NCBI RefSeq assembly: GCF_900187185.1
Contig: NZ_LT906465.1
Span: 1,860,001 to 1,924,000, forward strand
Length of the DNA stretch: 64,000 bases
Direction: 5' to 3'
Source of the DNA: Chryseobacterium taklimakanense
Lineage (GTDB): Bacteria; Bacteroidota; Bacteroidia; Flavobacteriales; Weeksellaceae
In this document: in pieces, positions 1 through 64,000 of the stretch
Layout of the letters: every line of letters begins with the position of its first letter
Position numbering within the stretch: position 1 is the stretch's first letter
Program-made: the position numbers and the translations under genes
Notes under the pieces: generated by a model
Told to the model about the DNA's origin: nothing
The model's database searches: none
What the model saw: the letters and a program-made list of their open reading frames with translations, nothing else

Positions 1-1285
1 TGAAAGACTGAACTTTGTTTGAAAACGAGTAGTTACCATTCTCGAAAGTCATAGCATTCTCGCTTACCCTGTTCCAAGTAGAACGTGGCTGAGGACCTGA
101 GTTACCATTTGCAACCTGCATTGACGATCCGTCAAGAATGTTATAACGGAAAGCCGCTTTGTGCTTATCGCTGATATTCCAGTCTAATCTTGCCAATAGT
201 TTATCTCCTTTTTGCTCAGCTTCATTTGCGTATCCCTGATATCTACCCGGATCGTATCCCCAAGTATTGATCAAGTGATTTCTCACTGCGATAAGGTCAG
301 ATTCTTTAACTCTAGAGATATTTTGAGCAACATTTGCTACACCGTTTTGAGACGCTCTCCAAAGGTTTGCACCTGATGCATTTGCACCTGTAGCAGTTTC
401 TCTTTCAGCACTGATGAAGAAGAATAGTTTATTTTTAGCGATAGGGCCACCAATGGTAAGACCGTTCACAAGTCTAGCACCGCTTACCTTATCGATGTTA
501 TTGCCATTGATTTTCCAGCCGTTAAGTTCTTTACCGTTGTAGTATCCGTAAAGTGAACCGTGGAATTTATTGGTTCCTGATTTTGTTACAGCGTTAATCC
601 CAGCACCAGTAAAGCCTGATTGAGTTACATCAAACGGAGCAATGTTTACAGAGATTTCCTGAATTGCATCCAAGGAAATCGGCTGTGAGTTACCGCCAGG
701 AAGTGGGTTAGTAGACAAACCAAAACCGTTGTTAAAATTAGCACCGTCGATTTGTAAATTGTTATACCTCGCATCTCTACCTGCAAAAGAAACACCATTT
801 GCCTGTGGAGTCAGTCTTGTAAATTCCGTGATGCTTCTCGTAGTTTGAGGAAGTTCCTGAATTTGTTTTTGTCCAACGTTCGTTGCTGCACCAGTTTTGT
901 TTTGGTTGGTAGTTGATCTCGCTCCGGTTACTACAACTTCAGCGATATCTTTAGTTTTTACAGACGCACTTGGGTTAAGCACGAAAGGCTGGCCAAGTTC
1001 CAAATATACATCATCGTAAACCTCAGCGGATTGACCTGGTCTGCTCACTTCGATTCTGTAAGGGCCACCAACACGCATGTTAGAAATGTTGAATCTTCCT
1101 GATTCGTTTGCAACACCTGTGTAAACAGTACCTGACGGAAGGTGTGTTGCGGTTACGGTAGCTCCTGCAGACTGTGTAATTACACCCTGGATGCTACTCG
1201 TAGTAACCTGCGCATGTAAAGTTCCATAGCCGCAAAATGCAATCGCAGCAATAAGAACCGACTTTTTTAAAGGACTAAAATTCAT
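1..1285 (-). CDS. TonB-dependent outer-membrane receptor, Oar-like (3' part outside window)
   Basis: The reading frame is open from an ATG at 1285 to the left edge, so about 428 N-terminal residues are seen. Residues 1-26 form a signal peptide ending LHAQ. A carboxypeptidase-regulatory-like beta-sandwich follows (about 28-110; motifs GVITQSAGATVTAT and NESGRFNISNMRVGGPY). The TonB-box/plug region then begins near DIAEVVVTG, with QELPQTTRSITEFTRLTP and a plug core FAGRDARYNNLQIDGANF. This order matches Oar-like TonB-dependent receptors, which are outer-membrane beta barrels that take up ligands or act as adhesion porins. No partner gene such as susD is next to it. The substrate cannot be read from the sequence. 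The gene has its own promoter and is separated from nadC by a strong hairpin. Confidence 0.9.
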   Translation of the reverse strand, partial: MNFSPLKKSVLIAAIAFCGYGTLHAQVTTSSIQGVITQSAGATVTATHLPSGTVYTGVANESGRFNISNMRVGGPYRIEVSRPGQSAEVYDDVYLELGQPFVLNPSASVKTKDIAEVVVTGARSTTNQNKTGAATNVGQKQIQELPQTTRSITEFTRLTPQANGVSFAGRDARYNNLQIDGANFNNGFGLSTNPLPGGNSQPISLDAIQEISVNIAPFDVTQSGFTGAGINAVTKSGTNKFHGSLYGYYNGKELNGWKINGNNIDKVSGARLVNGLTIGGPIAKNKLFFFISAERETATGANASGANLWRASQNGVANVAQNISRVKESDLIAVRNHLINTWGYDPGRYQGYANEAEQKGDKLLARLDWNISDKHKAAFRYNILDGSSMQVANGNSGPQPRSTWNRVSENAMTFENGNYSFSNKVQSF

Positions 1286-1319
1286 ATCAATTTATTTATA
1301 AAAATTAAATTTTCACGGT

Positions 1320-1328
1320 GCAAAATTA
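1320..1328 (-). promoter_or_regulatory. -7 box of the Oar-like receptor gene
   Basis: On the minus strand the sequence is TAATTTTGC, an exact match to the Bacteroidota -7 consensus TAnnTTTGC. It lies 34 nt upstream of the receptor start codon, which leaves a short AT-rich leader. Confidence 0.6.
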
Positions 1329-1341
1329 ATTCTAAAAAAGG

Positions 1342-1392
1342 AAGGCTATATTAACAAAATGTTAATTATTAAAATTTTGTTAATATAGCCTT
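1342..1392 (-). terminator. Long-stem terminator after nadC
   Basis: A 19-bp perfect stem (arms 1342-1360 and 1374-1392) with a 13-nt loop is followed on the minus strand by a T-rich run. It lies 114 nt past the nadC stop and just before the receptor promoter, so it should insulate the two units. Base composition makes it nearly symmetric, and it could terminate in either direction. Confidence 0.7.
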
Positions 1393-1505
1393 TTTTCTCT
1401 TTGATTTTCAGGTGATTTGTGTTTCAAATCGTGCGTTTAAACTTTGGCAAAGATATTTATTTATTTTTAAAAATATTAAGAAAATTTAATTACATCATAA
1501 TTTAT

Positions 1506-2369
1506 TTAATCCTTCACGGCCTTCAGGCTAATATCAATATTTTCAGCGGAATGCGTCAGTGCACCCGCAGAAATATAAGTAACGCCGGTAGAAGCCACAT
1601 CTTTTAACATCTCTCTGGTAATTCCGCCGGAAGCTTCACTTTCACATCTCCCGTTGATGAGTTCTACCGCTTTTTTCATGGTTGGTACGTCCATATTATC
1701 GAGCATAATGCGGTCCACTTTTGCATTGATGGCTTCCTTTACCTCGTCCAGATTGCGGGTTTCTACCTCAATTTTCAGTTTCTTTTTATTCTTTTTCAGG
1801 TACTCTTTGCACATTTTCACGGCATTGGTGATGCTTCCGTTGTAATCGATATGATTGTCTTTTAGCATGATCATATCATAAAGCCCGTACCGGTGGTTTG
1901 TGCCACCACCAATGGCGACTGCCCATTTTTCACAAATCCTGAAATTAGGCGTCGTTTTCCTGGTGTCGAGAAGCTTGGTTTTTGTACCGACCAGACGTGA
2001 ATCCCAATCGTGCGTCAAAGTTGCAATACCGCTCATACGCTGCATGCAGTTCAAAACCAGTCTTTCGGTTTGGAGGATCGATTGTGCTTTACCGGTAACA
2101 ATGAACGCAATATCACCAGGTTTTGCAGACTCACCGTCTTTGATCATCACTTCAACCGACATATTTTTATCAAAAGTCTTAAAGATAAATGCCGCCAGTT
2201 CCACACCTGCGACGATGCAGTGCTGTTTGATGATGCAGCGCGCTTTCTGCACCAGATCCGCCGGAATGGTGGAAAGTGTTGAATGATCGCCGTCCTGAAT
2301 ATCTTCTTCGAGTGCGGATTTTATAAATTGCTTTAAGGCTTTGTCGGTTACGTATGGTGGTCTTTTCAT
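1506..2369 (-). CDS. nadC: Nicotinate-nucleotide pyrophosphorylase (carboxylating)
   Basis: Quinolinate phosphoribosyltransferase: it converts quinolinate and PRPP to nicotinate mononucleotide in de novo NAD synthesis. Visible hallmarks are the DTRKTTPNFRICEKWAV segment (quinolinate and PRPP binding), the AIGGGTNHRYGLYDMIMLKDNH motif region, IEVETRNLDEV, and MLDNM near the C-terminus. The start was placed at the ATG at 2369 (protein MKRPPYV..., 287 aa). An upstream ATG at 2399 would overlap nadB and add ten residues with no family counterpart. The gene follows nadB by 19 nt, so the two are cotranscribed and act in consecutive steps around quinolinate. nadA was not seen here. Confidence 0.95.
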   Translation of the reverse strand: MKRPPYVTDKALKQFIKSALEEDIQDGDHSTLSTIPADLVQKARCIIKQHCIVAGVELAAFIFKTFDKNMSVEVMIKDGESAKPGDIAFIVTGKAQSILQTERLVLNCMQRMSGIATLTHDWDSRLVGTKTKLLDTRKTTPNFRICEKWAVAIGGGTNHRYGLYDMIMLKDNHIDYNGSITNAVKMCKEYLKKNKKKLKIEVETRNLDEVKEAINAKVDRIMLDNMDVPTMKKAVELINGRCESEASGGITREMLKDVASTGVTYISAGALTHSAENIDISLKAVKD

Positions 2370-2388
2370 TGATATCAAAATTAGAGGA

Positions 2389-3987
2389 TTATTCAGCAAT
2401 CATCAGTGGTTTTGTCGCCAAATCCTTATTATAAAAACTTCCTTTATTTTCGGTCATTTTCAAGGAATGTTTTATAATTAAGTAGCTTATATTCACCAAA
2501 TTACGAAGCTCTGAAAGTTGTGGCGACAGGATGGAATAATTATAAAGTTCGGTTACGGCTTCGTAAATGTCACGCTGCTTCTTTTTCGCAAGTTCCAGTC
2601 TGGTGTTGCTTCTTACTATGGCAACCAAATCGCTCATCAGTTCCTGGAGCTGTTTACGCAGATAAGTTACCATCACCATCTCATCCATCATTTTCATGCC
2701 TTCCTCATTCCATTCCGGGATGGCCTTTAAATCATCGAAGTTGAAATTGTTTTCCTTCAGAAGTTCCACAGTTTTCATCGCTGCATTGTGCCCGAATACC
2801 AGTCCTTCAAGTAACGAATTGGAAGCCAGTCGGTTCGCGCCGTGAAGCCCCGAATTGGTGCATTCGCCTACGGCAAAAAGATTTTTGATGGAAGACTGCC
2901 CGTCCATATCAATATCGATGCCTCCCATCAGATAATGGCACGCCGGAACCACCGGAATCATTTCCGCGAAAGGATCGATGCCTTCCTCGATGCATTTATT
3001 GTAGATATTCGGAAAGTGTTCCTTGAATTTCACTTGATCCATCGCGGTACAGTCCAGTCCGACATAATCATCGCCGCTGATGTTCAGTTCGTTATCAATC
3101 GCTCTGGCTACGATGTCGCGGGAAGCCAGCTCTTCGCGCTCATCATATTTGTGCATAAATTTTTCACCGTTTTTCAGGCGAAGTTTTGCACCGTCGCCAC
3201 GAACTGCCTCAGAAATCAGGAACAGCATTCCGTCGCGTTTCGAATACATCGCCGTCGGATGAAACTGGTAATACTGCATATTGGAAACCTTTCCGCGCGC
3301 ACGGTGCACGAAGGCGATTCCGTCACCGGTCGCAATAATCGGGTTTGTCGTGTTTTTATAGACGTGTCCCGCTCCTCCGGTAGCTACCAAAGTGATTTTC
3401 GCGGTCACTTTCTTGATTTTTTTATTCCTTTCATCGAGAATATAGGCGCCGTAACACGCAATTTCCTCAGTGTCCCAGTCTTTTCCGGGAACGTGGTGCT
3501 GCGTAAGCAAATCAATCACATAATGGTGATCGAGCATCTCGATATTCGGAGATTTTTTGATGGTTTCCAAAAGGGCGCGCTCAATTTCAAAACCGGTAAT
3601 ATCTTTGTGGTGAACGATGCGGTTTTCGGTATGTCCGCCTTCGCGTCCCAGTTTGTAATCCCCGTCGTTTTCCTGGTCGAAATGTGTTCCCCAATCCACA
3701 AGTTCCTGAAATCTCGCCGGACCTTCCCTGATCACCATTTCCACCACGTCGCGCTTGTTTTCGCCGTCGCCGGCGCGCATGGTGTCTTCAATATGTTTCT
3801 CAAAATTATCTTTATCAAAGTCGGTCACCACAGCTAACCCGCCCTGTGCATATTTCGTATTGCTCTCATCTTCATCGGCTTTGGTTACGATTATAATGGT
3901 TGCGTCCGGCATTTGCTGGGAAACTTTTATCGCGTAAGAAAGTCCGGAGATTCCGGAACCGATGACGAGGACATCAGCTTTAGTCAT
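2389..3987 (-). CDS. nadB: L-aspartate oxidase
   Basis: FAD enzyme that oxidises L-aspartate to iminoaspartate, the first step of de novo NAD synthesis. The dinucleotide-binding motif VIGSGISGLSYA is at the N-terminus, followed by TKYAQGGLAVV. Catalytic-region motifs of the fumarate-reductase/aspartate-oxidase family are HPTAMY and ELASRDIVARAID, and the FAD-binding C-terminal segment is HGANRLASNSLLEGLVFG. The length of 532 aa is normal for NadB, and the lack of a long succinate-dehydrogenase C-terminus supports NadB over SdhA. It is first in a two-gene operon with nadC and is preceded by a clear -7 box 16 nt upstream of the ATG. Confidence 0.95.
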   Translation of the reverse strand: MTKADVLVIGSGISGLSYAIKVSQQMPDATIIIVTKADEDESNTKYAQGGLAVVTDFDKDNFEKHIEDTMRAGDGENKRDVVEMVIREGPARFQELVDWGTHFDQENDGDYKLGREGGHTENRIVHHKDITGFEIERALLETIKKSPNIEMLDHHYVIDLLTQHHVPGKDWDTEEIACYGAYILDERNKKIKKVTAKITLVATGGAGHVYKNTTNPIIATGDGIAFVHRARGKVSNMQYYQFHPTAMYSKRDGMLFLISEAVRGDGAKLRLKNGEKFMHKYDEREELASRDIVARAIDNELNISGDDYVGLDCTAMDQVKFKEHFPNIYNKCIEEGIDPFAEMIPVVPACHYLMGGIDIDMDGQSSIKNLFAVGECTNSGLHGANRLASNSLLEGLVFGHNAAMKTVELLKENNFNFDDLKAIPEWNEEGMKMMDEMVMVTYLRKQLQELMSDLVAIVRSNTRLELAKKKQRDIYEAVTELYNYSILSPQLSELRNLVNISYLIIKHSLKMTENKGSFYNKDLATKPLMIAE

Positions 3988-4003
3988 TTTTTTTTATTTA
4001 AAA

Positions 4004-4012
4004 TCAAAGTTA
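4004..4012 (-). promoter_or_regulatory. -7 box of nadB-nadC
   Basis: The minus-strand sequence TAACTTTGA fits TAnnTTTG and is followed after 16 A/T-rich bases by the nadB ATG. No NAD-sensing operator was recognised. Confidence 0.55.
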
Positions 4013-4021
4013 AGAAAGTGA

Positions 4022-4648
4022 TTACAAAAACCTGAACAATTTCTCGTCCGGTTTGCGTACTTTTTTCATGTGCTGAAAGGAATCATCTTCAGCGCGGTAA
4101 CCTAGAGCCAGCGTCACGTTTACCGATTCTTTTTCAGCATCGAGATTAAGGATTTCTTCAATTTTTTGGGAAATGAAACCTTCCATCGGGCAGCTGTCAA
4201 CATTTTCCAAAGCGGCTGCAAACATCAGATTTGCCAAAACGATATAACCCTGCTTCTCGTTCCAGGAATGAATTTTATCTTTTTCTACAGAATCTTTGAA
4301 AAAGTTGATGCTTTTTCGGAAGGGTTGCAGGCTTTCGGGCTCCACGCCGCGCACTTCGGCGATATGCTTGAAATAGCCGTCGATGTACTGGTCTTCAATA
4401 TCTTTTTTTGAAGTGATAACGATGAGGTGCGAACAGGTTGAAACTTGAGATTTATTGTAAAAGGCGTCCTGAAGCTGGTTTAAAACCGCATCACTTTCCG
4501 CCACATAAATTTTATAGGGTTGAAGGCCGAGCGAACTCGCCGAAAGTTTCCCCGCCAGCAAAATTTGCTTCAGCACATCAGCAGTAATTTTTTCTTTGTT
4601 GAATTTTTTTACGGAATATCTTCGTTGAAGGGCTTCGATGTAATTCAT
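4022..4648 (-). CDS. NAD(P)H-dependent nitroreductase-family flavoprotein
   Basis: A 208-aa protein of the NfsB-like nitroreductase family: FMN enzymes that pass hydride from NAD(P)H to nitroaromatics, quinones or similar acceptors. Visible features are the N-terminal FMN-phosphate motif RRYSVKKF, SSLGLQPYK in the FMN-binding loop, NLMFAAALENVDSCPMEGF (family helix and substrate loop) and the C-terminal LGYRAEDD. Length is typical. It is a single-gene unit with its own promoter 3 nt before the ATG, so the mRNA should be nearly leaderless. The physiological substrate is unknown. Confidence 0.85.
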   Translation of the reverse strand: MNYIEALQRRYSVKKFNKEKITADVLKQILLAGKLSASSLGLQPYKIYVAESDAVLNQLQDAFYNKSQVSTCSHLIVITSKKDIEDQYIDGYFKHIAEVRGVEPESLQPFRKSINFFKDSVEKDKIHSWNEKQGYIVLANLMFAAALENVDSCPMEGFISQKIEEILNLDAEKESVNVTLALGYRAEDDSFQHMKKVRKPDEKLFRFL

Positions 4649-4651
4649 CCA

Positions 4652-4660
4652 ACAAATTTA
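4652..4660 (-). promoter_or_regulatory. -7 box of the nitroreductase gene
   Basis: Minus-strand TAAATTTGT (TAnnTTTG) ends only 3 nt before the ATG at 4648. It fixes the start codon and predicts little or no 5' leader. Confidence 0.55.
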
Positions 4661-4709
4661 CTGAATAAAATTTTTAGCAATTATTGCATTTATAAATTGC
4701 GGATACAGG

Positions 4710-5192
4710 CTAGAACAAACCGCCGGAACTTTGATTTTCAAAACCTTGATCAACTTGCAGGACGGGCAAGTTGCAAGCTGCAACGGCTAATTTGTCACAG
4801 ATTTCATTTTCCGGATGTCCGGCATGCCCGCGAATCCAGTGGAATTTTGGCCTGTGTTTTTCGAGTAAGGGAATGAGGCGTTGCCACAAATCCGGATTTT
4901 TTACATTCCTAAAGCCTTTTTTTATCCAGCCATAAATCCAGTTTTGGTTGATCGCATCGGCTACATATTTACTGTCGGTGTAGATATGCACTTCATTGTC
5001 ATTGGTTTTCAGTTTTTCTAAAGCGACGATTACCGCAAGCAGTTCCATGCGGTTATTGGTCGTTTTCTGAAAGCCCTGCGAAAACGTTTTCTGATAATTT
5101 TCCTGGGGAATGCGCATCAGGATCCCGTAACCGCCTTTTCCGGGGTTACCGCTGCAGGCTCCGTCGGTATAGATTTCTATTTTGTAGCCCAA
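4710..5192 (-). CDS. rnhA: Ribonuclease HI
   Basis: Cleaves RNA in RNA-DNA hybrids. Three of the catalytic acidic residues are visible at Asp10 (YTDGACSGNPG), Glu50 (NNRMELLAV) and Asp73 (IYTDSKYV). The usual C-terminal segment RGHAGHPENEICD holds the histidine loop and the fourth acidic residue. The 160-aa length is normal, and the basic handle is present (NWIYGWIKKGFRN). It begins 9 nt after the dnaB stop and has no promoter of its own, so it is cotranscribed with dnaB, a sensible pairing with replication. Confidence 0.95.
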   Translation of the reverse strand: MGYKIEIYTDGACSGNPGKGGYGILMRIPQENYQKTFSQGFQKTTNNRMELLAVIVALEKLKTNDNEVHIYTDSKYVADAINQNWIYGWIKKGFRNVKNPDLWQRLIPLLEKHRPKFHWIRGHAGHPENEICDKLAVAACNLPVLQVDQGFENQSSGGLF

Positions 5193-5201
5193 ATCAGATT
5201 C

Positions 5202-6809
5202 TTAAAATGGAAGTGCGTTATCTTCGTCCTCGTCATCAAAATCGTTCATCGATGATCCGGAAAGTCCGGCATAACTTGAGTTGTCCGGTAAGTCGAAAGC
5301 TGCGCCCGGCTGTATTGTGGTTTTCAGTCTTTCGAAACCGCTGGGTTCATCTTTCTGTCCAAAATTCGACGGCTGGTAACCAAATCCGCTTCCATATGCT
5401 TCCAGATCGGCAAATTTTCCTAAATTTTTGATGAAAGATAGCCTTACATCAGCCGTGGCGCCGTTTCTGTGCTTGGCAATTATGAGCTCTGCCTGGTTTT
5501 CAGTGGGTGTTTCTTCGCCCGGCGGATCATTATCCCACTGCGTAATTTTATAATATTCAGGACGAAAGATAAATGATACAATATCAGCATCCTGCTCGAT
5601 CGCTCCCGATTCCCGCAGATCGGAAAGTTGAGGCCTTTTTCCCGGCCTGTTTTCTACACTTCGGGAAAGCTGCGACAGTGCAATTACCGGTACATTGAGT
5701 TCTTTTGCGATGGCTTTGAGTGATCTGGAAATCATCGCGATTTCCTGTTCACGGTTTCCGGCGCCTTTTCCGCCAGAATTTGCGGTCATCAGCTGAAGGT
5801 AATCCACCATGATGATTTTCACGCCGTGCTGCATTACCAGCCTTCTGCATTTTGCCCTGAAATCAAACACTGAAAGTGAAGGTGTTTCATCGATATAAAG
5901 TGGCGCATTTTCCAGTGCGGAAACGTTGGCGAATAATTTTTCCCAATCTTCGTCAGGCATTTGCCCTTTTCTCAATTTTTCTGAAGAAATGCCGGTTTCT
6001 GACGAAATCATCCTCGTTATCAGTTGAACTGAAGCCATTTCCAGCGAGAAAAGTGCAAGCGGAATGTTGTGTTCTACCGCTATGTTTCTCGCCATAGACA
6101 GCAGGAATGCCGTTTTACCCATTGCCGGGCGGGCTGCGATGATGATGAGGTCAGAATTTTGCCAGCCGCCGGTTTCTTTGTCCAATGCGGAAAATCCGGA
6201 CGGAATGCCGGAAAGCCCTTCCTTGTCGCGGAGAGATTTTATGGATTCAATGGCCTGTTTTACAAGGGAATTGGCTGTATCGAAACCTTTTTTGATGGTT
6301 CCGTTGGTGATTTCAAAGAATGACTGTTCTGCTTTATCCAAAAGTTCAAAAACGTCGGTAGATTCCTTGTAAGAATTATCAATCACGTTGGCGGAAACAT
6401 TGATGAGGCTCCTCAAAATATATTTTTCGAGGATGACGCGCACGTGGTATTCGATGTGTGCGGAGGAACTTACTCCCAAAGTCAGTTCAATGATATAATG
6501 GTCACCGCCGGCCAGCGACAGTTTTTCTTCCCGTTTAAGTTCTTGAATTACAGTCATCAGGTCCACAGGGTGATTGCCTTCGTACAATTTCAGGATTGCC
6601 GAAAAAATCACCTGGTGTCTGGGATCATAAAAAACATCGGGCTGAAGCAGGTCGATGGAATAATCCAGCCCCTTTTTGTCTATTAAGAATGTTCCGATGA
6701 CCAGTTTTTCAAAATCTACTGCATTGGGCGGCAATTTTCCTTCTGATATGGAGAGTTCCCGCGCAAAATTACCGTGTATGAGAGACGATAAAGTTTCCTT
6801 CTGTGCCAT
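5202..6809 (-). CDS. dnaB: Replicative DNA helicase
   Basis: Hexameric replication-fork helicase. The N-terminal DnaB domain is at about 20-125, then a linker, then the RecA-like motor domain (about 195-455) with Walker A ARPAMGKTAFL, Walker B region IIMVDYLQLM, the LSQLSRSVE motif and the DLRESGAIEQDADIV motif. The length of 535 aa is longer than the E. coli protein (471). The extra length is a C-terminal tail of about 70 residues, low in complexity and ending DDEDEDNALPF, which resembles the acidic tip of single-strand-binding proteins. The promoter lies 3 nt upstream of the ATG. No intein was seen. Confidence 0.97.
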   Translation of the reverse strand: MAQKETLSSLIHGNFARELSISEGKLPPNAVDFEKLVIGTFLIDKKGLDYSIDLLQPDVFYDPRHQVIFSAILKLYEGNHPVDLMTVIQELKREEKLSLAGGDHYIIELTLGVSSSAHIEYHVRVILEKYILRSLINVSANVIDNSYKESTDVFELLDKAEQSFFEITNGTIKKGFDTANSLVKQAIESIKSLRDKEGLSGIPSGFSALDKETGGWQNSDLIIIAARPAMGKTAFLLSMARNIAVEHNIPLALFSLEMASVQLITRMISSETGISSEKLRKGQMPDEDWEKLFANVSALENAPLYIDETPSLSVFDFRAKCRRLVMQHGVKIIMVDYLQLMTANSGGKGAGNREQEIAMISRSLKAIAKELNVPVIALSQLSRSVENRPGKRPQLSDLRESGAIEQDADIVSFIFRPEYYKITQWDNDPPGEETPTENQAELIIAKHRNGATADVRLSFIKNLGKFADLEAYGSGFGYQPSNFGQKDEPSGFERLKTTIQPGAAFDLPDNSSYAGLSGSSMNDFDDEDEDNALPF

Positions 6810-6812
6810 AGG

Positions 6813-6821
6813 GCAAAGATA
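6813..6821 (-). promoter_or_regulatory. -7 box of dnaB-rnhA
   Basis: Minus-strand TATCTTTGC is a perfect TAnnTTTGC, separated by CCT from the dnaB ATG. Transcription should start at or within a few bases of the ATG. Confidence 0.65.
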
Positions 6822-7019
6822 GAATTTTTGCAGATTGAAATGAATTTATTAATTCACAATAGATGATGTTTTGACTTTAAATTATTGATTATCAGGTCGC
6901 GTCTGTGTTAATAAGTTAGGTGGTAGAGATGACGGGGCTTTGACGGGCTGAGACTGACAGTTGCGCCTTGAATGTGAAATAACCTTGCTTAAGCCTAAAT
7001 TACCCTGAAACGAATTTAT

Positions 7020-7125
7020 AGCCCGGGTTGCAGCGGCATCCTTTTTTGTTTTTCCGGAAAAACAAAAAAGATACAGCGGAAAACCGGCCCGTGCGTCCTG
7101 AAAAAAGTAAAAACGCCTTGCTCCT
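7020..7125 (-). other. Structured 3'-UTR element with a 30-bp perfect palindrome
   Basis: The 6822-7130 stretch has no gene; its left part (6822-7019) shows nothing recognisable. The right part starts 6 nt after the MFS stop and contains a perfect palindrome at 7041-7070 (15-bp arms, CTTTTTTGTTTTTCC and its complement), flanked by GC-rich segments (AGCCCGGGTTGCAGCGGCAT at 7020-7039; CAGCGGAAAACCGGCCCG at about 7074-7091). I recall very similar elements downstream of genes in many flavobacterial genomes. It probably ends the MFS transcript and may be a conserved RNA fold. Whether it matches the Rfam Flavo-1 family could not be checked. Confidence 0.5.
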
Positions 7126-7130
7126 AAAAA

Positions 7131-8369
7131 TCAATAATTCATTTTGCGGAGGCTCGGGAAGTTTTTTCCTACGATTAAAGCGATTAAAAGCGTCATGGTA
7201 CCGCCAAACACCACCGAACGCACCACGCCGAGGAGTTTTGCTGCGAGGCCACTCTCAAATTGGCCGAGTTCGTTGCTCGACATGATGAAAATGGAATTCA
7301 CGCTTAAAACCCGGCCACGGATATGTTCCGGGGTTTTCAGCTGCACGATGGTTCCGCGGATGACGACCGAAATGCCGTCTAAAATCCCGCTCAGAACCAG
7401 GAAGAAGAACGAGAGCCAGTACCATTTCGAAAGCCCGAACGCAATGATGCAGAGCCCGAAACCGGCCACAGCGAAAAGCAGGATCTTGCCCTGATTTCTC
7501 CTCAGTGGAATGAAGCTTAATGTAATGATTACCAGCATGGCGCCAATGTCTGAAGCCGCATTGAGAAAGCCGAACCCTTCAGCGCCGACATTCAGGATAT
7601 CTTTTGCGAAAACGGGAATCATCGCCACTGCGCCGCCGAATAGAACGGCAAACATATCGAGGAGCAGCGCGCCAAGGATTTCTTTGGTTTTGAAGATATA
7701 GGCAACGCCTTCTTTCATGCTTTCTAGCAGTTTGATTTCTTTGCCGGCGTTTTCAGAATAGTGCCTGTTGATGAACCAGAAAAACAGGGAGGCAAACGTC
7801 ATAATACCGACAATGATAAACAGCGTCCCTGAAATGTTAAACCAATGAATGAAAAATCCGCCCAGCGCGTGGCCTGTAACCGATGCGGTAAGAAAGGTCG
7901 CCTGGTTGATGGTAATTGCTGAAGCAAGCTTTTCTGTGCCCACGATTTTTGGAATCATTGAAGGAATGATCGGGCCTAAAAATGCGCGGCAAATCCCGGT
8001 AAAAAAGATGGTTCCGTATATGAAATAGGTGAGCTGTTTATTGCTGAAATGATGCAGATCCTTTTCGTAAAATGCTAAAAGCGCCAGAAGCCCGATGAGA
8101 AATACATAGCAGTAATTCATGATCAGCAGCAGCCTTTTCTTCTCGGTATTGTCGATGACGTGGCCGGCGTATAATGCTGAACTCAACGCAGGGATGACTT
8201 CAGAAAGTCCGATTAGGCCAATTGCGAAAGGATCTTTGGTAAGGTCATAGATCCACCATCCGAGAAGCGTGGCGAGCATCCTGAAAGAAAGGATGAGGAA
8301 AAATCTGCCGGTCATCAAATTCCTGAATTCAGAAATCCTGAGTGTTTCGATTGGTTTTGCGGAAATCAT
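7131..8369 (-). CDS. MFS transporter, EntS/MFS_3-like
   Basis: A 412-aa integral membrane protein with about 12 hydrophobic segments, of the EntS/MFS_3 major-facilitator type (drug, siderophore or metabolite export by proton antiport). Family features are the N-terminal EFRNLMTGRFFLIL, the loop GLIGLSEVIPALSSALYAGHVID after TM2 (MFS motif A region, here ALYAGHVIDNTEKKR), and the second-half IRGRVLSVNSIFIMSSNELG. The start is the ATG at 8369: a -7 box lies 3 nt upstream of it, which rules out the earlier ATG at 8396, because that codon would fall upstream of the promoter. It is divergent from the SMR gene. Substrate unknown. Confidence 0.85.
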   Translation of the reverse strand: MISAKPIETLRISEFRNLMTGRFFLILSFRMLATLLGWWIYDLTKDPFAIGLIGLSEVIPALSSALYAGHVIDNTEKKRLLLIMNYCYVFLIGLLALLAFYEKDLHHFSNKQLTYFIYGTIFFTGICRAFLGPIIPSMIPKIVGTEKLASAITINQATFLTASVTGHALGGFFIHWFNISGTLFIIVGIMTFASLFFWFINRHYSENAGKEIKLLESMKEGVAYIFKTKEILGALLLDMFAVLFGGAVAMIPVFAKDILNVGAEGFGFLNAASDIGAMLVIITLSFIPLRRNQGKILLFAVAGFGLCIIAFGLSKWYWLSFFFLVLSGILDGISVVIRGTIVQLKTPEHIRGRVLSVNSIFIMSSNELGQFESGLAAKLLGVVRSVVFGGTMTLLIALIVGKNFPSLRKMNY

Positions 8370-8372
8370 TGT

Positions 8373-8381
8373 GCAAAAATA
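8373..8381 (-). promoter_or_regulatory. -7 box of the MFS gene
   Basis: Minus-strand TATTTTTGC (TAnnTTTGC), 3 nt before the ATG at 8369. It decides the start codon of the MFS transporter. Confidence 0.6.
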
Positions 8382-8434
8382 GGAGTTTCCCACCACGCAT
8401 CATTCAATATAAAAGCTACTTTCGCCTAAAAATT

Positions 8435-8443
8435 TATCTTTGC
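8435..8443 (+). promoter_or_regulatory. -7 box of the SMR gene
   Basis: TATCTTTGC (TAnnTTTGC) followed by AGCT and the ATG at 8448. This leaves no room for a riboswitch or long leader. The box is 53 nt from the divergent MFS box. Confidence 0.65.
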
Positions 8444-8447
8444 AGCT

Positions 8448-8786
8448 ATGAACTGGATTATTCTGATCATCGCCGGGCTTTTTGAAACCGGTTTTGCAAC
8501 GTGCCTGGGGAAAGCGCAGGAAACTGAGGGCAGGGAAAGTGTTCTCTGGTGGGTTGGTTTTGCGGCCTGCCTTTTTATTTCGATGTTTATGATGTACAGG
8601 GCAATTTCTGTGGGGAATAATCCGATCCCGATTGGTACAGCTTATGCGGTCTGGACGGGGATTGGAGCAGTCGGTGGCGTATTGGCCGGGATTTTTATCT
8701 TCAATGAACCGGTGGCCTTTTGGCGGATGTTTTTCGTGTTTACGCTGATTGCTTCTGTGGTGGGTTTGAAGGTGGTGAGTAGCTGA
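8448..8786 (+). CDS. Small multidrug resistance (SMR) family exporter, SugE/Gdx type
   Basis: A 112-aa, four-helix membrane protein that works as a dimer and exchanges cations for protons. The membrane-embedded glutamate is at residue 13 (AGLFETGFATCLGKA). The segment IPIGTAYAVWTGIGAVGG is the SMR signature in helix 3. The TAYAVWTGIGAVG form and the first-helix FETG pattern fit the SugE/Gdx (guanidinium exporter) branch better than EmrE, though substrate assignment from this alone is weak. It is divergent from an MFS exporter. Its stop lies 3 nt from the convergent lipoprotein stop, with no terminator between. Confidence 0.85.
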   Translation: MNWIILIIAGLFETGFATCLGKAQETEGRESVLWWVGFAACLFISMFMMYRAISVGNNPIPIGTAYAVWTGIGAVGGVLAGIFIFNEPVAFWRMFFVFTLIASVVGLKVVSS

Positions 8787-8789
8787 AAA

Positions 8790-9137
8790 TCATTCAACGG
8801 TTCGCGGTGCTGTTGTCCACATGATGCCAAATGCTGCAAACAACGCGATACTGGCTCCTAAATAGCTCAAAACTACCGTTCCGCCAGTATTGTTCTTGCG
8901 GATTTTTGAAATATTATTTTTGGCCAGTCCAAAATTCTGATTCCCGTGAAATCCTTTGACGGAATCATTTTCCACTGCGGTAATCTTCATTCGTTGTCGC
9001 AGACCGTCGTTCGTCCAGATCACGTATTTCACATCTTTTCGTACTGCAGAAAAATCCTGTGGTGATCTCGAAACATCATATTTTACGCTTGCGCAGGAAG
9101 TGAAAAGTACCAGTGCCGAAACCAAAAAGTATTTCAT
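8790..9137 (-). CDS. Small lipoprotein of unknown function
   Basis: A 115-aa protein with a lipoprotein signal (MKYFLVSALVLFTSC; the lipobox cysteine is residue 15). The mature part starts with a charged segment in which YVIWTNDGLRQRMKITAV and KNNISKIRK suggest a small beta-rich domain, and it ends with one hydrophobic segment (VVLSYLGASIALFAAFGIMW), possibly a membrane helix. No family was recognised. It starts 28 nt after the GH3-family gene on the same strand, so the two probably form one transcript. Confidence 0.7.
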   Translation of the reverse strand: MKYFLVSALVLFTSCASVKYDVSRSPQDFSAVRKDVKYVIWTNDGLRQRMKITAVENDSVKGFHGNQNFGLAKNNISKIRKNNTGGTVVLSYLGASIALFAAFGIMWTTAPRTVE

Positions 9138-9165
9138 CTGAATTTTTCTTTAAAAATAAAAAATC

Positions 9166-10671
9166 TCAGTGACTAATTTTAAATATTTCCAAAAAATCCC
9201 CAATCTTCCTGTCATTCGCCAACCTCGGAATTTTATTTTGGCCGCCGAGTTTGCCTTCAGATTTAGCGTATTCCTGAAATGCATTTTTCTTCAGTTTTGT
9301 GATTATTAAAGGCTGTAAAACATTTCCGGAAATCAAATCATCGTAATAGGTGTTGCGTTTCCGCATTTCGTCATCAAGGTTTTTTTTGAAAGCTTCGAAA
9401 TTTCCGGGTTCTTTTTCAAATTCAATGAACCATTGGTGATAGGGCAGCCCTTCCGCGGGATTGACTTGAGGCGCCAGGTGAAACTCAGTAATCTGAGCTG
9501 GAAATTTTTCAACCGTCGCCTTCATCGCTTCTTCCACCTCAAACGCAATCACGTGTTCACCAAATGCCGACGTGAAATGTTTTGTGCGGCCGGAGACTAA
9601 AATCCGGTATGGGTCTTTTGAAATAAAACGAACGACATCGCCGATGGAATAAGACCATAGCCCGGAATTCGTGGTGAGAATCAAAGCATAATCTCTGTGA
9701 AGTTCCACATCCTTCAATGTGAGGCGCGGTGCATCCGGTTTCCCGTAAAGTTCCAGGGGAATAAATTCGTAAAAAATCCCGTGATTGGTGAGCAGCAATA
9801 AGCCCTCCTTGGTATAATCGTCCTGGAATGCAAAAAAACCTTCACTCGCCGGGAAAGTCTGTACCGTATCGACGGGTTTTCCCAGAAGTTCGTTCATCTT
9901 TTCACGGTAAGGTTCGAAGTTTACGCCGCCAGTTACGATAAGCTGCAGGTTGGGGAAAAGTTCGGTGATTTTCTTGCCGTTGCGTTCAATCAGTTTTTCA
10001 AAATACATGATCAGCCACGGCGGAATCCCCGAAATCAGCGTCATATTTTCCTTTTCAGTTTCCTTTACAATCTCGTCCACTTTGGTCTCCCAGTCCTCGA
10101 TGAGGTTGGTTTTTAAACTCGGCAGGCGGTTTTTCTGCAAGTAATTTGGGATGTGATGGGCAACAATGCCGGAGAGGCGGCCCGTTTTTATGCCGAATAT
10201 TTCTTCAAGCTCGGGGCTTCCCTGAAGGAAAATCATTTTCCCGTTTACGAAGTCAGCATTTCCTTTTTGGCTGATATAATGGAACAGCGCGCTTTGAGCC
10301 GCCGCAATTTGATACGGCATTCCTTCCCTGGAAATCGGGATATACTTTGCACCGGAAGTTGTGCCGGAGGTTTTGGCAAAATATTCCGGAGTATCGGTCC
10401 ACAGTATGTTTCGCTGGCCTCTTTTTACCTTCTCGATATAATGTTTTATGCCTTCATAATCCGAGATCGGCACCCTGTTCTGGTAATCTTCAACCGAGGT
10501 TATTTCCTCAAAACGGTGTTCTCTTCCGAAGAGTGTTTTTTCTGCGGTCTTTACAAGCTGAAGCAGGAGCTTTTGCTGGTCTTCAACAGCATTTTTCTTG
10601 TAGTTTTCACTCTGCTTTACATGGTTTTTTGCCCAAACTTTAGCGGCAGTCTTTTTTAGGAAGTTCAGCAT
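9166..10671 (-). CDS. GH3 auxin-responsive-promoter-family acyl-adenylating protein
   Basis: A 501-aa member of the GH3 family, best known from plants, where the enzymes join amino acids to jasmonate or auxin by acyl-adenylate chemistry. Bacterial members are common in Bacteroidota and uncharacterised. The phosphate-binding motif is visible as AKTSGTTSGAKYIPIS (about residues 108-123), followed by the second adenylation-type motif near YSIGDVVRFISKDPYRILVSGR (about 345-365). The C-terminal small domain holds KLGGQNKIPRLANDRKI. The length fits a complete protein. It has its own promoter 3 nt before the ATG and a lipoprotein gene downstream. The substrate cannot be predicted. Confidence 0.85.
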   Translation of the reverse strand: MLNFLKKTAAKVWAKNHVKQSENYKKNAVEDQQKLLLQLVKTAEKTLFGREHRFEEITSVEDYQNRVPISDYEGIKHYIEKVKRGQRNILWTDTPEYFAKTSGTTSGAKYIPISREGMPYQIAAAQSALFHYISQKGNADFVNGKMIFLQGSPELEEIFGIKTGRLSGIVAHHIPNYLQKNRLPSLKTNLIEDWETKVDEIVKETEKENMTLISGIPPWLIMYFEKLIERNGKKITELFPNLQLIVTGGVNFEPYREKMNELLGKPVDTVQTFPASEGFFAFQDDYTKEGLLLLTNHGIFYEFIPLELYGKPDAPRLTLKDVELHRDYALILTTNSGLWSYSIGDVVRFISKDPYRILVSGRTKHFTSAFGEHVIAFEVEEAMKATVEKFPAQITEFHLAPQVNPAEGLPYHQWFIEFEKEPGNFEAFKKNLDDEMRKRNTYYDDLISGNVLQPLIITKLKKNAFQEYAKSEGKLGGQNKIPRLANDRKIGDFLEIFKISH

Positions 10672-10674
10672 GAT

Positions 10675-10683
10675 GCAAATGTA
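10675..10683 (-). promoter_or_regulatory. -7 box of the GH3-family gene
   Basis: Minus-strand TACATTTGC (TAnnTTTGC), separated by ATC from the ATG at 10671, predicting a leaderless or nearly leaderless mRNA. Confidence 0.6.
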
Positions 10684-10715
10684 ATGTTTTTAAAATGCGG
10701 ATTTCTTTACGAATC

Positions 10716-10750
10716 AAAAAAAACTGCTCCGGTGCTGAAGCAGTTTTTTA
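10716..10750 (-). terminator. Intrinsic terminator after the 130-aa lipoprotein gene
   Basis: An 11-bp stem (arms 10718-10728 and 10739-10749, core ACTGCT/AGCAGT) with a 10-nt loop, followed on the minus strand by a run of eight T. It lies 20 nt past the lipoprotein stop at 10770. Confidence 0.85.
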
Positions 10751-10769
10751 TTAGAGCGTTAATGTTTTT

Positions 10770-11162
10770 CTATCGTGTGGCATTGGCCGTCCAGGTTCGT
10801 CCGCCGCTCATATAAAACATTTCAAGTTTACCACTGGTAATTCTGATATATGAAGTTGCGGTAGAGCCAATCATTACCAACGCATTGTCTCCTTTTTTCT
10901 CAAATTCAATTCCGTTAAGTGCGGGAATACTGTTCGAAAAAGTGAAATTGTACTTTGTGCCGCTGGCGATTTTCGTTACAAAAACGCTACCGTTATCGGT
11001 ACTGATATTAGTGGATCCGCCATCTCGGTAAGACACCGAGCCTTTGTAGGTTCCTGCAAAAAAATCATTATCCGCAGGATCATCATCTCTGCTGCATGAA
11101 CCTAAGCTGATAAGTGAAAAGAACATCAGTAAAAGCCCTAAAATTTTAAAATAATTTTTCAT
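10770..11162 (-). CDS. Lipoprotein of unknown function
   Basis: A 130-aa exported lipoprotein: signal peptide MKNYFKILGLLLMFFSL, then a lipobox with cysteine in SLGSC, then an acidic linker SRDDDPADN. The mature domain is short and beta-rich (FAGTYKGSVSYRDGG, GSVFVTKIASGTKYNFTF, SYIRITSGKLEMFYMSGG), in the manner of small lipocalin-like or Ig-like Bacteroidota lipoproteins, but no named family was recognised. It is a monocistronic unit with its own -7 box and terminator. Confidence 0.8.
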   Translation of the reverse strand: MKNYFKILGLLLMFFSLISLGSCSRDDDPADNDFFAGTYKGSVSYRDGGSTNISTDNGSVFVTKIASGTKYNFTFSNSIPALNGIEFEKKGDNALVMIGSTATSYIRITSGKLEMFYMSGGRTWTANATR

Positions 11163-11191
11163 AATACTTTATTTTACTGGAAAACCTGCCA

Positions 11192-11200
11192 TCAAAAATA
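11192..11200 (-). promoter_or_regulatory. -7 box of the 130-aa lipoprotein gene
   Basis: Minus-strand TATTTTTGA fits TAnnTTTG and lies 29 nt upstream of the ATG at 11162. Confidence 0.5.
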
Positions 11201-11260
11201 GTGCTTGCTTTACGATACAATGGAAATAATGAAACGTATAAGGAAAATTATAAAATAAAA

Positions 11261-11282
11261 CTTCGCCCCAAATGAGGCGAAG
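11261..11282 (-). terminator. Orphan terminator-like hairpin
   Basis: Arms CTTCGCC (11261-11267) and GGCGAAG (11276-11282) form a 7-bp GC-rich stem, followed on the minus strand by a T-rich tract. No gene ends here: the stretch 11201-11435 between the lipoprotein promoter and the mfd promoter holds no open reading frame that I can support. It may end a small RNA or be an old remnant. Confidence 0.45.
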
Positions 11283-11435
11283 CAGAGAGTCATTTATTAA
11301 CTTAAAATACTTTGTTTAGCATTCAGTACTTTTCTATTTGCAAATCACGTGCTATAAGTTGCTGTTTTATAATACTTTTAACATATTTGTGATGATTTTA
11401 TTATTTCCATCGGCAATGTTAACAGCCATTAATTG

Positions 11436-11444
11436 TATTTTTGC
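11436..11444 (+). promoter_or_regulatory. -7 box of mfd
   Basis: TATTTTTGC fits TAnnTTTGC exactly and lies 60 nt upstream of the mfd ATG. Confidence 0.6.
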
Positions 11445-11504
11445 ATCAAGTTACGGTTCCGGAGACATCTGAAACCGCTTTTCTGTTTTGTATAAATTGA
11501 ATAA

Positions 11505-14500
11505 ATGCAGTTAAAAAATATCAGCGAAACGCTTTTGCCCGAACTTTTGAAAAGGAATTTCGGCTACGAAATCTTTAATGAGCTTGAAAACAGCCAAAGC
11601 ATTTCTGTAAAAGGTTTTGCGGGATCGGCGCCATCAGTTTTTGCGGCGGAACTATTTTTAATTCAGAAAAAGCCGGTTCTCTTTCTTTTAAATGATAAGG
11701 AAGAAGGGCTGTATGCAACTTCTGAACTTGAGGAACTCTTAGGTAAGGAAAATGTGCTTTACTTTCCGCCGTCGCATCTGGAGCCTTACCAGATCGAGAA
11801 AGTGCAGAATGCAAATCTGGTCTTGAGGACCGAGGTTCTGAACCGTTTAAACTCTGAAACCCAACCCAAAGTGATTGTAGCGCCGTTTGCGGCACTGAGC
11901 GAGAAAGTTCTCAAAAAAGAAGATTTCAAAGCTATTTCGCACCATATAAAAGTTGGCGATACGCTGGATTTTGATTTTGTGGATGAGCTTCTGACGCACT
12001 ATCAGTTCCACCAAACTGATTTTGTTTCCGAACCCGGCGAATTTTCTGTGCGTGGCGGGATTGTGGACGTATTTTCTTATTCCAATGAAGAACCGTACCG
12101 AATTACATTTTTTGGCAGCGAGGTGGAAAGCATTAAAACTTTTGATATAGAAACCCAGCTTTCGAAACAGAAAATTGATGAATTCCAGTTGGTTTCCAAT
12201 ATGAATTTTACAGTTTCAGGAAGTAAAGTTCCATTTTTTGACCTGATGAATAATGACAGCATCATTGTGGCGAGAAATGCGTTCCTTGGTGAAAAGAAGA
12301 TCCGTGATTTTTACGAAAAAGCTGAAGAAAACTTTTTAAAATTAAGCAGAGAGCTCAAACATCAGACGCCGCAGGAACTTTTTATTTCGGAAGAAATATT
12401 ACACCAGAATCTTCAGAAATTTAAGTTTGTTGATTTTACGGCACAGGCACTTTCGGGCTTAAATTTGAAAACGGTTCAGCTCAGCCAGACCGCACAGCCA
12501 AGTTTTCATAAAAATTTTGAGCTCCTCGCTGAAGATTTAAATAACAAAAAAAAGGAAGGCTACGAAACATGGATTTCCTTTTCATCCGAAAAGCAAAAGG
12601 AACGGCTTGAAAGTATTCTGGAAGAAATCAGTACCGAGACAGATTTCAGGTCCTTCAAATCGGAGCTTCATGAAGGCTTTGTTGATGCTCAACTAAAAAT
12701 ATCGGTTTATACAGATCATCAGATTTTTGACCGTTATCAGCGTTTTCAGGCGAAGAACGCGTTTGCAAAATCGGAACAGTTGACCCTGAAAGATCTAATG
12801 TCGCTGAAGATCGGCGATTACATCACGCATATCGACCACGGTATCGGGAAATTTATGGGTTTGGTAAAAGTGAACAACGATGGAAAGGTGCAGGAATGCT
12901 TCAAACTGGTTTATAAAAATCAGGATTTGTTGTATGTTTCCATTCACTCGCTTCATAAAATTTCAAAATATAACGGTCCGGAAGGCCGGGAAATCGTCTT
13001 GTCGAAACTCGGCTCGCCAGCCTGGAAATCTTTAAAACAAAAAACTAAGGCGAAAGTCAAGCAGATTGCTTTCGACCTCATCAAGCTTTATTCCCAAAGA
13101 AAATCCGCGAAGGGATTTGCCTTCACACCGGATTCTTACCTTCAAAACGAACTGGAAGCCAGCTTCATTTACGAAGATACGCCTGACCAGGAAAAGGCAA
13201 CGATTGATGTTAAAAAAGACATGGAAGCACCAACCGTAATGGACCGTTTGGTGTGCGGTGACGTAGGTTTTGGAAAGACGGAAGTTGCGATTCGTGCAGC
13301 GTTCAAGGCGGCAACGGACGGCAAACAGGTGGCGGTTTTGGTGCCGACTACCATTTTGGCGTTTCAGCATTACAGAAGTTTTAAAGAGAGGCTAAAAGAT
13401 TTCCCGGTGAACATCTCTTACCTCAACCGTTTCCGTACTGCAAAACAGAAATCTGAAACGAAGGAGGGACTGAAAAACGGTATAATTGACATCGTCATCG
13501 GAACACATCAGCTTGTAGGAAAAGACATTGAATTTAAGGATCTTGGGCTATTAATCATTGATGAAGAGCACAAATTTGGCGTAAATGTGAAAGACAAACT
13601 CAAGACTCTAAAAAATAATATTGATACGCTGACGCTTACTGCGACGCCCATTCCGAGGACTTTGCAGTTTTCGCTGATGGCTGCCCGGGATTTATCGGTG
13701 ATCAAGACGCCGCCGCCAAACCGGCAGCCGGTGGACACGCAGGTGATTGGTTTTAATGAAGAAATCATCCGCGATGCTGTGGCTTACGAACTTCATCGGG
13801 ACGGGCAGGTTTATTTCATCAATAACAGAATTGAAAACTTAAAGGACATTGCAGGGCTGATTCAGCGGTTGGTTCCCGATGCACGGGTAATTACCGGGCA
13901 TGGACAAATGGAAGGCAAGCAACTGGAGCAGAATGTTCTGGATTTTATGGAAGGAAAATACGATGTGCTGGTTTCCACGACGATTGTGGAATCTGGTGTT
14001 GATGTTCCGAATGCCAATACGATTTTCATCAATGATGCGCAGAAATTCGGGATGGCCGATTTGCATCAAATGCGCGGAAGGGTAGGTCGCAGCAACCGGA
14101 AAGCCTTCTGCTATCTCATTACGCCGCCTTATGATTTGATGACTTCCGATGCGCGGAAACGCCTGGAGGCCATTGAACAGTTTTCTGATCTGGGAAGCGG
14201 TTTCCAGATTGCGATGAAAGATCTGGAAATACGCGGTGCCGGCGATCTGCTGGGTGCGGAACAGAGCGGCTTCATCAACGAAATGGGTTTTGAAACCTAT
14301 CAGAAAATTATGCAGGAAGCCCTTGAAGAGTTGCAGAATGATGAAGAATTTGAAAATCTTTTTGATAACGAAGAGGAGCGCAAAAAGCTCATCACCACGA
14401 CAAAAGACGTAAATATCGACACCGATATGGAGCTGATGCTGCCTGACTCTTATGTTCAAAGCACAGAGGAACGCCTGACGCTTTACCAAAAGCTGGCAGA

Positions 14501-14873
14501 AATACCCAACGAAAACGAACTGCAAAGGTTTGAAAATCAACTGACCGACCGTTTCGGAGAACTCCCAAAAGAAGCGAAGAATCTTCTGAAGTCTGTAGAG
14601 CTGAAATGGCTGGCTGCAGAAATTGGTTTTGAAAAAATTGTTGTGAAAAACGGTATATTTCTGGGATATTTCCCGGCAAATCCGCAGGATAAATTTTATT
14701 CGGGAGACAAATTCAAACAGATTATTTCATATTTAAACCAAAATCCGACAGAAGCTACACTGAAAGAAAAGAATAACCAACTGCTGATGCGCAAAGAGAA
14801 AGTGCAAAATGTGGATGAGGTAAACGGTGTGCTGGTAAGGATTCTGGATTTTGAGAGAAATGTCAGCAAGTAG
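11505..14873 (+). CDS. mfd: Transcription-repair coupling factor
   Basis: DNA translocase that removes stalled RNA polymerase and recruits UvrA. An N-terminal UvrB-like region spans about 1-350 (PSHLEPYQIEKV, EPGEFSVRGGIVDVF). The CarD-like RNA-polymerase interaction domain is at about 430-510 (DYITHIDHGIGKFMGL). The RecG-like translocase has Walker A GDVGFGKTEVA near 584, the DEEH box IIDEEHKFGV near 685, and the TATPIPRTL and QMRGRVGRS helicase motifs. The C-terminal TRCF domain covers about 960-1100. The length of 1122 aa is normal. pth follows 54 nt downstream on the same strand. Confidence 0.97.
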   Translation: MQLKNISETLLPELLKRNFGYEIFNELENSQSISVKGFAGSAPSVFAAELFLIQKKPVLFLLNDKEEGLYATSELEELLGKENVLYFPPSHLEPYQIEKVQNANLVLRTEVLNRLNSETQPKVIVAPFAALSEKVLKKEDFKAISHHIKVGDTLDFDFVDELLTHYQFHQTDFVSEPGEFSVRGGIVDVFSYSNEEPYRITFFGSEVESIKTFDIETQLSKQKIDEFQLVSNMNFTVSGSKVPFFDLMNNDSIIVARNAFLGEKKIRDFYEKAEENFLKLSRELKHQTPQELFISEEILHQNLQKFKFVDFTAQALSGLNLKTVQLSQTAQPSFHKNFELLAEDLNNKKKEGYETWISFSSEKQKERLESILEEISTETDFRSFKSELHEGFVDAQLKISVYTDHQIFDRYQRFQAKNAFAKSEQLTLKDLMSLKIGDYITHIDHGIGKFMGLVKVNNDGKVQECFKLVYKNQDLLYVSIHSLHKISKYNGPEGREIVLSKLGSPAWKSLKQKTKAKVKQIAFDLIKLYSQRKSAKGFAFTPDSYLQNELEASFIYEDTPDQEKATIDVKKDMEAPTVMDRLVCGDVGFGKTEVAIRAAFKAATDGKQVAVLVPTTILAFQHYRSFKERLKDFPVNISYLNRFRTAKQKSETKEGLKNGIIDIVIGTHQLVGKDIEFKDLGLLIIDEEHKFGVNVKDKLKTLKNNIDTLTLTATPIPRTLQFSLMAARDLSVIKTPPPNRQPVDTQVIGFNEEIIRDAVAYELHRDGQVYFINNRIENLKDIAGLIQRLVPDARVITGHGQMEGKQLEQNVLDFMEGKYDVLVSTTIVESGVDVPNANTIFINDAQKFGMADLHQMRGRVGRSNRKAFCYLITPPYDLMTSDARKRLEAIEQFSDLGSGFQIAMKDLEIRGAGDLLGAEQSGFINEMGFETYQKIMQEALEELQNDEEFENLFDNEEERKKLITTTKDVNIDTDMELMLPDSYVQSTEERLTLYQKLAEIPNENELQRFENQLTDRFGELPKEAKNLLKSVELKWLAAEIGFEKIVVKNGIFLGYFPANPQDKFYSGDKFKQIISYLNQNPTEATLKEKNNQLLMRKEKVQNVDEVNGVLVRILDFERNVSK

Positions 14874-14927
14874 AAAACTGCTGGAATTAAAGCCCATTTT
14901 TTAAATTTTACTTTATTACACATCATC

Positions 14928-15491
14928 ATGAAATACCTCATCATCGGGCTCGGCAATAAAGGCGAAGAATACACAGAAACCCGACACAATATTGGTTTTA
15001 AAGTTGCTGAAAAAATTGCTGAAACCATTGAAGCATCCTTCAAATCCGCCAATTTCGGTTGGCTTGCTGACGGAAAATATAAAGGACGCAGAGTCCTGAT
15101 TCTGAAACCGGACACTTATATGAACCTTTCCGGGAAAGCCATCAAATTCTGGGTGCAGAAGGAAAATATTCCTTTAGAAAATATCATGGTGATTACCGAT
15201 GATCTGGCACTCCCGTTCGGAACTTTAAGAATGAAAATGAAAGGATCTGATGCGGGACACAACGGTTTGAAAAGTATACAGGAAGAGCTTCAGACGCAGA
15301 ATTATCCCAGATTGCGATTCGGAATTTCCGCGGATTTTTCCGAAGGAAGACAAGTGGATTATGTTCTTGGAAAATGGAATGATGAGGAAAAAGAAAAACT
15401 TCCCGAAAGAATCGAGAAGTTTTCCAAAGCCTGTCTTTCTTTTGTTTTTGCGGGAATTCAGAATACGATGTCTGCTTTTAACGGGAAATAA
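14928..15491 (+). CDS. pth: Peptidyl-tRNA hydrolase
   Basis: Releases tRNA from prematurely dropped peptidyl-tRNA. The family signature is at the N-terminus (GLGNKGEEYTETRHNIGF) with the catalytic histidine at position 20. KPDTYMNLSGKA and the lid segment KGSDAGHNGLKS are also present. Length 187 aa is normal. It follows mfd on the same strand with no terminator visible between them. A weak hairpin (about 15496-15519) lies after its stop, before the convergent carbonic anhydrase gene. Confidence 0.96.
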   Translation: MKYLIIGLGNKGEEYTETRHNIGFKVAEKIAETIEASFKSANFGWLADGKYKGRRVLILKPDTYMNLSGKAIKFWVQKENIPLENIMVITDDLALPFGTLRMKMKGSDAGHNGLKSIQEELQTQNYPRLRFGISADFSEGRQVDYVLGKWNDEEKEKLPERIEKFSKACLSFVFAGIQNTMSAFNGK

Positions 15492-15554
15492 AAACCGAAT
15501 GCTCATAAGAACATCCGGCTTCATAAAAACTATAGGAGATGAATAAAGTTTCTC

Positions 15555-16190
15555 TTATAACCAGGTTACAACACCTGTCTCTACATCATAGTTTGCACCC
15601 ACAATCTTAATTTTTCCTTCTTTTTCAAGTTTTCTTAAAGTAGAACTTTGATGACGGATATCTTCCATCGTTTTTTTGATATTGCAAACGTTCAGTCTTT
15701 CCAGAAGGTCCTCATTTTTGGATGAGCGTTCTTCGCCATCTTTAATTACATTATTAATACATTCATCAAAATGGTAAATCAAATGGTTGAGGTTATCCAT
15801 TCCCAATTCTTCGATTTTTGCTGCATCAAGTCCGCCTTTCAAAGCGCCACATTTGCTGTGTCCCAGAACAACAACCAATTTTGAGCCGGCAACATTGCAG
15901 CCAAATTCCATAGAGCCTACAATATCCTGATTTGCAAAATTACCAGCAATTCTAATGGAAAAAATATCTCCTAAGCCCTGGTCGAAAATGAGTTCCGCAG
16001 AAGTACGGCTGTCAATACAGCTCAAAATCACTGCGAATGGCCATTGTCCTTCGCGAGTATCATTCACTTGCTCCAAAAGGTTCCTGTTCACTTTAAGGTT
16101 TCCTACGAAACGGTCGTTTCCTTCCTTTAAGAATTGTAGCGCTTTTTCCGGCGTAATTGTAGCTTGGGTTTCTAATGTATGTGCTTTCAT
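15555..16190 (-). CDS. Beta-class carbonic anhydrase (first copy)
   Basis: Zinc enzyme that interconverts CO2 and bicarbonate. The metal and catalytic residues are all visible: Cys58, Asp60 and Arg62 in SCIDSRTSAE, and His111 and Cys114 in GHSKCGA. Length is 211 aa and there is no signal peptide, so the enzyme is cytoplasmic. It lies downstream of a SulP anion permease on the same strand (91 nt gap), and a second beta carbonic anhydrase lies upstream of the same group. This suggests bicarbonate uptake and interconversion. A microrepeat abuts its start codon. Confidence 0.93.
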   Translation of the reverse strand: MKAHTLETQATITPEKALQFLKEGNDRFVGNLKVNRNLLEQVNDTREGQWPFAVILSCIDSRTSAELIFDQGLGDIFSIRIAGNFANQDIVGSMEFGCNVAGSKLVVVLGHSKCGALKGGLDAAKIEELGMDNLNHLIYHFDECINNVIKDGEERSSKNEDLLERLNVCNIKKTMEDIRHQSSTLRKLEKEGKIKIVGANYDVETGVVTWL

Positions 16191-16220
16191 ATATTTTAGA
16201 TATTAGGTATTAGATTTTAG
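16191..16220 (-). repeat. Degenerate microrepeat directly before the carbonic anhydrase start
   Basis: In mRNA sense it reads as imperfect copies of CTAATACC / CTAATATC, free of G, ending right at the ATG. It is one of several such tracts placed before start codons in this window. Confidence 0.5.
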
Positions 16221-16281
16221 TTTCTGATGTTTTTAAATTTTATTTGAATTGAATTTTTAATGATTGACCGTTCACAGTTAA

Positions 16282-17889
16282 TTACATCGCTCTTCTGTGA
16301 TTAATGCTAATGTGAGAATGCTGGTCTGAAGCGTAATCGTTATAATTGGTTCTAAAACCTATAAGTTCAACATGGATATCTTCTTCTTTTGATCTTATAT
16401 TGGCAAAATCCTGAATCATTTCCAGAACATCGGTGGTGATATAGGAAGTTCCTTTGGCATCGATAATTACTTTTGAATTCGGCTGAATATTTTTCAACGT
16501 TTTTTTTATAGCAGCTTTATTCAGGAAGGATACTTCTTCAGCTAATTTTACTGTTACAGAATCTGCACCTTCAAGTTCTTCTTTGCTGAAATAATACGCA
16601 CGTTTCATATTTCCCTGCAGAATATAGAAAATAGCGATGGCCAAACCAATTCCAACTCCTGTTAACAAATCTGTGAAAACTACCGCTAAAATTGTTGCCA
16701 AGAAGGGAACGTACTGAAACTTCCCTTTTGCCAGGAAATTTTTTATTTTTTCCGGACTTGCCAGTTTATAACCTACCAACAGAAGCACTGCTGCCAAAGT
16801 CGCCAATGGAATTTTGTTCAAAATCACCGGAATTGCCAGTACACAAACTAACAGAAGAACACCATGGATAATGGTGGAAGCTTTTGAAGTTGCACCGGCA
16901 TTAGCGTTTGCGGAACTCCTTACTACAACTGAAGTAATTGGAAGTCCACCAATTAAAGAACTTACGATATTTCCAATTCCCTGGGCACGAAGTTCATTAT
17001 TCGTGTCGGTAATTCTGCGTTGAGAATCCAGTCGGTCCGAAGCTTCGATACATAATAAAGTCTCAATTGAAGCAACAATGGCGATCGTTCCACCAATAAT
17101 CCAAACTTTTGGATTCATAAATCCCGAAAAATCGGGCATGGTAATTAATGCTTTAAATTCTTCAGCAGTTTGCGGAGCCGGAAGCGTAACCAAATGTTCC
17201 GGCATAATTGCCAAAGAACTTCCTGTCATTTTAAAAATTTCGTTGGACAGAATTCCTACTGCTACAGCAACCAAAGCTCCCGGCAAAAGTTTTATTTTTT
17301 TAAGGGCAGGAACTTTGTCCCATGCAATTAAAATTGCCAGAGAAATCGCTGTCACTACAATAGCTCCCGGATGAAGCGACGCTATAACATTGGAAACGTA
17401 CTGTAAGATTGTTGAGGAATTGTAGCCGTTTTCGAAAACCCTTTCGCTACTGAAAGAATCAGCATCATAACCCAAAGCGTGAGGAATTTGCTTAATAATA
17501 ATAATTAAACCGATTCCGGCCAACATTCCTTCAATTACAGAGTTCGGGAAATAATTGGAAATACTTCCGGCTCTTAGAAATCCCAAAATCAGCTGTAATA
17601 CTCCGGCGATTAATCCTGCACAAAGAAACAGTTCGAATGCGCCCAATTCGGTAATTCCCGATAAAACAATAGCAGCTAAACCTGCAGCCGGACCTGAAAC
17701 AGAAATATTAGAGTTGGAGAAAAATCCGATCACAATTCCTCCAATAATCCCTGCGATAATTCCGGATAGCGGCGGTGCTCCGGAAGCTAAGGCAATTCCT
17801 AAACACAGTGGAAGTGCAACTAAGAAGACAACAACTCCCGATGGGAGATTTTCTTTTATTCCGCCGAATAAACTTTTTGCTTTTTTCAT
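16282..17889 (-). CDS. SulP-family anion permease (probable bicarbonate or sulfate transporter)
   Basis: A membrane protein of about 535 aa with the SulP fold: N-terminal GGIKENLPSGVVVFLVALPLCLGIALASGAPP region, many hydrophobic segments to about residue 440, and a cytoplasmic STAS domain at the C-terminus (about 450-530; SKVIIDAKGTSYITTDVLEM). Placement between two beta carbonic anhydrases argues for bicarbonate (BicA-like) rather than sulfate, but that is inference. The start was set at the ATG at 17889. An ATG 27 nt upstream would add MHHKTLCLK, which is not typical of the family. A near-consensus -7 sequence (CAACTTTGC) occurs about 60 nt upstream. Confidence 0.9.
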   Translation of the reverse strand: MKKAKSLFGGIKENLPSGVVVFLVALPLCLGIALASGAPPLSGIIAGIIGGIVIGFFSNSNISVSGPAAGLAAIVLSGITELGAFELFLCAGLIAGVLQLILGFLRAGSISNYFPNSVIEGMLAGIGLIIIIKQIPHALGYDADSFSSERVFENGYNSSTILQYVSNVIASLHPGAIVVTAISLAILIAWDKVPALKKIKLLPGALVAVAVGILSNEIFKMTGSSLAIMPEHLVTLPAPQTAEEFKALITMPDFSGFMNPKVWIIGGTIAIVASIETLLCIEASDRLDSQRRITDTNNELRAQGIGNIVSSLIGGLPITSVVVRSSANANAGATSKASTIIHGVLLLVCVLAIPVILNKIPLATLAAVLLLVGYKLASPEKIKNFLAKGKFQYVPFLATILAVVFTDLLTGVGIGLAIAIFYILQGNMKRAYYFSKEELEGADSVTVKLAEEVSFLNKAAIKKTLKNIQPNSKVIIDAKGTSYITTDVLEMIQDFANIRSKEEDIHVELIGFRTNYNDYASDQHSHISINHRRAM

Positions 17890-18034
17890 TTTTAAACATA
17901 GAGTTTTATGATGCAAACACTTGATTTGTAGTTTTTAAAGCATTTGCAAAGTTGAATTTAAACTGATAAACAAGTTGAGATATTGACTTCTTCGATTTGA
18001 AAAAGACATAATTATCCCTGCTGAAATTTAACAG

Positions 18035-18334
18035 TTAAGCTTCTGGAGGCGGAGAAAATATCAGAAGATAAGGCGAAATATGACTGGAATCGTCAGTTAA
18101 AACGAACGCCTTTTGATCGGAAGTAGTTTCAAAGAATTTGATGAAATCGTGGACGTTCATTGTCTTCGGAATTGTTTTTTCGTAAACAATTGAAACCGAT
18201 GAAGAATGTGTTTCTTCCTCAGAAAGTACAACATTAGTCTGCGGAATTTCAAAATCGAAAACTGTAGCAATACTTGGTAAAGCCATAAAGTTGACGAATA
18301 TCAACAAAACCAATATGCTCCAAAATTTCTTCAA
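18035..18334 (-). CDS. Small exported protein of unknown function (TTG start)
   Basis: A 99-aa protein whose start is a TTG at 18334, giving MKKFWSILVLLIFVNFMALPS, a standard signal peptide. An in-frame ATG at 18385 exists but lies upstream of a perfect -7 box at 18356-18364, so it cannot be on the mRNA. The mature part has IPKTMNVHDFIKFFETTSDQ and ends in SPPPEA. No family was recognised. It sits between the SulP permease and the second carbonic anhydrase on the same strand and may belong to the inorganic-carbon group. Confidence 0.6.
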   Translation of the reverse strand: MKKFWSILVLLIFVNFMALPSIATVFDFEIPQTNVVLSEEETHSSSVSIVYEKTIPKTMNVHDFIKFFETTSDQKAFVLTDDSSHISPYLLIFSPPPEA

Positions 18335-18355
18335 AAAAATTTTTCTTTTGAGGGT

Positions 18356-18364
18356 GCAAATATA
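18356..18364 (-). promoter_or_regulatory. -7 box of the small exported protein gene
   Basis: Minus-strand TATATTTGC, a perfect TAnnTTTGC. It lies 21 nt upstream of the TTG codon and decides that start. A TTG lies upstream at a -33-like distance. Confidence 0.6.
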
Positions 18365-18442
18365 ACAAGAATTTCTAAAAAACAAGTTTAATTATAGATT
18401 TTATCTAAACTTTAACAAAAATTTAATATTGCAAATCTATAA

Positions 18443-19123
18443 TTAGTGAACGTTTTTATTGTTGGTTCTGCTCATCACCCATTCAGAATTAGTAAGGTCG
18501 TACACTTTCTGGATGTCCTTCAGGACTTCTTCGAAATCGATATTAAGATCGAGCAACTCCCCGGTTTTCATATCGAAAACCCAACCGTGAACGATAGGAT
18601 AATCATCTACTATATAACGTTCCTGAACGCTGGCCATTTTGATGATATTGATGCACTGTTCCTGCACATTCAGTTCTACAAGGCGGTTGTATCGCTGCTG
18701 CTCGTCTTCGATCGCATCCAGTTCTTTCTGATGAATCCTGTAAACATCACGAATCAGCCGAAGCCATGGATTGAGAAGCCCGAGGTCATCAGGAGTCATT
18801 GCTGCTTTCACACCGCCGCAGCCGTAATGCCCGCAAACGATGATGTGCTTTACTTTCAGGTGGCGAACAGCATATTCAATCACCGCGGTGGAGTTCATAT
18901 CGAGTGTATTCACCACGTTGGCGATATTTCTGTGTACGAAAACTTCACCGGGCTTCAGGCCCATAAGTTCTTCGGCGGTAGCCCGTGAATCAGAGCATCC
19001 GATGTACAGATACTCCGGCTTCTGGCCTTCTGCAAGTTTATTGAAAAAATCAGCGTCTTCGCCCAATTTTTCAGCGATCCATTTTTTATTGTTTTCGAAG
19101 ATGGTTTCGTAGGTTTTGCTCAT
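18443..19123 (-). CDS. Beta-class carbonic anhydrase (second copy)
   Basis: A 226-aa beta carbonic anhydrase. Zinc and catalytic residues are Cys43, Asp45 and Arg47 (GCSDSRATAEE), and His99 and Cys102 (VCGHYGCGG). It differs clearly from the first copy and resembles the Can type found in proteobacteria (VFVHRNIANVV, WVFDMKTGELLDL). It is cytoplasmic, with no signal peptide. It heads the group carbonic anhydrase - small exported protein - SulP - carbonic anhydrase, though the second gene has its own promoter. A GTGGTTTA-type repeat array lies just before its start. Confidence 0.94.
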   Translation of the reverse strand: MSKTYETIFENNKKWIAEKLGEDADFFNKLAEGQKPEYLYIGCSDSRATAEELMGLKPGEVFVHRNIANVVNTLDMNSTAVIEYAVRHLKVKHIIVCGHYGCGGVKAAMTPDDLGLLNPWLRLIRDVYRIHQKELDAIEDEQQRYNRLVELNVQEQCINIIKMASVQERYIVDDYPIVHGWVFDMKTGELLDLNIDFEEVLKDIQKVYDLTNSEWVMSRTNNKNVH

Positions 19124-19130
19124 TGGATAA

Positions 19131-19215
19131 CTTAGTGGTTTAGTGGTTTAGTGATAAGTGGTTTAGTGGTTTAGTGTTTAGTGGTTTAGTAATTTAGTGG
19201 TTTGGTGGTTTAATA
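19131..19215 (-). repeat. ACTAAACC-type tandem microrepeat before a carbonic anhydrase start
   Basis: About ten imperfect 7-9 bp units (plus strand GTGGTTTA / GTGTTTA; mRNA sense ACTAAACC). The array begins 7 nt upstream of the carbonic anhydrase ATG. It is essentially free of G in mRNA sense. No spacers, so not CRISPR. Confidence 0.75.
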
Positions 19216-19285
19216 TTGCCTCGCCAGTGATTTATAACTGTAATGCGTCATTTCTAATTTATCAATCATCAATCAATAATCATCA

Positions 19286-19840
19286 TTATACCTTATTATT
19301 AATATACCCTTCGGTGGCGTTTTCTTTGGCGATGATTTGTGCAGGATTTCCCATCGCTATAGAATTTCCGGGGACATCGAAATTTACGTAGGCATTTGGA
19401 GCAATCAGCACATTGTTGCCAATGCGTATTTTGCCGACAACAACCGCGTTTGGTCCGATCCAGACCTCATTGCCGATTTCGGGAACGCCTTCGTTTTTTC
19501 CGCGGTTGGCCTGGCCAATTGTTACGCCTTGTGCAATATTGCAGTTTTTTCCGATTTTCGCTTTCGGGTTGATTACCAGGTGACCCCAGTGGCCAAGATA
19601 CAGTCCTTCCCCGATTTCTGTTTCGGGATAAATCTGAAATCCATATTTGATCTGATGATGGCGGAGTATCATTCGCCAAAACATCCCTTTAAAAGATTTC
19701 CTGGGATACTGCTGGCTTTTCCTCAGCAGGTAGGTGAAGTGCAGGTTCGGATTGGCGCATTTGGCCCAAATTTCTGTGGTAGACAGCCATTTGCCGCTTT
19801 CTCTGAAGAAGTCTTTCTGTATGATGCTTTTGCCGGACAT
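19286..19840 (-). CDS. Serine acetyltransferase-like left-handed beta-helix acetyltransferase
   Basis: A 184-aa acyltransferase with an alpha-helical N-terminus (about 1-70) and hexapeptide repeats from about 72 on (IYPETEIGEGLYLGHWGHLV, AKIGKNCNIAQGVTIG, GNEVWIGPNAVVVGKIRIG, NNVLIAPNAYVNFDVPGNS). The His in GHWGH is placed as in CysE-type enzymes. Such proteins in polysaccharide loci acetylate sugars. It is the last gene of the leftward polysaccharide cluster, after a GT4 gene, but it also has its own promoter 4 nt before the ATG. Acceptor unknown. Confidence 0.85.
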   Translation of the reverse strand: MSGKSIIQKDFFRESGKWLSTTEIWAKCANPNLHFTYLLRKSQQYPRKSFKGMFWRMILRHHQIKYGFQIYPETEIGEGLYLGHWGHLVINPKAKIGKNCNIAQGVTIGQANRGKNEGVPEIGNEVWIGPNAVVVGKIRIGNNVLIAPNAYVNFDVPGNSIAMGNPAQIIAKENATEGYINNKV

Positions 19841-19844
19841 TTAG

Positions 19845-19853
19845 ACAAAGATA
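19845..19853 (-). promoter_or_regulatory. -7 box of the CysE-like acetyltransferase gene
   Basis: Minus-strand TATCTTTGT (TAnnTTTG), 4 nt before the ATG at 19840. It gives the last gene of the cluster an independent, nearly leaderless transcript. Confidence 0.55.
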
Positions 19854-19865
19854 AAATTTATCTCC

Positions 19866-19894
19866 CGCAGATTGCACAGATTTTACGCAGATTT
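19866..19894 (-). repeat. Degenerate ATCTGCG microrepeat
   Basis: Three imperfect copies of CGCAGATT (plus strand) lie between the GT4 stop at 19915 and the promoter of the acetyltransferase. They are similar in style to the other microrepeats in this window, but lie upstream of a promoter rather than directly before a start codon. Confidence 0.5.
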
Positions 19895-19914
19895 TTTTCG
19901 CTGGTTTTATAACC

Positions 19915-21129
19915 TTAGAGTTTGTCGATGATTTCAATTATTTTATTGACTGAATTTTGCAGGTTGAACGGCATTTGGTAATCTATAAGTGCGGCCCGAT
20001 ATTTTGAAAAATTTTCAGGGTGTTTAAGCGCCTGCTTCATGCCTTCATAAATGCCTTCTTCGGAATTATCAACAATAAGTCCCAGCTTTCCGTCTTCCAG
20101 CATTTCGCGCACTCCGGAAACATCCGTGGCAATGATGTTCTTTTTCAGGGTAATGGCTTCAAACAAAACCGTGGGGAAACCTTCGTAACGCGAACTCAAG
20201 ACATAGAAATCAGCATTTTTAAAATGAGGATAAGGATTGTCGGTAAAGCCGGTCATTTCAGCCGTTTCTTCTACGTGAAGTTCTTTTCTTAGATTTTTAA
20301 TATTTTCAAAATCATAACCGTCGCCCACAATTTTGATTCTGTGGCTGAACCCTTCATCCAAAAGTTTCTTGTGAACTTTGAGCAGCCGGTCGAAGCCTTT
20401 TTGCGGAAAAACCGTTCCCACCGAAACGAAGACTGGTTGCTGGTTGCTGGTTTCTGGTTGTTGGTCTTGGCTCCTGACTCTTGGTTCTTGGCTCTTTCTA
20501 AGAATTTCCTCCGTATCCAAAGGGTTGTAAACTCGGACTATACGGCTTTTTTCGTCCTCAGTCCTGGCGAGTGATTCAAAATCTTTCTGAATGTGTTCGG
20601 AAATGACCAAAATTTTATCAAAACCGAAGAACTTGCGGATTTCATCATCGGTATAATTGTGGAAATGGGTTTTGCGGAGATCATTGTGAATCCAGACGAT
20701 TTTTTTGGAAGATTTCAGCGGCGAATTCAAAATCTCATCCCTGAAGCCGTGGATGGCGGCAAACTCAACATCATATTTTTTATTACTTAAAATTTTAGAA
20801 TACAACAATTTCGGAAACTTCTTCAAAAGACTCTGATAAATTACTCGAAACGCCTTTTTTGGAATGTCCTGCGGACGGTTGGTGGTAATCATTACGCCTT
20901 TGTTGAGGTAAAGAACGTTGATCCAGGACGGAACTTCCGGCAGGTATTTTCCGCTGTAAAGATTCAGCAATAGGTCTATTTCATATTTATGGGGCGGCAG
21001 GTTTTTCAGAAAGGTCACCAGCACTTTTTCTGCGCCGCCATGACGCAGGGAACCGATACGGATGAGGATTTTCTTTTTTTTCCTGATCCTATCAGAATCT
21101 TTTTCATACTGTTTTAATGCTTTATCCAT
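19915..21129 (-). CDS. GT4-family glycosyltransferase with an in-frame repeat insertion
   Basis: A 404-aa GT-B glycosyltransferase (glycos_transf_1 type). The N-terminal Rossmann domain starts ILIRIGSLRHGGAEKVLVTFL. The C-terminal nucleotide-sugar domain holds VFVSVGTVFPQKGFDRLLKV and the GT4 signature SSRYEGFPTVLFEAI with the E-x7-E pattern. Between the domains (about residues 212-232) is a low-complexity stretch rich in Gln, Pro, Ser and Arg, encoded by a microrepeat. The start is the ATG at 21129. The same 11-bp unit repeats across the start codon, and upstream ATGs in the repeat run into early stops. It works in polysaccharide assembly; sugar unknown. Confidence 0.88.
   Translation of the reverse strand: MDKALKQYEKDSDRIRKKKKILIRIGSLRHGGAEKVLVTFLKNLPPHKYEIDLLLNLYSGKYLPEVPSWINVLYLNKGVMITTNRPQDIPKKAFRVIYQSLLKKFPKLLYSKILSNKKYDVEFAAIHGFRDEILNSPLKSSKKIVWIHNDLRKTHFHNYTDDEIRKFFGFDKILVISEHIQKDFESLARTEDEKSRIVRVYNPLDTEEILRKSQEPRVRSQDQQPETSNQQPVFVSVGTVFPQKGFDRLLKVHKKLLDEGFSHRIKIVGDGYDFENIKNLRKELHVEETAEMTGFTDNPYPHFKNADFYVLSSRYEGFPTVLFEAITLKKNIIATDVSGVREMLEDGKLGLIVDNSEEGIYEGMKQALKHPENFSKYRAALIDYQMPFNLQNSVNKIIEIIDKL
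20433..20494 (-). repeat. In-frame microrepeat inside the GT4 gene
   Basis: Imperfect copies of CTGGTTG(C) and CTTGGTTCTTGGCT on the plus strand (mRNA sense CAACCAG and AGCCAAGAACC types), about 62 bp. It encodes a low-complexity linker of about 20 residues exactly between the two GT-B domains. Confidence 0.6.
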
Positions 21130-21161
21130 GCTTTATCCATGCTTTATCCATGCTTCATCTA
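21118..21161 (-). repeat. 11-bp tandem repeat overlapping a start codon
   Basis: Three exact copies of TGCTTTATCCA (21118-21150) and a degenerate fourth. In mRNA sense each unit supplies ATGGATAAAGC, so there are several ATGs in three frames; only the last one (21129) opens the GT4 gene. Further imperfect ACCCTTTATGT units continue to about 21200. Confidence 0.85.
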
Positions 21162-21191
21162 TACACTATGTACCCTTTATGTACTCTTTAT

Positions 21192-21770
21192 CTACCCTTT
21201 ATCTTTTGGCAGTCGTACAGGTTTGTAGGTGTGCGGCAGATTTTTTTTGATGTATGCATCGAGCTGCGGACGGTTTTTTTCGAGTTCGCGGGGATACATT
21301 ACGTTGTTTCTAAGTGCTTTATCGCCGTATTCATCAATGGTACAGATGAATTTTGCGGGGACTCCGGCGTAAACGGAATTTGCAGGCATGGAGGAGCTTA
21401 AGACAGAACCTGCGCCCAGAATACAGTTGTCGCCAATTTCCACACCGGGAAGGATCGTGCAGTTGTTGCCGATGAAACAGTTTTTTCCGATTTTAATCCT
21501 GCCGAAATTTCTCGCATCAGCATATTTTTCCATCGAGCGGATTACGTACATCGCGCCGTCATGATTGATGAACGTGCAGTTTGCCGTAATTTTCGTGCGG
21601 TCTCCAATTTCAATCAGATAAGGTTCCGAACCGAATTTGGGTGCTTCGATGAAAATCACGCCCTGTCCAACTTTCAAACCGCGCGCTTTGCAAACCTCGA
21701 TGTAGGCTTTATCATAAAAGTTTCGACAGAGTGTGTGCAGTTTCAGAAAAAGCCGGTAAAGGAAATTCAT
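21192..21770 (-). CDS. Left-handed beta-helix acyltransferase (WcaF/maltose O-acetyltransferase type)
   Basis: A 192-aa protein with hexapeptide repeats: LIEIGDRTKITANCTFINHDGA (about 52-73) and RIKIGKNCFIGNNCTILPGVEIGDNCILGAGSVLSSSMPANSVYAGVPAKFI (about 90-141). The INHDGA histidine matches the catalytic position of this family. The likely role is O-acetylation of a sugar in the surface polysaccharide. It starts 3 nt after the upstream GT4 stop and precedes another GT4 gene, so it is part of one transcript. Confidence 0.85.
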   Translation of the reverse strand: MNFLYRLFLKLHTLCRNFYDKAYIEVCKARGLKVGQGVIFIEAPKFGSEPYLIEIGDRTKITANCTFINHDGAMYVIRSMEKYADARNFGRIKIGKNCFIGNNCTILPGVEIGDNCILGAGSVLSSSMPANSVYAGVPAKFICTIDEYGDKALRNNVMYPRELEKNRPQLDAYIKKNLPHTYKPVRLPKDKG

Positions 21771-21773
21771 CGG

Positions 21774-22937
21774 TTACTTTTTTGCTAATTTAAGGATGAT
21801 TTCTTCAACCGCATCAAAAATTTTCTGATTGTCAAACTGTTTTTCCGAGTCTTTAAGATTTTCCTGAATTTCGGCCACCAGATTTTTATCGGTGAGAAAG
21901 GTTTTCATCGCTGCCTCGATTTCATCCGTGGAATAACGGATGAGGTACCCATTGCGTTTATGATCAATCATTTCCGGAATTCCGCCGACATCAGTTGCGA
22001 TAATGGGTTTCTGAAGAATTAATGTATCCGCGATAATTAACGGCCATCCCTCAGATTCTGAAGGCATGATGAAGAAATCGGCATTTTTAACGTATGGATA
22101 AGGATTCAGCAGCAAACCTAACATTTTAAAGGAATCCTGTACACCTAAACGTTGAGCCATTTGTTCCAGATTTTGATTTTCCTCGCCGTCGCCAATGACG
22201 AATATTTTGTGCGGAAAACCTTTGGCCAGTAACTTTGCATGAGCTTCCATTAATTTATGATGGCCTTTTCTGGAATGAAGTCTGCCAACCGTTACAAAAA
22301 CGGGATGTTCAGTTTCAAAATCGGGCATAAATTCTGCGGCCTTCTGCTTGAGTTCTTCGATGGGAATGGCATTTAGAATGACCTGATTTTCCTGCAGCGC
22401 AATATGAGGATAAGTTTCCAGCAGGATATCCTTGGTTTGCTGTGACCCGAAAATAAAATAATCGAACTGCGGTATCTGTTTCAAGATCAAAGGAACTGCA
22501 GGCTGAAGTTTGGGAAAAGTAATATCCGAATGAAACCATCCGATTTTTTTAGAATTTTTATTGGAGGAATTCAGGACGTCGCTGAACATGGTGTAGCCTG
22601 TGGCGATTTCCACATCAGCGTCGTTGTGCAGGATGAAATTGTCGGCCAGCCACGGAAATTTCCGGAAAAGCAGCAGTTTGAAGCCTCTCGCGATGAAGGC
22701 AGCTTTGTTCAGGAGTTTGTTTTTCGGGAAGTCCTCTTTTCCTCCGGCCAAGATTTTTACCGGAATATTTTCGGGGATTTCATTGCGAAGTTCGCCCTGG
22801 AAAAGGTTCAGCGCCAGATGAAGATCGAATTTATCTTTGTCCAGGTTATTCAGCATCGAGAGCAGCACTTTCTCTACGCCGCCCATTTCCATGGAGCGGT
22901 GGCGGAAGAGGACATTTATTTTTTTTGTGTTTGTCAT
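21774..22937 (-). CDS. GT4-family glycosyltransferase
   Basis: A 387-aa GT-B glycosyltransferase. The N-terminal domain begins INVLFRHRSMEMGGVEKVLL. The C-terminal domain shows VFVTVGRLHSRKGHHKLMEA and the signature PSESEGWPLIIADTLILQ, then ATDVGGIPEMI. It overlaps the upstream acyltransferase-3 gene by 4 bp, a sign of translational coupling. The MGGVEKVL start and overall pattern are related to the neighbouring GT4 at 19915-21129, so the two may be old duplicates. Linkage unknown. Confidence 0.88.
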   Translation of the reverse strand: MTNTKKINVLFRHRSMEMGGVEKVLLSMLNNLDKDKFDLHLALNLFQGELRNEIPENIPVKILAGGKEDFPKNKLLNKAAFIARGFKLLLFRKFPWLADNFILHNDADVEIATGYTMFSDVLNSSNKNSKKIGWFHSDITFPKLQPAVPLILKQIPQFDYFIFGSQQTKDILLETYPHIALQENQVILNAIPIEELKQKAAEFMPDFETEHPVFVTVGRLHSRKGHHKLMEAHAKLLAKGFPHKIFVIGDGEENQNLEQMAQRLGVQDSFKMLGLLLNPYPYVKNADFFIMPSESEGWPLIIADTLILQKPIIATDVGGIPEMIDHKRNGYLIRYSTDEIEAAMKTFLTDKNLVAEIQENLKDSEKQFDNQKIFDAVEEIILKLAKK

Positions 22938-24028
22938 GCTTCTACAGCTTTCACAGCGGGTTTCCCAAACTTTTTCCGGATATAATGGTTCAGCGGTTCT
23001 TCAAGATATATGAACAGAATCACGGAGAGAATATTCAGCAGAATGAAAATCACCAGCTTATTGTCGGAAATATAATCATTAATAAAAACAGGCACAAAAC
23101 CTTTGTGAATCAGGTAAAAAATATAAGAACTCTTGCCGAGCAAGACCATGATCCGGCCGCCGAGAATTTTGCTGATCATACTTTTTTCTTTAATCAAACC
23201 CAAAAGCAGCGGCGCGATGCCCAACACCGAAAGAAAAATCATTTCCACAGCGCGGCCTATTTCTGTTTTAAAATCAATAAACCCGGAAGCCCAATGTTTT
23301 CCTACAAGATAGAACGCCAAAACAGCGATGCCGAAAACTGTTGCAGTGGGAAATTTGAATGCGGTGAATTTTTTCTTTAACAGAAGCCAGCCCAGACCGA
23401 TGCCGGCGAAAAATTCAAAAATATAGGTATAAACGGCAGGCTGCAAAAAGCCCCAGATATTTTGCGGAACAGCCGTCATATTTTTCAGTAAAAGTCCTGA
23501 AATCAGGATTAAAAAAGGCAGTGCAAAAAGCCACCACGATTTCTTGCGGATTAGGATAAAGTAAAATGGCGCGGTGAGATAGAACATTTCTTCCAGCGTG
23601 AGCGTCCATCCCTGCGGAATTCCGCCAAGATGAAATTTCGAGAACAACGCTTTTGTCATCGTGAAACTTACAATGGCTTCCACCGTCTTTTCCATGTTCC
23701 AGGTTCCGTTCTGGAAATACCATACCAAGAAAACCGCTGCCGTGATCAGGAAATACATCGGATAAATTCTCGCGATGCGGTTTACCATATATTTCCGGAA
23801 GTGAATCGGATGGTCGTTGAAGTAGCGGTAGGTAATGAGGAAACCGCTCAGCACAAAAAACATATCCACGCCGATATGAAATTCCCAGACAATCTGCTTG
23901 ATCCACAGCGGATATTTTGGATTGGCAAACGGCATGAAATGGTACACGAAAATCATCCACGCCGCGATGGCACGAAATCCCGTGAGTGCCGGGAAAAATT
24001 TTTTGAGTTCAGCTGTGTTATCCGACAT
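22934..24028 (-). CDS. Acyltransferase family 3 (OafA/YrhL-like) membrane protein
   Basis: A 364-aa membrane acyltransferase with about ten hydrophobic segments. Family motifs at the N-terminus are LTGFRAIAAWMIFVYHF, with the conserved histidine in YHF, and HIGVDMFFVLSGFLITYRYF. EEMFYLTAPFYFI appears in the middle. Such proteins transfer acetyl or other acyl groups to sugars on the periplasmic side of the inner membrane. It overlaps the genes on both sides (11 bp upstream, 4 bp downstream) in the polysaccharide operon. Confidence 0.9.
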   Translation of the reverse strand: MSDNTAELKKFFPALTGFRAIAAWMIFVYHFMPFANPKYPLWIKQIVWEFHIGVDMFFVLSGFLITYRYFNDHPIHFRKYMVNRIARIYPMYFLITAAVFLVWYFQNGTWNMEKTVEAIVSFTMTKALFSKFHLGGIPQGWTLTLEEMFYLTAPFYFILIRKKSWWLFALPFLILISGLLLKNMTAVPQNIWGFLQPAVYTYIFEFFAGIGLGWLLLKKKFTAFKFPTATVFGIAVLAFYLVGKHWASGFIDFKTEIGRAVEMIFLSVLGIAPLLLGLIKEKSMISKILGGRIMVLLGKSSYIFYLIHKGFVPVFINDYISDNKLVIFILLNILSVILFIYLEEPLNHYIRKKFGKPAVKAVEA

Positions 24029-25037
24029 CGCAACCCAGGTTTTTATATTGCTGTTTAAACTGTCCGATCCAGCTTCTCATTTCGTTTCTGTCAATTTTTT
24101 CATCCAGAAACTTTTCGAAGTATTCTATTGAAAAATCGTCCGGGAAATTCTGCATCGCATCGAAATCCCCCTTCAGCCATGACTCACTGATCTGATGATT
24201 GAACAGGTTCACATCGAAGGCATTCCCGTATCTGTGATAGGAATTCGTGGCTGAGCTCTGGAAGGTGGTTTTTAAGGCTTCGCGGTTGAGCCGGGCGATA
24301 AAATTGCGGTTGTTCTGATTGTTCCGGTAAAAGGCCGCAGCATTTGTCAGCTGCCGTTTTTCGTCCACTTTTCCGTGGATGTTTTTCCAGGTTTCCAACC
24401 AATAATCTTTGCGGTAAAGTCCCATGAGAATGGAAACCAGCGCCCAGTATTTCCGCTGTGTAAAATTGTCCACTTTCCCCAGTTTATACAGGAAAGTGAA
24501 AAATTTCAGTTTGTTGTAAAAAAACGCTTCCATCACTTTTTCATTTCCGAGGAACAGATTTTTCGGCACAGTGCGCTGGATATCTTCAGAAAGATTTTCG
24601 ATTTCGAGGTTTTGATCATCCCTGAAATTTCCCAGCCAGCCCAGTTTTAACAGTGAAACGTCCAGATTTTTCATTTCGGAAACCAGGCTGTCAATATTGA
24701 TTTCGCGGGTAAACCAGACGTCGTCTTCGGTCATGATGAAATATTCCGTAGCGTTCTGCGCCACACTAATCCAGAGTTCCGTGGGGATTTCAAAACCGTT
24801 GATCTCCTTTCCTGAACTCAGATTTTCTGCAATCGCTTCATTTTTTTTAGGATAATTTTCTGAAGTAAGGATTTTTACTTCCGGAAATTTCTCCCGGATT
24901 CTTTCCATATACTTTTGCGGCGTTCCGTCATCCAGCACCGTCACTCTGAAACTGCCCGACACCAGCCGGTACACTGAAGTCAGACAGCGGTCCAGATAGA
25001 ACGGGCGGTTGAAGGATTTGATAAAGATGTCGGTCAT
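24018..25037 (-). CDS. Glycosyltransferase-like protein (GT-A fold)
   Basis: A 339-aa protein whose first 120 residues look like a GT-A domain: DIFIKSFNRPFYLDRCLTSV, VTVLDDGTPQKYM and the metal-binding-type motif EYFIMTEDDVWFT (DXD-like EDD). The rest (about 130-339) does not match a family known to me and is rich in Asn, Phe and Trp. The start overlaps the upstream GT2 gene by 4 bp. It is probably a sugar transferase of the locus. The acceptor and donor are unknown. Confidence 0.75.
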   Translation of the reverse strand: MTDIFIKSFNRPFYLDRCLTSVYRLVSGSFRVTVLDDGTPQKYMERIREKFPEVKILTSENYPKKNEAIAENLSSGKEINGFEIPTELWISVAQNATEYFIMTEDDVWFTREINIDSLVSEMKNLDVSLLKLGWLGNFRDDQNLEIENLSEDIQRTVPKNLFLGNEKVMEAFFYNKLKFFTFLYKLGKVDNFTQRKYWALVSILMGLYRKDYWLETWKNIHGKVDEKRQLTNAAAFYRNNQNNRNFIARLNREALKTTFQSSATNSYHRYGNAFDVNLFNHQISESWLKGDFDAMQNFPDDFSIEYFEKFLDEKIDRNEMRSWIGQFKQQYKNLGCDVG

Positions 25038-25840
25038 GAAAGTCTTTTTAATATTTTAGAAATGAGCGTATTCTGTTTTTTGAAAATAAACTCCGGCAGG
25101 TTTTTTATTTCTGAAATGCGGCGACCGTACAGATTTGAAATACTTCTCCGTTCACAGGCGTTTTGCAAGACTGTTTGCCAGTTTTTGTTCAGCTTTTCCT
25201 TCTTTGATTGATCCTGGGATACGCCTTTGTCGTGCAGACGGTAAAGGTAGAGCGGTTCTTTGATGTATTTAAAATTTCCTGTTTCATAAAGTTTCAGATA
25301 CAGGTCCTGATCTACAGCAGAAGTGAGATCGGCATTGATTCCCGAAGTTCTGTCATAAGCGGATTTTCTGAAAGTGAAAAAATGGTTCACTTCCAGATTG
25401 ATGTTAAAAAATTTAGGATTTTTGTTTTTTACCGATTTTGTGCTCGGAAATAATCTGTTGATCTTCAGTCTGCTGTCGCAAATCTGAAACTGGGAATGTG
25501 TCGCAACAATTTCGGGATCCTTATATTCCGTGATGCTTCTTTCCAGAGCGTTTTCAACAATAGCATCATCAGGATCCACGAATCCACAGATCTCTCCGGA
25601 TGCATTTTCTGCACACCTTCTTTTCGTGAATCCAACTCCTTTGTTCTGTTCGTTTTTAAAAATCTTAACTCTGGGATCATTCACTGCAAGCTCGCGAATT
25701 TTCTCCAGAGACCCGTCCGTGGAGCAGTCATCTACCAAAATGACTTCGAAATTTTGATACGTTTGTTTCAGAATGCTTCGGTAGCATTCGGTGAAATAGG
25801 CGAAGTTGTTATAGTGGGCGATGAGGATGGAGAAGGTCAT
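25034..25840 (-). CDS. GT2-family glycosyltransferase
   Basis: A 268-aa GT-A transferase. The N-terminal motif FSILIAHYNNFAYFTECYRS leads to NFEVILVDDCSTDGS, then the DXD-type motif GFVDPDDAI at about residue 88. The typical second half contains SAVDQDLYLKLYETG. It overlaps its neighbours by 4 bp on each side and lies between the WecF-like gene and the GT-A gene, consistent with sequential assembly steps in one transcript. Confidence 0.88.
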   Translation of the reverse strand: MTFSILIAHYNNFAYFTECYRSILKQTYQNFEVILVDDCSTDGSLEKIRELAVNDPRVKIFKNEQNKGVGFTKRRCAENASGEICGFVDPDDAIVENALERSITEYKDPEIVATHSQFQICDSRLKINRLFPSTKSVKNKNPKFFNINLEVNHFFTFRKSAYDRTSGINADLTSAVDQDLYLKLYETGNFKYIKEPLYLYRLHDKGVSQDQSKKEKLNKNWQTVLQNACERRSISNLYGRRISEIKNLPEFIFKKQNTLISKILKRLS

Positions 25841-27030
25841 TTACCAAGAATTTTTAGAAGTTTGTTTATCTCATTATTAAAATGATCGTGTGAGTAAAGA
25901 TCCAAAATGGCTTGGCGATTTTGCGTAAGAGGTTGAATGTTATTGATTTCGCTTTCGTGTAAATCCTCTACACTAAATATTGAAATACGGTTTTTTTTAA
26001 AATAATCGTAGAATCCATTATTAGGATTAATAAATACTTTTACACCAGAACCTACAAGATGAAATAAATTTCCCCCAGATTGCTGTCTGCGTTGATTCAT
26101 GATTGCAACACCGCAGGTTCTTAATAATTCAGAATATTCTTTGAGAGGCATTCTCTCAATTAATGGTAAAAAGTTTTCTCCAAAAAGTTCGCGACCTTTC
26201 TTTATTACTGTATCAATGTAATCTTTTGTACCGCCATAACTGAGTGGGACAATTACTTTTCTGTCATCCAAACTGTAATCTTTTATTAGATTAAATGTAT
26301 CCAGGTGATTATTTGTAAATGCCGCCGAATTACCTACTAAAATATTTTTAGAGTTTGGCTTAATTGTTTCGAAATGAGCAAAAAAGGGAAGAGTAGGATC
26401 GCTATATAAATGCAAATATTTCTTATCTGGAAAAATTTTACTGATTAATAAACCTTCTTTGGGAACTATAAATGAAATTGCATCAAAACTTTGAATAGTA
26501 AGATATTTATCTACACCGAAAGATTCATAATATCGTGCGTGAAATTTAGAATTAAGTCCAATTTTTTTGTTAAATAATAAAAATTCAAAAATTATTTTTT
26601 TTACTAATTGCTTTTTAAAAATTCTGTCTTTTAAGGAAGAGTTTTTGTTTAGATATTCTTCTGTTATTTTTTCATACTGACGATAAGGAAAGAACGAATT
26701 TTGATTATACAGATCGTGCCCCCAAATGCACCATACCTTTTTTATTTCTTTTTGTAACTTGTTTGCAATTTCTTCTTTCTCTCTGTTAAGAAAATGAAAT
26801 ATGACACAATCTATCGAGCTTTTATTGATATTAGAAACCACTTCTGATATATCAGAAATGCTTGATGTGTTTAAGGCAAAAACGTTACTATTATCAACGT
26901 AGTCCGGTTCGAAGCCTGAGTCTGACAAAATATAGAAGACAGAATCATCGGAAATTTTCTTAAAACTTTCAATAAAAAATGGACTTAAAAGGGCAAGGTC
27001 CATAAAATGGACAATTTTAGAATTTTCCAT
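25837..27030 (-). CDS. WecF-like 4-acetamido-4,6-dideoxyhexose transferase
   Basis: A 397-aa protein resembling the glycosyltransferase-56 family, whose type member WecF adds Fuc4NAc from TDP-Fuc4NAc to the enterobacterial common antigen lipid intermediate. Segments that fit are ILVGNSAAFTNNHLD, VIVPLSYGGTKDYI and VAIMNQRRQQSGGNLFHLV in the C-terminal half. Base composition is visibly more AT-rich than the neighbours, a sign of separate origin. It stands directly after an acetyltransferase and an aminotransferase that would make exactly such a sugar donor, which supports the call. The exact sugar (Fuc4NAc or Qui4NAc) is open. Confidence 0.7.
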   Translation of the reverse strand: MENSKIVHFMDLALLSPFFIESFKKISDDSVFYILSDSGFEPDYVDNSNVFALNTSSISDISEVVSNINKSSIDCVIFHFLNREKEEIANKLQKEIKKVWCIWGHDLYNQNSFFPYRQYEKITEEYLNKNSSLKDRIFKKQLVKKIIFEFLLFNKKIGLNSKFHARYYESFGVDKYLTIQSFDAISFIVPKEGLLISKIFPDKKYLHLYSDPTLPFFAHFETIKPNSKNILVGNSAAFTNNHLDTFNLIKDYSLDDRKVIVPLSYGGTKDYIDTVIKKGRELFGENFLPLIERMPLKEYSELLRTCGVAIMNQRRQQSGGNLFHLVGSGVKVFINPNNGFYDYFKKNRISIFSVEDLHESEINNIQPLTQNRQAILDLYSHDHFNNEINKLLKILGK

Positions 27031-27663
27031 TTAAAATATCTTCTTTATCACCGCCGGAATGCCGGCTGCCATTACATTTTCCGGGATGTCGCTGCGAACG
27101 ACAGAACCGGCTGCTATCACTGAATTATTACCGATTTTTACATCGGGGAAAATGATGGCTCCTGCAAAGATCTGACAGTTGCTGCCGATTTTTGCGCGAC
27201 CCAATATCGTAACAGAAGGTGAAATTTCGCAAAAATCACCAATACATACATCGTGCGTAATTACGGAATTATAGTAAAGCATCGTTCCTTTTCCAATCTG
27301 TACATCGTTCGAAATTCTTACGCCGCCCAGAATATTGCAGCCTTCACCGATGTTAACGCCATAACTTCCGATTTCTGCATTGCTGCTGACAACCGAAGTA
27401 AATTTCCCTCCTAATTTCGAGAATTTTTCATAAAGCTGTTTCCGCAGTTTAGGATTTCCAATACCCACCGTGAAACGCGGATCCATATTTTCAAAGTAGC
27501 TTTTTGCCTCGTCTTCAGATTTTAATATCTTAAACTGATTGAACAGAACATCCGGTGCATCTTTTGAAACATCATCATAGAAACACAGCTTTTCCGTGTC
27601 CCCGTTTTGATGGAGGATTTCCAGAACTTCTTTGGCAAAGCCTTTGGCACCGAGGATGAGCAT
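27031..27663 (-). CDS. NeuD/PglD-family sugar N-acetyltransferase
   Basis: A 210-aa protein with the PglD/NeuD layout: an N-terminal Rossmann-like half (MLILGAKGFAKEVLEILHQN; VGIGNPKLRKQLYEKF) and a C-terminal left-handed beta helix (GVNIGEGCNILGGVRIS, DVQIGKGTMLYYNSVITHDV, GSNCQIFAGAIIFPDVKIG). The histidine in ITHDV is at the catalytic position. PglD acetylates UDP-4-amino sugars. Here the aminotransferase gene lies upstream and a WecF-like gene follows without a gap, so the likely product is a 4-acetamido-4,6-dideoxyhexose nucleotide. Confidence 0.85.
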   Translation of the reverse strand: MLILGAKGFAKEVLEILHQNGDTEKLCFYDDVSKDAPDVLFNQFKILKSEDEAKSYFENMDPRFTVGIGNPKLRKQLYEKFSKLGGKFTSVVSSNAEIGSYGVNIGEGCNILGGVRISNDVQIGKGTMLYYNSVITHDVCIGDFCEISPSVTILGRAKIGSNCQIFAGAIIFPDVKIGNNSVIAAGSVVRSDIPENVMAAGIPAVIKKIF

Positions 27664-27678
27664 TTTGGGGAGGTTGTT

Positions 27679-27733
27679 TGGTTATAAAGTTATGGAAGTT
27701 AAGACTGTTATGAGGTTATAAAGTTCTGGTTGT
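27679..27733 (-). repeat. CCATAAC-type microrepeat before the NeuD-like gene
   Basis: Imperfect units of GGTTATAAAGTTATGG (plus strand) fill the 73-nt gap between the aminotransferase stop and the acetyltransferase start. In mRNA sense the tract is poor in G (CATAACTTTATAACC). Confidence 0.6.
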
Positions 27734-27736
27734 GGG

Positions 27737-28819
27737 TCAGTTGTTTTGAACTCTTAAAATGAGGCGGCAGATGAGATCCACTTCCTCGCTGGTCAGGTCA
27801 TAATACAACGGCAGGCAGAGGACACGCCGCGAAATATCATCCGTTACGGGCAGGTGCTGCGGCTTCACATAAGGCAGCGAATCGGCCAGCGAAGGATAGA
27901 AGTATCTTCTCGTAAATATTTCGTGAAGCTTCAGGTGTTCAGCGCATTTCACCATCAGTTCTTCGCTTTCGAAAACCAGCGGATAGTACGCGAAATTGTT
28001 TTCCGATTCTTTGTGCCATACCGGTCTTACCGCTTTGAGGTTTTTCAGTTTCTCATCGTAGCGCTGCGTAATGCTTTTGCGTTTTTCGTGGATGTCTTCT
28101 ACAAATTTCAGGTTGGCCAGTCCCATCGCTGCATGGAATTCCGAATTTTTTCCGTTAATTCCCAGTTCGGCAAAATGTCCCGGACCGTCGAAACCGAAGT
28201 TCCGCATATACGCAATTTTTTTCAGCAGTTCAGGATCTTTGGTGATGACCAGTCCGCCTTCCACAGAATGATAAAGCTTGGTGGCATGCAGCGAGCAGGC
28301 AGCAATATCACCATATTCAAAAACTGATTTTCCGTTGATTTTTACTCCAAAAGCATGAGCGGCATCGTAGATCACTTTCAGGTTATGCTTTTTGGCTATC
28401 GCTTCAATTTTCTCCACATCGCAGGGGTTGCCATAAACATGGGTTGCCAAAATCGCAGAAGTGTTTTCCGTTATGGCGGCCTCTATTTTATCCGCATCAA
28501 TGTTCAGCGATTCCGGATCGATGTCCACAAAAACCGGGGTACAGCATTCCCAAACAATCGAGCTGGTGGTCGCCACAAAAGAAAACGGCGTGGTAATGAT
28601 TTCGCCTTGCAGTTCCAGGGCTTTAATGGCGAACTGCAGCGCCACGGTTCCGTTGGTCACGAAAAGGAGGTGCTGCACATCAAGATGTTCTTTCAGCTGC
28701 ATTTCCAGGTCGCTTGCCAGAGGTCCCATATTGGTGAGCCACTGTCTTTTCCAGATACCGTTGAGGTAGTTCTGGTAAATGCCCTGCGGAGGCAGAAAGG
28801 GTTTGGTTACGGGAATCAT
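27737..28819 (-). CDS. DegT/DnrJ/EryC1-family PLP sugar aminotransferase
   Basis: A 360-aa PLP enzyme that aminates a keto-sugar nucleotide. Lys181 in SLHATKLYHSVEGG is the PLP lysine, Asp152 lies in VIYDAAHAFG, and the substrate segments TNGTVALQFA and TTPFSFVATTSSI are present. The family includes WecE, VioA, FdtB and PglE. From its neighbours the likely product is a 4-amino-4,6-dideoxyhexose, but 3-amino sugars are also possible. It overlaps the upstream acyltransferase gene by 4 bp. Confidence 0.9.
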   Translation of the reverse strand: MIPVTKPFLPPQGIYQNYLNGIWKRQWLTNMGPLASDLEMQLKEHLDVQHLLFVTNGTVALQFAIKALELQGEIITTPFSFVATTSSIVWECCTPVFVDIDPESLNIDADKIEAAITENTSAILATHVYGNPCDVEKIEAIAKKHNLKVIYDAAHAFGVKINGKSVFEYGDIAACSLHATKLYHSVEGGLVITKDPELLKKIAYMRNFGFDGPGHFAELGINGKNSEFHAAMGLANLKFVEDIHEKRKSITQRYDEKLKNLKAVRPVWHKESENNFAYYPLVFESEELMVKCAEHLKLHEIFTRRYFYPSLADSLPYVKPQHLPVTDDISRRVLCLPLYYDLTSEEVDLICRLILRVQNN

Positions 28820-29373
28820 ATCGGTTTTATCTCGAGATTTTGCTTGTTAATGATGACTGAATTGGCGGGCACGTCTTTATGAATGACGCATCCGGCACCT
28901 AAAATCACATTCTCACCGATGGTAACGCCCTTCAGAATTATGCAGTTGGCGCCGCTCCACACATTGTTGCCGATTTTTACAGGTGCGGTATTGAATTCTG
29001 TCTTTGAAACTGAAAACGGCTCACGGGTGTACTGATGGTTGTGGTCGAAAATTTTCAGGCCCTCTCCCAGGATGCAGTTTTCACCGATTTCAATCCTGTC
29101 GAGGCAGGCAATGGTTGCACGGGTGATATAGGTGTTTTTTCCTATTTTAAGGTGACCTTCTTTTTTCACGGCAATGCTGTTGGATTCGTTGAGGTGCACA
29201 TGCTCTGCAATATCGAAAGTGGCTGTAGGTGAGATGTCCACAAAGTTATCTGCACCAAAACGGAATGAACTGTGTATGCGGCTTTTGGGATTCAAAAAAA
29301 AGCGTTTTCTCTTGGAAGCGGCATCGGCTGTTTTCAGCAGACCGTAGAGGCGTGAAAAGAGGGCGTTCAGCAT
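28816..29373 (-). CDS. Left-handed beta-helix acyltransferase, WbbJ-like
   Basis: A 185-aa O-acyltransferase with hexapeptide repeats (HLKIGKNTYITRATIACLDR, IEIGENCILGEGLKIFDHNH, VKIGNNVWSGANCIILKG, VTIGENVILGAGCVIHKD). The histidines in FDHNHQY fit the catalytic site. It is first in the leftward operon 29373 to 19915. The start is set at the ATG at 29373, because a -7 box at 29387-29395 lies inside the extra 12 codons that an ATG at 29409 would give. Confidence 0.85.
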   Translation of the reverse strand: MLNALFSRLYGLLKTADAASKRKRFFLNPKSRIHSSFRFGADNFVDISPTATFDIAEHVHLNESNSIAVKKEGHLKIGKNTYITRATIACLDRIEIGENCILGEGLKIFDHNHQYTREPFSVSKTEFNTAPVKIGNNVWSGANCIILKGVTIGENVILGAGCVIHKDVPANSVIINKQNLEIKPI

Positions 29374-29386
29374 TGTGTTTGTTTGT

Positions 29387-29395
29387 ACAAAGATA
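29387..29395 (-). promoter_or_regulatory. -7 box of the leftward polysaccharide operon (29.37 to 19.9 kb)
   Basis: Minus-strand TATCTTTGT (TAnnTTTG), 13 nt upstream of the ATG at 29373. It is the only clear promoter for the ten genes down to 19915, which are joined by 4-11 bp overlaps or very short gaps, apart from three gaps of 73 nt or less that hold microrepeats. Confidence 0.55.
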
Positions 29396-29436
29396 TTATT
29401 TTTTATCATGTGTATGTCCGGATCTTTTTTACACTT

Positions 29437-29802
29437 AAGTTTTATTCTTATGCTGCTGTAATAGAACGCTGGAGGGCATCTAAGTGCTTAATATCTTTTT
29501 TGACATGTAAGTTTTATTTTCATGTTGCTTTAAGAAGTCACTTTAGGGCACTACAGTTTGAAAACCGGAGGTTTTCTGTGTACGTGTTTTTAGGTGACTT
29601 AAAGAGAGACTTAACAGTGTTGCTTAAATGTTTTTTAAATAATTTTAAAACACTTAAGTTTTATTTTCATGCTGTTTTAAAAAGTCACTTTAGGCCACTA
29701 AAGTTTGAAAACAGTAGGTTTTCTGCTAATGTGTTCTTAGGTGACTTCATGAGAGGTTTATTAGTGTCACTTAAGTGTTTAAAATATTTTTATAAGCCAC
29801 TT
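29437..29802 (+). repeat. 147-bp tandem repeat with a foldable core, between divergent operons
   Basis: The 29410-29821 stretch has no credible gene. Two full copies (from 29509 and from 29656; period 147 bp, roughly 75-80% alike by eye) follow a truncated copy starting at 29437. Each full copy carries a 66-bp core (29535-29600 and 29682-29747) closed by AAGTCAC/GTGACTT. Inside are two hairpins: CTTTAG...CTAAAG (perfect in copy 2, one mismatch in copy 1) and GAAAACC...GGTTTTC (full in copy 1; GAAAAC/GTTTTC in copy 2). A 141-codon frame runs through both copies, but the differences between copies fall mainly at first and second codon positions, so protein coding is unlikely. Confidence 0.8.
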
Positions 29803-29869
29803 CGTTGATCTACGCAATACAGTGAGGCACTTTGCCATTGTTCCTCAATATTCAATGATGCATTTTTCT

Positions 29870-29878
29870 TATTTTTGC
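29870..29878 (+). promoter_or_regulatory. -7 box of the rightward GT2 gene
   Basis: TATTTTTGC (TAnnTTTGC), 12 nt upstream of the ATG at 29891. It rules out the upstream in-frame ATG at 29822 as the start. Confidence 0.6.
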
Positions 29879-29890
29879 AAAAACAAGCCA

Positions 29891-30886
29891 ATGCAGCCTC
29901 TGGTTACGGTTTCGGTTCCGATTTTTAAATGTGAAGAATTCCTGGAGAAATGTCTGGATTCCATCCGGATGCAGACTTATCCTGCGTTGGAAGTGACGCT
30001 GATCAATGACCAGACGCCTGACAGTTCGCTGAAGATTGCCGAAGAGTATATCGAAAGACATCAGCTTCAGAACTGGAAGATCTATCACCTTGAGAAAAAT
30101 TTTGGTCTCTCCGTGGTTCGGAATAAAGGAATTGACACTGCGCAGGGAAAGTATCTTTTTTTTCTCGACAGCGACGATACTATCACGCCAGACTGTATTG
30201 AAACCCTGGTCGCTATTTCTGAAAAAACCGCTGCGGAGATGACGGTGGGAAGCTGCCGCGGCATCAGGCTTCCGGACGGTGAGGTTTCTTTTCCGTTTCC
30301 CATCAAAGAAACAAAAGATGAACTGAACGGCAACAGCGAGATTTTCACTTCCTATATTCAGGGAAATATTCCGGACAGTTCGTGGAACAAAATGATACTT
30401 ACGTCATTTTTAAAGGAAAACCAGCTGTATTTTGTGCCCGGACTTTTCGCCCAGGATTCGCTGCACACTTTTCATGTCATGCTGAAGATCACTTCGATCG
30501 CTTTCTCCCGGAAGATCACTTATGATTATTATCTTCATGAAAAGTCGGTCATTCATAACCGGGGAAAAACGCATTTTGACAACTGGCGGACCATCGCAGA
30601 ATATTTTGCAAAAGCAGTTCAGGAAGAAAAAGATCCGCTGCGCAAAACGCTGATGATGCAGCACCTCATCAACTTCAAAACCATGACGCTCCAAATGAAC
30701 TGGCGCGCACAAAACGACAGACAACTGTGGAAGGAGAGCTACAGAAACTATAAAAAAATCGCGCCCATGAAGGCGTCCGATGCGCTTCGCGGAAAGTATA
30801 ACCGTTCTATTCTGAAACAGGAACTGCTCAACAGACTACCCACTGCATTGGGTTACTGGGTTTTCAGGAAAAGATGGGGAAGCTGA
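29891..30886 (+). CDS. GT2-family glycosyltransferase
   Basis: A 331-aa GT-A transferase. The N-terminus MQPLVTVSVPIFKCEEFLEK is at the normal GT2 position, followed by ALEVTLINDQTPDSS and the DXD motif FLDSDDT near residue 96. The second half (LFAQDSLHTFHVMLK) resembles the catalytic-base region. The start was chosen from the -7 box 12 nt upstream. It is monocistronic, reads rightward, and is divergent from the large leftward operon and convergent with the TviB-like gene. Confidence 0.88.
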   Translation: MQPLVTVSVPIFKCEEFLEKCLDSIRMQTYPALEVTLINDQTPDSSLKIAEEYIERHQLQNWKIYHLEKNFGLSVVRNKGIDTAQGKYLFFLDSDDTITPDCIETLVAISEKTAAEMTVGSCRGIRLPDGEVSFPFPIKETKDELNGNSEIFTSYIQGNIPDSSWNKMILTSFLKENQLYFVPGLFAQDSLHTFHVMLKITSIAFSRKITYDYYLHEKSVIHNRGKTHFDNWRTIAEYFAKAVQEEKDPLRKTLMMQHLINFKTMTLQMNWRAQNDRQLWKESYRNYKKIAPMKASDALRGKYNRSILKQELLNRLPTALGYWVFRKRWGS

Positions 30887-30898
30887 TTTAGCCCGGCT

Positions 30899-32173
30899 TT
30901 AAAGTCTTTTAATCCGGGTGTTTTTGGGAAAAATTCCTTTGACATCAAAAATAACGCCTGTTTCTGTGACAAGATTTTCAGGATCAAGCTTCTTAAAATC
31001 ATGATGCGCAACTGCGAAAATGACCGCGTCATATTTCTTTTCAGTTAATTGCGGAATCAGCTGAATGTGATATTCTGCTTCGGTTTCATCCGGTTCAGCA
31101 ACAGGATCATAAACATCAACTGAACAGCCGTATTCCTTTAAATTTTTGATCACGTCATTCACTTTCGAGTTCCGGATATCCGGACAGTTTTCCTTAAAGG
31201 TGATGCCCATCACGAGAACCGACGAGCCGCTTACCGTAATGCCCTGCTGAAGCATGGTTTTCACACATTCTGATGCGACATAATAACCCATGGAATCGTT
31301 CATTCTTCGTCCGGCCAGAATAATTTCCGGGTGGTAGGCAAACTCTGTGGCTTTCTGTGCGAGATAATACGGGTCCACACCGATGCAGTGTCCACCGACA
31401 AGTCCGGGACGGAACGGCAGGAAGTTCCATTTCGTCGCAGCGGCATTCAGCACCTCGTTGGTGTCGATCTGCATCAGGCTGAAAATTTTTGCGAGCTCGT
31501 TCACAAAGGCGATATTAATGTCACGCTGTGAGTTTTCGATAACTTTCGCCGCTTCTGCCACTTTAATGCTCGGTGCAAGATGCGTTCCGGCTGTAATAAC
31601 CGACCGGTAAAGTTCATCCACCATTTCCGCGGCTTCGGGAGATGATCCGGAAGTGACTTTTACAATATTTTCAATCCGTCTTTCGGTATCGCCAGGATTG
31701 ATCCGCTCGGGAGAATATCCTACATAAAAACCGGTGTTCAGTTTCATTCCTGAAATTTTTTCCAGCACCGAAACGCATCTTTCTTCGGTGCAGCCGAGAT
31801 ACACCGTTGATTCGTAAATCACCAGTCCATTTTTGGGCAGTTTGGCCGCGATAAGTTCTGTGGCTTCAATGAGCAGGCTGATGTCCGGTTTGTTATGAAT
31901 GTCGACAGGAGTAGGAACCGTCACAATGAAAATGTCGCAACCGTCCAGATCATCAGCGTTTTTTGTAAAATAAGCGCCCTGTTTGGATTTTGTAACGCTC
32001 TGAACTTCCTTTAATTCCTCCGGCGTAAACTGCCGGTTTTTGTCCTTTCCGGACAAAATCGCGGAAATCCGGTCCGGGTCGTGGTCATACGCAGTGACTG
32101 CATATTTGGACGCGAAAAGTTTTGCGAGCGGCAGGCCAACATAGCCCAAACCAATGACGGCGATCTGTTTCAA
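30899..32173 (-). CDS. UDP-N-acetyl-hexosamine 6-dehydrogenase, TviB/WbpO-like
   Basis: A 424-aa enzyme that oxidises C6 of a UDP-N-acetyl-hexosamine (GlcNAc or GalNAc) to the uronic acid using NAD. The NAD-binding motif AVIGLGYVGLPLAKLF is at 5-20. The catalytic cysteine is Cys263 in VGGHCIGVDPYY, and Lys204 lies in SIKVAEAAKVIEN. VGYSPERINPGD and the HCIGVDPYY form separate it from UDP-glucose dehydrogenases such as the one at 46.8 kb. WecC (UDP-ManNAc) is a less likely alternative. It follows the short epimerase-like gene by 53 nt. Confidence 0.88.
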   Translation of the reverse strand: MKQIAVIGLGYVGLPLAKLFASKYAVTAYDHDPDRISAILSGKDKNRQFTPEELKEVQSVTKSKQGAYFTKNADDLDGCDIFIVTVPTPVDIHNKPDISLLIEATELIAAKLPKNGLVIYESTVYLGCTEERCVSVLEKISGMKLNTGFYVGYSPERINPGDTERRIENIVKVTSGSSPEAAEMVDELYRSVITAGTHLAPSIKVAEAAKVIENSQRDINIAFVNELAKIFSLMQIDTNEVLNAAATKWNFLPFRPGLVGGHCIGVDPYYLAQKATEFAYHPEIILAGRRMNDSMGYYVASECVKTMLQQGITVSGSSVLVMGITFKENCPDIRNSKVNDVIKNLKEYGCSVDVYDPVAEPDETEAEYHIQLIPQLTEKKYDAVIFAVAHHDFKKLDPENLVTETGVIFDVKGIFPKNTRIKRL

Positions 32174-32226
32174 AATTTTTTCTTTTGCGGTGCGGCCTGT
32201 CTGATTTTAATGCCTATGAAGAAGCA

Positions 32227-32904
32227 TTAATAATACTTTTCCAGAATCCTGCAAAGATAAACTTCTTTGTTCATTAATTGGTTTCTGCGGAAATATTCTT
32301 CAGCATTGGGAATACTGATTTCGTAGCCGGAGCCTTCTTTGATCAGGTTGAGATTAAGCTTAAGACTGAAGAACCGCTCCATGATCTCCAGAATTTCAAT
32401 AACCGAATAATTCTGTGGATACGCGATGTTCACGATGCGGTTCAGATGACCATTTTCAAGCAGACTGAAAGTGAGGTTTTTCACATCTTCTGCATCGATA
32501 AGGTTTCGCGTAGCTTTGGTGTGAACATTGACGGTTTCACCGGATTTTACGGAACGCACCAGATAGTTCATCAGAAGATTCGGATTTCCGCCGTTGCCAA
32601 CGGCATTGCTCACGCGCAGGATCAGGTATTTTTCCGTGCTGTTTTTGATGATCTGCTCCATTTTCAGTTTGTGCAGCACATAATCGCTTCCCGTTTTCGA
32701 GGAATCGTAGATGCTGCAGGTGGAGAAATAGACGAAGATTTTTCCGGGATTTTCCGCAATGGTTTTCCGGATAAGGTGTTCCTCGCGGGCAAACTGCGCC
32801 GGATCTCTCTCCAGCGAATTGGAAACGCCGGAAGCGAAGAAAATCACATCTTCTCTGTCATGTTCCTTAAAAAGCGAGGCAATGAGGCCGTTTCCGATGA
32901 TCAT
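32227..32904 (-). CDS. Short NAD-dependent epimerase/dehydratase-family protein
   Basis: A 225-aa member of the extended short-chain dehydrogenase group, shorter than usual (about 310 aa). The nucleotide-binding end is reduced to MIIGNGLIASLF. The catalytic triad region is present: Ser/Thr in VYFSTCSIYDSS and the YxxxK motif in DYVLHKLKMEQ. The C-terminal half has LILRVSNAVGNGGNPNLL and NLIDAEDVKNL. Neighbours suggest a role in nucleotide-sugar conversion, but the shortened front raises doubt about cofactor binding. A microrepeat fills the gap before its start. Confidence 0.75.
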   Translation of the reverse strand: MIIGNGLIASLFKEHDREDVIFFASGVSNSLERDPAQFAREEHLIRKTIAENPGKIFVYFSTCSIYDSSKTGSDYVLHKLKMEQIIKNSTEKYLILRVSNAVGNGGNPNLLMNYLVRSVKSGETVNVHTKATRNLIDAEDVKNLTFSLLENGHLNRIVNIAYPQNYSVIEILEIMERFFSLKLNLNLIKEGSGYEISIPNAEEYFRRNQLMNKEVYLCRILEKYY

Positions 32905-32907
32905 GGG

Positions 32908-32960
32908 GTTTGGAGGTTATGAGGTTATAGAGGTTATGGAGGTTACAGGGTAGTGGTGTA
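32908..32960 (-). repeat. CCATAACCT-type microrepeat before the epimerase-like gene
   Basis: Imperfect units of GGAGGTTATG (plus strand), then GGTGTAGCAGTTTAG. In mRNA sense it reads TAACCTCCATAACCTCTATAAC, nearly free of G, and ends within 4 nt of the ATG. Confidence 0.65.
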
Positions 32961-32965
32961 GCAGT

Positions 32966-33106
32966 TTAGTTGGTTAGGACTTCATTGCCAATGTCTTCCC
33001 AATCATCGTACATAAACAATTCTTGTTCAGAAGCCGCCAAGGTCTTCTTTTTTTTCGTTAAAACGGAAAGTGCCTCCCGTATTCTCCAGACTGCAGTGCT
33101 GATCAT
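32966..33106 (-). CDS. 46-aa microprotein coupled to the upstream glycosyltransferase
   Basis: The ATG at 33106 overlaps the stop of the upstream GT4 gene as ATGA, the same 4-bp coupling used by other gene pairs here. The product starts MISTAVWRIREALSVLT, carries a KKKK patch near residue 20 and ends in an acidic segment YDDWEDIGNEVLTN. No family was recognised. No homologue was tested, so reality as a gene rests on the coupling and on the lack of other explanation for this 140-bp stretch. It is too short for standard gene callers. Confidence 0.5.
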   Translation of the reverse strand: MISTAVWRIREALSVLTKKKKTLAASEQELFMYDDWEDIGNEVLTN

Positions 33107-34188
33107 GGGTTGTTGAAAAGTTTTTTTAAATTGTTCACAGAAATTTGATTGTCCAGGATTTTCATATAATCTTCCCGGATTTTTTCAGAAAAAGTCTTTA
33201 AGAGTTTCCTGTCGTCGTATAATTTGATGATGGCAGCCGCCAGGTCTTCTTTATTTCTTTCAATAAAAAGGCCGTTTTCGCCATGGCGGATCACCATTTT
33301 GGGAAAGCCGATTTTTGTAGAAACAGAAGGCACTCCCGACAGTGCAGCTTCTGCAAAAAGGGAGGGGCCGGTATCCGCGGCGGAGGCAATCAGTGCAAGA
33401 TCAACATCTTTGTAGAAGCCCAGCAAATCTTCGTAAGGTCCAGCAAATTTGGTTTTCAGCGTTACGATCCTTCCGGAATTTTTCACCATTTCCACTGCCG
33501 GTTCTATGATTTCCCGGAAGCCCTTCATCGGGCGGTCCGGCGTTCCTGTCCAGCCTAAGGTAAGGCCTTCCTTGCTTCCTGCTTTTTCGTTTATTACAAA
33601 TTCGTTCTGCCGGTAGATTCCGTTAGCGAAGGTAATTTTTTGTGTCAGCGGCAGATAATCTTCAATCAGGTTACGGCTTCCGGCGATAATGCCGTCGTAG
33701 TGTTTCAGGTACTGCTGATAAAAATCGTTCCGGTTGAGGCTGTGTACGTTCGTACTGTTCCGTATATCCCATCCCGGGCCTTCGTGCGGAAAAGAATCGG
33801 TGTAGAGGCCGACGTATTTTTTTCTGCTCCTGAACGGCAGTACCGTAGTGTACTGGAAATAATAGGCGCATTCGAAAATCAGATCAAAATCTATCTTTTC
33901 CGTCTTCTCACCGGACTGCACTTTGTAAACCGGAGGGTATTTGTACACCGGACAGGAAAACCGTCTGCTTTTGTCTACAAAATATTTCAGGTCTTTGTTT
34001 CGGAAACGGTTCAGAAGATTTGATATAAGTCTTTCACCGAAAGAAAAATCTTTTTTTCGCAGCGCAAAGTCCTGTGCAAATGCGATATAGCAGTCAAAGT
34101 CATTATCCAGCCCTTCCGCCCATGTTCTGATGAGGTTATGGTAAGCCCAGTTTGGTTTGTCGGCGATGAAGAGGATGGATTTTTTCAT
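33103..34188 (-). CDS. GT4-family glycosyltransferase
   Basis: A 361-aa GT-B transferase: N-terminus ILFIADKPNWAYHNLIRTW, then an acceptor-domain segment TNVHSLNRNDFYQQYLKHYDGIIAGSRN, LTLGWTGTPDRPMKG at the start of the donor domain, and the signature LFAEAALSGVPSVSTKIGFPKMV. It overlaps both neighbours by 4 bp (GT at 34185 and the 46-aa gene at 33106). Donor sugar unknown. Confidence 0.85.
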   Translation of the reverse strand: MKKSILFIADKPNWAYHNLIRTWAEGLDNDFDCYIAFAQDFALRKKDFSFGERLISNLLNRFRNKDLKYFVDKSRRFSCPVYKYPPVYKVQSGEKTEKIDFDLIFECAYYFQYTTVLPFRSRKKYVGLYTDSFPHEGPGWDIRNSTNVHSLNRNDFYQQYLKHYDGIIAGSRNLIEDYLPLTQKITFANGIYRQNEFVINEKAGSKEGLTLGWTGTPDRPMKGFREIIEPAVEMVKNSGRIVTLKTKFAGPYEDLLGFYKDVDLALIASAADTGPSLFAEAALSGVPSVSTKIGFPKMVIRHGENGLFIERNKEDLAAAIIKLYDDRKLLKTFSEKIREDYMKILDNQISVNNLKKLFNNP

Positions 34189-35282
34189 TTTTTTTCCAGG
34201 TGATTTTTATGCACGATCGGGTTGGAGCCTGGCGCGTTCAAAAGAATTTTAATCCAGTTGTCGAGACTATATTTCGTTTTGATCTCTTCAGGAATCTGTT
34301 TGTAAGGTTTTTTCTGGAAATCAAGGATTTTATCTTTATATTTTTCAATGTTATCAAAATCAACCACCAAAATATTATCAGGATTATAGAAGTCGTAATT
34401 GACAACATCGGCGTTGTTGGTTATAATTTTTGTTTCATAAAGCATGCACTCAAAAAATCTGAAGGACAAACCAATATGATGTTTTTTACAAATATCGATA
34501 ACAATTTTTGAATTTTTTGTTTTTTCTAAGGTGTCTTCGATTGAAGTAGGCGATGTAATGTATTTTATCTTCGTGCTATCTACTAATCGGTGGTCGTTAT
34601 TTAAAAATCCCCGTTCGGCAAAAATTGAAATGTCAATATTTCCGCTTAAAAATTTTGCTAGTTCTGCCAGCTTCCAGTCCCGTCGTTGGGTGTCCAATGT
34701 TCCGGCAAGTGAGCCAACATAAAACACGTCCGTTTTTCTGCTGTCGAAAGGTGTTGAAGGTATGTCCGGAATATAGTAATTGGTTAAAAATTTCATATCA
34801 AGATCAGGATGGTCAGCGATATTGTCAATATCAAAAGAATAGACGCCGTCGAGATATTTCAAACTTTTAACCAGACTCGGTTTAAAAAATAAACGGAGAC
34901 CGTCCCAAATGTATCCAACAGTTTTGTTTCCCAGCCTGCTCAGTTTTTCGATGTTTTGCGTCGTGTATTCTTCCGGTTTTATAATAAGCACCAAATCGTA
35001 CATCTTGTCTTTGGGAAGCTGCGCTATCTTTTTCCTGTAAAATCTATTGACGTGGTTTTTATGGGCAATTAGAGAATAAAGCTTATTGCGGTGTACTAAT
35101 CTTTCGTAAATGTTCCTGAACTTATCTGTCAGATTTTTGTTCTGAAATGGCGGGGGATTTTCAGTGTCCAGGTAGTCAACATCATATCCTAACGACTTCA
35201 GGCCGTCGGTCAGCTGCTGATGAAGACTGCCGGAAATTTTTCTCCAGGGCTGAAAAACCACAAGTATCTTTTGTGAAGGCAT
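34185..35282 (-). CDS. Glycosyltransferase of the CgeB/lipopolysaccharide-core type
   Basis: A 365-aa GT-B-like protein. The N-terminus KILVVFQPWRKISGSLHQQ, the middle segment YIWDGLRLFFKPSLVKSL and the C-terminal IDICKKHHIGLSFRFFECML followed by YETKIITNNADVVNYDFYN are typical of CgeB-like or LPS-core sugar transferases of Bacteroidota. Composition is AT-richer than the downstream GT4 gene. It is first in the leftward run 35.28 to 30.9 kb and has its own -7 box 12 nt before the ATG. Confidence 0.75.
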   Translation of the reverse strand: MPSQKILVVFQPWRKISGSLHQQLTDGLKSLGYDVDYLDTENPPPFQNKNLTDKFRNIYERLVHRNKLYSLIAHKNHVNRFYRKKIAQLPKDKMYDLVLIIKPEEYTTQNIEKLSRLGNKTVGYIWDGLRLFFKPSLVKSLKYLDGVYSFDIDNIADHPDLDMKFLTNYYIPDIPSTPFDSRKTDVFYVGSLAGTLDTQRRDWKLAELAKFLSGNIDISIFAERGFLNNDHRLVDSTKIKYITSPTSIEDTLEKTKNSKIVIDICKKHHIGLSFRFFECMLYETKIITNNADVVNYDFYNPDNILVVDFDNIEKYKDKILDFQKKPYKQIPEEIKTKYSLDNWIKILLNAPGSNPIVHKNHLEKK

Positions 35283-35294
35283 TTTTGTATTTTT

Positions 35295-35303
35295 ACAAAA
35301 TTA
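35295..35303 (-). promoter_or_regulatory. -7 box of the leftward run 35.3 to 30.9 kb
   Basis: Minus-strand TAATTTTGT fits TAnnTTTG, 12 nt before the ATG at 35282. The divergent GT2 gene at 35412 has no equally clear box. Confidence 0.45.
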
Positions 35304-35411
35304 ATTTAAATTTAAAAATATTTACCGTTCCGGTGTTCGAATTTAGAGCCTTTGTTTTTTGAAATTACTTTTTCGCATTCTGCTGTAGCGATCAAATCTT
35401 ATTTATCATAA

Positions 35412-36263
35412 ATGTTTACCGTTTTCACGCCCACTTTTAACCGAAAACATACGCTGCCCACGCTTTACCAAAGCCTGATAAACCAGACCGTTAAAAACTT
35501 TGAATGGCTGGTGATCGATGACGGATCAACTGATGGAACAAAGGATTTAATAGAAAAATATATCCGTGAACAGAAAATTCCTGTTCGGTATTATTTTCAG
35601 AAAAATCAGGGGAAACATATTGCCTATAATACTGCACTCAAGACAGCCAATGAGCAGTTTATAATGACTGTAGACAGCGACGATTTCCTTGTGGAAAAGG
35701 CGCTGGAAACCTGTACTGAAATGGCGAAGGAAATTGAAGATCGAGATTTTGCAGGGTTTTCTTATTTAAGATTTTTCACAAACCAGAACGAAAACTTAGA
35801 TCATTATGGTAAAAGGAGATGGCTGGACAGCAGACAGCACAGTTTTGCGGGAAAGGGGGAGATGGGATTTGTTTTCAGGCTGGATGTTGCCAAGGAGTTC
35901 AAATTTCCAGTCATCGAGGGCGAGCGGTTTTCTCAGGAAGCTCTTGTTCTACTTCCACTAATGCGAAAATACCAGATTCTTTTTACAGATCATGTTTTGG
36001 CGAGGGGAGACTATCTGGAAGATGGCCTAACTCAAAATATTTACAAGCGAATGCTATCAAACCCGCAGTATGCCATGCTAACCCAGCTGGAACGCATAAA
36101 AAGTACCAGAAGCTGGAAAGAAAAGAAGCAGTTTGCCAAGGTGTACTGGGATATTGCCAACAAAAATCGACAGTTGCCATTATTTAAAAAAATTATTGCA
36201 ATTTCGCCGCTGTTTACAGGAATTACTTTTCTAAATAAACTTACAAAACACAAATGGATATAA
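35412..36263 (+). CDS. GT2-family glycosyltransferase
   Basis: A 283-aa GT-A transferase with VFTPTFNRKHTLPTLYQSL, FEWLVIDDGSTDGT and the DXD motif TVDSDDFL near residue 91. The C-terminal part contains VIEGERFSQEALVLLPLM, a form seen in GT2 enzymes of flavobacterial capsule clusters. It reads rightward and overlaps the FkbM-family methyltransferase gene by 10 bp, forming a two-gene unit set against the leftward cluster. Confidence 0.88.
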   Translation: MFTVFTPTFNRKHTLPTLYQSLINQTVKNFEWLVIDDGSTDGTKDLIEKYIREQKIPVRYYFQKNQGKHIAYNTALKTANEQFIMTVDSDDFLVEKALETCTEMAKEIEDRDFAGFSYLRFFTNQNENLDHYGKRRWLDSRQHSFAGKGEMGFVFRLDVAKEFKFPVIEGERFSQEALVLLPLMRKYQILFTDHVLARGDYLEDGLTQNIYKRMLSNPQYAMLTQLERIKSTRSWKEKKQFAKVYWDIANKNRQLPLFKKIIAISPLFTGITFLNKLTKHKWI

Positions 36264-37003
36264 AAAAACTTGCAGAACAGTTTAAATTTTACCGACGGTT
36301 TGGAAAAAGCGGCTGGAACATTTATCGCGACGAACACCAATCAGATAAACCAATTATTGAGTTTCGCAACCGCGAACTGAAACACCCGTTGTTTCTTCGC
36401 CGAAAAACCTCGGATTTTGATGTATTCAAACAGGTGATTTACAATCAGGAATATAAAATCCACACAGGGTTCGATGCGGAGTATATTATCGACGCCGGAG
36501 GCAATATCGGCCTGGCAAGTGTTCATTTTAAAAACCGTTTTCCCAATGCCAAAATTATCTGTGTGGAACCTGAAAGTGGCAACTTCGAAATGGTACAGAA
36601 AAACACAAAACCTTATCCAGATATTATCCCGGTAAAAGCAGGAGTGTGGAACAAAACCACTTATTTGAAAATAATAGACAGCTCTGTGGCGAGCTGGGGT
36701 TTTATGGTAAAAGAAACAGCAGCAGATGATCCCACAGCTTTACCTGCAGTTTCTATTGGAGATCTTATGCGGACTTATCATTTCCCGAGGATTGATATCC
36801 TGAAAATGGACATCGAGGGATCCGAGAAGGAAGTCTTCGAGGAAAACTATGATGAATGGCTTTCCAAAACCAGAATTTTGCTTGTGGAAACCCACGACGG
36901 TATGAGAAAAAATGCCGCAAAAACACTTTTCAGGGCTCTGGACAAATACGATTACCAGCTTGGAACCAGCGGTGAAAACCTACTGATTTACCTGAATAAT
37001 TAG
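36254..37003 (+). CDS. FkbM-family SAM-dependent methyltransferase
   Basis: A 249-aa protein. The SAM-binding core starts at YIIDAGGNIGLASVHFKNRF (about 76-95), with KIICVEPESGNFEMV after it and IDILKMDIEGSEKEVFEE (about 175-192), the FkbM signature. Such enzymes often O-methylate sugars in polysaccharide loci, which can also cap chain growth. It overlaps GT2 upstream by 10 bp. Its last 24 bp overlap the convergent GT4 gene on the other strand. Confidence 0.85.
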   Translation: MDIKKLAEQFKFYRRFGKSGWNIYRDEHQSDKPIIEFRNRELKHPLFLRRKTSDFDVFKQVIYNQEYKIHTGFDAEYIIDAGGNIGLASVHFKNRFPNAKIICVEPESGNFEMVQKNTKPYPDIIPVKAGVWNKTTYLKIIDSSVASWGFMVKETAADDPTALPAVSIGDLMRTYHFPRIDILKMDIEGSEKEVFEENYDEWLSKTRILLVETHDGMRKNAAKTLFRALDKYDYQLGTSGENLLIYLNN

Positions 37004-38134
37004 ACTGTTTATCAGTTTCCCCATTTTCTCACCCCAGACTTTCCAGTTCAGTTCCTGTTCATATTTTTGGCGGGCATCGTGCGACATCTGTTTTGCTAGT
37101 TCCGGATTTTTCAGCAGCTGTTCAATTTTTCTGGCATACTCTTCGGCACCGGCATTTTGCGGGAGTGTAAATCCTGTGATCCCGTCCTCTACCATCGCAG
37201 AGACACCACCTGTGTCGCGCGTGATTACGGGAAGACCATAAGCCGCAGCCTCTGCAAATGAAATCGGTGTACAGTCGGCTTTGGTTGGGATAAACAAAAA
37301 ATGTGAATCTCTTAAAAAGTCTTTTATTTTCTGTGCTTCCGCCGGAATGTTTTTATTCAGAAACGGAATGACTTCCATGGCTTTGCTGCGGATTCCGGGA
37401 TCACAGCCTACCACCAGTAATTTCGCAGGCAATCCCTTTTTCCGAAGCAGTTCGATGGTCTGCAAAGCCAGATCACCGCCTTTTCGCTCCCAGAAAACCG
37501 CCAAAAAGAGAAAAGTGATGTCTCCGCTGTAATCTTTGTTGAAATTTACCTGTCCCGGGACTTCTGAATTGGGACCAAACTTGACAGTACTCAGTTTTTC
37601 AGCTGGAATACCATAAAAGTTCCTAACGAAATGCGTGGCCCAGTCGGAAGAGTAAACAATGTGATCCGCATTCTCCAATGCTTTTTTTTCGACGAAATGG
37701 GTAATCTTTTTCGACACCCATCCAAACCCAGAATAATAACTGTAATAGTTCAGCAGCTGTGCTACATTGGCATCATTAAGATAAACAATGGGCTGTCTGA
37801 CTTTGAGGAAGGCAATTTCAGGAACTGCGGTTGGCGCAAAGAGAAGGTCGATCTTTTTTTGCTTTATCCTTTTTTTTGTTTTGCGGGAAGCCAGCCACGC
37901 CTTCAGGATAAACTGATGCTGATTGAAGCCGCGGGTGAAGATTTTTTGGTAAAAATTCCCGATGCTGCGGAACATGGAAAGCTCTGCCACACTGTATTCC
38001 GGCGTGGGAATCCATACCACCTCAAAACCCTGTTTCTGTAGTGCGGTGAACATGCTGTACATGGTGCCGGACCAATTTTTACGGTCTTCCAATGGGCGGG
38101 AACTGATGAAGCCTATCGTGAGTTTCCTAACCAT
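36980..38134 (-). CDS. GT4-family glycosyltransferase
   Basis: A 384-aa GT-B transferase: KLTIGFISSRPLEDRKNWSG at the N-terminus, DHIVYSSDWATHFVRNFYG before the linker, and ISFAEAAAYGLPVITRDTGG with VEDGITGFTLPQNAGAEEYA in the donor domain. Its 3' end overlaps the 3' end of the FkbM gene by 24 bp on the opposite strand. The start overlaps the upstream GT2 gene by 8 bp. Sugar unknown. Confidence 0.88.
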   Translation of the reverse strand: MVRKLTIGFISSRPLEDRKNWSGTMYSMFTALQKQGFEVVWIPTPEYSVAELSMFRSIGNFYQKIFTRGFNQHQFILKAWLASRKTKKRIKQKKIDLLFAPTAVPEIAFLKVRQPIVYLNDANVAQLLNYYSYYSGFGWVSKKITHFVEKKALENADHIVYSSDWATHFVRNFYGIPAEKLSTVKFGPNSEVPGQVNFNKDYSGDITFLFLAVFWERKGGDLALQTIELLRKKGLPAKLLVVGCDPGIRSKAMEVIPFLNKNIPAEAQKIKDFLRDSHFLFIPTKADCTPISFAEAAAYGLPVITRDTGGVSAMVEDGITGFTLPQNAGAEEYARKIEQLLKNPELAKQMSHDARQKYEQELNWKVWGEKMGKLINSLIIQVNQ

Positions 38135-39044
38135 TTTTTAGTTTTTTAAATAAATACACACGCAGATTCCGGTGTTTTTTTATAATCCATTTTAAATTTT
38201 GGAGAGCTGTTTGGGTTCTTCCTTTTTTCAGTGCAGAGATAAAGTCGATTCTGCTGCGCGAAAAAATCTGCCAGTCTGCATGCTCCTTTATTTTTCCGCC
38301 GTGAAAGTTACCGATAATTTCATCGAGCCTGTTGTGGTTCAGGTCTCTTTTATAATTTACTGCGCCAAACGACAGTCCGGCATCGTGCCGCCTGTAAGCC
38401 GACCAACATTTTTTGAGTCCTCTGATTTTCCCAACGGTCGAAGCGGCCAGAAAGAGCACGGTGTCAAAATACTGTAAGTTTGGATCCTTCAGGGTGTTCA
38501 GAAAGGCGGTGCTTTTCAGGACTTCGGCACGCATCATGACTGTTGCAGTATGCACCACCCAATGCCGGTAGATTTCCAACGGTGAATAATCTCTGTCTTC
38601 AACAGAAGAAAAAGGGCTGCCGTTGATTTCGGGATATGGCGAAACGTTCATCGCCTGATGAAAAACCAAAGCGTATTCGGGATGGCTTTCCAGAAAACAG
38701 TATTGCGCCTGCAGTTTTCCGTCGTGCGTCCAGTAGTCATCACCTTCACAGAAGGCGATGTATGTGCCGGTTACCTGTTTTAAGGCAAAATAAAAGTTCG
38801 GGGTAGCGCCCAGATTGGTGGTATGGGCGGTATATTTTACCGTTATATGGGCGGGCGCATCCTTCAGAACCTCGCGGATTACCGCATCCGTATTGTCAGT
38901 AGACTTATCTTCGCAAATAATCAGCTCTATCGGGAAATTCACTTTCTGTATGAAAATTCCCTCCAGATTTTCACGAATGTAATCCTGGTGGTTGTATGTG
39001 AGGACGATGATGGAAATAGGGGGCAAATTTGTTTTAGCCTTCAA
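38127..39044 (-). CDS. GT2-family glycosyltransferase (TTG start)
   Basis: A 305-aa GT-A transferase. The start is a TTG at 39044, giving MKAKTNLPPISIIVLTYNHQ. There is no in-frame ATG between the preceding stop and the conserved SIIVLTYNH motif, so a non-ATG start (this TTG, or a second TTG six codons later) is needed. Further motifs are IELIICEDKSTDNT and FCEGDDYWTHDGKL. It follows the GT2 gene at 39061 by 16 nt. Confidence 0.85.
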   Translation of the reverse strand: MKAKTNLPPISIIVLTYNHQDYIRENLEGIFIQKVNFPIELIICEDKSTDNTDAVIREVLKDAPAHITVKYTAHTTNLGATPNFYFALKQVTGTYIAFCEGDDYWTHDGKLQAQYCFLESHPEYALVFHQAMNVSPYPEINGSPFSSVEDRDYSPLEIYRHWVVHTATVMMRAEVLKSTAFLNTLKDPNLQYFDTVLFLAASTVGKIRGLKKCWSAYRRHDAGLSFGAVNYKRDLNHNRLDEIIGNFHGGKIKEHADWQIFSRSRIDFISALKKGRTQTALQNLKWIIKKHRNLRVYLFKKLKNG

Positions 39045-39060
39045 TATCTAATAGCGTTTT

Positions 39061-39978
39061 TTAGAGTAAATCTTTTATGGAAATATTATGTTTTTTGGTA
39101 ACCATCCAATATAAAACTAATAGTTTCCTTTTAAAATATGGTAGCTTGAGCAAGTACTGATTTCTAATTGAAATAAATTCATTATCAATTTTACTAAGAA
39201 TTTTTTTCCTTTCGAATAAGATGAAATCTTTATCCCATGACTCACGAATTTTTCTAATAAAATTTGCCTTTGTGTTGAAATCAGAATATTTTAATAAATG
39301 TTGTACCTTTTGTTGGTAAATGTCTACGTCCTCCCCTGAGCCTATCTGCTGTTGGGGATGAATTCTATAATACCCTAAGCACTCATCTAATACCTCTATT
39401 TTATCTTTTAAGGCAAAGTAAATGGCCAATTGGGCATCATGTAGAAAGCCATGCGTCGCATCAAATTCCAGATTTGTTAGTTTTCTGAAAGCTAGGGCTG
39501 CTCCAGTAATGACATTTCCTTTAATCAAAAGATGTCCAAGCAAATCTTTATTTTCAGTAGGCGAATATAAATAATGATTAAAGGTTGTGTTTTTATGTGG
39601 GCCATTCTTATAATAAAGTAAATTGTGGAATAATGCATCCTTGTCTGGATTATTTTCAAAAAACATTAAATTTTTCCTTACTTTATCTGGAAACCATACA
39701 TCATCCTGATCACTGAGAAAAATTATATCTCCTGTACAAAGATTAATAGCTTTTTCAAAGTTTTTTATAACCTTAAGGGTGTGTTTGTTTTGATGGATTT
39801 TAAAAATATTAGGAAATTCTGTATGGTATTTTTGAAGTATTTGCATTGTTTCGTCAGTGGAACCATCATCACATACTACAATTTCATTAACGGGGGTGCT
39901 TTGCTTAAGAATACTATCCAGCTGTTCCGCGATATATTTTTCGCCGTTATATGTGCAGAGGGCTACGGAGGTTGTCAT
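39061..39978 (-). CDS. GT2-family glycosyltransferase, rhamnosyltransferase-like
   Basis: A 305-aa GT-A transferase with TSVALCTYNGEKYIAEQLDS, NEIVVCDDGSTDET and FLSDQDDVWFPDKV, the pattern common in predicted rhamnosyl and alpha-L-sugar transferases. It also has HGFLHDAQLAIYFALKD in the second half. Composition is clearly AT-rich, unlike the gene at 38127. It is first of a leftward pair or trio. No clear promoter box was found in the 393-bp gap before it. Confidence 0.85.
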   Translation of the reverse strand: MTTSVALCTYNGEKYIAEQLDSILKQSTPVNEIVVCDDGSTDETMQILQKYHTEFPNIFKIHQNKHTLKVIKNFEKAINLCTGDIIFLSDQDDVWFPDKVRKNLMFFENNPDKDALFHNLLYYKNGPHKNTTFNHYLYSPTENKDLLGHLLIKGNVITGAALAFRKLTNLEFDATHGFLHDAQLAIYFALKDKIEVLDECLGYYRIHPQQQIGSGEDVDIYQQKVQHLLKYSDFNTKANFIRKIRESWDKDFILFERKKILSKIDNEFISIRNQYLLKLPYFKRKLLVLYWMVTKKHNISIKDLL

Positions 39979-40371
39979 TAAAATGAATTTTCTAGGTTAT
40001 AAATATACTTTTAATTTTAATATTTAAGTTTTATTTATTTTTTGGATGTATTTTTTATGAGTACTGGAATTTCAAATAAAAAAATCAAATTAAGTTTTCG
40101 AAAAAATAGCACTTATAAATTTTTAATCAAAACAATAGCAAAAAAAGTGGTTTGCTTTTCGTTAATACCAGATTGATGTTTATAACGAGGCACTTTGATG
40201 GAAAATTTTGGAGCTATACTTTCTTTTGCTAAACTATAATTTTCTTATTTGTGAGTTTAGAATGCAAAATATTATAATTTTAATCAGATATAGGATTGCT
40301 TTATTTTTTGGAACTTCTCAGGATTGCCATCTGAAAAAATGGATTAAGTGAATGAGGGGTTAGCATAGTTA
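39979..40371. other. AT-rich non-coding gap inside the polysaccharide locus
   Basis: Very AT-rich, with no open frame above 25 codons that looks real, no repeat and no clear -7 box on the minus strand. It presumably carries the promoter of the leftward gene at 39978 and the 3' end region of the gene at 40372. It could also be decayed coding sequence. Confidence 0.4.
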
Positions 40372-42084
40372 TTAATCGTAATTTGATATACTTTTATTAT
40401 CATGGAACCCTTGTTCATTAAGTTTCCAAGAGCTTGATTTGTCAACAGTTTTTATATAGAATTTTTCTTCCTCTGACAACTGATTTGGGTTAATATACCA
40501 TCCACCATGCGTAGCAGAAAAATTACCGCCTATCCTTAATGCTGAAAGAAAGGAATCCTGATTTTTGAATTTATATCCTGGTGAATACATCGCGAAAGTG
40601 GTGTCAATCATACCTTTATATACATCCTTTTCAATTTCCTTTTTCCAAAATTGCTTTTCCCAACGTAACACTTTTTCCTTTAGAGGATAATAATCTGGGA
40701 TGTCATCCAGACGTAGGGAAAAACCAACCTTTGTAACATCGGAATAGTACTTGATCAGATAATATATTAGCCTCTTCATAAAATTTTCAGGTAGATTTTT
40801 ATTTGGTACAATATCCGCATCTGTGACCATAAAAAAACCCTTGCCGTATTTTTCTTGTAATTTTTTATTTTCAAAGAATACCATATGCCCAATATTTTCT
40901 TTCATATACTCTATGGTTACCCGATTTGAAATTTCTTTATAATATTCCAGCAATGGTGGATATGTGGAGCAGTTGTCTATAATGATGATGTTTTTATGGT
41001 TGCGGGATAGCCAAAAATCCACCTGCTCTTTCAGGTATTTCAGTTGATTGAAATTAATAATTAGAATTGGTATCTCATCGTGCCGGCTGATCTGCCTTCG
41101 AAGCAGGATATCTGTTTTAAGTTGTATTTGAAACATAGAGACTGTAAATCTCTTATGAAGCTGCGCTAAGATTTTTTTAATATTCGGATTAATGATTTTT
41201 TTTAAGATACGGAATCCATAAAATCTACTCAACTTTACCAATGCAGAAGGAGCTGGGTGAAGCTTGAAGAAAATTTTTTTTGCTGAAATAGATTGTTGAT
41301 TATTTAGCATAATAGTAGAAAATTTATCTCTTTGATTATTGTTTCCATACGTTCGTATATGGGCAATGCAATTTTTGTAAAAAATATCTTCAGCTTTACT
41401 TTTAATTTCCTGAAGGTCTGAGTTTCCGGAGATGCTTTTTGTGGTTTCTTTTATAGTCACTACAGTTTTTGATAGAAAATAAAACTGTGGTTTTGAAATG
41501 CCAAGCTGTAGCTGAATAAAATCGTCCGAGTGCCAAGCTAAAGGATATTTTTTGAATCCTACTTTCTGAAATGCACTATTCCGAAAGATATGCTCGCTCA
41601 GGCTGCTGTTGATTTTTCCTTCCTGCTTCTCTAGGAAAAAATCAATAATGTTGTACATGCCTTCTATAAAATTAAGGCTCTTCGAATGATGTACTTGCTT
41701 GTTCTCATCGATGATGATACTTGCTGATTTTATAAGGTTTACATCTTTCAAGTTGTCGTATTTTAAATAAAATTCTTCCACAAAATTCTCCGAAATCATA
41801 TCATCGTCGCCCAAGATTTGAAACCATTCTTCCTTTACATTCTCCAAAATTCTTTCCCATTGCATGGCGAGATTTTTGCCACCAAGATTTTCTTTGTAAT
41901 TAAAATAATGGTAATTTCTTTCCAGGAAATATTTTTCAATCAGCGGAAATGGATCATCCGGACTTGCATCGTTTCCGATATACAAAGTGAACCTTTTATC
42001 AGTTTGGGACGCAACGGATTTCAGGGTTTCTTCAAAGAAATCCGGTTTGTAGTAGGGTATGACGATGGCGAGGAGGTTTTGCAT
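40372..42084 (-). CDS. Two-domain glycosyltransferase (tandem GT2-like domains)
   Basis: A 570-aa protein with two GT-A-like modules. Module 1 (about 1-290) is a standard GT2: LLAIVIPYYKPDFFEETLKS, FTLYIGNDASPDDP and the DXD motif QILGDDDMI. Module 2 (from about 335) begins EIPILIINFNQLKYLKEQ, then NIIIIDNCSTYPPLLEYY, YMKENIGHMVFFENKKL and the DXD-type FFMVTDADIVPNK, ending with FSATHGGWYINPNQLSE. The two may add alternating sugars. Composition is AT-rich, as in the neighbour at 42084. The start codon shares one base with the stop of that upstream gene. Confidence 0.8.
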   Translation of the reverse strand: MQNLLAIVIPYYKPDFFEETLKSVASQTDKRFTLYIGNDASPDDPFPLIEKYFLERNYHYFNYKENLGGKNLAMQWERILENVKEEWFQILGDDDMISENFVEEFYLKYDNLKDVNLIKSASIIIDENKQVHHSKSLNFIEGMYNIIDFFLEKQEGKINSSLSEHIFRNSAFQKVGFKKYPLAWHSDDFIQLQLGISKPQFYFLSKTVVTIKETTKSISGNSDLQEIKSKAEDIFYKNCIAHIRTYGNNNQRDKFSTIMLNNQQSISAKKIFFKLHPAPSALVKLSRFYGFRILKKIINPNIKKILAQLHKRFTVSMFQIQLKTDILLRRQISRHDEIPILIINFNQLKYLKEQVDFWLSRNHKNIIIIDNCSTYPPLLEYYKEISNRVTIEYMKENIGHMVFFENKKLQEKYGKGFFMVTDADIVPNKNLPENFMKRLIYYLIKYYSDVTKVGFSLRLDDIPDYYPLKEKVLRWEKQFWKKEIEKDVYKGMIDTTFAMYSPGYKFKNQDSFLSALRIGGNFSATHGGWYINPNQLSEEEKFYIKTVDKSSSWKLNEQGFHDNKSISNYD

Positions 42085-42944
42085 TATTTACCAATTAGAG
42101 ATAACAATTTATCGATAAGTCTATATCTTCGAGAACTTAGTTTGTTCTGTTGTGATTCGATTGTTTTTCTTAATAAATCTGCCTGCTCAGATTTATGGTT
42201 TAGTAAATGTATAGAGCCTAAATGTTGGTGAAAAAAATCTAAATGCTTTCTCTCAATATATTTATAAATGGGTTCTTTAGTTTTAGTGTCGAGATTGGTA
42301 ATCATCGAAGATTCTTTTATTCTATAATAAAAACCCAAGTAATCCAACTGGATAACTTTGCCTCCGGATTTTAGTAACGCTATTAAAAATTCCCAATCTT
42401 CAAGTCCTTTTTTCATGTTCTCATCATAACCACCTACTGCGATAAATTTATTTTTAGTAAAAAAAAAGGAACAGAAAATGATATTGGTAGCTGCAAGTTT
42501 TTCAATTGAGAAAGTCGGCAAATCCCAAGCTCCTTGCTGTGCGCCAATTTTTTCTGCTTTGCAATATATTACAGTATAAGATTCTCCGAATTCTTTTTCA
42601 GCCAGCTCCAAATATCTGTCTCCGATTTTATCATCTGCATCCAAAGGGAGTATCCATTCTCCCTGCGCTGCTTTTATTCCTGCATTTCTAGCAGAGCTCA
42701 AACCGCCGTTTTCTTTTTTAAGATATTTAAACCGTGGGTCTTTTTCCGTCCATTTTTTTACAACTTCTTCGGTATTATCTGGCGAACCGTCGTTGACGAT
42801 AATGCACTCCCAGTTTTGATACGTCTGCTCCCGAACCGACTGCAGGCACTCATCCAAATACTGGGCCTGGTTGTAACAGGGGACGATTACCGAGATTAAT
42901 GGCTGCGCTTTATTTTTCTCTGGAAGTATATCTTCTTTTACCAT
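42084..42944 (-). CDS. GT2-family glycosyltransferase
   Basis: A 286-aa GT-A transferase: ISVIVPCYNQAQYLDECLQS, WECIIVNDGSPDNT, then RNAGIKAAQGEWILPLDADD with the DXD motif near residue 100, and KKGLEDWEFLIALLKSGG in the second half. It overlaps the Wzt-like gene by 7 bp and the next gene by 1 bp, so it is in the exporter's transcript. Confidence 0.88.
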   Translation of the reverse strand: MVKEDILPEKNKAQPLISVIVPCYNQAQYLDECLQSVREQTYQNWECIIVNDGSPDNTEEVVKKWTEKDPRFKYLKKENGGLSSARNAGIKAAQGEWILPLDADDKIGDRYLELAEKEFGESYTVIYCKAEKIGAQQGAWDLPTFSIEKLAATNIIFCSFFFTKNKFIAVGGYDENMKKGLEDWEFLIALLKSGGKVIQLDYLGFYYRIKESSMITNLDTKTKEPIYKYIERKHLDFFHQHLGSIHLLNHKSEQADLLRKTIESQQNKLSSRRYRLIDKLLSLIGK

Positions 42945-44230
42945 AATTCAATGTTTTTGGCATGCATCGGCAGGTACCCATGTTGGGGCTGGTTGGGGAA
43001 GTTGCTCCAGATTCTGTCCGGGTTCAGAAAGTAGAGGTCAGCTGCTTTTTCTATTCGCAGTTCGAGCAGTTCCTGCATGTAGATGTTTTTTTTCAGATCC
43101 GGCAGGTTTACCCAGACATCCACCATGTACTCTCCGGCACGCAGCGGCAGTTCATTAAAAGCCAGACGGACATGGTTTTGCCCCGGTTGCACCATCATGG
43201 GTTTGTGCTGAAATTCGTTACCAAAATTGGTAACGCCCTCGCCATAATGGTTCTTCAATTCCAGGTTGAACTCAAATGAAGTTGGCGCGGACAGAGCATT
43301 GTCGATGTCTATCTGTACTTCGAACGGCAGACCCTGCTCAAGGGTGAAAGTCTGCTTTTGATTTTGAATAAATTTAATGTTTGTAACTGATATCCCGGAC
43401 TGCGTTACCTGAAAATTAATCTCTTTATTGCTCCACTGCTGGTTGTTGGTCTTCAGATAGTTCGTAATTACCTCTCCTGTAGATCCAATCTCCTGTATTG
43501 AACCCTGTTTTAACGAGATGGCACTCGAACAGAGCCTGTTCACAGCGCGCAGATCATGACTCACAAACAGCACCGTCCTCCCTTCGCCTTTACTCACATC
43601 GCCCATCTTGCCAAGGCATTTTTTCTGAAATTCGGCATCGCCAACTGCCAAGACCTCATCCACAATTAAAATTTCCGATTCCAGATGTGCAGCTACAGCA
43701 AAAGCAAGGCGAACGTACATTCCCGAGGAGTATCTTTTTACAGGCGTGTCGATGTATCTTTCTACACCGGAAAAATCTACGATTTCATCAAATTTCCGGG
43801 TGATTTCTTTTCTGGTCATCCCGAGGATTGCTCCGTTAAGGTACACATTTTCACGTCCGGTCATTTCAGGATGAAAACCGGTTCCTACTTCAAGTAAGGA
43901 AGCAATTCTTCCGTTGGTATAAATTTTACCTGTGGTCGGTTTGGTGACTTTACTTAAAAGTTTTAACAGTGTAGATTTCCCGGCACCGTTTCTCCCAATA
44001 ATTCCGACAGCATCACCCTGTTCTATTTCAAAATTGATATCGCGGAGCGACCAAACATATTCGCTTTCGCCTTTGGTGGCTCTGTCGTTGGCTTCACCAA
44101 TTTTCAGATAGGGGTCTTCTTTTCCACGGATCTGATGCCAAAAGCGGTTCAGGTCATGCGAAAGCGTGCCGGTGCCCACCTGTCCGAGGCGGTACTGTTT
44201 GGATATGTTTTCTGCTTTTAGTGCGAGCAT
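42938..44230 (-). CDS. Polysaccharide ABC exporter ATPase with Wzt-type C-terminal domain
   Basis: A 430-aa ATPase of the Wzt/TagH family that drives export of lipid-linked polysaccharide across the inner membrane. Walker A is GRNGAGKST (79-87), signature KRYSSGMYVRLAFAVA, and Walker B ILIVDEVLAVGD. The C-terminal region (about 275-430; FTLEQGLPFEVQIDIDNALS, LPLRAGEYMVDVWVNLPDL) is a Wzt carbohydrate-binding domain, which in E. coli O9a recognises the chain's terminal modification. That implies a capped polymer. It is separated from the permease gene by a frameshifted four-helix-bundle gene. Confidence 0.9.
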   Translation of the reverse strand: MLALKAENISKQYRLGQVGTGTLSHDLNRFWHQIRGKEDPYLKIGEANDRATKGESEYVWSLRDINFEIEQGDAVGIIGRNGAGKSTLLKLLSKVTKPTTGKIYTNGRIASLLEVGTGFHPEMTGRENVYLNGAILGMTRKEITRKFDEIVDFSGVERYIDTPVKRYSSGMYVRLAFAVAAHLESEILIVDEVLAVGDAEFQKKCLGKMGDVSKGEGRTVLFVSHDLRAVNRLCSSAISLKQGSIQEIGSTGEVITNYLKTNNQQWSNKEINFQVTQSGISVTNIKFIQNQKQTFTLEQGLPFEVQIDIDNALSAPTSFEFNLELKNHYGEGVTNFGNEFQHKPMMVQPGQNHVRLAFNELPLRAGEYMVDVWVNLPDLKKNIYMQELLELRIEKAADLYFLNPDRIWSNFPNQPQHGYLPMHAKNIELW

Positions 44231-44240
44231 TTTTTTTTAA

Positions 44241-44319
44241 AGTTATGGTTGTTATGGTGGTTATGGAGGTTATGGGGGTTATGGAAGTTATGGTGGTTAT
44301 GGGGTAATGGAGGTTATCG
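44241..44319 (-). repeat. CCATAACC tandem microrepeat before the wzt-like gene
   Basis: About nine units of the type GGTTATGG / GGTGGTTATG on the plus strand. In mRNA sense it reads CCATAACCACCATAAC and is free of G. The array ends 10 nt before the ATG, followed by a run of A. Confidence 0.8.
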
Positions 44320-44401
44320 GATTTGCCCGGCGCCAATTTTTATTGCTACTTCACTTTATCGTCTTCATCACTACATCACTTCTGTTACCATTCTCACTTT
44401 A

Positions 44402-44781
44402 TTACTTCCCGTCGCCCTGTTGCTTATTCTTGATGGATTTTATAAGGTTGGACAGCATTATACGTATAAATATTATTTTGTCAGTAATTTCTTTTGCTTC
44501 TTTTATATAATTAAGATTTTTAGCGATTTCGTACTGTGTTTCCAGTTCAGACAGGGAGCCAATAGAAATGTATAGAAACTGTATAAGTTCTTTATTGCCT
44601 TTTCGGGCAAAACCTTCTGCAATGTTGGAAGGTATGGAAATGGCACTCGCCGAATTTGGGATTTTAACCCAAATTTTTCAGATTCGGGGAAATTTTCAGA
44701 AAGCCTGTATATCTCAGTTACCAATACCATCGCTTTCTGCCAAACTTGCAAATCTTTATGAGATCTTATTTTTTCATCCAT
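44402..44781 (-). pseudogene. Four-helix-bundle (S23/bAvd-like) protein gene with one frameshift
   Basis: The ATG at 44781 opens MDEKIRSHKDLQVWQKAMVL, and the family motif continues to SEKFGLKSQIRR. There the frame breaks. In the next frame the expected continuation is intact: SAISIPSNIAEGFARKGNKE, then LIQFLYISIGSLSELETQYE and a third helix to a TAA at 44402-44404. One missing base near 44646 explains everything; the repaired protein would be about 126 aa. The uncorrected frame would give 92 aa with a nonsense tail. Members of this family occur singly or near rRNA and retroelements. Here it lies between the two exporter genes. A sequencing error is possible. Confidence 0.85.
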
Positions 44782-44866
44782 AACAGGTTATGTATTAAAA
44801 AAAAATTACTTCAATTGTATCACCATCTCTTTTAACCTCATCACATCCAGCACTTCCATCACCTCC

Positions 44867-45715
44867 TTACACCGTGTCCATAAAACTTTTCTCGACCTTA
44901 TTGAAGATTACGGTGCCAACGGCAAGGAGTACAAAAATAATCACCGAACTGATGGTAAGCATCACCGGTGAAAAGTCACCGGCACCGAGCCAGCCATACT
45001 TGAAACATTCAAAAATACCGGTCAGCGGATTATACATGGCCAGTTTTTTCCAGATTCCGGAAAGTGCAGAAATGGGATAAATCACTGGGGTGGCGTACAT
45101 CAGCAGGCTTACCCCGAAACTTAAAAGCATCTGCAGGTCGCGGTACTTGGTGGTGAGGGAAGAAAAAATCATTCCCATGCCCAGTGCAAAAGCTGCCATC
45201 AGCAGTATGAGCAACGGAGTGGCCAAAATCCAGATATTGGGCTCTATTTTTGCCTGAATGAGGTAATATACCCACGCGACCAAAAAGAGCGCAAACTGAA
45301 CCCCGAATTTCATAAGGTTGGATATCACAATCGTCAGCGGCATGACCAATCTGGGGAAATATACTTTGCCAAAGATGGCCGCGTTTCCCGTAAAAACATT
45401 GGACGTGCCCAGCAGACAGGATGAAAAATAATTCCAAAGCGTAATCCCGGCAAGGTAAAAAAGTACCTGCGGAATACCGTCCGTGGGCAATTTGGCAATG
45501 CCGCCAAAAACAACAAGGTAAACAATGGTGGTAAAAACAGGGTTGATGAAAAACCAAAGCGGCCCCAAGATTGTCTGTTTGAAGCCGGAGACAAAATCCC
45601 GTTTCACGAACATGTAAATCAGGTCTTTGTAACGCCAAACCTCACCTAATTTCAAGTCGAACAGGGAGTGCCTGGAATCTATGGTTTCAGTCCACTGCTG
45701 CTGTGGTTCAGTCAT
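44867..45715 (-). CDS. Polysaccharide ABC exporter permease (Wzm-like)
   Basis: A 282-aa ABC-2-type permease with six hydrophobic segments. The family features are the cytoplasmic start LFDLKLGEVWRYKDLIYMFV, RDFVSGFKQTILGPLWFFINP, and the re-entrant segment VLFYLAGITLWNYFSSCLLG. It pairs with the Wzt-like ATPase, forming the export channel. The start was set at the ATG at 45715: the TTG at 45733 lies inside the -7 box. Its stop codon begins a purine-rich tract (about 44820-44868), GGAGGTGATGGAAGTG and similar, with no gene. Confidence 0.92.
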   Translation of the reverse strand: MTEPQQQWTETIDSRHSLFDLKLGEVWRYKDLIYMFVKRDFVSGFKQTILGPLWFFINPVFTTIVYLVVFGGIAKLPTDGIPQVLFYLAGITLWNYFSSCLLGTSNVFTGNAAIFGKVYFPRLVMPLTIVISNLMKFGVQFALFLVAWVYYLIQAKIEPNIWILATPLLILLMAAFALGMGMIFSSLTTKYRDLQMLLSFGVSLLMYATPVIYPISALSGIWKKLAMYNPLTGIFECFKYGWLGAGDFSPVMLTISSVIIFVLLAVGTVIFNKVEKSFMDTV

Positions 45716-45729
45716 TTGTGTTATTTTCC

Positions 45730-45738
45730 GCAAATTTA
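45730..45738 (-). promoter_or_regulatory. -7 box of the exporter permease gene
   Basis: Minus-strand TAAATTTGC (TAnnTTTGC) lies in the 29-bp gap after the membrane-protein stop, 14 nt before the ATG at 45715. Confidence 0.6.
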
Positions 45739-45744
45739 AAATAA

Positions 45745-46737
45745 TTAATCCAATAATTCACCAGGGGTTCTTTCTGCAGATATTTTGGCCAAGATTAAAC
45801 CTGTTAAAAACAGCGGCACATAAAGCCTGGCTTCGTATAAAATGCCGGTGTAAAAACACATTACAATATACGGGGCGGAAAGCGAGTGAAACACCAGTAT
45901 ATTTCTGGTCTGTTCTTTTCCGTTTGAAATCAAGAGCGTGAAAGCGAAAAAAGTAATCCAAAATAGTAAGCCGAGTATATTTTTTGGCTGGGTGAAGTTT
46001 TGAAGAAGCAAACTGCCGTCGTTGGTGGTGAAGATTCCGGCCATCAGCCGCATTACGACATATACACTGAGGAAAGTCCCTGCCAGGGCAGCTACCGGAA
46101 TGATGGTTTCCTTTTTCAGTCCGAAACGTGAACAGAGCAGGGTGGCTGCCAGTGAAACGGAAAGCGCTGCAGATTCACGGTTCAGTGTGGAAACAGCAAG
46201 GATTACTGCCAGCAAAAGAAGGTTTCCGGAGGATTTGTTATCCAAATACTTCAGGAAAACCCAGAAAAACAGGAGCAGAAAGAAGTAACTGCTCACATCA
46301 TAAGGCACAATCACAAACTGCGAAAGCGCAATCACGAACATGGACAGGGTTGCCATCAGAAGTTTCTCGGAGGCGGTTGCTGCAAACTGTTTCGATTCGC
46401 TAATCAGCACCATCATGACGGCAGTTAACGCCGAGAAAACAGTGTTCAGCATATAAAAAGCCAAAAACATCCGCGGCTCCGAATCCGGATTCAGGAACTT
46501 CACTTTAAAAACACTGTAATCCAGATTCAGGGTTCCAAGTAAGTCGTAAATGCAGAGCAGAAAATGCACGCTCAGGATTCTGTACTGATATATTCCGCCT
46601 GAAAACTGTTCCTGAAAGGTAGAGTAATTCAATATTGCGGATGAATAAATATTCCCAAAAGCAAAATAGACAAAGGTGTTCAGCAGGAATGCCAACACGG
46701 TTAAAAATAAAATGTTTGTAATTTTGCGGGATTTCAT
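45745..46737 (-). CDS. Multi-spanning membrane protein of unknown function
   Basis: A 330-aa protein with about nine hydrophobic segments and no soluble domain. Motif-like points are QYRILSVHFLLCIYDLLG near the N-terminus and LAVSTLNRESAALSVSLAA in the middle. A short NRE segment after a cytoplasmic loop is common in GT-C-like or EpsG-like membrane proteins of polysaccharide loci, but the resemblance is not specific. It may be a membrane glycosyltransferase. The start is the ATG at 46737, 20 nt after the ugd stop, so it is cotranscribed with ugd. Confidence 0.75.
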   Translation of the reverse strand: MKSRKITNILFLTVLAFLLNTFVYFAFGNIYSSAILNYSTFQEQFSGGIYQYRILSVHFLLCIYDLLGTLNLDYSVFKVKFLNPDSEPRMFLAFYMLNTVFSALTAVMMVLISESKQFAATASEKLLMATLSMFVIALSQFVIVPYDVSSYFFLLLFFWVFLKYLDNKSSGNLLLLAVILAVSTLNRESAALSVSLAATLLCSRFGLKKETIIPVAALAGTFLSVYVVMRLMAGIFTTNDGSLLLQNFTQPKNILGLLFWITFFAFTLLISNGKEQTRNILVFHSLSAPYIVMCFYTGILYEARLYVPLFLTGLILAKISAERTPGELLD

Positions 46738-46757
46738 CAAGTGTTGTTTGTTTGCTG

Positions 46758-48068
46758 CTATTTCACGGTGCGTCTTCCAATACTCTTGTAAAAAAAACCG
46801 TTGCTTTCGGGGAGCTCCAGGGGGAACATATTGCGACCGTCAAAGATTGCCCGGTGGTTCATTCGTTCGGCCATCATTTTAAAGTTCGGGTTTTTAAACT
46901 CCGGCCATTCTGTCGCGATGAAAAGGCAGTCTGCACCGTCAAGCGCGCTGTACATATCTTTGGCGTAGGAAATTTTATCGCCTAAGATTTTGCGTACATT
47001 TTCTTCTGCAATTGCATCATAAGCCACAATTTCGGCTCCTTTTTCCAATAAAATTTTAATATTGTCTAAAGAGGAAGCTTCGCGGATGTCGTCGGTATTT
47101 GCTTTGAAAGCCAACCCCCACACTGCAATCTTTTTTCCGGTGAGGATTCCGTCAAAATATTTCTCGATTTCGGAAACCAGAATCACTTTTTGCTGTTGGT
47201 TTACGCTTTCCGTCGCTTCCAGAATTTTAAAATTAAAATCTTCCTGTTTTCCGGATTTAATTAAGGCTTTCACATCCTTTGGGAAACAGCTTCCGCCGTA
47301 ACCGATTCCCGGGAAAAGGAAACGGTGTCCAATTCTGTCGTCACTACCCATTCCAAGGCGGACTTTGTCCACATCTGCGCCTACTTTTTCGCAATAATTT
47401 GCGATTTCGTTCATAAATGTGATTTTGACGGCAAGGAAAGAGTTGGCAGCATACTTGGTAAGTTCAGAGGACTTTTCATCCATAAAGATAATTGGAACGC
47501 CGGTGTTTGTAAAAGGCTGATAAATATCTGCCATGATATCGCGGGCTTTTTGGGAACTTGCTCCCACCACCACACGTGCCGGATTCATAGAGTCTTCCAC
47601 GGCAAAACCTTCCCGAAGAAATTCAGGATTGGAAACCACATCGAAAGGGATGTCGGTTTTTGCAGCGATGGTTTCACGCACTTTATCGGCGGTTCCCACC
47701 GGGACTGTTGATTTGTTTACGACAACCTTATATTCCGTCATCATTGCGCCGATATCGCCGGCTACCTTCAAAACGTAGGAAAGATCTGCGGAGCCGTCTT
47801 CCCCGGGGGGCGTTGGCAACGCCAGATAAATCACTTCACTTTTATCGAGCGCTTCTTTTAGATTTGTGGTGAAAAAAAGCCGGTTGGCCTGGATGTTTCT
47901 TAGGAACATTTCCTCCAGGTTGGGTTCATAAATCGGGACTATGCCCTGCTTCATGCCTTCCACTTTTTTTTCGTCTATATCTACACAGTAAACAGAGTTC
48001 CCCATTTCTGCAAGCGTAGTTCCGGTAACCAGACCTACATATCCGGTGCCAACAATGGTGATATTCAT
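46758..48068 (-). CDS. ugd: UDP-glucose 6-dehydrogenase
   Basis: A 436-aa enzyme that oxidises UDP-glucose to UDP-glucuronate with two NAD. NAD-binding motif MNITIVGTGYVGLVTGTTLA, PTPPGEDGSADL, SNPEFLREGFAVEDSMNPARVV region, Lys205 (SELTKYAANSFLAVK), and catalytic Cys261 in GYGGSCFPKDVKAL. This is a different branch from the TviB/WbpO-like enzyme at 30.9 kb. Two dehydrogenases in one locus suggest two acidic sugars in the polymer. It heads the transcript for the membrane protein. Confidence 0.95.
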   Translation of the reverse strand: MNITIVGTGYVGLVTGTTLAEMGNSVYCVDIDEKKVEGMKQGIVPIYEPNLEEMFLRNIQANRLFFTTNLKEALDKSEVIYLALPTPPGEDGSADLSYVLKVAGDIGAMMTEYKVVVNKSTVPVGTADKVRETIAAKTDIPFDVVSNPEFLREGFAVEDSMNPARVVVGASSQKARDIMADIYQPFTNTGVPIIFMDEKSSELTKYAANSFLAVKITFMNEIANYCEKVGADVDKVRLGMGSDDRIGHRFLFPGIGYGGSCFPKDVKALIKSGKQEDFNFKILEATESVNQQQKVILVSEIEKYFDGILTGKKIAVWGLAFKANTDDIREASSLDNIKILLEKGAEIVAYDAIAEENVRKILGDKISYAKDMYSALDGADCLFIATEWPEFKNPNFKMMAERMNHRAIFDGRNMFPLELPESNGFFYKSIGRRTVK

Positions 48069-48084
48069 TTGCGGTTATATTTAT

Positions 48085-48093
48085 GCAAAAGTA
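48085..48093 (-). promoter_or_regulatory. -7 box of ugd
   Basis: Minus-strand TACTTTTGC (TAnnTTTGC), 16 nt before the ugd ATG. Confidence 0.6.
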
Positions 48094-48138
48094 AAGAAAA
48101 AGAATGATGTTTCTAAAGTGTGGTTTGCAGGCTCGGAT

Positions 48139-48173
48139 AAAAAAAGGTCCGCATGCATGTACGCCTGCGGACC
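48139..48173 (-). terminator. Terminator after the T9SS-domain remnant
   Basis: A perfect 8-bp stem (GGTCCGCA at 48146-48153; TGCGGACC at 48166-48173) followed on the minus strand by seven T. It lies 24 nt past the remnant's stop and before the ugd promoter. Confidence 0.9.
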
Positions 48174-48196
48174 AAAAGTTATGGAAATGATATAAC

Positions 48197-48397
48197 TTAT
48201 TTAACCATCAGTTTCACTGAAGTGGTTTTCCCGTTACTGTCGGTAACGGTAAGGATATAGATGCCGCGTCCGAACGCTGACAGGTCGATATCCAGTTGTC
48301 TTCCGGAAGATTTTTTCGTCATGATATTTTTTCCGCTCATGTCGAAAACTTTAGCATCGAGCTTTCCGGCATTTTGTGCAGCCATAATGGACCCCAA
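48197..48397 (-). pseudogene. C-terminal T9SS sorting-domain fragment of a lost secreted protein
   Basis: The frame encodes the last part of a type IX secretion (Por) sorting domain: AGKLDAKVFDMSGKNIMTKK, LDIDLSAFGRGIYILTVTDS, and a final TTSVKLMVK. These domains sit at the end of large secreted proteins and are useless alone. The only starts are a TTG at 48397 and an internal ATG. The frame stays open leftward of that start for some codons with non-family sequence, and there is no signal peptide. The parent gene has been cut off, with its terminator still in place. The fragment abuts the rimP promoter. Confidence 0.7.
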
Positions 48398-48430
48398 GTG
48401 AGGATATTTGCCGCATAAAAAATAATTTGC

Positions 48431-48439
48431 TATATTTGC
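48431..48439 (+). promoter_or_regulatory. -7 box of the rimP-nusA-infB operon
   Basis: TATATTTGC, a perfect TAnnTTTGC, 74 nt upstream of the rimP ATG. The only clear promoter for the three-gene operon. Confidence 0.65.
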
Positions 48440-48462
48440 ATCGGATTAACGGGAAACAGATG

Positions 48463-48489
48463 AAAAGGCTTCGAAAGAAAGCCTTTTTT
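48463..48489 (+). terminator. Leader attenuator before rimP
   Basis: Arms AAAAGGCTT (48463-48471) and AAGCCTTTT (48479-48487) form a 9-bp stem with a 7-nt loop, followed by a T run. It lies between the operon promoter and the rimP start, so it would stop transcription in the leader. This fits control by antitermination, as in the rimP/nusA leaders of other bacteria where NusA feeds back. It could also simply be the terminator of a short transcript. Confidence 0.7.
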
Positions 48490-48513
48490 CGTACCGATAA
48501 CTCAAATTAATTA

Positions 48514-48981
48514 ATGGAATTTAGAAATAAAATAGAGCAGTTGCTGAACGATTTCCTTGCGCAGAGAGAAGATCTGTTTCTTATTGACCTTAAGATTTCT
48601 GCGGCAGATGATATTACTGTAATCCTTGACGGGGACGATGGTGTCAGTCTTCAGGATTGCCTGGATGCCAGCCGTGCGATCGAATTCAATATGGATCGGG
48701 AGGAGCATGATTTCAGTCTTCAGGTGATGTCGGCAGGTTTGAGCGCGCCGCTTTCTATGCCACGGCAGTATGCGAAAAATATCGGGAGGGATCTAAAGCT
48801 GTTGCTGAACGATTCTTCCGAAACCGAAGGTGAGCTGGTTAAGGCTGATGACGAAAAGATAACTCTGATTCTCCGCTACAGAAAACCGAAAGAGGTGGGG
48901 AAAGGAAAAATGGATGTGGTAGAAGAGAAAGAAATACCTTATTCCGAAATCAAAAAAGCAACGGTAGTAATTAAATTTTAA
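48514..48981 (+). CDS. rimP: Ribosome maturation factor RimP
   Basis: A 155-aa protein needed for 30S assembly. N-terminal domain with FLIDLKISAADDITVILDGD and VSLQDCLDASRAIEFNMD, then SLQVMSAGLSAPLSMPRQYA (the family's GLDRPL-type segment here is GLSAPL), then an SH3-like end KEIPYSEIKKATVVIKF. It is first in the rimP-nusA-infB operon, a gene order conserved in most bacteria. Confidence 0.94.
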   Translation: MEFRNKIEQLLNDFLAQREDLFLIDLKISAADDITVILDGDDGVSLQDCLDASRAIEFNMDREEHDFSLQVMSAGLSAPLSMPRQYAKNIGRDLKLLLNDSSETEGELVKADDEKITLILRYRKPKEVGKGKMDVVEEKEIPYSEIKKATVVIKF

Positions 48982-49037
48982 CAGGTTCAGGATTTAAACC
49001 TGAAGCACGGAACTTTGAACTTTAAACTAAATTAGTA

Positions 49038-50273
49038 ATGAATAATATAGCTTTAATTGAAGCGTTTGGTGATTTTAAAGACGAAAAAAGCATCAGCAAG
49101 ATCGACCTGATGGCGATTATAGAGGATGCATTGAAAACACTTTTACGAAAAAGATTCGACTCCGATGACCATTTTGATGTGATCGTGAACCCGGATAAAG
49201 GTGACTTCCAGATTTTCCTTAACAAAACCATTGTGGAGGATGAAATGTCAGAAGATGATGATCTTGAAATCGAAATTTCAGAAGCAAAGAAAATCGACCC
49301 GAGCTTCGAGGTGGGTGAAGAATATACGGTAGAAATCCCGATCGCACAGCTGGGAAGAAGAAATATCCTCACGCTGAAGCAGATTTTGGCTACAAAACTT
49401 CAGGAACATCACAATGCGGTGCTTTATGAGGAGTTCCACGACAGGATCGGCGAAATTGTTGTGGGTGAGGTGCACCACATCCGCCACAAACACGTAATTT
49501 TGTTGGATGATGAAGGCAATGAATTCATTCTGCCAAAAGAAAACCAAATTCCGTCCGACTTTTTCAAGAAAGGGGAAAATGTGCGTGCCATCGTAGAAAG
49601 CGTTGATTTTAAAGGAACAAAACCTCAGATCATCGTTTCCAGAACCGCACCTAAATTCCTTGAAAAACTTCTGGAGCTGGAAATTCCTGAAATCCAGGAC
49701 GGCACGATTATTCTGAAGAAAGTGGTAAGAATCCCGGGAGAGAAAGCAAAAATCGCTGTGGACGCTTATGATGACAGAATAGATCCGGTTGGGGCCTGCG
49801 TGGGCGTGAAGGGTTCCAGAATCCACGGTGTAGTTCGCGAACTTAAAAATGAAAACATCGACGTGATCCAGTGGTCCAAGAATCCGGAAATCATGGTGAA
49901 AAGAGCGTTAGGAAACGTGACCGTCAATAAAATTGAAATCAATCCGGAAGAATCTTACGCGCTTGTTTACACGCCGGTAGAGGAGATTTCAAAAGTGATC
50001 GGGAAACAGGGCCAGAATATCAGGCTGGCATCGTGGTTAAGCGATTATGAAATTGATGTGTACAGGGAAACTTCTGAAGATGATGACGTAGAATTGGATG
50101 AATTCTCTGATGATATCGAACAGTGGATTTTGGATGAATTCAAGAAAGTAGGCCTTAACACCGCAAAATCTGTATTGGATAAAGATACCGAGAGCCTTCT
50201 GAATATGACCGACCTTGAAGAAGAAACCATCGAGGAAATCAAGCAAATCCTTAAAGAAGAGTTTGAAGATTAA
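49038..50273 (+). CDS. nusA: Transcription termination/antitermination factor NusA
   Basis: A 411-aa NusA of the short type. The N-terminal RNA-polymerase-binding domain covers about 1-130, an S1 domain lies at about 138-200 (GEIVVGEVHHIRHKHVILLD), and two KH domains follow, with VGACVGVKGSRIHGV and VIGKQGQNIRLASWL. The C-terminal acidic repeats of E. coli NusA are absent; there is only a helical acidic tail (DLEEETIEEIKQILKEEFED), as in other Bacteroidota. It lies 56 nt after rimP. Confidence 0.96.
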   Translation: MNNIALIEAFGDFKDEKSISKIDLMAIIEDALKTLLRKRFDSDDHFDVIVNPDKGDFQIFLNKTIVEDEMSEDDDLEIEISEAKKIDPSFEVGEEYTVEIPIAQLGRRNILTLKQILATKLQEHHNAVLYEEFHDRIGEIVVGEVHHIRHKHVILLDDEGNEFILPKENQIPSDFFKKGENVRAIVESVDFKGTKPQIIVSRTAPKFLEKLLELEIPEIQDGTIILKKVVRIPGEKAKIAVDAYDDRIDPVGACVGVKGSRIHGVVRELKNENIDVIQWSKNPEIMVKRALGNVTVNKIEINPEESYALVYTPVEEISKVIGKQGQNIRLASWLSDYEIDVYRETSEDDDVELDEFSDDIEQWILDEFKKVGLNTAKSVLDKDTESLLNMTDLEEETIEEIKQILKEEFED

Positions 50274-50350
50274 GCATTTTTTTAACAAGATACGTCTTAA
50301 AGCAAACCCAACTCTTCACAAAACTAAAAAATAAAAAGTACATTTTATAA

Positions 50351-53149
50351 ATGCCAAAAATTAGATTAAATAAAGCGGTAAAGGAATTCAATATTTCGAT
50401 GTCCAGACTTGTGGAATTTCTGCAGGCCAAGGGCTTCGAGGTAGATGCAAACCCCAACGCTCAATTAGAAGAAGCGGCATACTCTGCACTGAAAGTTGAA
50501 TTCGCTAAGGACAGCGAACAAAGAAAAGCTTCGCACGAGGTGGTGATCTCCAAGGTTCCGGAAGAAAAACTGGAACTGGAAACGGAAGAGAAAAAACCTG
50601 AAGTGATCAAGGCAAAAGCAACGCTGAGACCGGAAACCAAAATCCTGGGTAAGATTGACCTTAACCCTAAAAAAGAAACTCCGGATGAAAAACCTGCGCC
50701 CGAACCTGAAATTCAGGAAAAGCCTAAAGCAGAGGAAAAGAAAGAAACAAAACAGGAATTCAACATTCTTGGTAAAATTGATCTTTCACAAATTGAATCT
50801 TCTTCTAAACCAAAACCAAAATCTCAGCCTGTAAAAGAAGAGCCAAAAGCTGAAGTAGCAAAGGAGGAGCCTAAAGCTGAGGCGCCGCAAACCGCAGTGC
50901 AGGAGGAAAAACCGGCCGTACAGGAACCTGAGAAAATTGAAACCCAGTATCAAAAACTTGACGGCCCTAAAATCCTGAAAGAGAAAGTAGACCTTTCCCA
51001 GTTCCAGACCAAGCCAAAAGAGGGCGGCGCCAATTCTCAGAAAAGAAAAAGAAAGCGTATAGAAAAACCTGGAACTGCGCAGACAGGCAATAACCAGGGT
51101 GGAAATCAGCAGGGCAACCGTCCGCAGGGGCAGGGCGGAAACCGTCCGAACCAGGGTGGTAACAACCAGAACCGTGGCGGGAACAATAATAACCGCAACA
51201 AACCGGGCGGCAGAAGAGGTGAACGCGTGATGCCGGTTGAGCTGACGGACGAGCAGGTTAAAAACCAGATCAAGGAAACCCTGGAAAAACTTACCAGCAA
51301 AAGAGGTAAATCCAGCAGTTCCAAATACAGAAAGGAAAAACGTACCTTCCGCCGTGAGCAGGACGAGCTGCAGCAGGAGCTTGATGCACAGGACAAAACG
51401 CTCAGAGTCACGGAGTACATTACGGTTGGCGAGCTTGCAGCGCTGATGGATGTTAGTCCAACGGAGGTGATCTCTACCTGTTTCTCACTTGGTGTGATGG
51501 TGACGATGAACCAGCGTCTTGAAGCCGATATCCTGCAACTTGTAGCCGATGAATTCGGTTATGATATCCAGTTCTCTGATGCGGATCTGGAAGAATCTGC
51601 AGAGGAAGAGGCAGAAGATTCAGCAGAAGATTTATTGCCGAGAGCGCCGATTGTTACGGTAATGGGACACGTAGACCACGGTAAGACATCATTGCTCGAC
51701 TATATCAGAAAAACCAACGTAATCGCCGGAGAATCCGGAGGTATCACCCAGCACATCGGTGCATACAACGTAAAATTGGAAAACGGACAGAGGATCACTT
51801 TCCTCGATACGCCGGGTCACGAAGCCTTTACGGCGATGCGAGCCCGTGGTGCCCAGGTTACCGATATTGTAATTATTGTTATTGCTGCAGATGACGATGT
51901 GATGCCGCAAACCAAGGAAGCGATCTCCCACGCGCAGGCGGCAGGTGTACCGATGATTATTGCTCTGAATAAAGTGGATAAGCCCAATGCCAATCCGGAT
52001 AAGATCCGTGAGCAGCTTTCTGCCATGAACATTCTGGTTGAAGAATGGGGCGGAAACGTGCAGGCGCAGGAAATTTCAGCAAAATTCGGTAATAACGTAG
52101 ATTTGCTTTTGGAGAAAGTGCTCCTTCAGGCTGAACTGCTTGAACTGAAAGCCAATCCTAATAAAAATGCACAGGGTGTGGTTATCGAAGCATCTTTGGA
52201 TAAAGGAAGAGGCTACATTTCCACAATCCTGGTAGAATCCGGGACTCTGAAAGTAGGGGATTATGTTCTTGCCGGCAAAAACCACGGTAAGATCAAAGCG
52301 ATGCTTGATGAAAGAGGAAAAGCCATGGAAGCCGCGGGGCCTTCAATCCCGGTGACCATTTTAGGTTTGGACGGCGCGCCAACAGCCGGGGACAAATTCC
52401 GGGTGTATGCTGATGAAAGAGAGGCCAAAACCATTGCCAACAAGAGAGAGCAGCTGCAGCGCGAGCAGTCGATCAGAACCAAGAAACACCTTACGCTTGA
52501 TGAGATCGGAAGACGTATTGCCCTGGGTGAGTTCAAGGAACTTAATATCATCCTTAAAGGTGACGTTGACGGTTCCGTGGAAGCCCTTTCAGATCAGCTG
52601 CAAAGGCTTTCAACAGAAGAAATCCAGGTGAATATCCTTCACAAAGGTGTGGGTCAGATCACTGAATCTGATATTCTTCTTGCAACCGCTTCTGATGCGA
52701 TTGTGATTGGTTTTAACGTAAGAGCCGGTGCCAATGCCAAAGATCTTGCAGATAAAGAAGAGATTGAAATCAGAACTTATTCAATCATCTACGATGCCAT
52801 CGATGAAGTAAAAGAAGCGATGGAAGGTATGCTTTCCCCTGAGATCAAGGAGCAGGTGATCGGTAACGTCGAAATCAGGGAAGTTTTCAAGATTTCAAAG
52901 GTTGGAAGTATTGCCGGCTGTATGGTTCTTTCAGGAAAAGTAACACGAAATTCCAAAATCAGGCTTCTGCGTGACGGTATCGTGAAATTCGACGGTGAAC
53001 TTGAAAGTTTAAAACGTTTCAAAGACGATGTAAAAGAAGTAACCAAGGGCTACGAATGTGGTTTGAACATTAAAGGCTACAACGACATCGAAGTGGGCGA
53101 CATCCTTGAAGTTTACGAAGAAGTTGCCGTTAAGAAAAAGCTGAAGTAA
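50351..53149 (+). CDS. infB: Translation initiation factor IF-2
   Basis: A 932-aa GTPase that places initiator tRNA on the 30S subunit. The N-terminal IF2_N-type start is [20 protein letters not shown]. About residues 60-310 are a long charged, low-complexity region (Glu/Lys/Pro, then a Gly/Asn/Gln/Arg-rich stretch, [14 protein letters not shown]). The G domain starts near 430 with [23 protein letters not shown] and NKVDKPNA, followed by domains II-IV. It is the last gene of the operon and is followed by a terminator. Confidence 0.97.
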
Positions 53150-53166
53150 GTTCAATTATAAATACC

Positions 53167-53203
53167 AAAAAAAGGACATCTGGATATCAGGTGTCTTTTT
53201 TTA
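53167..53203 (+). terminator. Terminator after infB
   Basis: Stem GACATCTG (53175-53182) and CAGGTGTC (53188-53195), 8 bp with one G-U pair and a 5-nt loop, flanked by runs of A and T. It lies 25 nt past the infB stop. The rest of the gap to 53421 is AT-rich without a gene or a clear -7 box. Confidence 0.85.
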
Positions 53204-53421
53204 TTTTGAATGATTCTAAATAGCAATGTTTTATGTAGTTTTTTGGCAATGCGTTGGTTGTGATTATATTAAGAAAAATTTAGTAGTTGCGATTTTTTTT
53301 TGTTTTATTCCGAAAGCCACCTTCGATTACGGTTCAAAATATGATTTTTTGAATGTTCCGATTTTGCTATGTTAATTTTTTTTAACACTTTTGTAGAAAT
53401 ATAATATTAAATTTTGTTAAT

Positions 53422-56277
53422 ATGAATGTAAAATTAAGAGTGGCAACAATGGGTGCTCTGTTCTTTATGGCTGGTAACGCCGTATTTGCGCAAACAATAG
53501 CGCAAGATACAGCTAAAACTAGAGACATTGACGAGGTAGTTATCGTCGGATTTGGGCAGAAAAAAACTGTTCAGGAAGTAACCGGTGCTGTAAGTACTAT
53601 GAAATCTGAAAAAATCAAGGATATTCCGGTGGCTTCAGTGGATAAAATGTTACAGGGACGAGTAACTGGTGTCCAGGTGGGCAGTTCATCAGGTCAGCCG
53701 GGTGGTATGGCGAGCGTACGTGTTCGAGGTGTTTCATCAATCAATGGTATAGTTTCTCCTATTTATGTTGTTGATGGGGTAAGAGTTGCTTCTGGCGACT
53801 TGACTACAGGAAACACTACCGCAAACATCCTTGCAAATATGAATCCTGATGATATTGAAAATGTAACGGTACTAAAAGATGCGGTTTCTACAGCTGTTTA
53901 TGGTGCTGATGCAGGATCTGGTGTAATTATTATTACCACTAAATCAGGAAAAAGAGGAAAGCCTAGATTCAATCTTTCCATGAATGCGGGTATGAACGAC
54001 CGTGCAGTAGAAGGACATAAAGGAATGACAATGGCGCAGTGGAGAGAATATCTAGCACATGCTGTTATGAACACCTATAATGCAACACCTTCTTGGGGTC
54101 AGACTTTCAATAACATTGGAGAGGTTTATACATTCCTTGAGCAAGGAGGTGAAGGTGCAGATTTGCAAAACATTTTCACAACTGATGTAGATACGGATTG
54201 GAGAAAGGTAACCCAAAAGACTGGATACCAGCAAAATATTGATTTAAATGTTTCAGGTGGTAGTGATAAAATAACCTACTATTCATCTGCGAACTATTTT
54301 ACACAAGAAAGTATTGTTAGAAATTCCAGTTTTGACAGATTGGCATTTACAACAAAAGTTGGCTATCAGGCTACTGATAAACTAAAAATTAATACTGATT
54401 TTCAAATTTCTCATTCTAAATTAAGAACTTTGAGTCAAGGTGGGGCATTTGCGAATCCGATTCTTGCGCAATATTTCAATAGACCGTCAGACCCAATTTA
54501 CAATGAAGATGGTTCTTGGTATTGGGCACCATCCAATTCAAGATTATCTAATGGATTGTATAATATTCCTTATTTGCAAAGAAATAATTATGCGAAAGGA
54601 GGTACTTTAAGAGCTTTTGCAAATCTTGGTATTGAATATAAGTTATTTAGAGACTTAACTTACAAATTTGTTTTTTCTCCTGAATATATTAATATTGAAG
54701 AAGATACTTACTGGAATCCTCTTCATGGAGATGGTTATACTTATGGTGGTTATCAAAGAACATCCAATAACAGATATTTTAATTTCAATGTTCAAAATAT
54801 TCTAGACTGGAACCGTAGATTTGATCTGCATAATGTAGGTGCAACCTTAATCCAGGAAGCATGGAAGTCTGATAATAAATTTCTTGCAGCTACAGGTATT
54901 ACTGTGGGTACGCCAACCCTTCAGACTTTGCAAAATTTCGTAGTTCCTTATGGTTATGATGGTACTAAAGGTGTGTCTTCTAGATATGGATATGCTGTTA
55001 CTGGCCACTATGATTATGACAGACTTTTCATATTAGACGGCTCATTTAGAAGGGATGTGCTTTCACAGTTTGTTCCTGAAAAGAAAGCTGGAAATTTTTG
55101 GTCGTTAGGAGTTGGAGTTGATTTAGCAAGGCTAAATTATATTAAAGAAATGGATGCAATTTCAATGATGAAATTCAGAGCATCTTATGGTAAGTTAGGA
55201 AACCAGGTTAGTGCTAACCCTTATGCCCTGTATACTTATACAAGCAATTATAACGATTTTGCAGCTGGTGGATATTCTGGTCTTTACAATCCTAATCTTT
55301 CTTGGGAAACAGTTAGACCGTTTAACGTTGGTCTGGATTTAGGGTTTTGGAATAATAGATTAACACTAACAGCGGAATACTTCAACAAAAAGACTGAGGA
55401 TTTGATCTATAATCTTCCTTTATCCGGATCACAAGGTTTGACATCTTATGTTGATAATATTGGAAATTTAGTAAATAAAGGTATGGAATTCTCTTTAAAT
55501 GCTGATATTTTCAAAGGAGACAGAGACCAATTTAATTGGAATCTTGGATTTAATTTGTCTACATTAGACAATGAAATTACTGAGTTATATGGTGGTGATG
55601 TAAATACATCAACTACTACATTAAGAGTAGGAGAAGGAGTTAGAACATGGTACCTCAAAAAGTGGGCTGGAGTAGACCCTGCAAATGGAGATCCGCTTTG
55701 GTATTTAAATGGTATTGATGGTGAAACCACAAACAATTACGCTTTAGCAAAACAAGCAGTTCAAGGTTCTATGTTGAGTAATGTTTACGGTGGAGCTAAT
55801 ACTGCTCTTTCCTATAAAGGATTTGGTCTTGATTTGCAGTTTACCTATGGATTTGGAGGTAAAATTCTTGATGATTGGGCACAATATATGTGGTCTGATG
55901 GATATTATACAGATTATTATCCAGGTTATGGTGATATCATGGGTAACTTCTGGACTCCTGAAAATCCTAATGCAGCTAATCCAAAGCCAATGTATTATTA
56001 TGGAAATAAAAATTCATATAGAGTGTCTAGTAGAGTTTTGTATGATTCAGATTTCATAAGATTAAGTAATGCTAAGTTTTCATATTCTTTTGATAGACAA
56101 TTGCTTACAGGTACTGGATTAACAGGGGCACAGATTTATGTAATGGCTAATAACGCTTGGACTCATGTTTTTGACGAAAGGTTGAAATTTGACCCTGAAA
56201 TTAACTTAGCTGGGTCTTCAAATTTAGGTCTTCCGATACTTAAATCATTTTTATTAGGTGTTAATTTAAATTTTTAA
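53422..56277 (+). CDS. SusC/RagA-family TonB-dependent receptor (first pair)
   Basis: A 951-aa outer-membrane transporter of the SusC/RagA type. The signal peptide ends VFAQ at residue 24, then the TonB box region DIDEVVIVGFG and a plug domain with DKMLQGRVTGVQVGSSSG, ASVRVRGVSSINGIVSPIYV and VLKDAVSTAVYGADAGSGVI. The barrel ends with the classic aromatic end GVNLNF. The carboxypeptidase-regulatory-like domain common in SusC proteins is missing: the mature chain starts almost at the TonB box. From about 54240 on, the gene is visibly more AT-rich than the second SusC at 59.3 kb. It is followed by its SusD partner 10 nt later. Substrate (glycan or peptide) unknown. Confidence 0.93.
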   Translation: MNVKLRVATMGALFFMAGNAVFAQTIAQDTAKTRDIDEVVIVGFGQKKTVQEVTGAVSTMKSEKIKDIPVASVDKMLQGRVTGVQVGSSSGQPGGMASVRVRGVSSINGIVSPIYVVDGVRVASGDLTTGNTTANILANMNPDDIENVTVLKDAVSTAVYGADAGSGVIIITTKSGKRGKPRFNLSMNAGMNDRAVEGHKGMTMAQWREYLAHAVMNTYNATPSWGQTFNNIGEVYTFLEQGGEGADLQNIFTTDVDTDWRKVTQKTGYQQNIDLNVSGGSDKITYYSSANYFTQESIVRNSSFDRLAFTTKVGYQATDKLKINTDFQISHSKLRTLSQGGAFANPILAQYFNRPSDPIYNEDGSWYWAPSNSRLSNGLYNIPYLQRNNYAKGGTLRAFANLGIEYKLFRDLTYKFVFSPEYINIEEDTYWNPLHGDGYTYGGYQRTSNNRYFNFNVQNILDWNRRFDLHNVGATLIQEAWKSDNKFLAATGITVGTPTLQTLQNFVVPYGYDGTKGVSSRYGYAVTGHYDYDRLFILDGSFRRDVLSQFVPEKKAGNFWSLGVGVDLARLNYIKEMDAISMMKFRASYGKLGNQVSANPYALYTYTSNYNDFAAGGYSGLYNPNLSWETVRPFNVGLDLGFWNNRLTLTAEYFNKKTEDLIYNLPLSGSQGLTSYVDNIGNLVNKGMEFSLNADIFKGDRDQFNWNLGFNLSTLDNEITELYGGDVNTSTTTLRVGEGVRTWYLKKWAGVDPANGDPLWYLNGIDGETTNNYALAKQAVQGSMLSNVYGGANTALSYKGFGLDLQFTYGFGGKILDDWAQYMWSDGYYTDYYPGYGDIMGNFWTPENPNAANPKPMYYYGNKNSYRVSSRVLYDSDFIRLSNAKFSYSFDRQLLTGTGLTGAQIYVMANNAWTHVFDERLKFDPEINLAGSSNLGLPILKSFLLGVNLNF

Positions 56278-56287
56278 AATATAAAAA

Positions 56288-57664
56288 ATGAAAAACATAT
56301 TTAAAATAGGATTTGTAACTCTTGGAATGCTATCTGCAGCATCTTGTAGCAGTGACTTTGTTGACAGAGAGTTTCAACAATCCGTTATTCAATCAGATTT
56401 AACCTCTCTTCAGGAAGTACAATCCTTTGTAAGGGGTGCTTATGTTTCTATGAGATCATCAACATATTATGGACGCGATTTCCTCGCGTATGGGGAGATA
56501 CGTTCAGATGAGATGTTCAGTAATGGAGGCAGTGGGTATTATAATACTGTAAGACAGTACACTATGCTTTCAAGTGATGCATATGCAAGGGATACATACA
56601 ATCAAATGTACACAATGATTGGAAAAACCAACATTGTAATTAATACAGATCTAAATAAATTGAGTGGAACCCCTCAAGATATTCAAAAAGCTGAATATTA
56701 TCAGGGTCAAGCTTATGCACTGCGTGCTCAAGGTTTCTTTGATTTATTAAGACTTTATGGACAAAAATATACTGGAGGAACACTAGGTATCGTTACGCCA
56801 TTAAAATATGATCCTAAGGCACTTCAAGCAAGAAGTACAATTGCGGAAACCGAAGCACAGATTGAATCAGACTTCAATAAAGCGCTATCAGTAATGACTA
56901 CTAGATCTTCGTATGATACTCCATCAAACAAAACCGAACTTTCAATTAATGCCTTGAAGGTTTTAATGTCAAGATTCTATCTTTATAAGGGAGATTATGC
57001 AAGAGTAAGAACATTAATTGCTGAGGTTTATGGTAAATATACTGTAGCACCAAAAGATCTACTTCAGCCTACGTTCGATTATACACTTAGGGGTGCAGCT
57101 CCAAATGCGATCTTTGAACTTGAAGTTGGTACTGATTCTTCTTTGAGTACCTCTTCTTATAATCAAATCTTAAGTTACAACGGGTATAAAAACCTTGTTG
57201 TTTACAAATCAACGTATGATCTTTACTCAACGGCAGACGTAAGAAGGAATCTGATCTCACTAATTTCAGGTACATACTATCTTTCTTATTCAACTAGAGG
57301 TAAATATTTAAACAGGACTGGTGCTGATAATATCAAGATGATCCGTTATGAAGAGGCTCTTCTAAATGGTGCTGAAGCTGAACTTAATGGTGGGAATGCT
57401 GCTACAGCTCTTAAATATTACAACGAGATTATCACAAATCGTGGACTTCCTGCAGTAACTGCCGTAACACTTGACATGATTAAACTGGAAAGAAGAAAAG
57501 AACTTCTTGGAGAAGGCTTCAGACAGTGGGATTTGTTAAGATGGGGTGATTACTCTTTCAAGCCAGCAGCGGTTAGCAAAGATTTGCTTGCTTTCCCAAT
57601 TCCAAGATCTGAAACGGATATATCTGGTACGCCAGTTGTTGCAAACCCTGGTTATGACAACTAA
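56288..57664 (+). CDS. SusD/RagB-family outer-membrane lipoprotein (first pair)
   Basis: A 458-aa surface lipoprotein that caps the SusC barrel and binds substrate. The lipobox cysteine is residue 20 (MLSAASC). SusD features: TMLSSDAYARDTYNQMYTMIG in the TPR-like helices, EYYQGQAYALRAQGFFDLLR, and the C-terminal RRKELLGEGFRQWDLLRWGD. It lies 10 nt after the first SusC gene, and a perfect palindromic terminator follows. Confidence 0.93.
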   Translation: MKNIFKIGFVTLGMLSAASCSSDFVDREFQQSVIQSDLTSLQEVQSFVRGAYVSMRSSTYYGRDFLAYGEIRSDEMFSNGGSGYYNTVRQYTMLSSDAYARDTYNQMYTMIGKTNIVINTDLNKLSGTPQDIQKAEYYQGQAYALRAQGFFDLLRLYGQKYTGGTLGIVTPLKYDPKALQARSTIAETEAQIESDFNKALSVMTTRSSYDTPSNKTELSINALKVLMSRFYLYKGDYARVRTLIAEVYGKYTVAPKDLLQPTFDYTLRGAAPNAIFELEVGTDSSLSTSSYNQILSYNGYKNLVVYKSTYDLYSTADVRRNLISLISGTYYLSYSTRGKYLNRTGADNIKMIRYEEALLNGAEAELNGGNAATALKYYNEIITNRGLPAVTAVTLDMIKLERRKELLGEGFRQWDLLRWGDYSFKPAAVSKDLLAFPIPRSETDISGTPVVANPGYDN

Positions 57665-57690
57665 TCTTTAAATTTAGCACGTATTAAAAT

Positions 57691-57720
57691 AAAATGGCTC
57701 TCAAATTTGAGAGCCATTTT
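57691..57720. terminator. Bidirectional terminator between SusD and the exported protein gene
   Basis: A perfect 30-bp palindrome (arms AAAATGGCTCTCAAA and its complement) with flanking A and T runs. It lies between convergent genes, 26 nt after the SusD stop and 4 nt from the stop of the leftward gene. Confidence 0.9.
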
Positions 57721-57724
57721 TATT

Positions 57725-58420
57725 TTAAGCATTTAAGAAAGTAATGAATTTTTTAACATCATCTTCCTTGGTGAAATTTATATTGTTTTTCTTTACAAAA
57801 TCTTTAGTTCTACTTACATCGACAGACGGTATGTTGTATTGAAACCAGCTTTTTAATTCCTTTTGGCTTTTTGGAAGTTTGAAATAATTACCTTTATATA
57901 ATACTATAAACACATCTCTCTTTTTTTCAAATTTTGGATTCTGCTGTTTAAGGTAAGAGTTTGTTGTATTGTTATTATATTCCACAATATGAATCTGCTC
58001 TTTTTTGTAAAGTCCGAATTTATCTTCGATTTCTTTTACCACTTCAACAAGGTAGCCATTTGTTGAGGTCCCATCTAGAATATAATTTCTCAAAACGTAA
58101 ACCTTATTCAAACCGGTGAAAATGATGCGCATGTCACCTGACTTTATCACATAATTAAGATTATTGCCATTCTGAAATTCCATTTCATCTTCATAGGCGT
58201 TGTAACGCACGTTGGGTACATGTTTATTGTAGCCATCGACTGTGATAGGAAGAAAGTGTTCATTAAAATATGGCGATCCATCAATTCCCTGATAAGATTT
58301 AAAGTTGGTATTGGTCACATCAAAGACACTGCCCCTTGAGTTATTGAAAGCTTCTAGGTCTGTTTTAACTTGTGTATAAAACACAGTTGGCATTAGTAAT
58401 AAAATTATTATTTTTTTCAT
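57725..58420 (-). CDS. Exported protein of unknown function
   Basis: A 231-aa protein with a signal peptide (MKKIIILLLMPTVFYTQ). The body is rich in Asn, Lys and Tyr, without cysteines. Points of note are NFKSYQGIDGSPYFNEHFLP near the start and VFIVLYKGNYFKLPKSQKEL in the second half. It ends with charged helical sequence. No family was recognised. It reads against the SusC/SusD genes on both sides. Its -7 box lies 17 nt upstream. Confidence 0.7.
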   Translation of the reverse strand: MKKIIILLLMPTVFYTQVKTDLEAFNNSRGSVFDVTNTNFKSYQGIDGSPYFNEHFLPITVDGYNKHVPNVRYNAYEDEMEFQNGNNLNYVIKSGDMRIIFTGLNKVYVLRNYILDGTSTNGYLVEVVKEIEDKFGLYKKEQIHIVEYNNNTTNSYLKQQNPKFEKKRDVFIVLYKGNYFKLPKSQKELKSWFQYNIPSVDVSRTKDFVKKNNINFTKEDDVKKFITFLNA

Positions 58421-58437
58421 TATTTAAAATTTTTTTA

Positions 58438-58446
58438 ACAAAGATA
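58438..58446 (-). promoter_or_regulatory. -7 box of the exported protein gene
   Basis: Minus-strand TATCTTTGT (TAnnTTTG), 17 nt before the ATG at 58420. Confidence 0.55.
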
Positions 58447-58512
58447 CCCAAATATTAATAATATTAGCTATTAATAATAATTGGAAGTTTTTTATTAAAA
58501 TTTAAATCAAAC

Positions 58513-58689
58513 ACTGCAGCGTTCTTAACTACTTTAGATAATGAACTCACAATGGAATTTGTGGGTGAAGGTCACCGTACAAGAGATCTTACCCGTCTTT
58601 TATTACCATTCCCGAAACATGGCTCAGCGCCACAAGTTTCACTGAATGATGTTGGTAATATTTGGCCAATACCGGCGCTGCATATATAA
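58513..58689 (+). pseudogene. SusD C-terminal fragment, paralogue of the second SusD
   Basis: The frame reads TAAFLTTLDNELTMEFVGEG, then HRTRDLTRLLLPFPKHGSAP and LNDVGNIWPIPAL. It matches residues near the end of the intact SusD at 62232-63704 (DNERRMEFMGEGHRTRDITR; LNDVGYIWPIPAAEL). No N-terminal part is present. At about 58674 the sequence passes into a second, different SusD end in another frame. This is a decayed remnant of a third SusC/SusD locus. Confidence 0.9.
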
Positions 58690-58913
58690 CTGAAATTCTA
58701 AACAGCAGAAGATTGGAGCTATGGGGAGAAGGTTTTAGATTCTTGGATCTGAAGAGGCTTTCATTGCCTTTGGACAGAACTGGTGCATATGTTGTGACTT
58801 CAGTTGTGAATAATGTGATGACTGTCCCTGGTGATGATAAGAAATGGACTTGGTTAATACCACAATCTGAAATTGATAATTCTGAAGGGCTTGTAGTTCA
58901 GAACGAATTATAG
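58674..58913 (+). pseudogene. SusD C-terminal fragment of a different paralogue
   Basis: Following the first fragment, the frame GAAYITEILNSRRLELWGEG continues with FRFLDLKRLSLPLDRTGAYV and KKWTWLIPQSEIDNSEGLVV to a stop at 58911-58913. This is a typical SusD C-terminus, but neither intact SusD in this window matches it closely, so its parent is lost or elsewhere. The two fragments are joined at a scar near 58674, from deletion or recombination between SusD genes. Confidence 0.88.
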
Positions 58914-58941
58914 AATCGCAATTAAATTTTTCAATATAAGT

Positions 58942-58971
58942 AAAAGCCTCGCTATAAGCGGGGTTTTTTTT
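58942..58971 (+). terminator. Terminator of the lost SusD gene
   Basis: Stem CCTCGC/GCGGGG type (AAGCCTCGC, loop TATAA, GCGGGGTTT) followed by eight T, 28 nt after the stop of the second SusD fragment. The gap 58972-59207 to the next promoter is AT-rich and holds no gene. Confidence 0.8.
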
Positions 58972-59207
58972 ATTATATAATTTTTAATTAAAATTACTAT
59001 TCATTGGTAATTAAGAGCTAAACTTAGTTGAGTTATATGTTATCCATAAATCAGATTGACAACTTCAATTATCGTATTTGTATTAAAAAATGTTAAAGAC
59101 ATATACTGTTGTAAATGAGGCAAAAATAGATGTTTAATCATTTTATACCATTTATGTCTATTTAAAATTCATAATATCAAGTAGATAAATGTTAATTTAT
59201 TTTAGAA

Positions 59208-59216
59208 TAAATTTGC
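59208..59216 (+). promoter_or_regulatory. -7 box of the second SusC/SusD operon
   Basis: TAAATTTGC (TAnnTTTGC), 65 nt upstream of the ATG at 59282. A second, weaker candidate (CATATTTGC) lies about 40 nt further on. Confidence 0.5.
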
Positions 59217-59281
59217 GTTTAACATTTGTTAGTTTGAGAAATTATTAACATATTTGCTCCGAATGTATAATAACTGTTAAT

Positions 59282-62212
59282 ATGAGTGTAAAATTAAAAG
59301 TGTTAAGTGCGGGTGCACTGTTTTTCCTGGCTCAGGGAATTAATGCACAAAGTGACACGACCAAAGTCAGAGATATAGACGAGGTGGTGGTAGTGGGATA
59401 CGGTACCCAAAAGAAAAAAGACGTTACCGCAAGTTTATCGTCTGTAAAAGGTGCTGCCTTAGCAGACAAGCCAGTACAAACTTTTGATCAGGCTTTGGCG
59501 GGTAGGAGTACCGGTGTGCAGATTACGGTGCCAAGTGGAGTTTTAAATGCTGCTCCCGTTTTCAGGATCCGTGGGGTCAATTCAATTTCATTAAGTTCTT
59601 ATCCGTTGGTGATTGTAGACGGTGTGCCCAGCTTTACGGGCAATAACAGTTCTACAGATGCAGCAAGTAACCCTTTAGCATCCATTAATCCGGCAGATAT
59701 TGAAAGTGTTGAAATCGCAAAAGATGCCGCTGCAACAGCGATTTATGGTAGCCGTGCTGCCAATGGTGTGGTTTTTATTACCACAAAAAAAGGTAAAAAC
59801 GGTAAAGCCAGAGTGAATTACAGCAACTGGCTAAGCTTGTCAAGCCCTTACCGTTTGCCGCAGACTCTGAATGCTGAGGAATATATCAAGTATAAAACTA
59901 TGGCCGCCGCAAACAATCCGGCAGCAAGTGCTGTAAATTTCACCAATATAGACGCGGCAGGAAGAACTATAGATACAGACTGGGCTGATATTGTTTACCG
60001 CACAGGTGTTTCTTACAATCATAACATTAATGTTTCCGGAGGTATGGGAGGTACTTCCTACTACTTTTCAGCAGGTTATACCGATCAGGAAGGGATTGTG
60101 CAGAAAAACGATTTCAAAAGAATCAGTGCGTTGCTGAACGTGGATTCTAAAATCAGTAGAATATTTTCATTAGGAGGTAAACTATCATTTTCTAATGAAA
60201 GAAACCTGGCAGCTGCCAACTCCGGATCTTTGGCAGGCGGCGCTTTTGGTACCGGGGGTTTGGGACGTTTACAGTTTGTGCTTCCTTCAATTCTTCCTGT
60301 TTATAATGCTGATGGTACCTATAACCTTAATGGTGCAGCCATTGGCCACAGCCCATTTATGAATGGGGTAGGCAGTAATATAGGATATTATAATCCACAG
60401 TTTTTATTGGATAACAACAGATCGAACAGTGAAAACAACCGTGTTCAGAGTAATGCCTATTTCCAGGCAAAACCTTTTGAATGGCTTACTGCACGTACCC
60501 AATTCGGTATAGACTATCTTCTGACAGATAATGATTTGTTCTGGTCACCAAAGGCTGGGGACGGCTTCAGTTATGGTGGTTACGCTCTTGGTATTAGCGA
60601 TAAGAACAAAACAATGCTATGGACGAATACTTTGCAGGCAGAAAAAGATTTCGACAGGCATAACCTCAATGTTCTTGTGGGTAACGAGCAAACCTGGGGA
60701 ACCTACTCAAGCTTTGGTATCCAAAGAGATAAAATTGCCGACCCTGAATATGACGTGGTACAGGCAGGTTTTGTGAATAACAATCCGATCGGAATGGGTA
60801 AATCCGAAAACTACCTTGTATCATTCTTCGGAAGAGCAAACTATAATTTTGACGACAGATATTACATCAGTGGAAATATCCGTCAGGATGAATACTCTGC
60901 ACTGTCAGTCAAAAAAGGTAGATTCTGGGGTGTGAGTGCCGGTTGGGAGGTTGCAAAGGAGCCTTTCTGGAGCCAGATGGGGGCTGAAAATGTTTTCTCC
61001 AGTTTCAAATTAAGAGGCAGTTACGGTAAAGTAGGAAATATTGGCGGTATTGGCGATTTCCGTGCAAGCTATCTGTATGGTTCAGGGCTGTATGGCGGTG
61101 CTTCTACGCTGTTATTTGGACAGGTGGGTAATCCTGATCTTCACTGGGAAACCAGTAAGAAACTGGATGTTGGTGTCAGCTTTGCCATGCTGAAAAACAG
61201 ACTTACCGGTGATATTACTTATTATGACAATAAGATTGATGATTTAATTTTGTTTATACAGCAGTCTCCGTCAACAGGTTTACCAACATCTGTGCCTCAG
61301 AATATCGGCAGTATGTATAATAAGGGCTGGGAATTCGATCTTAAAGCGGATGTGGTAAGAACTGCAGACTTTAGCTGGAACTCAGGATTTAACATTTCTT
61401 TGAACGAAAACAAAGTAACGGCTTTGGCGCCTGATATGCCAAACCTGCAGACTGCTACTTCAGGACTTGAAACGGTTAACCGTACTATGCCAGGTTATTC
61501 TATCGGCTATTTGTTTGTGGTGAAAACCAACGGAGTTGATCCCCAAACCGGTAAAAGAATTTTTGTCAACAGCAAGGGCGAAAATGTTTATTATCAGTAT
61601 TATGCGCCAGCCGGTACCTATAACTGGTCATTAACGCCGGACGGCACTACCAGGACTAACGCGGTTTCTATTGCAGACGGTTATATGGCTTACAATACTC
61701 AGCCTAAATTTTATGGCGGTTTCGACAATACATTCCGCTACAAAAATTTTGACCTCAATGCAATGCTGACGTTCCAAGGTGGTAATTATGTTTACTATGG
61801 ATCTAATGCCGGTCTTCACGATCAGCGCTGGTGGAATAACCATGTGGACGTACTGACAGATGCGTGGATGCAGCCGGGCGATACGGGTAAAAAATATGCA
61901 AAGCCTGTATTTAATGATAACGTTTCAAACGGTTCGTCGATGCCGCTGGATGTCAATGTCTTTAAAGGCGATTTTATCAAACTGAAAAACTTAACGCTGG
62001 GCTACAGTCTGCCTAAGGAAACGCTTAGCCAGTACAATATCAATAACATTAGGGTTTATGTAAGCGGACAGAATTTGGCAATCATTACCAAATATCCTGG
62101 TCCGGATCCGGAAGTGTCATCCAATGGAAACATACAGACCGCGCCTGGTGTGGACAGAAACACTGTTGGCAATGCAAGGACGGTTTTATTTGGATTAAAT
62201 GTAGGTTTTTAA
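59282..62212 (+). CDS. SusC/RagA-family TonB-dependent receptor (second pair)
   Basis: A 976-aa outer-membrane transporter. The signal peptide ends GINAQ, then DIDEVVVVGYGTQKKKDVTA (TonB box and plug start), QTFDQALAGRSTGVQITVPS, FRIRGVNSISLSSYPLVIVD and VEIAKDAAATAIYGSRAANG. The barrel ends with GLNVGF. As in the first SusC, the N-terminal carboxypeptidase-like domain is absent. The first 35 bp around the start codon closely match the first SusC gene, so the two are paralogues. It is followed 19 nt later by its SusD partner. Composition is less AT-rich than the first pair. Confidence 0.93.
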   Translation: MSVKLKVLSAGALFFLAQGINAQSDTTKVRDIDEVVVVGYGTQKKKDVTASLSSVKGAALADKPVQTFDQALAGRSTGVQITVPSGVLNAAPVFRIRGVNSISLSSYPLVIVDGVPSFTGNNSSTDAASNPLASINPADIESVEIAKDAAATAIYGSRAANGVVFITTKKGKNGKARVNYSNWLSLSSPYRLPQTLNAEEYIKYKTMAAANNPAASAVNFTNIDAAGRTIDTDWADIVYRTGVSYNHNINVSGGMGGTSYYFSAGYTDQEGIVQKNDFKRISALLNVDSKISRIFSLGGKLSFSNERNLAAANSGSLAGGAFGTGGLGRLQFVLPSILPVYNADGTYNLNGAAIGHSPFMNGVGSNIGYYNPQFLLDNNRSNSENNRVQSNAYFQAKPFEWLTARTQFGIDYLLTDNDLFWSPKAGDGFSYGGYALGISDKNKTMLWTNTLQAEKDFDRHNLNVLVGNEQTWGTYSSFGIQRDKIADPEYDVVQAGFVNNNPIGMGKSENYLVSFFGRANYNFDDRYYISGNIRQDEYSALSVKKGRFWGVSAGWEVAKEPFWSQMGAENVFSSFKLRGSYGKVGNIGGIGDFRASYLYGSGLYGGASTLLFGQVGNPDLHWETSKKLDVGVSFAMLKNRLTGDITYYDNKIDDLILFIQQSPSTGLPTSVPQNIGSMYNKGWEFDLKADVVRTADFSWNSGFNISLNENKVTALAPDMPNLQTATSGLETVNRTMPGYSIGYLFVVKTNGVDPQTGKRIFVNSKGENVYYQYYAPAGTYNWSLTPDGTTRTNAVSIADGYMAYNTQPKFYGGFDNTFRYKNFDLNAMLTFQGGNYVYYGSNAGLHDQRWWNNHVDVLTDAWMQPGDTGKKYAKPVFNDNVSNGSSMPLDVNVFKGDFIKLKNLTLGYSLPKETLSQYNINNIRVYVSGQNLAIITKYPGPDPEVSSNGNIQTAPGVDRNTVGNARTVLFGLNVGF

Positions 62213-62231
62213 CATCAAATTAGAATTAAAA

Positions 62232-63704
62232 ATGAAAAATAAATTAATAATAAGCAGTTTGGCATTAGCTGCATTGCTAACATCCTGTAGGGATGAGAAT
62301 AAGCTTTATCCGGAGAATCCAACAAGTTTTTTGGATAATCAGGTTTTCGCTACAGCTTCAAGAATTCAGAGTCAGCTTTTAGGAGTTTACGGATCCTTCA
62401 AGCACGGTAATCAACACGGAGGTCGGTATATCATTTACAATGATATAAGGGGAGAGGATATCCTGTCGCAAACATCAAACCTGGTGACAGCGGCTGATAT
62501 ATTTGCTCAAAATCCAACAAACTCCTCCAATTCCATAACAAATTTCTGGACGCAGTCTTATTATACCATTAACAATGTAAATCTGTTTATAGAAGGTATG
62601 GACACACAAGGCAAAGCTGTTGTTGGTGACGCGCTTTACAAAAATTATGTTGCGGAGGTTAAAGTAATCAGAGCGTTAAGTTACTACGGTTTGCTGCAGT
62701 TTTTTGCAAAACCTTATGCTGACGGGGCGGGCAGCAAGCCAGGGTTGCCTTTAAGGCTTACTGCCGTTAAGGGCGCCGGCAGTTCGCAATTGGCCAGAAG
62801 CACAGTTGGGGAAGTTTATGCGCAGATCTTGAAGGATTTAAATGAAGCAGAAGCCGATTTGCCGCTGAACTACAGTGGTACCAGCAATGTAACCCGTATC
62901 CACAGAAATACGGCTATCGCTTTGAAAACCAGAGTTTATCTTTCTATGCAGAAATATACAGAGGCTGTTGCGGAGGCCAACAAAATTGTTTCTGCAGCAG
63001 CACCTTTTACTGCAACATCAGGCGTGGCAAACAGGCTTGAGCCAAATATTGCAAATGTCTTTTCAAGTTATACCACCGCCGAATCCATTTTCTCTTTACC
63101 GATGACGGCTACAGCAGGTGACTTTCCGGGGACCCAAAACCAAATCGCTTATTATTGGACACCAGCTACGGGTGGCGGAGTAGGAAACGGTGAATATTCA
63201 CTTAATCCTGCCGGTATTTTAGCAAATACGACACAGTTCACAGCTGCTGACAAGCGTCGAGAGTTTGTGCTTTCAACCGGAAGTGGATCTTCAGCGAGAC
63301 TTTGGAATATGAAGTTTAAAGCACCAAGCCCATATACGGATTGGGTGCCGGTCATCAGATATGCTGAAGTCTTATTAAACCTTGCAGAAGCTAAAGTAAG
63401 GGCAAGCAACGCAGTAGATGCGCAGGCGATTGCTTTACTGAATGCTGTTCACGGAAGGTCGGATGCTGCAAAAGTTTTCACCGCCGCTGATTTTCCAACC
63501 GCAGCAGACTTCCTTACAGCTGTTGACAATGAGCGCAGAATGGAATTCATGGGTGAAGGTCACCGCACCAGAGACATCACCCGTTTGCTAAAGCCATTCC
63601 CTGCACACGGCGGAGCTCCTGCGAAAGCACTGAACGATGTTGGATATATTTGGCCTATCCCGGCGGCAGAGCTTTCATTAAACCCCGCTATGACTGATAA
63701 CTAG
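62232..63704 (+). CDS. SusD/RagB-family outer-membrane lipoprotein (second pair)
   Basis: A 490-aa surface lipoprotein with the lipobox in LALAALLTSC (Cys19). SusD features: FWTQSYYTINNVNLFIEGMD in the helical part, AEVKVIRALSYYGLLQFFAK, VIRYAEVLLNLAEAKVRASN, and the C-terminal NERRMEFMGEGHRTRDITRL ending IWPIPAAELSLNP. Two terminators follow. Its end has a decayed paralogous copy at 58.5 kb. Confidence 0.93.
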   Translation: MKNKLIISSLALAALLTSCRDENKLYPENPTSFLDNQVFATASRIQSQLLGVYGSFKHGNQHGGRYIIYNDIRGEDILSQTSNLVTAADIFAQNPTNSSNSITNFWTQSYYTINNVNLFIEGMDTQGKAVVGDALYKNYVAEVKVIRALSYYGLLQFFAKPYADGAGSKPGLPLRLTAVKGAGSSQLARSTVGEVYAQILKDLNEAEADLPLNYSGTSNVTRIHRNTAIALKTRVYLSMQKYTEAVAEANKIVSAAAPFTATSGVANRLEPNIANVFSSYTTAESIFSLPMTATAGDFPGTQNQIAYYWTPATGGGVGNGEYSLNPAGILANTTQFTAADKRREFVLSTGSGSSARLWNMKFKAPSPYTDWVPVIRYAEVLLNLAEAKVRASNAVDAQAIALLNAVHGRSDAAKVFTAADFPTAADFLTAVDNERRMEFMGEGHRTRDITRLLKPFPAHGGAPAKALNDVGYIWPIPAAELSLNPAMTDN

Positions 63705-63729
63705 TTCGTTTTCAAGTAAATTTTTCAAA

Positions 63730-63753
63730 AGACCACCTTCGGGTGGTTTTTAT
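63730..63753 (+). terminator. Terminator after the second SusD gene
   Basis: Stem ACCACC/GGTGGT with a TTCG loop, followed by a T-rich run, 26 nt past the SusD stop. Confidence 0.85.
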
Positions 63754-63796
63754 CTTTCCAAACCGTCAAATAGACATTTAGTCACTCATCTATAAT

Positions 63797-63820
63797 CCCC
63801 GCCACCCGGCGGGGTTTTTT
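63797..63820 (+). terminator. Second terminator-like hairpin
   Basis: Arms CCCCGCC and GGCGGGG with a 4-nt loop, followed by six T. It lies 93 nt past the SusD stop, before the promoter of the next gene. Confidence 0.8.
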
Positions 63821-63836
63821 ATTTAACCATAATTGC

Positions 63837-63845
63837 TAAATTTGT
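63837..63845 (+). promoter_or_regulatory. -7 box of the gene at 63862
   Basis: TAAATTTGT (TAnnTTTG), 16 nt before the ATG at 63862. Confidence 0.5.
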
Positions 63846-63861
63846 AGCTCACACTTTTTAC

Positions 63862-64000
63862 ATGAGATACATAATTCTGCTGCTTTTTGCCTGTCTTGGG
63901 CTGAAGGCGCAAGTGATCAATAAAACCGATTCCAACCAGGTGAAAATGGATGATACCCTGGTGGTGGACAACGGTAAAAAAGATTCACTCAAAATATTTA
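63862..64000 (+). CDS. Start of an exported protein (cut by window end)
   Basis: The first 46 codons are seen. MRYIILLLFACLGLKAQ is a signal peptide with cleavage after KAQ. The mature start, VINKTDSNQVKMDDTLVV then KKDSLKIF, resembles the start of flavobacterial putative porins, but too little is visible to assign a family. Confidence 0.6.
   Translation, partial: MRYIILLLFACLGLKAQVINKTDSNQVKMDDTLVVDNGKKDSLKIF

Follow-up and report, generated by a model that had tools for sequence, protein, structure and literature searches.

The array and its flanking genes

The stretch analysed here (the window, 64,000 nucleotides of Chryseobacterium taklimakanense DNA) contains a tandem repeat between two divergent polysaccharide operons. 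To its left, a hexapeptide acyltransferase gene and a DegT-type aminotransferase gene are read leftward; to its right, a family 2 glycosyltransferase (GT2) gene is read rightward. The features of the locus, from left to right within each group, are as follows.

28816-29373, minus strand: flanking hexapeptide acyltransferase gene (Pfam PF00132; ATG taken at 29373)
29388-29395, minus strand: predicted -7 box of the leftward operon, TATCTTTG; outside the repeat, read from the sequence
29870-29877, plus strand: predicted -7 box of the rightward GT2 gene, TATTTTTG; outside the repeat, read from the sequence
29891-30886, plus strand: flanking GT2 gene (Pfam PF00535; ATG taken at 29891)

about 29431-29495, plus strand: truncated copy, with left arm ACACTTAAGTTTTATTCTTATGCTGCTGTAA and right-arm remnant CTAAGTGCTTAATA, centre deleted; by alignment to the left arms
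about 29498-29635, plus strand: full copy 1, palindromic element; by TRF, profile R2 (whole-genome E = 8.8e-5, a rough value) and hairpin fold
about 29643-29786, plus strand: full copy 2, palindromic element; R2 whole-genome E = 3.9e-10 (rough), nhmmer E = 2.4e-11 in the window

29535-29600, plus strand: 66-nt inner palindrome of copy 1, closed by AAGTCAC/GTGACTT; single hairpin, -27.6 kcal/mol
29682-29747, plus strand: 66-nt inner palindrome of copy 2, closed by AAGTCAC/GTGACTT; single hairpin, -22.4 kcal/mol
29560-29576, plus strand: central core hairpin of copy 1, GAAAACCGGAGGTTTTC (the family form is GAAAATCnnnGATTTTC)
29707-29723, plus strand: central core hairpin of copy 2, GAAAACAGTAGGTTTTC

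The Bacteroidota -7 consensus is TAnnTTTG. The original prediction had placed divergent promoters at this locus, and boxes of this type were found at 29395-29388 on the minus strand and at 29870-29877 on the plus strand. Neither predicted box is within the array and both face outward, so the array is presumably in neither main transcript. A scan for intrinsic terminators found none, and a search of the named genomes for relatives of the GT2 protein returned none.

TRF reported a period of 147 at 29508-29780 (1.9 copies, score 399, 83% matches, zero indels), in agreement with the 147-bp repeat first described. The two 147-bp units are separated by 33 differences. The count of two full copies and one truncated copy also held. 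The third copy aligns to the left arms of the full copies from about 29431 and gave only a sub-threshold profile match (29424-29484, E = 1.8). The bounds of the full copies were set by an independent profile. TRF listed other short tandem repeats elsewhere in the window, at 19128-19212 (8/23/31 bp), 21117-21202 (11 bp) and 44242-44317 (9 bp units).

Each full copy folds as one long palindrome

The original prediction proposed that each full copy holds a 66-bp core closed by AAGTCAC/GTGACTT, with two hairpins forming a conserved three-way junction. The closing stem was found in both full copies. When both cores were folded, as had been suggested, they were on the plus strand more stable than 200 of 200 dinucleotide shuffles (z = -5.8 for copy 1 and -4.0 for copy 2). 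However, for both cores the minimum-energy structure and the centroid are each one hairpin without branches. The two-hairpin form is far less stable (-8.6 versus -27.6 kcal/mol in copy 1, and -12.7 versus -22.4 kcal/mol in copy 2) and has a probability below 1e-7. Thus, we reject the three-way junction.

The palindrome is imperfect and spans about 129 bp, well beyond its 66-bp core. These longer palindromes of about 129 nt out-fold nearly all shuffles in the full copies; the truncated copy folds no better than its shuffles. In both full copies the hairpin is more stable on the plus strand, via G-U pairs. By folding, both full copies are thus single long palindromes with imperfect pairing, and the broader claim of a repeated, non-coding, hairpin-forming element between divergent polysaccharide operons was confirmed.

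A dispersed family in the Chryseobacterium clade

Relatives of the array are difficult to find by plain sequence comparison. An exact-core search of 323 family genomes matched the window only, and plain DNA searches gave either the window only or scattered weak matches. Relatives surfaced first with a covariance model built from the two window copies (R1), and then with the element of genome G093 as the query. R1 picked up four tandem copies of a 196-bp unit in G081, as well as single copies in two other genomes, G012 and G093. These relatives share a plan in which the outer arms resemble AAACACTTAAG, the inner arms have the form CAC(A/T)3AG and GAAAATCnnnGATTTTC stands at the centre; AACCACAAAAGnCACAAAAG ends are frequently added. 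A unit measures about 130-150 bp, its outer arms reading AAACACTTnAG and its inner arms AAGTnCAC...GTGnACTT around the same centre. Many relatives carry outermost AACCACAAAAG ends, which the window copies do not have. The core TGAAAATCnnnGATTTTC is present in 20 of 99 relatives, with a maximum of 56 matches in one genome; the reversed control of this pattern gave 0 matches in the 99 relatives.

Membership of the window copies was examined with R2, a sequence-only model made from 51 named foreign copies. The test is not circular because no window copy went into the model. Searched against the whole own genome, R2 recovered copy 2 and copy 1 with the rough E-values listed above. It also matched further copies on the own chromosome at 984.9 kb (2.2e-7) and 981.2 kb (1.3e-4); these E-values too are rough, and the two copies rest on model and pattern searches. 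They lie 3.7 kb apart (L127, G000:C1:979800-987000), with CTTTTGTGACTTTTGTGGTT-type ends nearby. An nhmmer profile of 87 foreign copies found copy 2 in the window at the E-value listed above, and the best match in the reversed window was 1.5.

A pattern scan of the named genomes, in which the 3' inner arm was fixed in the pattern, found at least 119 stretches. Among the matches listed (80 loci), all but four are from Chryseobacterium. Two of the four are from Epilithonimonas, one is from Frigoriflavimonas, and one is from a MAG labelled Pseudobacter, which was excluded from the profile alignment for its ill-fitting arms. Judging from these named matches, the genera of the numbered genomes appear to be Chryseobacterium and its relatives. 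Copies are intergenic in 88 of 91 cases. The gene pairs around 83 classified copies are codirectional in 63 cases, divergent in 12 and convergent in 8.

These comparisons indicate that the window copies are members of an intergenic palindrome family dispersed through the Chryseobacterium clade (Weeksellaceae), and the idea of an element special to this locus was not upheld. Among the openly licensed papers searched, we found no published description of the family.

Gain, loss and tandem amplification

Presence and absence were compared at two orthologous sites for family members in a genus other than that of the window (g21, 30 species). Site 1 lies between the end of an aminotransferase-like gene and the start of a carbamoyltransferase-like gene. 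Here we found empty sites of 11-51 bp, filled sites and a centre-deleted copy (L173), and L194, beside L195, holds a footprint of two ends only. Filled and empty sites are too diverged at site 1 for a target-site duplication to be read. At site 2, 17 of the 30 species are without the element and 13 carry 1-4 copies. The two closest, near-identical species differ there, with 4 full copies in one versus 2 damaged copies in the other.

In other g21 species, site 1 is occupied by an unrelated inverted-repeat element beginning TGTCATTCTGA; it is represented by loci L168, L170, L172, L174, L176, L179 and L196, where TTTGTCATTCTGA...TCAGAATGACAAA is seen, in many cases together with GCTGAGTGAAACGCC.

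Head-to-tail arrays have arisen independently in at least six other genomes. Their periods are 196 bp in G081, 108 bp in G338, about 272 bp in G093, 217 and 272 bp in C. shigense, and 193 bp in C. aurantiacum. Among the matches listed, the abutting 150-bp pairs of C. rhizosphaerae are closest to the window array. As head-to-tail arrays recur in different genomes, the window array acts like the rest of the family. The sequence comparisons show dispersal, gain and loss, copy-number change and internal deletion as properties of this palindrome family.

Nature of the element

Our best reading is that a dispersed palindrome of the ERIC/MITE type, non-coding and non-autonomous, forms a small tandem array here; the palindrome is widespread in the intergenic DNA of Chryseobacterium and related Weeksellaceae (probability about 0.86). 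The original prediction had offered a small RNA, a protein-binding site array or a recombination element that controls the locus. The recombination-type option agrees best with our reading. A structured RNA maintained by compensatory change is not supported, as covariation was not convincingly above that of shuffled alignments.

A rather unlikely alternative is that the array is a DNA-level regulatory site that affects the divergent operons, either as a cruciform or as palindromes bound by a protein, for instance a nucleoid protein or gyrase. It sits between divergent promoters, and the core and inner arms of the family are conserved beyond the needs of pairing. For instance, GAAAA.C...GATTTTC is invariant in alignment A5, partly as a result of pattern choice, and a non-complementary position is conserved (AAGTaCAC/GTGaACTT). 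REP/BIME elements are known host-protein binding sites (PMC2817692). However, many species lack the element at orthologous sites, and divergent regions hold only 12 of the 83 classified copies. Control of the flanking operons, as first suggested, is unsupported: the array is upstream of both predicted -7 boxes, and other copies adjoin unrelated genes. On our reading, if the array influences its neighbouring operons at all, it would do so incidentally.

It is very unlikely that the copies are structured RNAs (a small RNA or leader) made from the plus strand and working through their hairpins. Both copies form stable hairpins, and G-U pairs favour the plus strand. Additionally, 2 of 39 predicted pairs are changed on both sides between the window copies with pairing kept. 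Across 31 copies, 80.5% of cells are paired when the named stems are in register, versus 51% or less when slid. But neither promoter predicted at the locus faces the array, a search of Rfam gave no match at E <= 1, and the idea that compensatory change keeps the hairpin found no support. In the 31-copy alignment, which may include copies in the wrong orientation, the covariation score was reached by 201 of 500 shuffles and the count of doubly changed pairs by 487 of 500. Thus, the covariation predicted for homologous copies was not convincingly above shuffles, and what stands of it is the two double changes in the window pair. Two such pairs are too little to carry a claim for RNA.

Permutation of arms among 87 oriented copies gave a similar picture. 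Inner arms match their own partner no better than the partners of other copies (8.02 versus 8.59), and the same is true of whole arms (15.74 versus 15.89). Outer arms show a small excess (12.76 versus 12.18, a value reached by 91 of 5000 permutations), which counts towards an RNA but could be explained by shared ancestry. Together with the two double changes, this excess leaves room for weak selection on pairing. Where copies lie between codirectional genes, the antisense strand folds better in 37 cases and the sense strand in 19, which also argues against an RNA.

We consider it very unlikely that the element is of the REPIN type and moved by RAYT, a Y1 transposase. Palindromic dispersed repeats in tandem arrays do look REPIN-like (PMC3116915), and 46 of 99 relatives have RAYT-like genes. 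However, neither the core nor the ends of the element were present at any of 30 RAYT loci. Genomes with many or arrayed copies are without a good RAYT (G093 has one weak match, and G338 and G249 have none), and the own genome has a single marginal match. Thus, RAYT was rejected as the mobilizer. The RAYT genes that were inspected are flanked by other short repeats. RAYT-like genes at L211, L202 and L198 have flanking repeats of their own (GGGCGGCGCTTTGCTTACCCAATGC tandem units, GTAAGTTTCACATACGG and GCCGCAGAGCGGCGAT) that are unrelated to the palindrome.

Practically no credence can be given to a protein with internal 49-aa repeats in the 141-aa plus-strand frame at 29383-29808, which runs through every copy without a stop since 147 bp is divisible by 3: changed codons between the units are 19 nonsynonymous versus 2 synonymous, and 81 of 87 foreign copies are without an open frame, the remainder equalling the shuffled expectation. 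The original prediction had argued against a protein from a skew of changes to codon positions 1 and 2, and had named an intact frame in homologues as evidence to the contrary. That skew is trivial, as the 33 differences fall 10/13/10 over positions 1/2/3, which is random. The conclusion itself stands on the codon changes, and the foreign copies keep no frame.

A model for the array

Based on these results, we propose a model for the origin of the array as an ERIC/MITE-type palindrome. A unit would enter intergenic DNA by transposition, with the enzymes supplied in trans. Head-to-tail duplication and internal deletion would then follow through replication slippage or unequal recombination; long palindromes are susceptible to both. 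In the window, the outcome would be two full copies and one copy with its centre deleted.

The palindrome resembles several known elements. ERIC is about 127 bp long, forms a single long stem-loop, and is intergenic with tens to hundreds of copies and shorter variants (PMC2267715). Compared by these described features, the array unit is similar in being a single hairpin of about 129 nt with a largely intergenic family. It differs in that ERIC occurs in enterobacteria and Vibrio and has another sequence, whereas the present family is AT-rich, belongs to Weeksellaceae and often forms head-to-tail arrays. Like MITEs, the element is short and non-coding, has terminal inverted repeats and no transposase of its own, and has empty orthologous sites (seen for family members in another genus); by these features it is MITE-like. 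REPIN and REP-BIME elements, like our family, are palindromic, dispersed and intergenic. Their clusters are most often tandem arrays in which the unit is repeated together with its flanks, and footprints of excision are known (PMC3116915). In contrast, our family showed no association with RAYT and consists of a long AT-rich palindrome rather than a doublet of short REPs. We regard the palindrome family as new and its kind, ERIC/MITE-like, as already known.

It is possible, although we hold this only tentatively, that the copies represent an undescribed clade-wide Weeksellaceae family that spreads free of RAYT and is recurrently amplified head to tail. In that case a host or transposition protein would recognize the conserved core and the asymmetric inner arms, in which one position that does not pair is conserved.

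These results replace a candidate riboregulator with an explanation from genome biology. Annotators of Chryseobacterium-like genomes meet such palindromes often, and a named family with a profile would prevent them from being miscalled as small RNAs, regulatory arrays or hypothetical proteins.

A second subfamily was seen at several loci (L109-L126 of G093, L134, L138 and L142-L144). It has a GAAAATCTTTGATTTTC centre, and GCGCAAG/CTTGCGCCTTAAAA arms replace the CACAAAAG arms.
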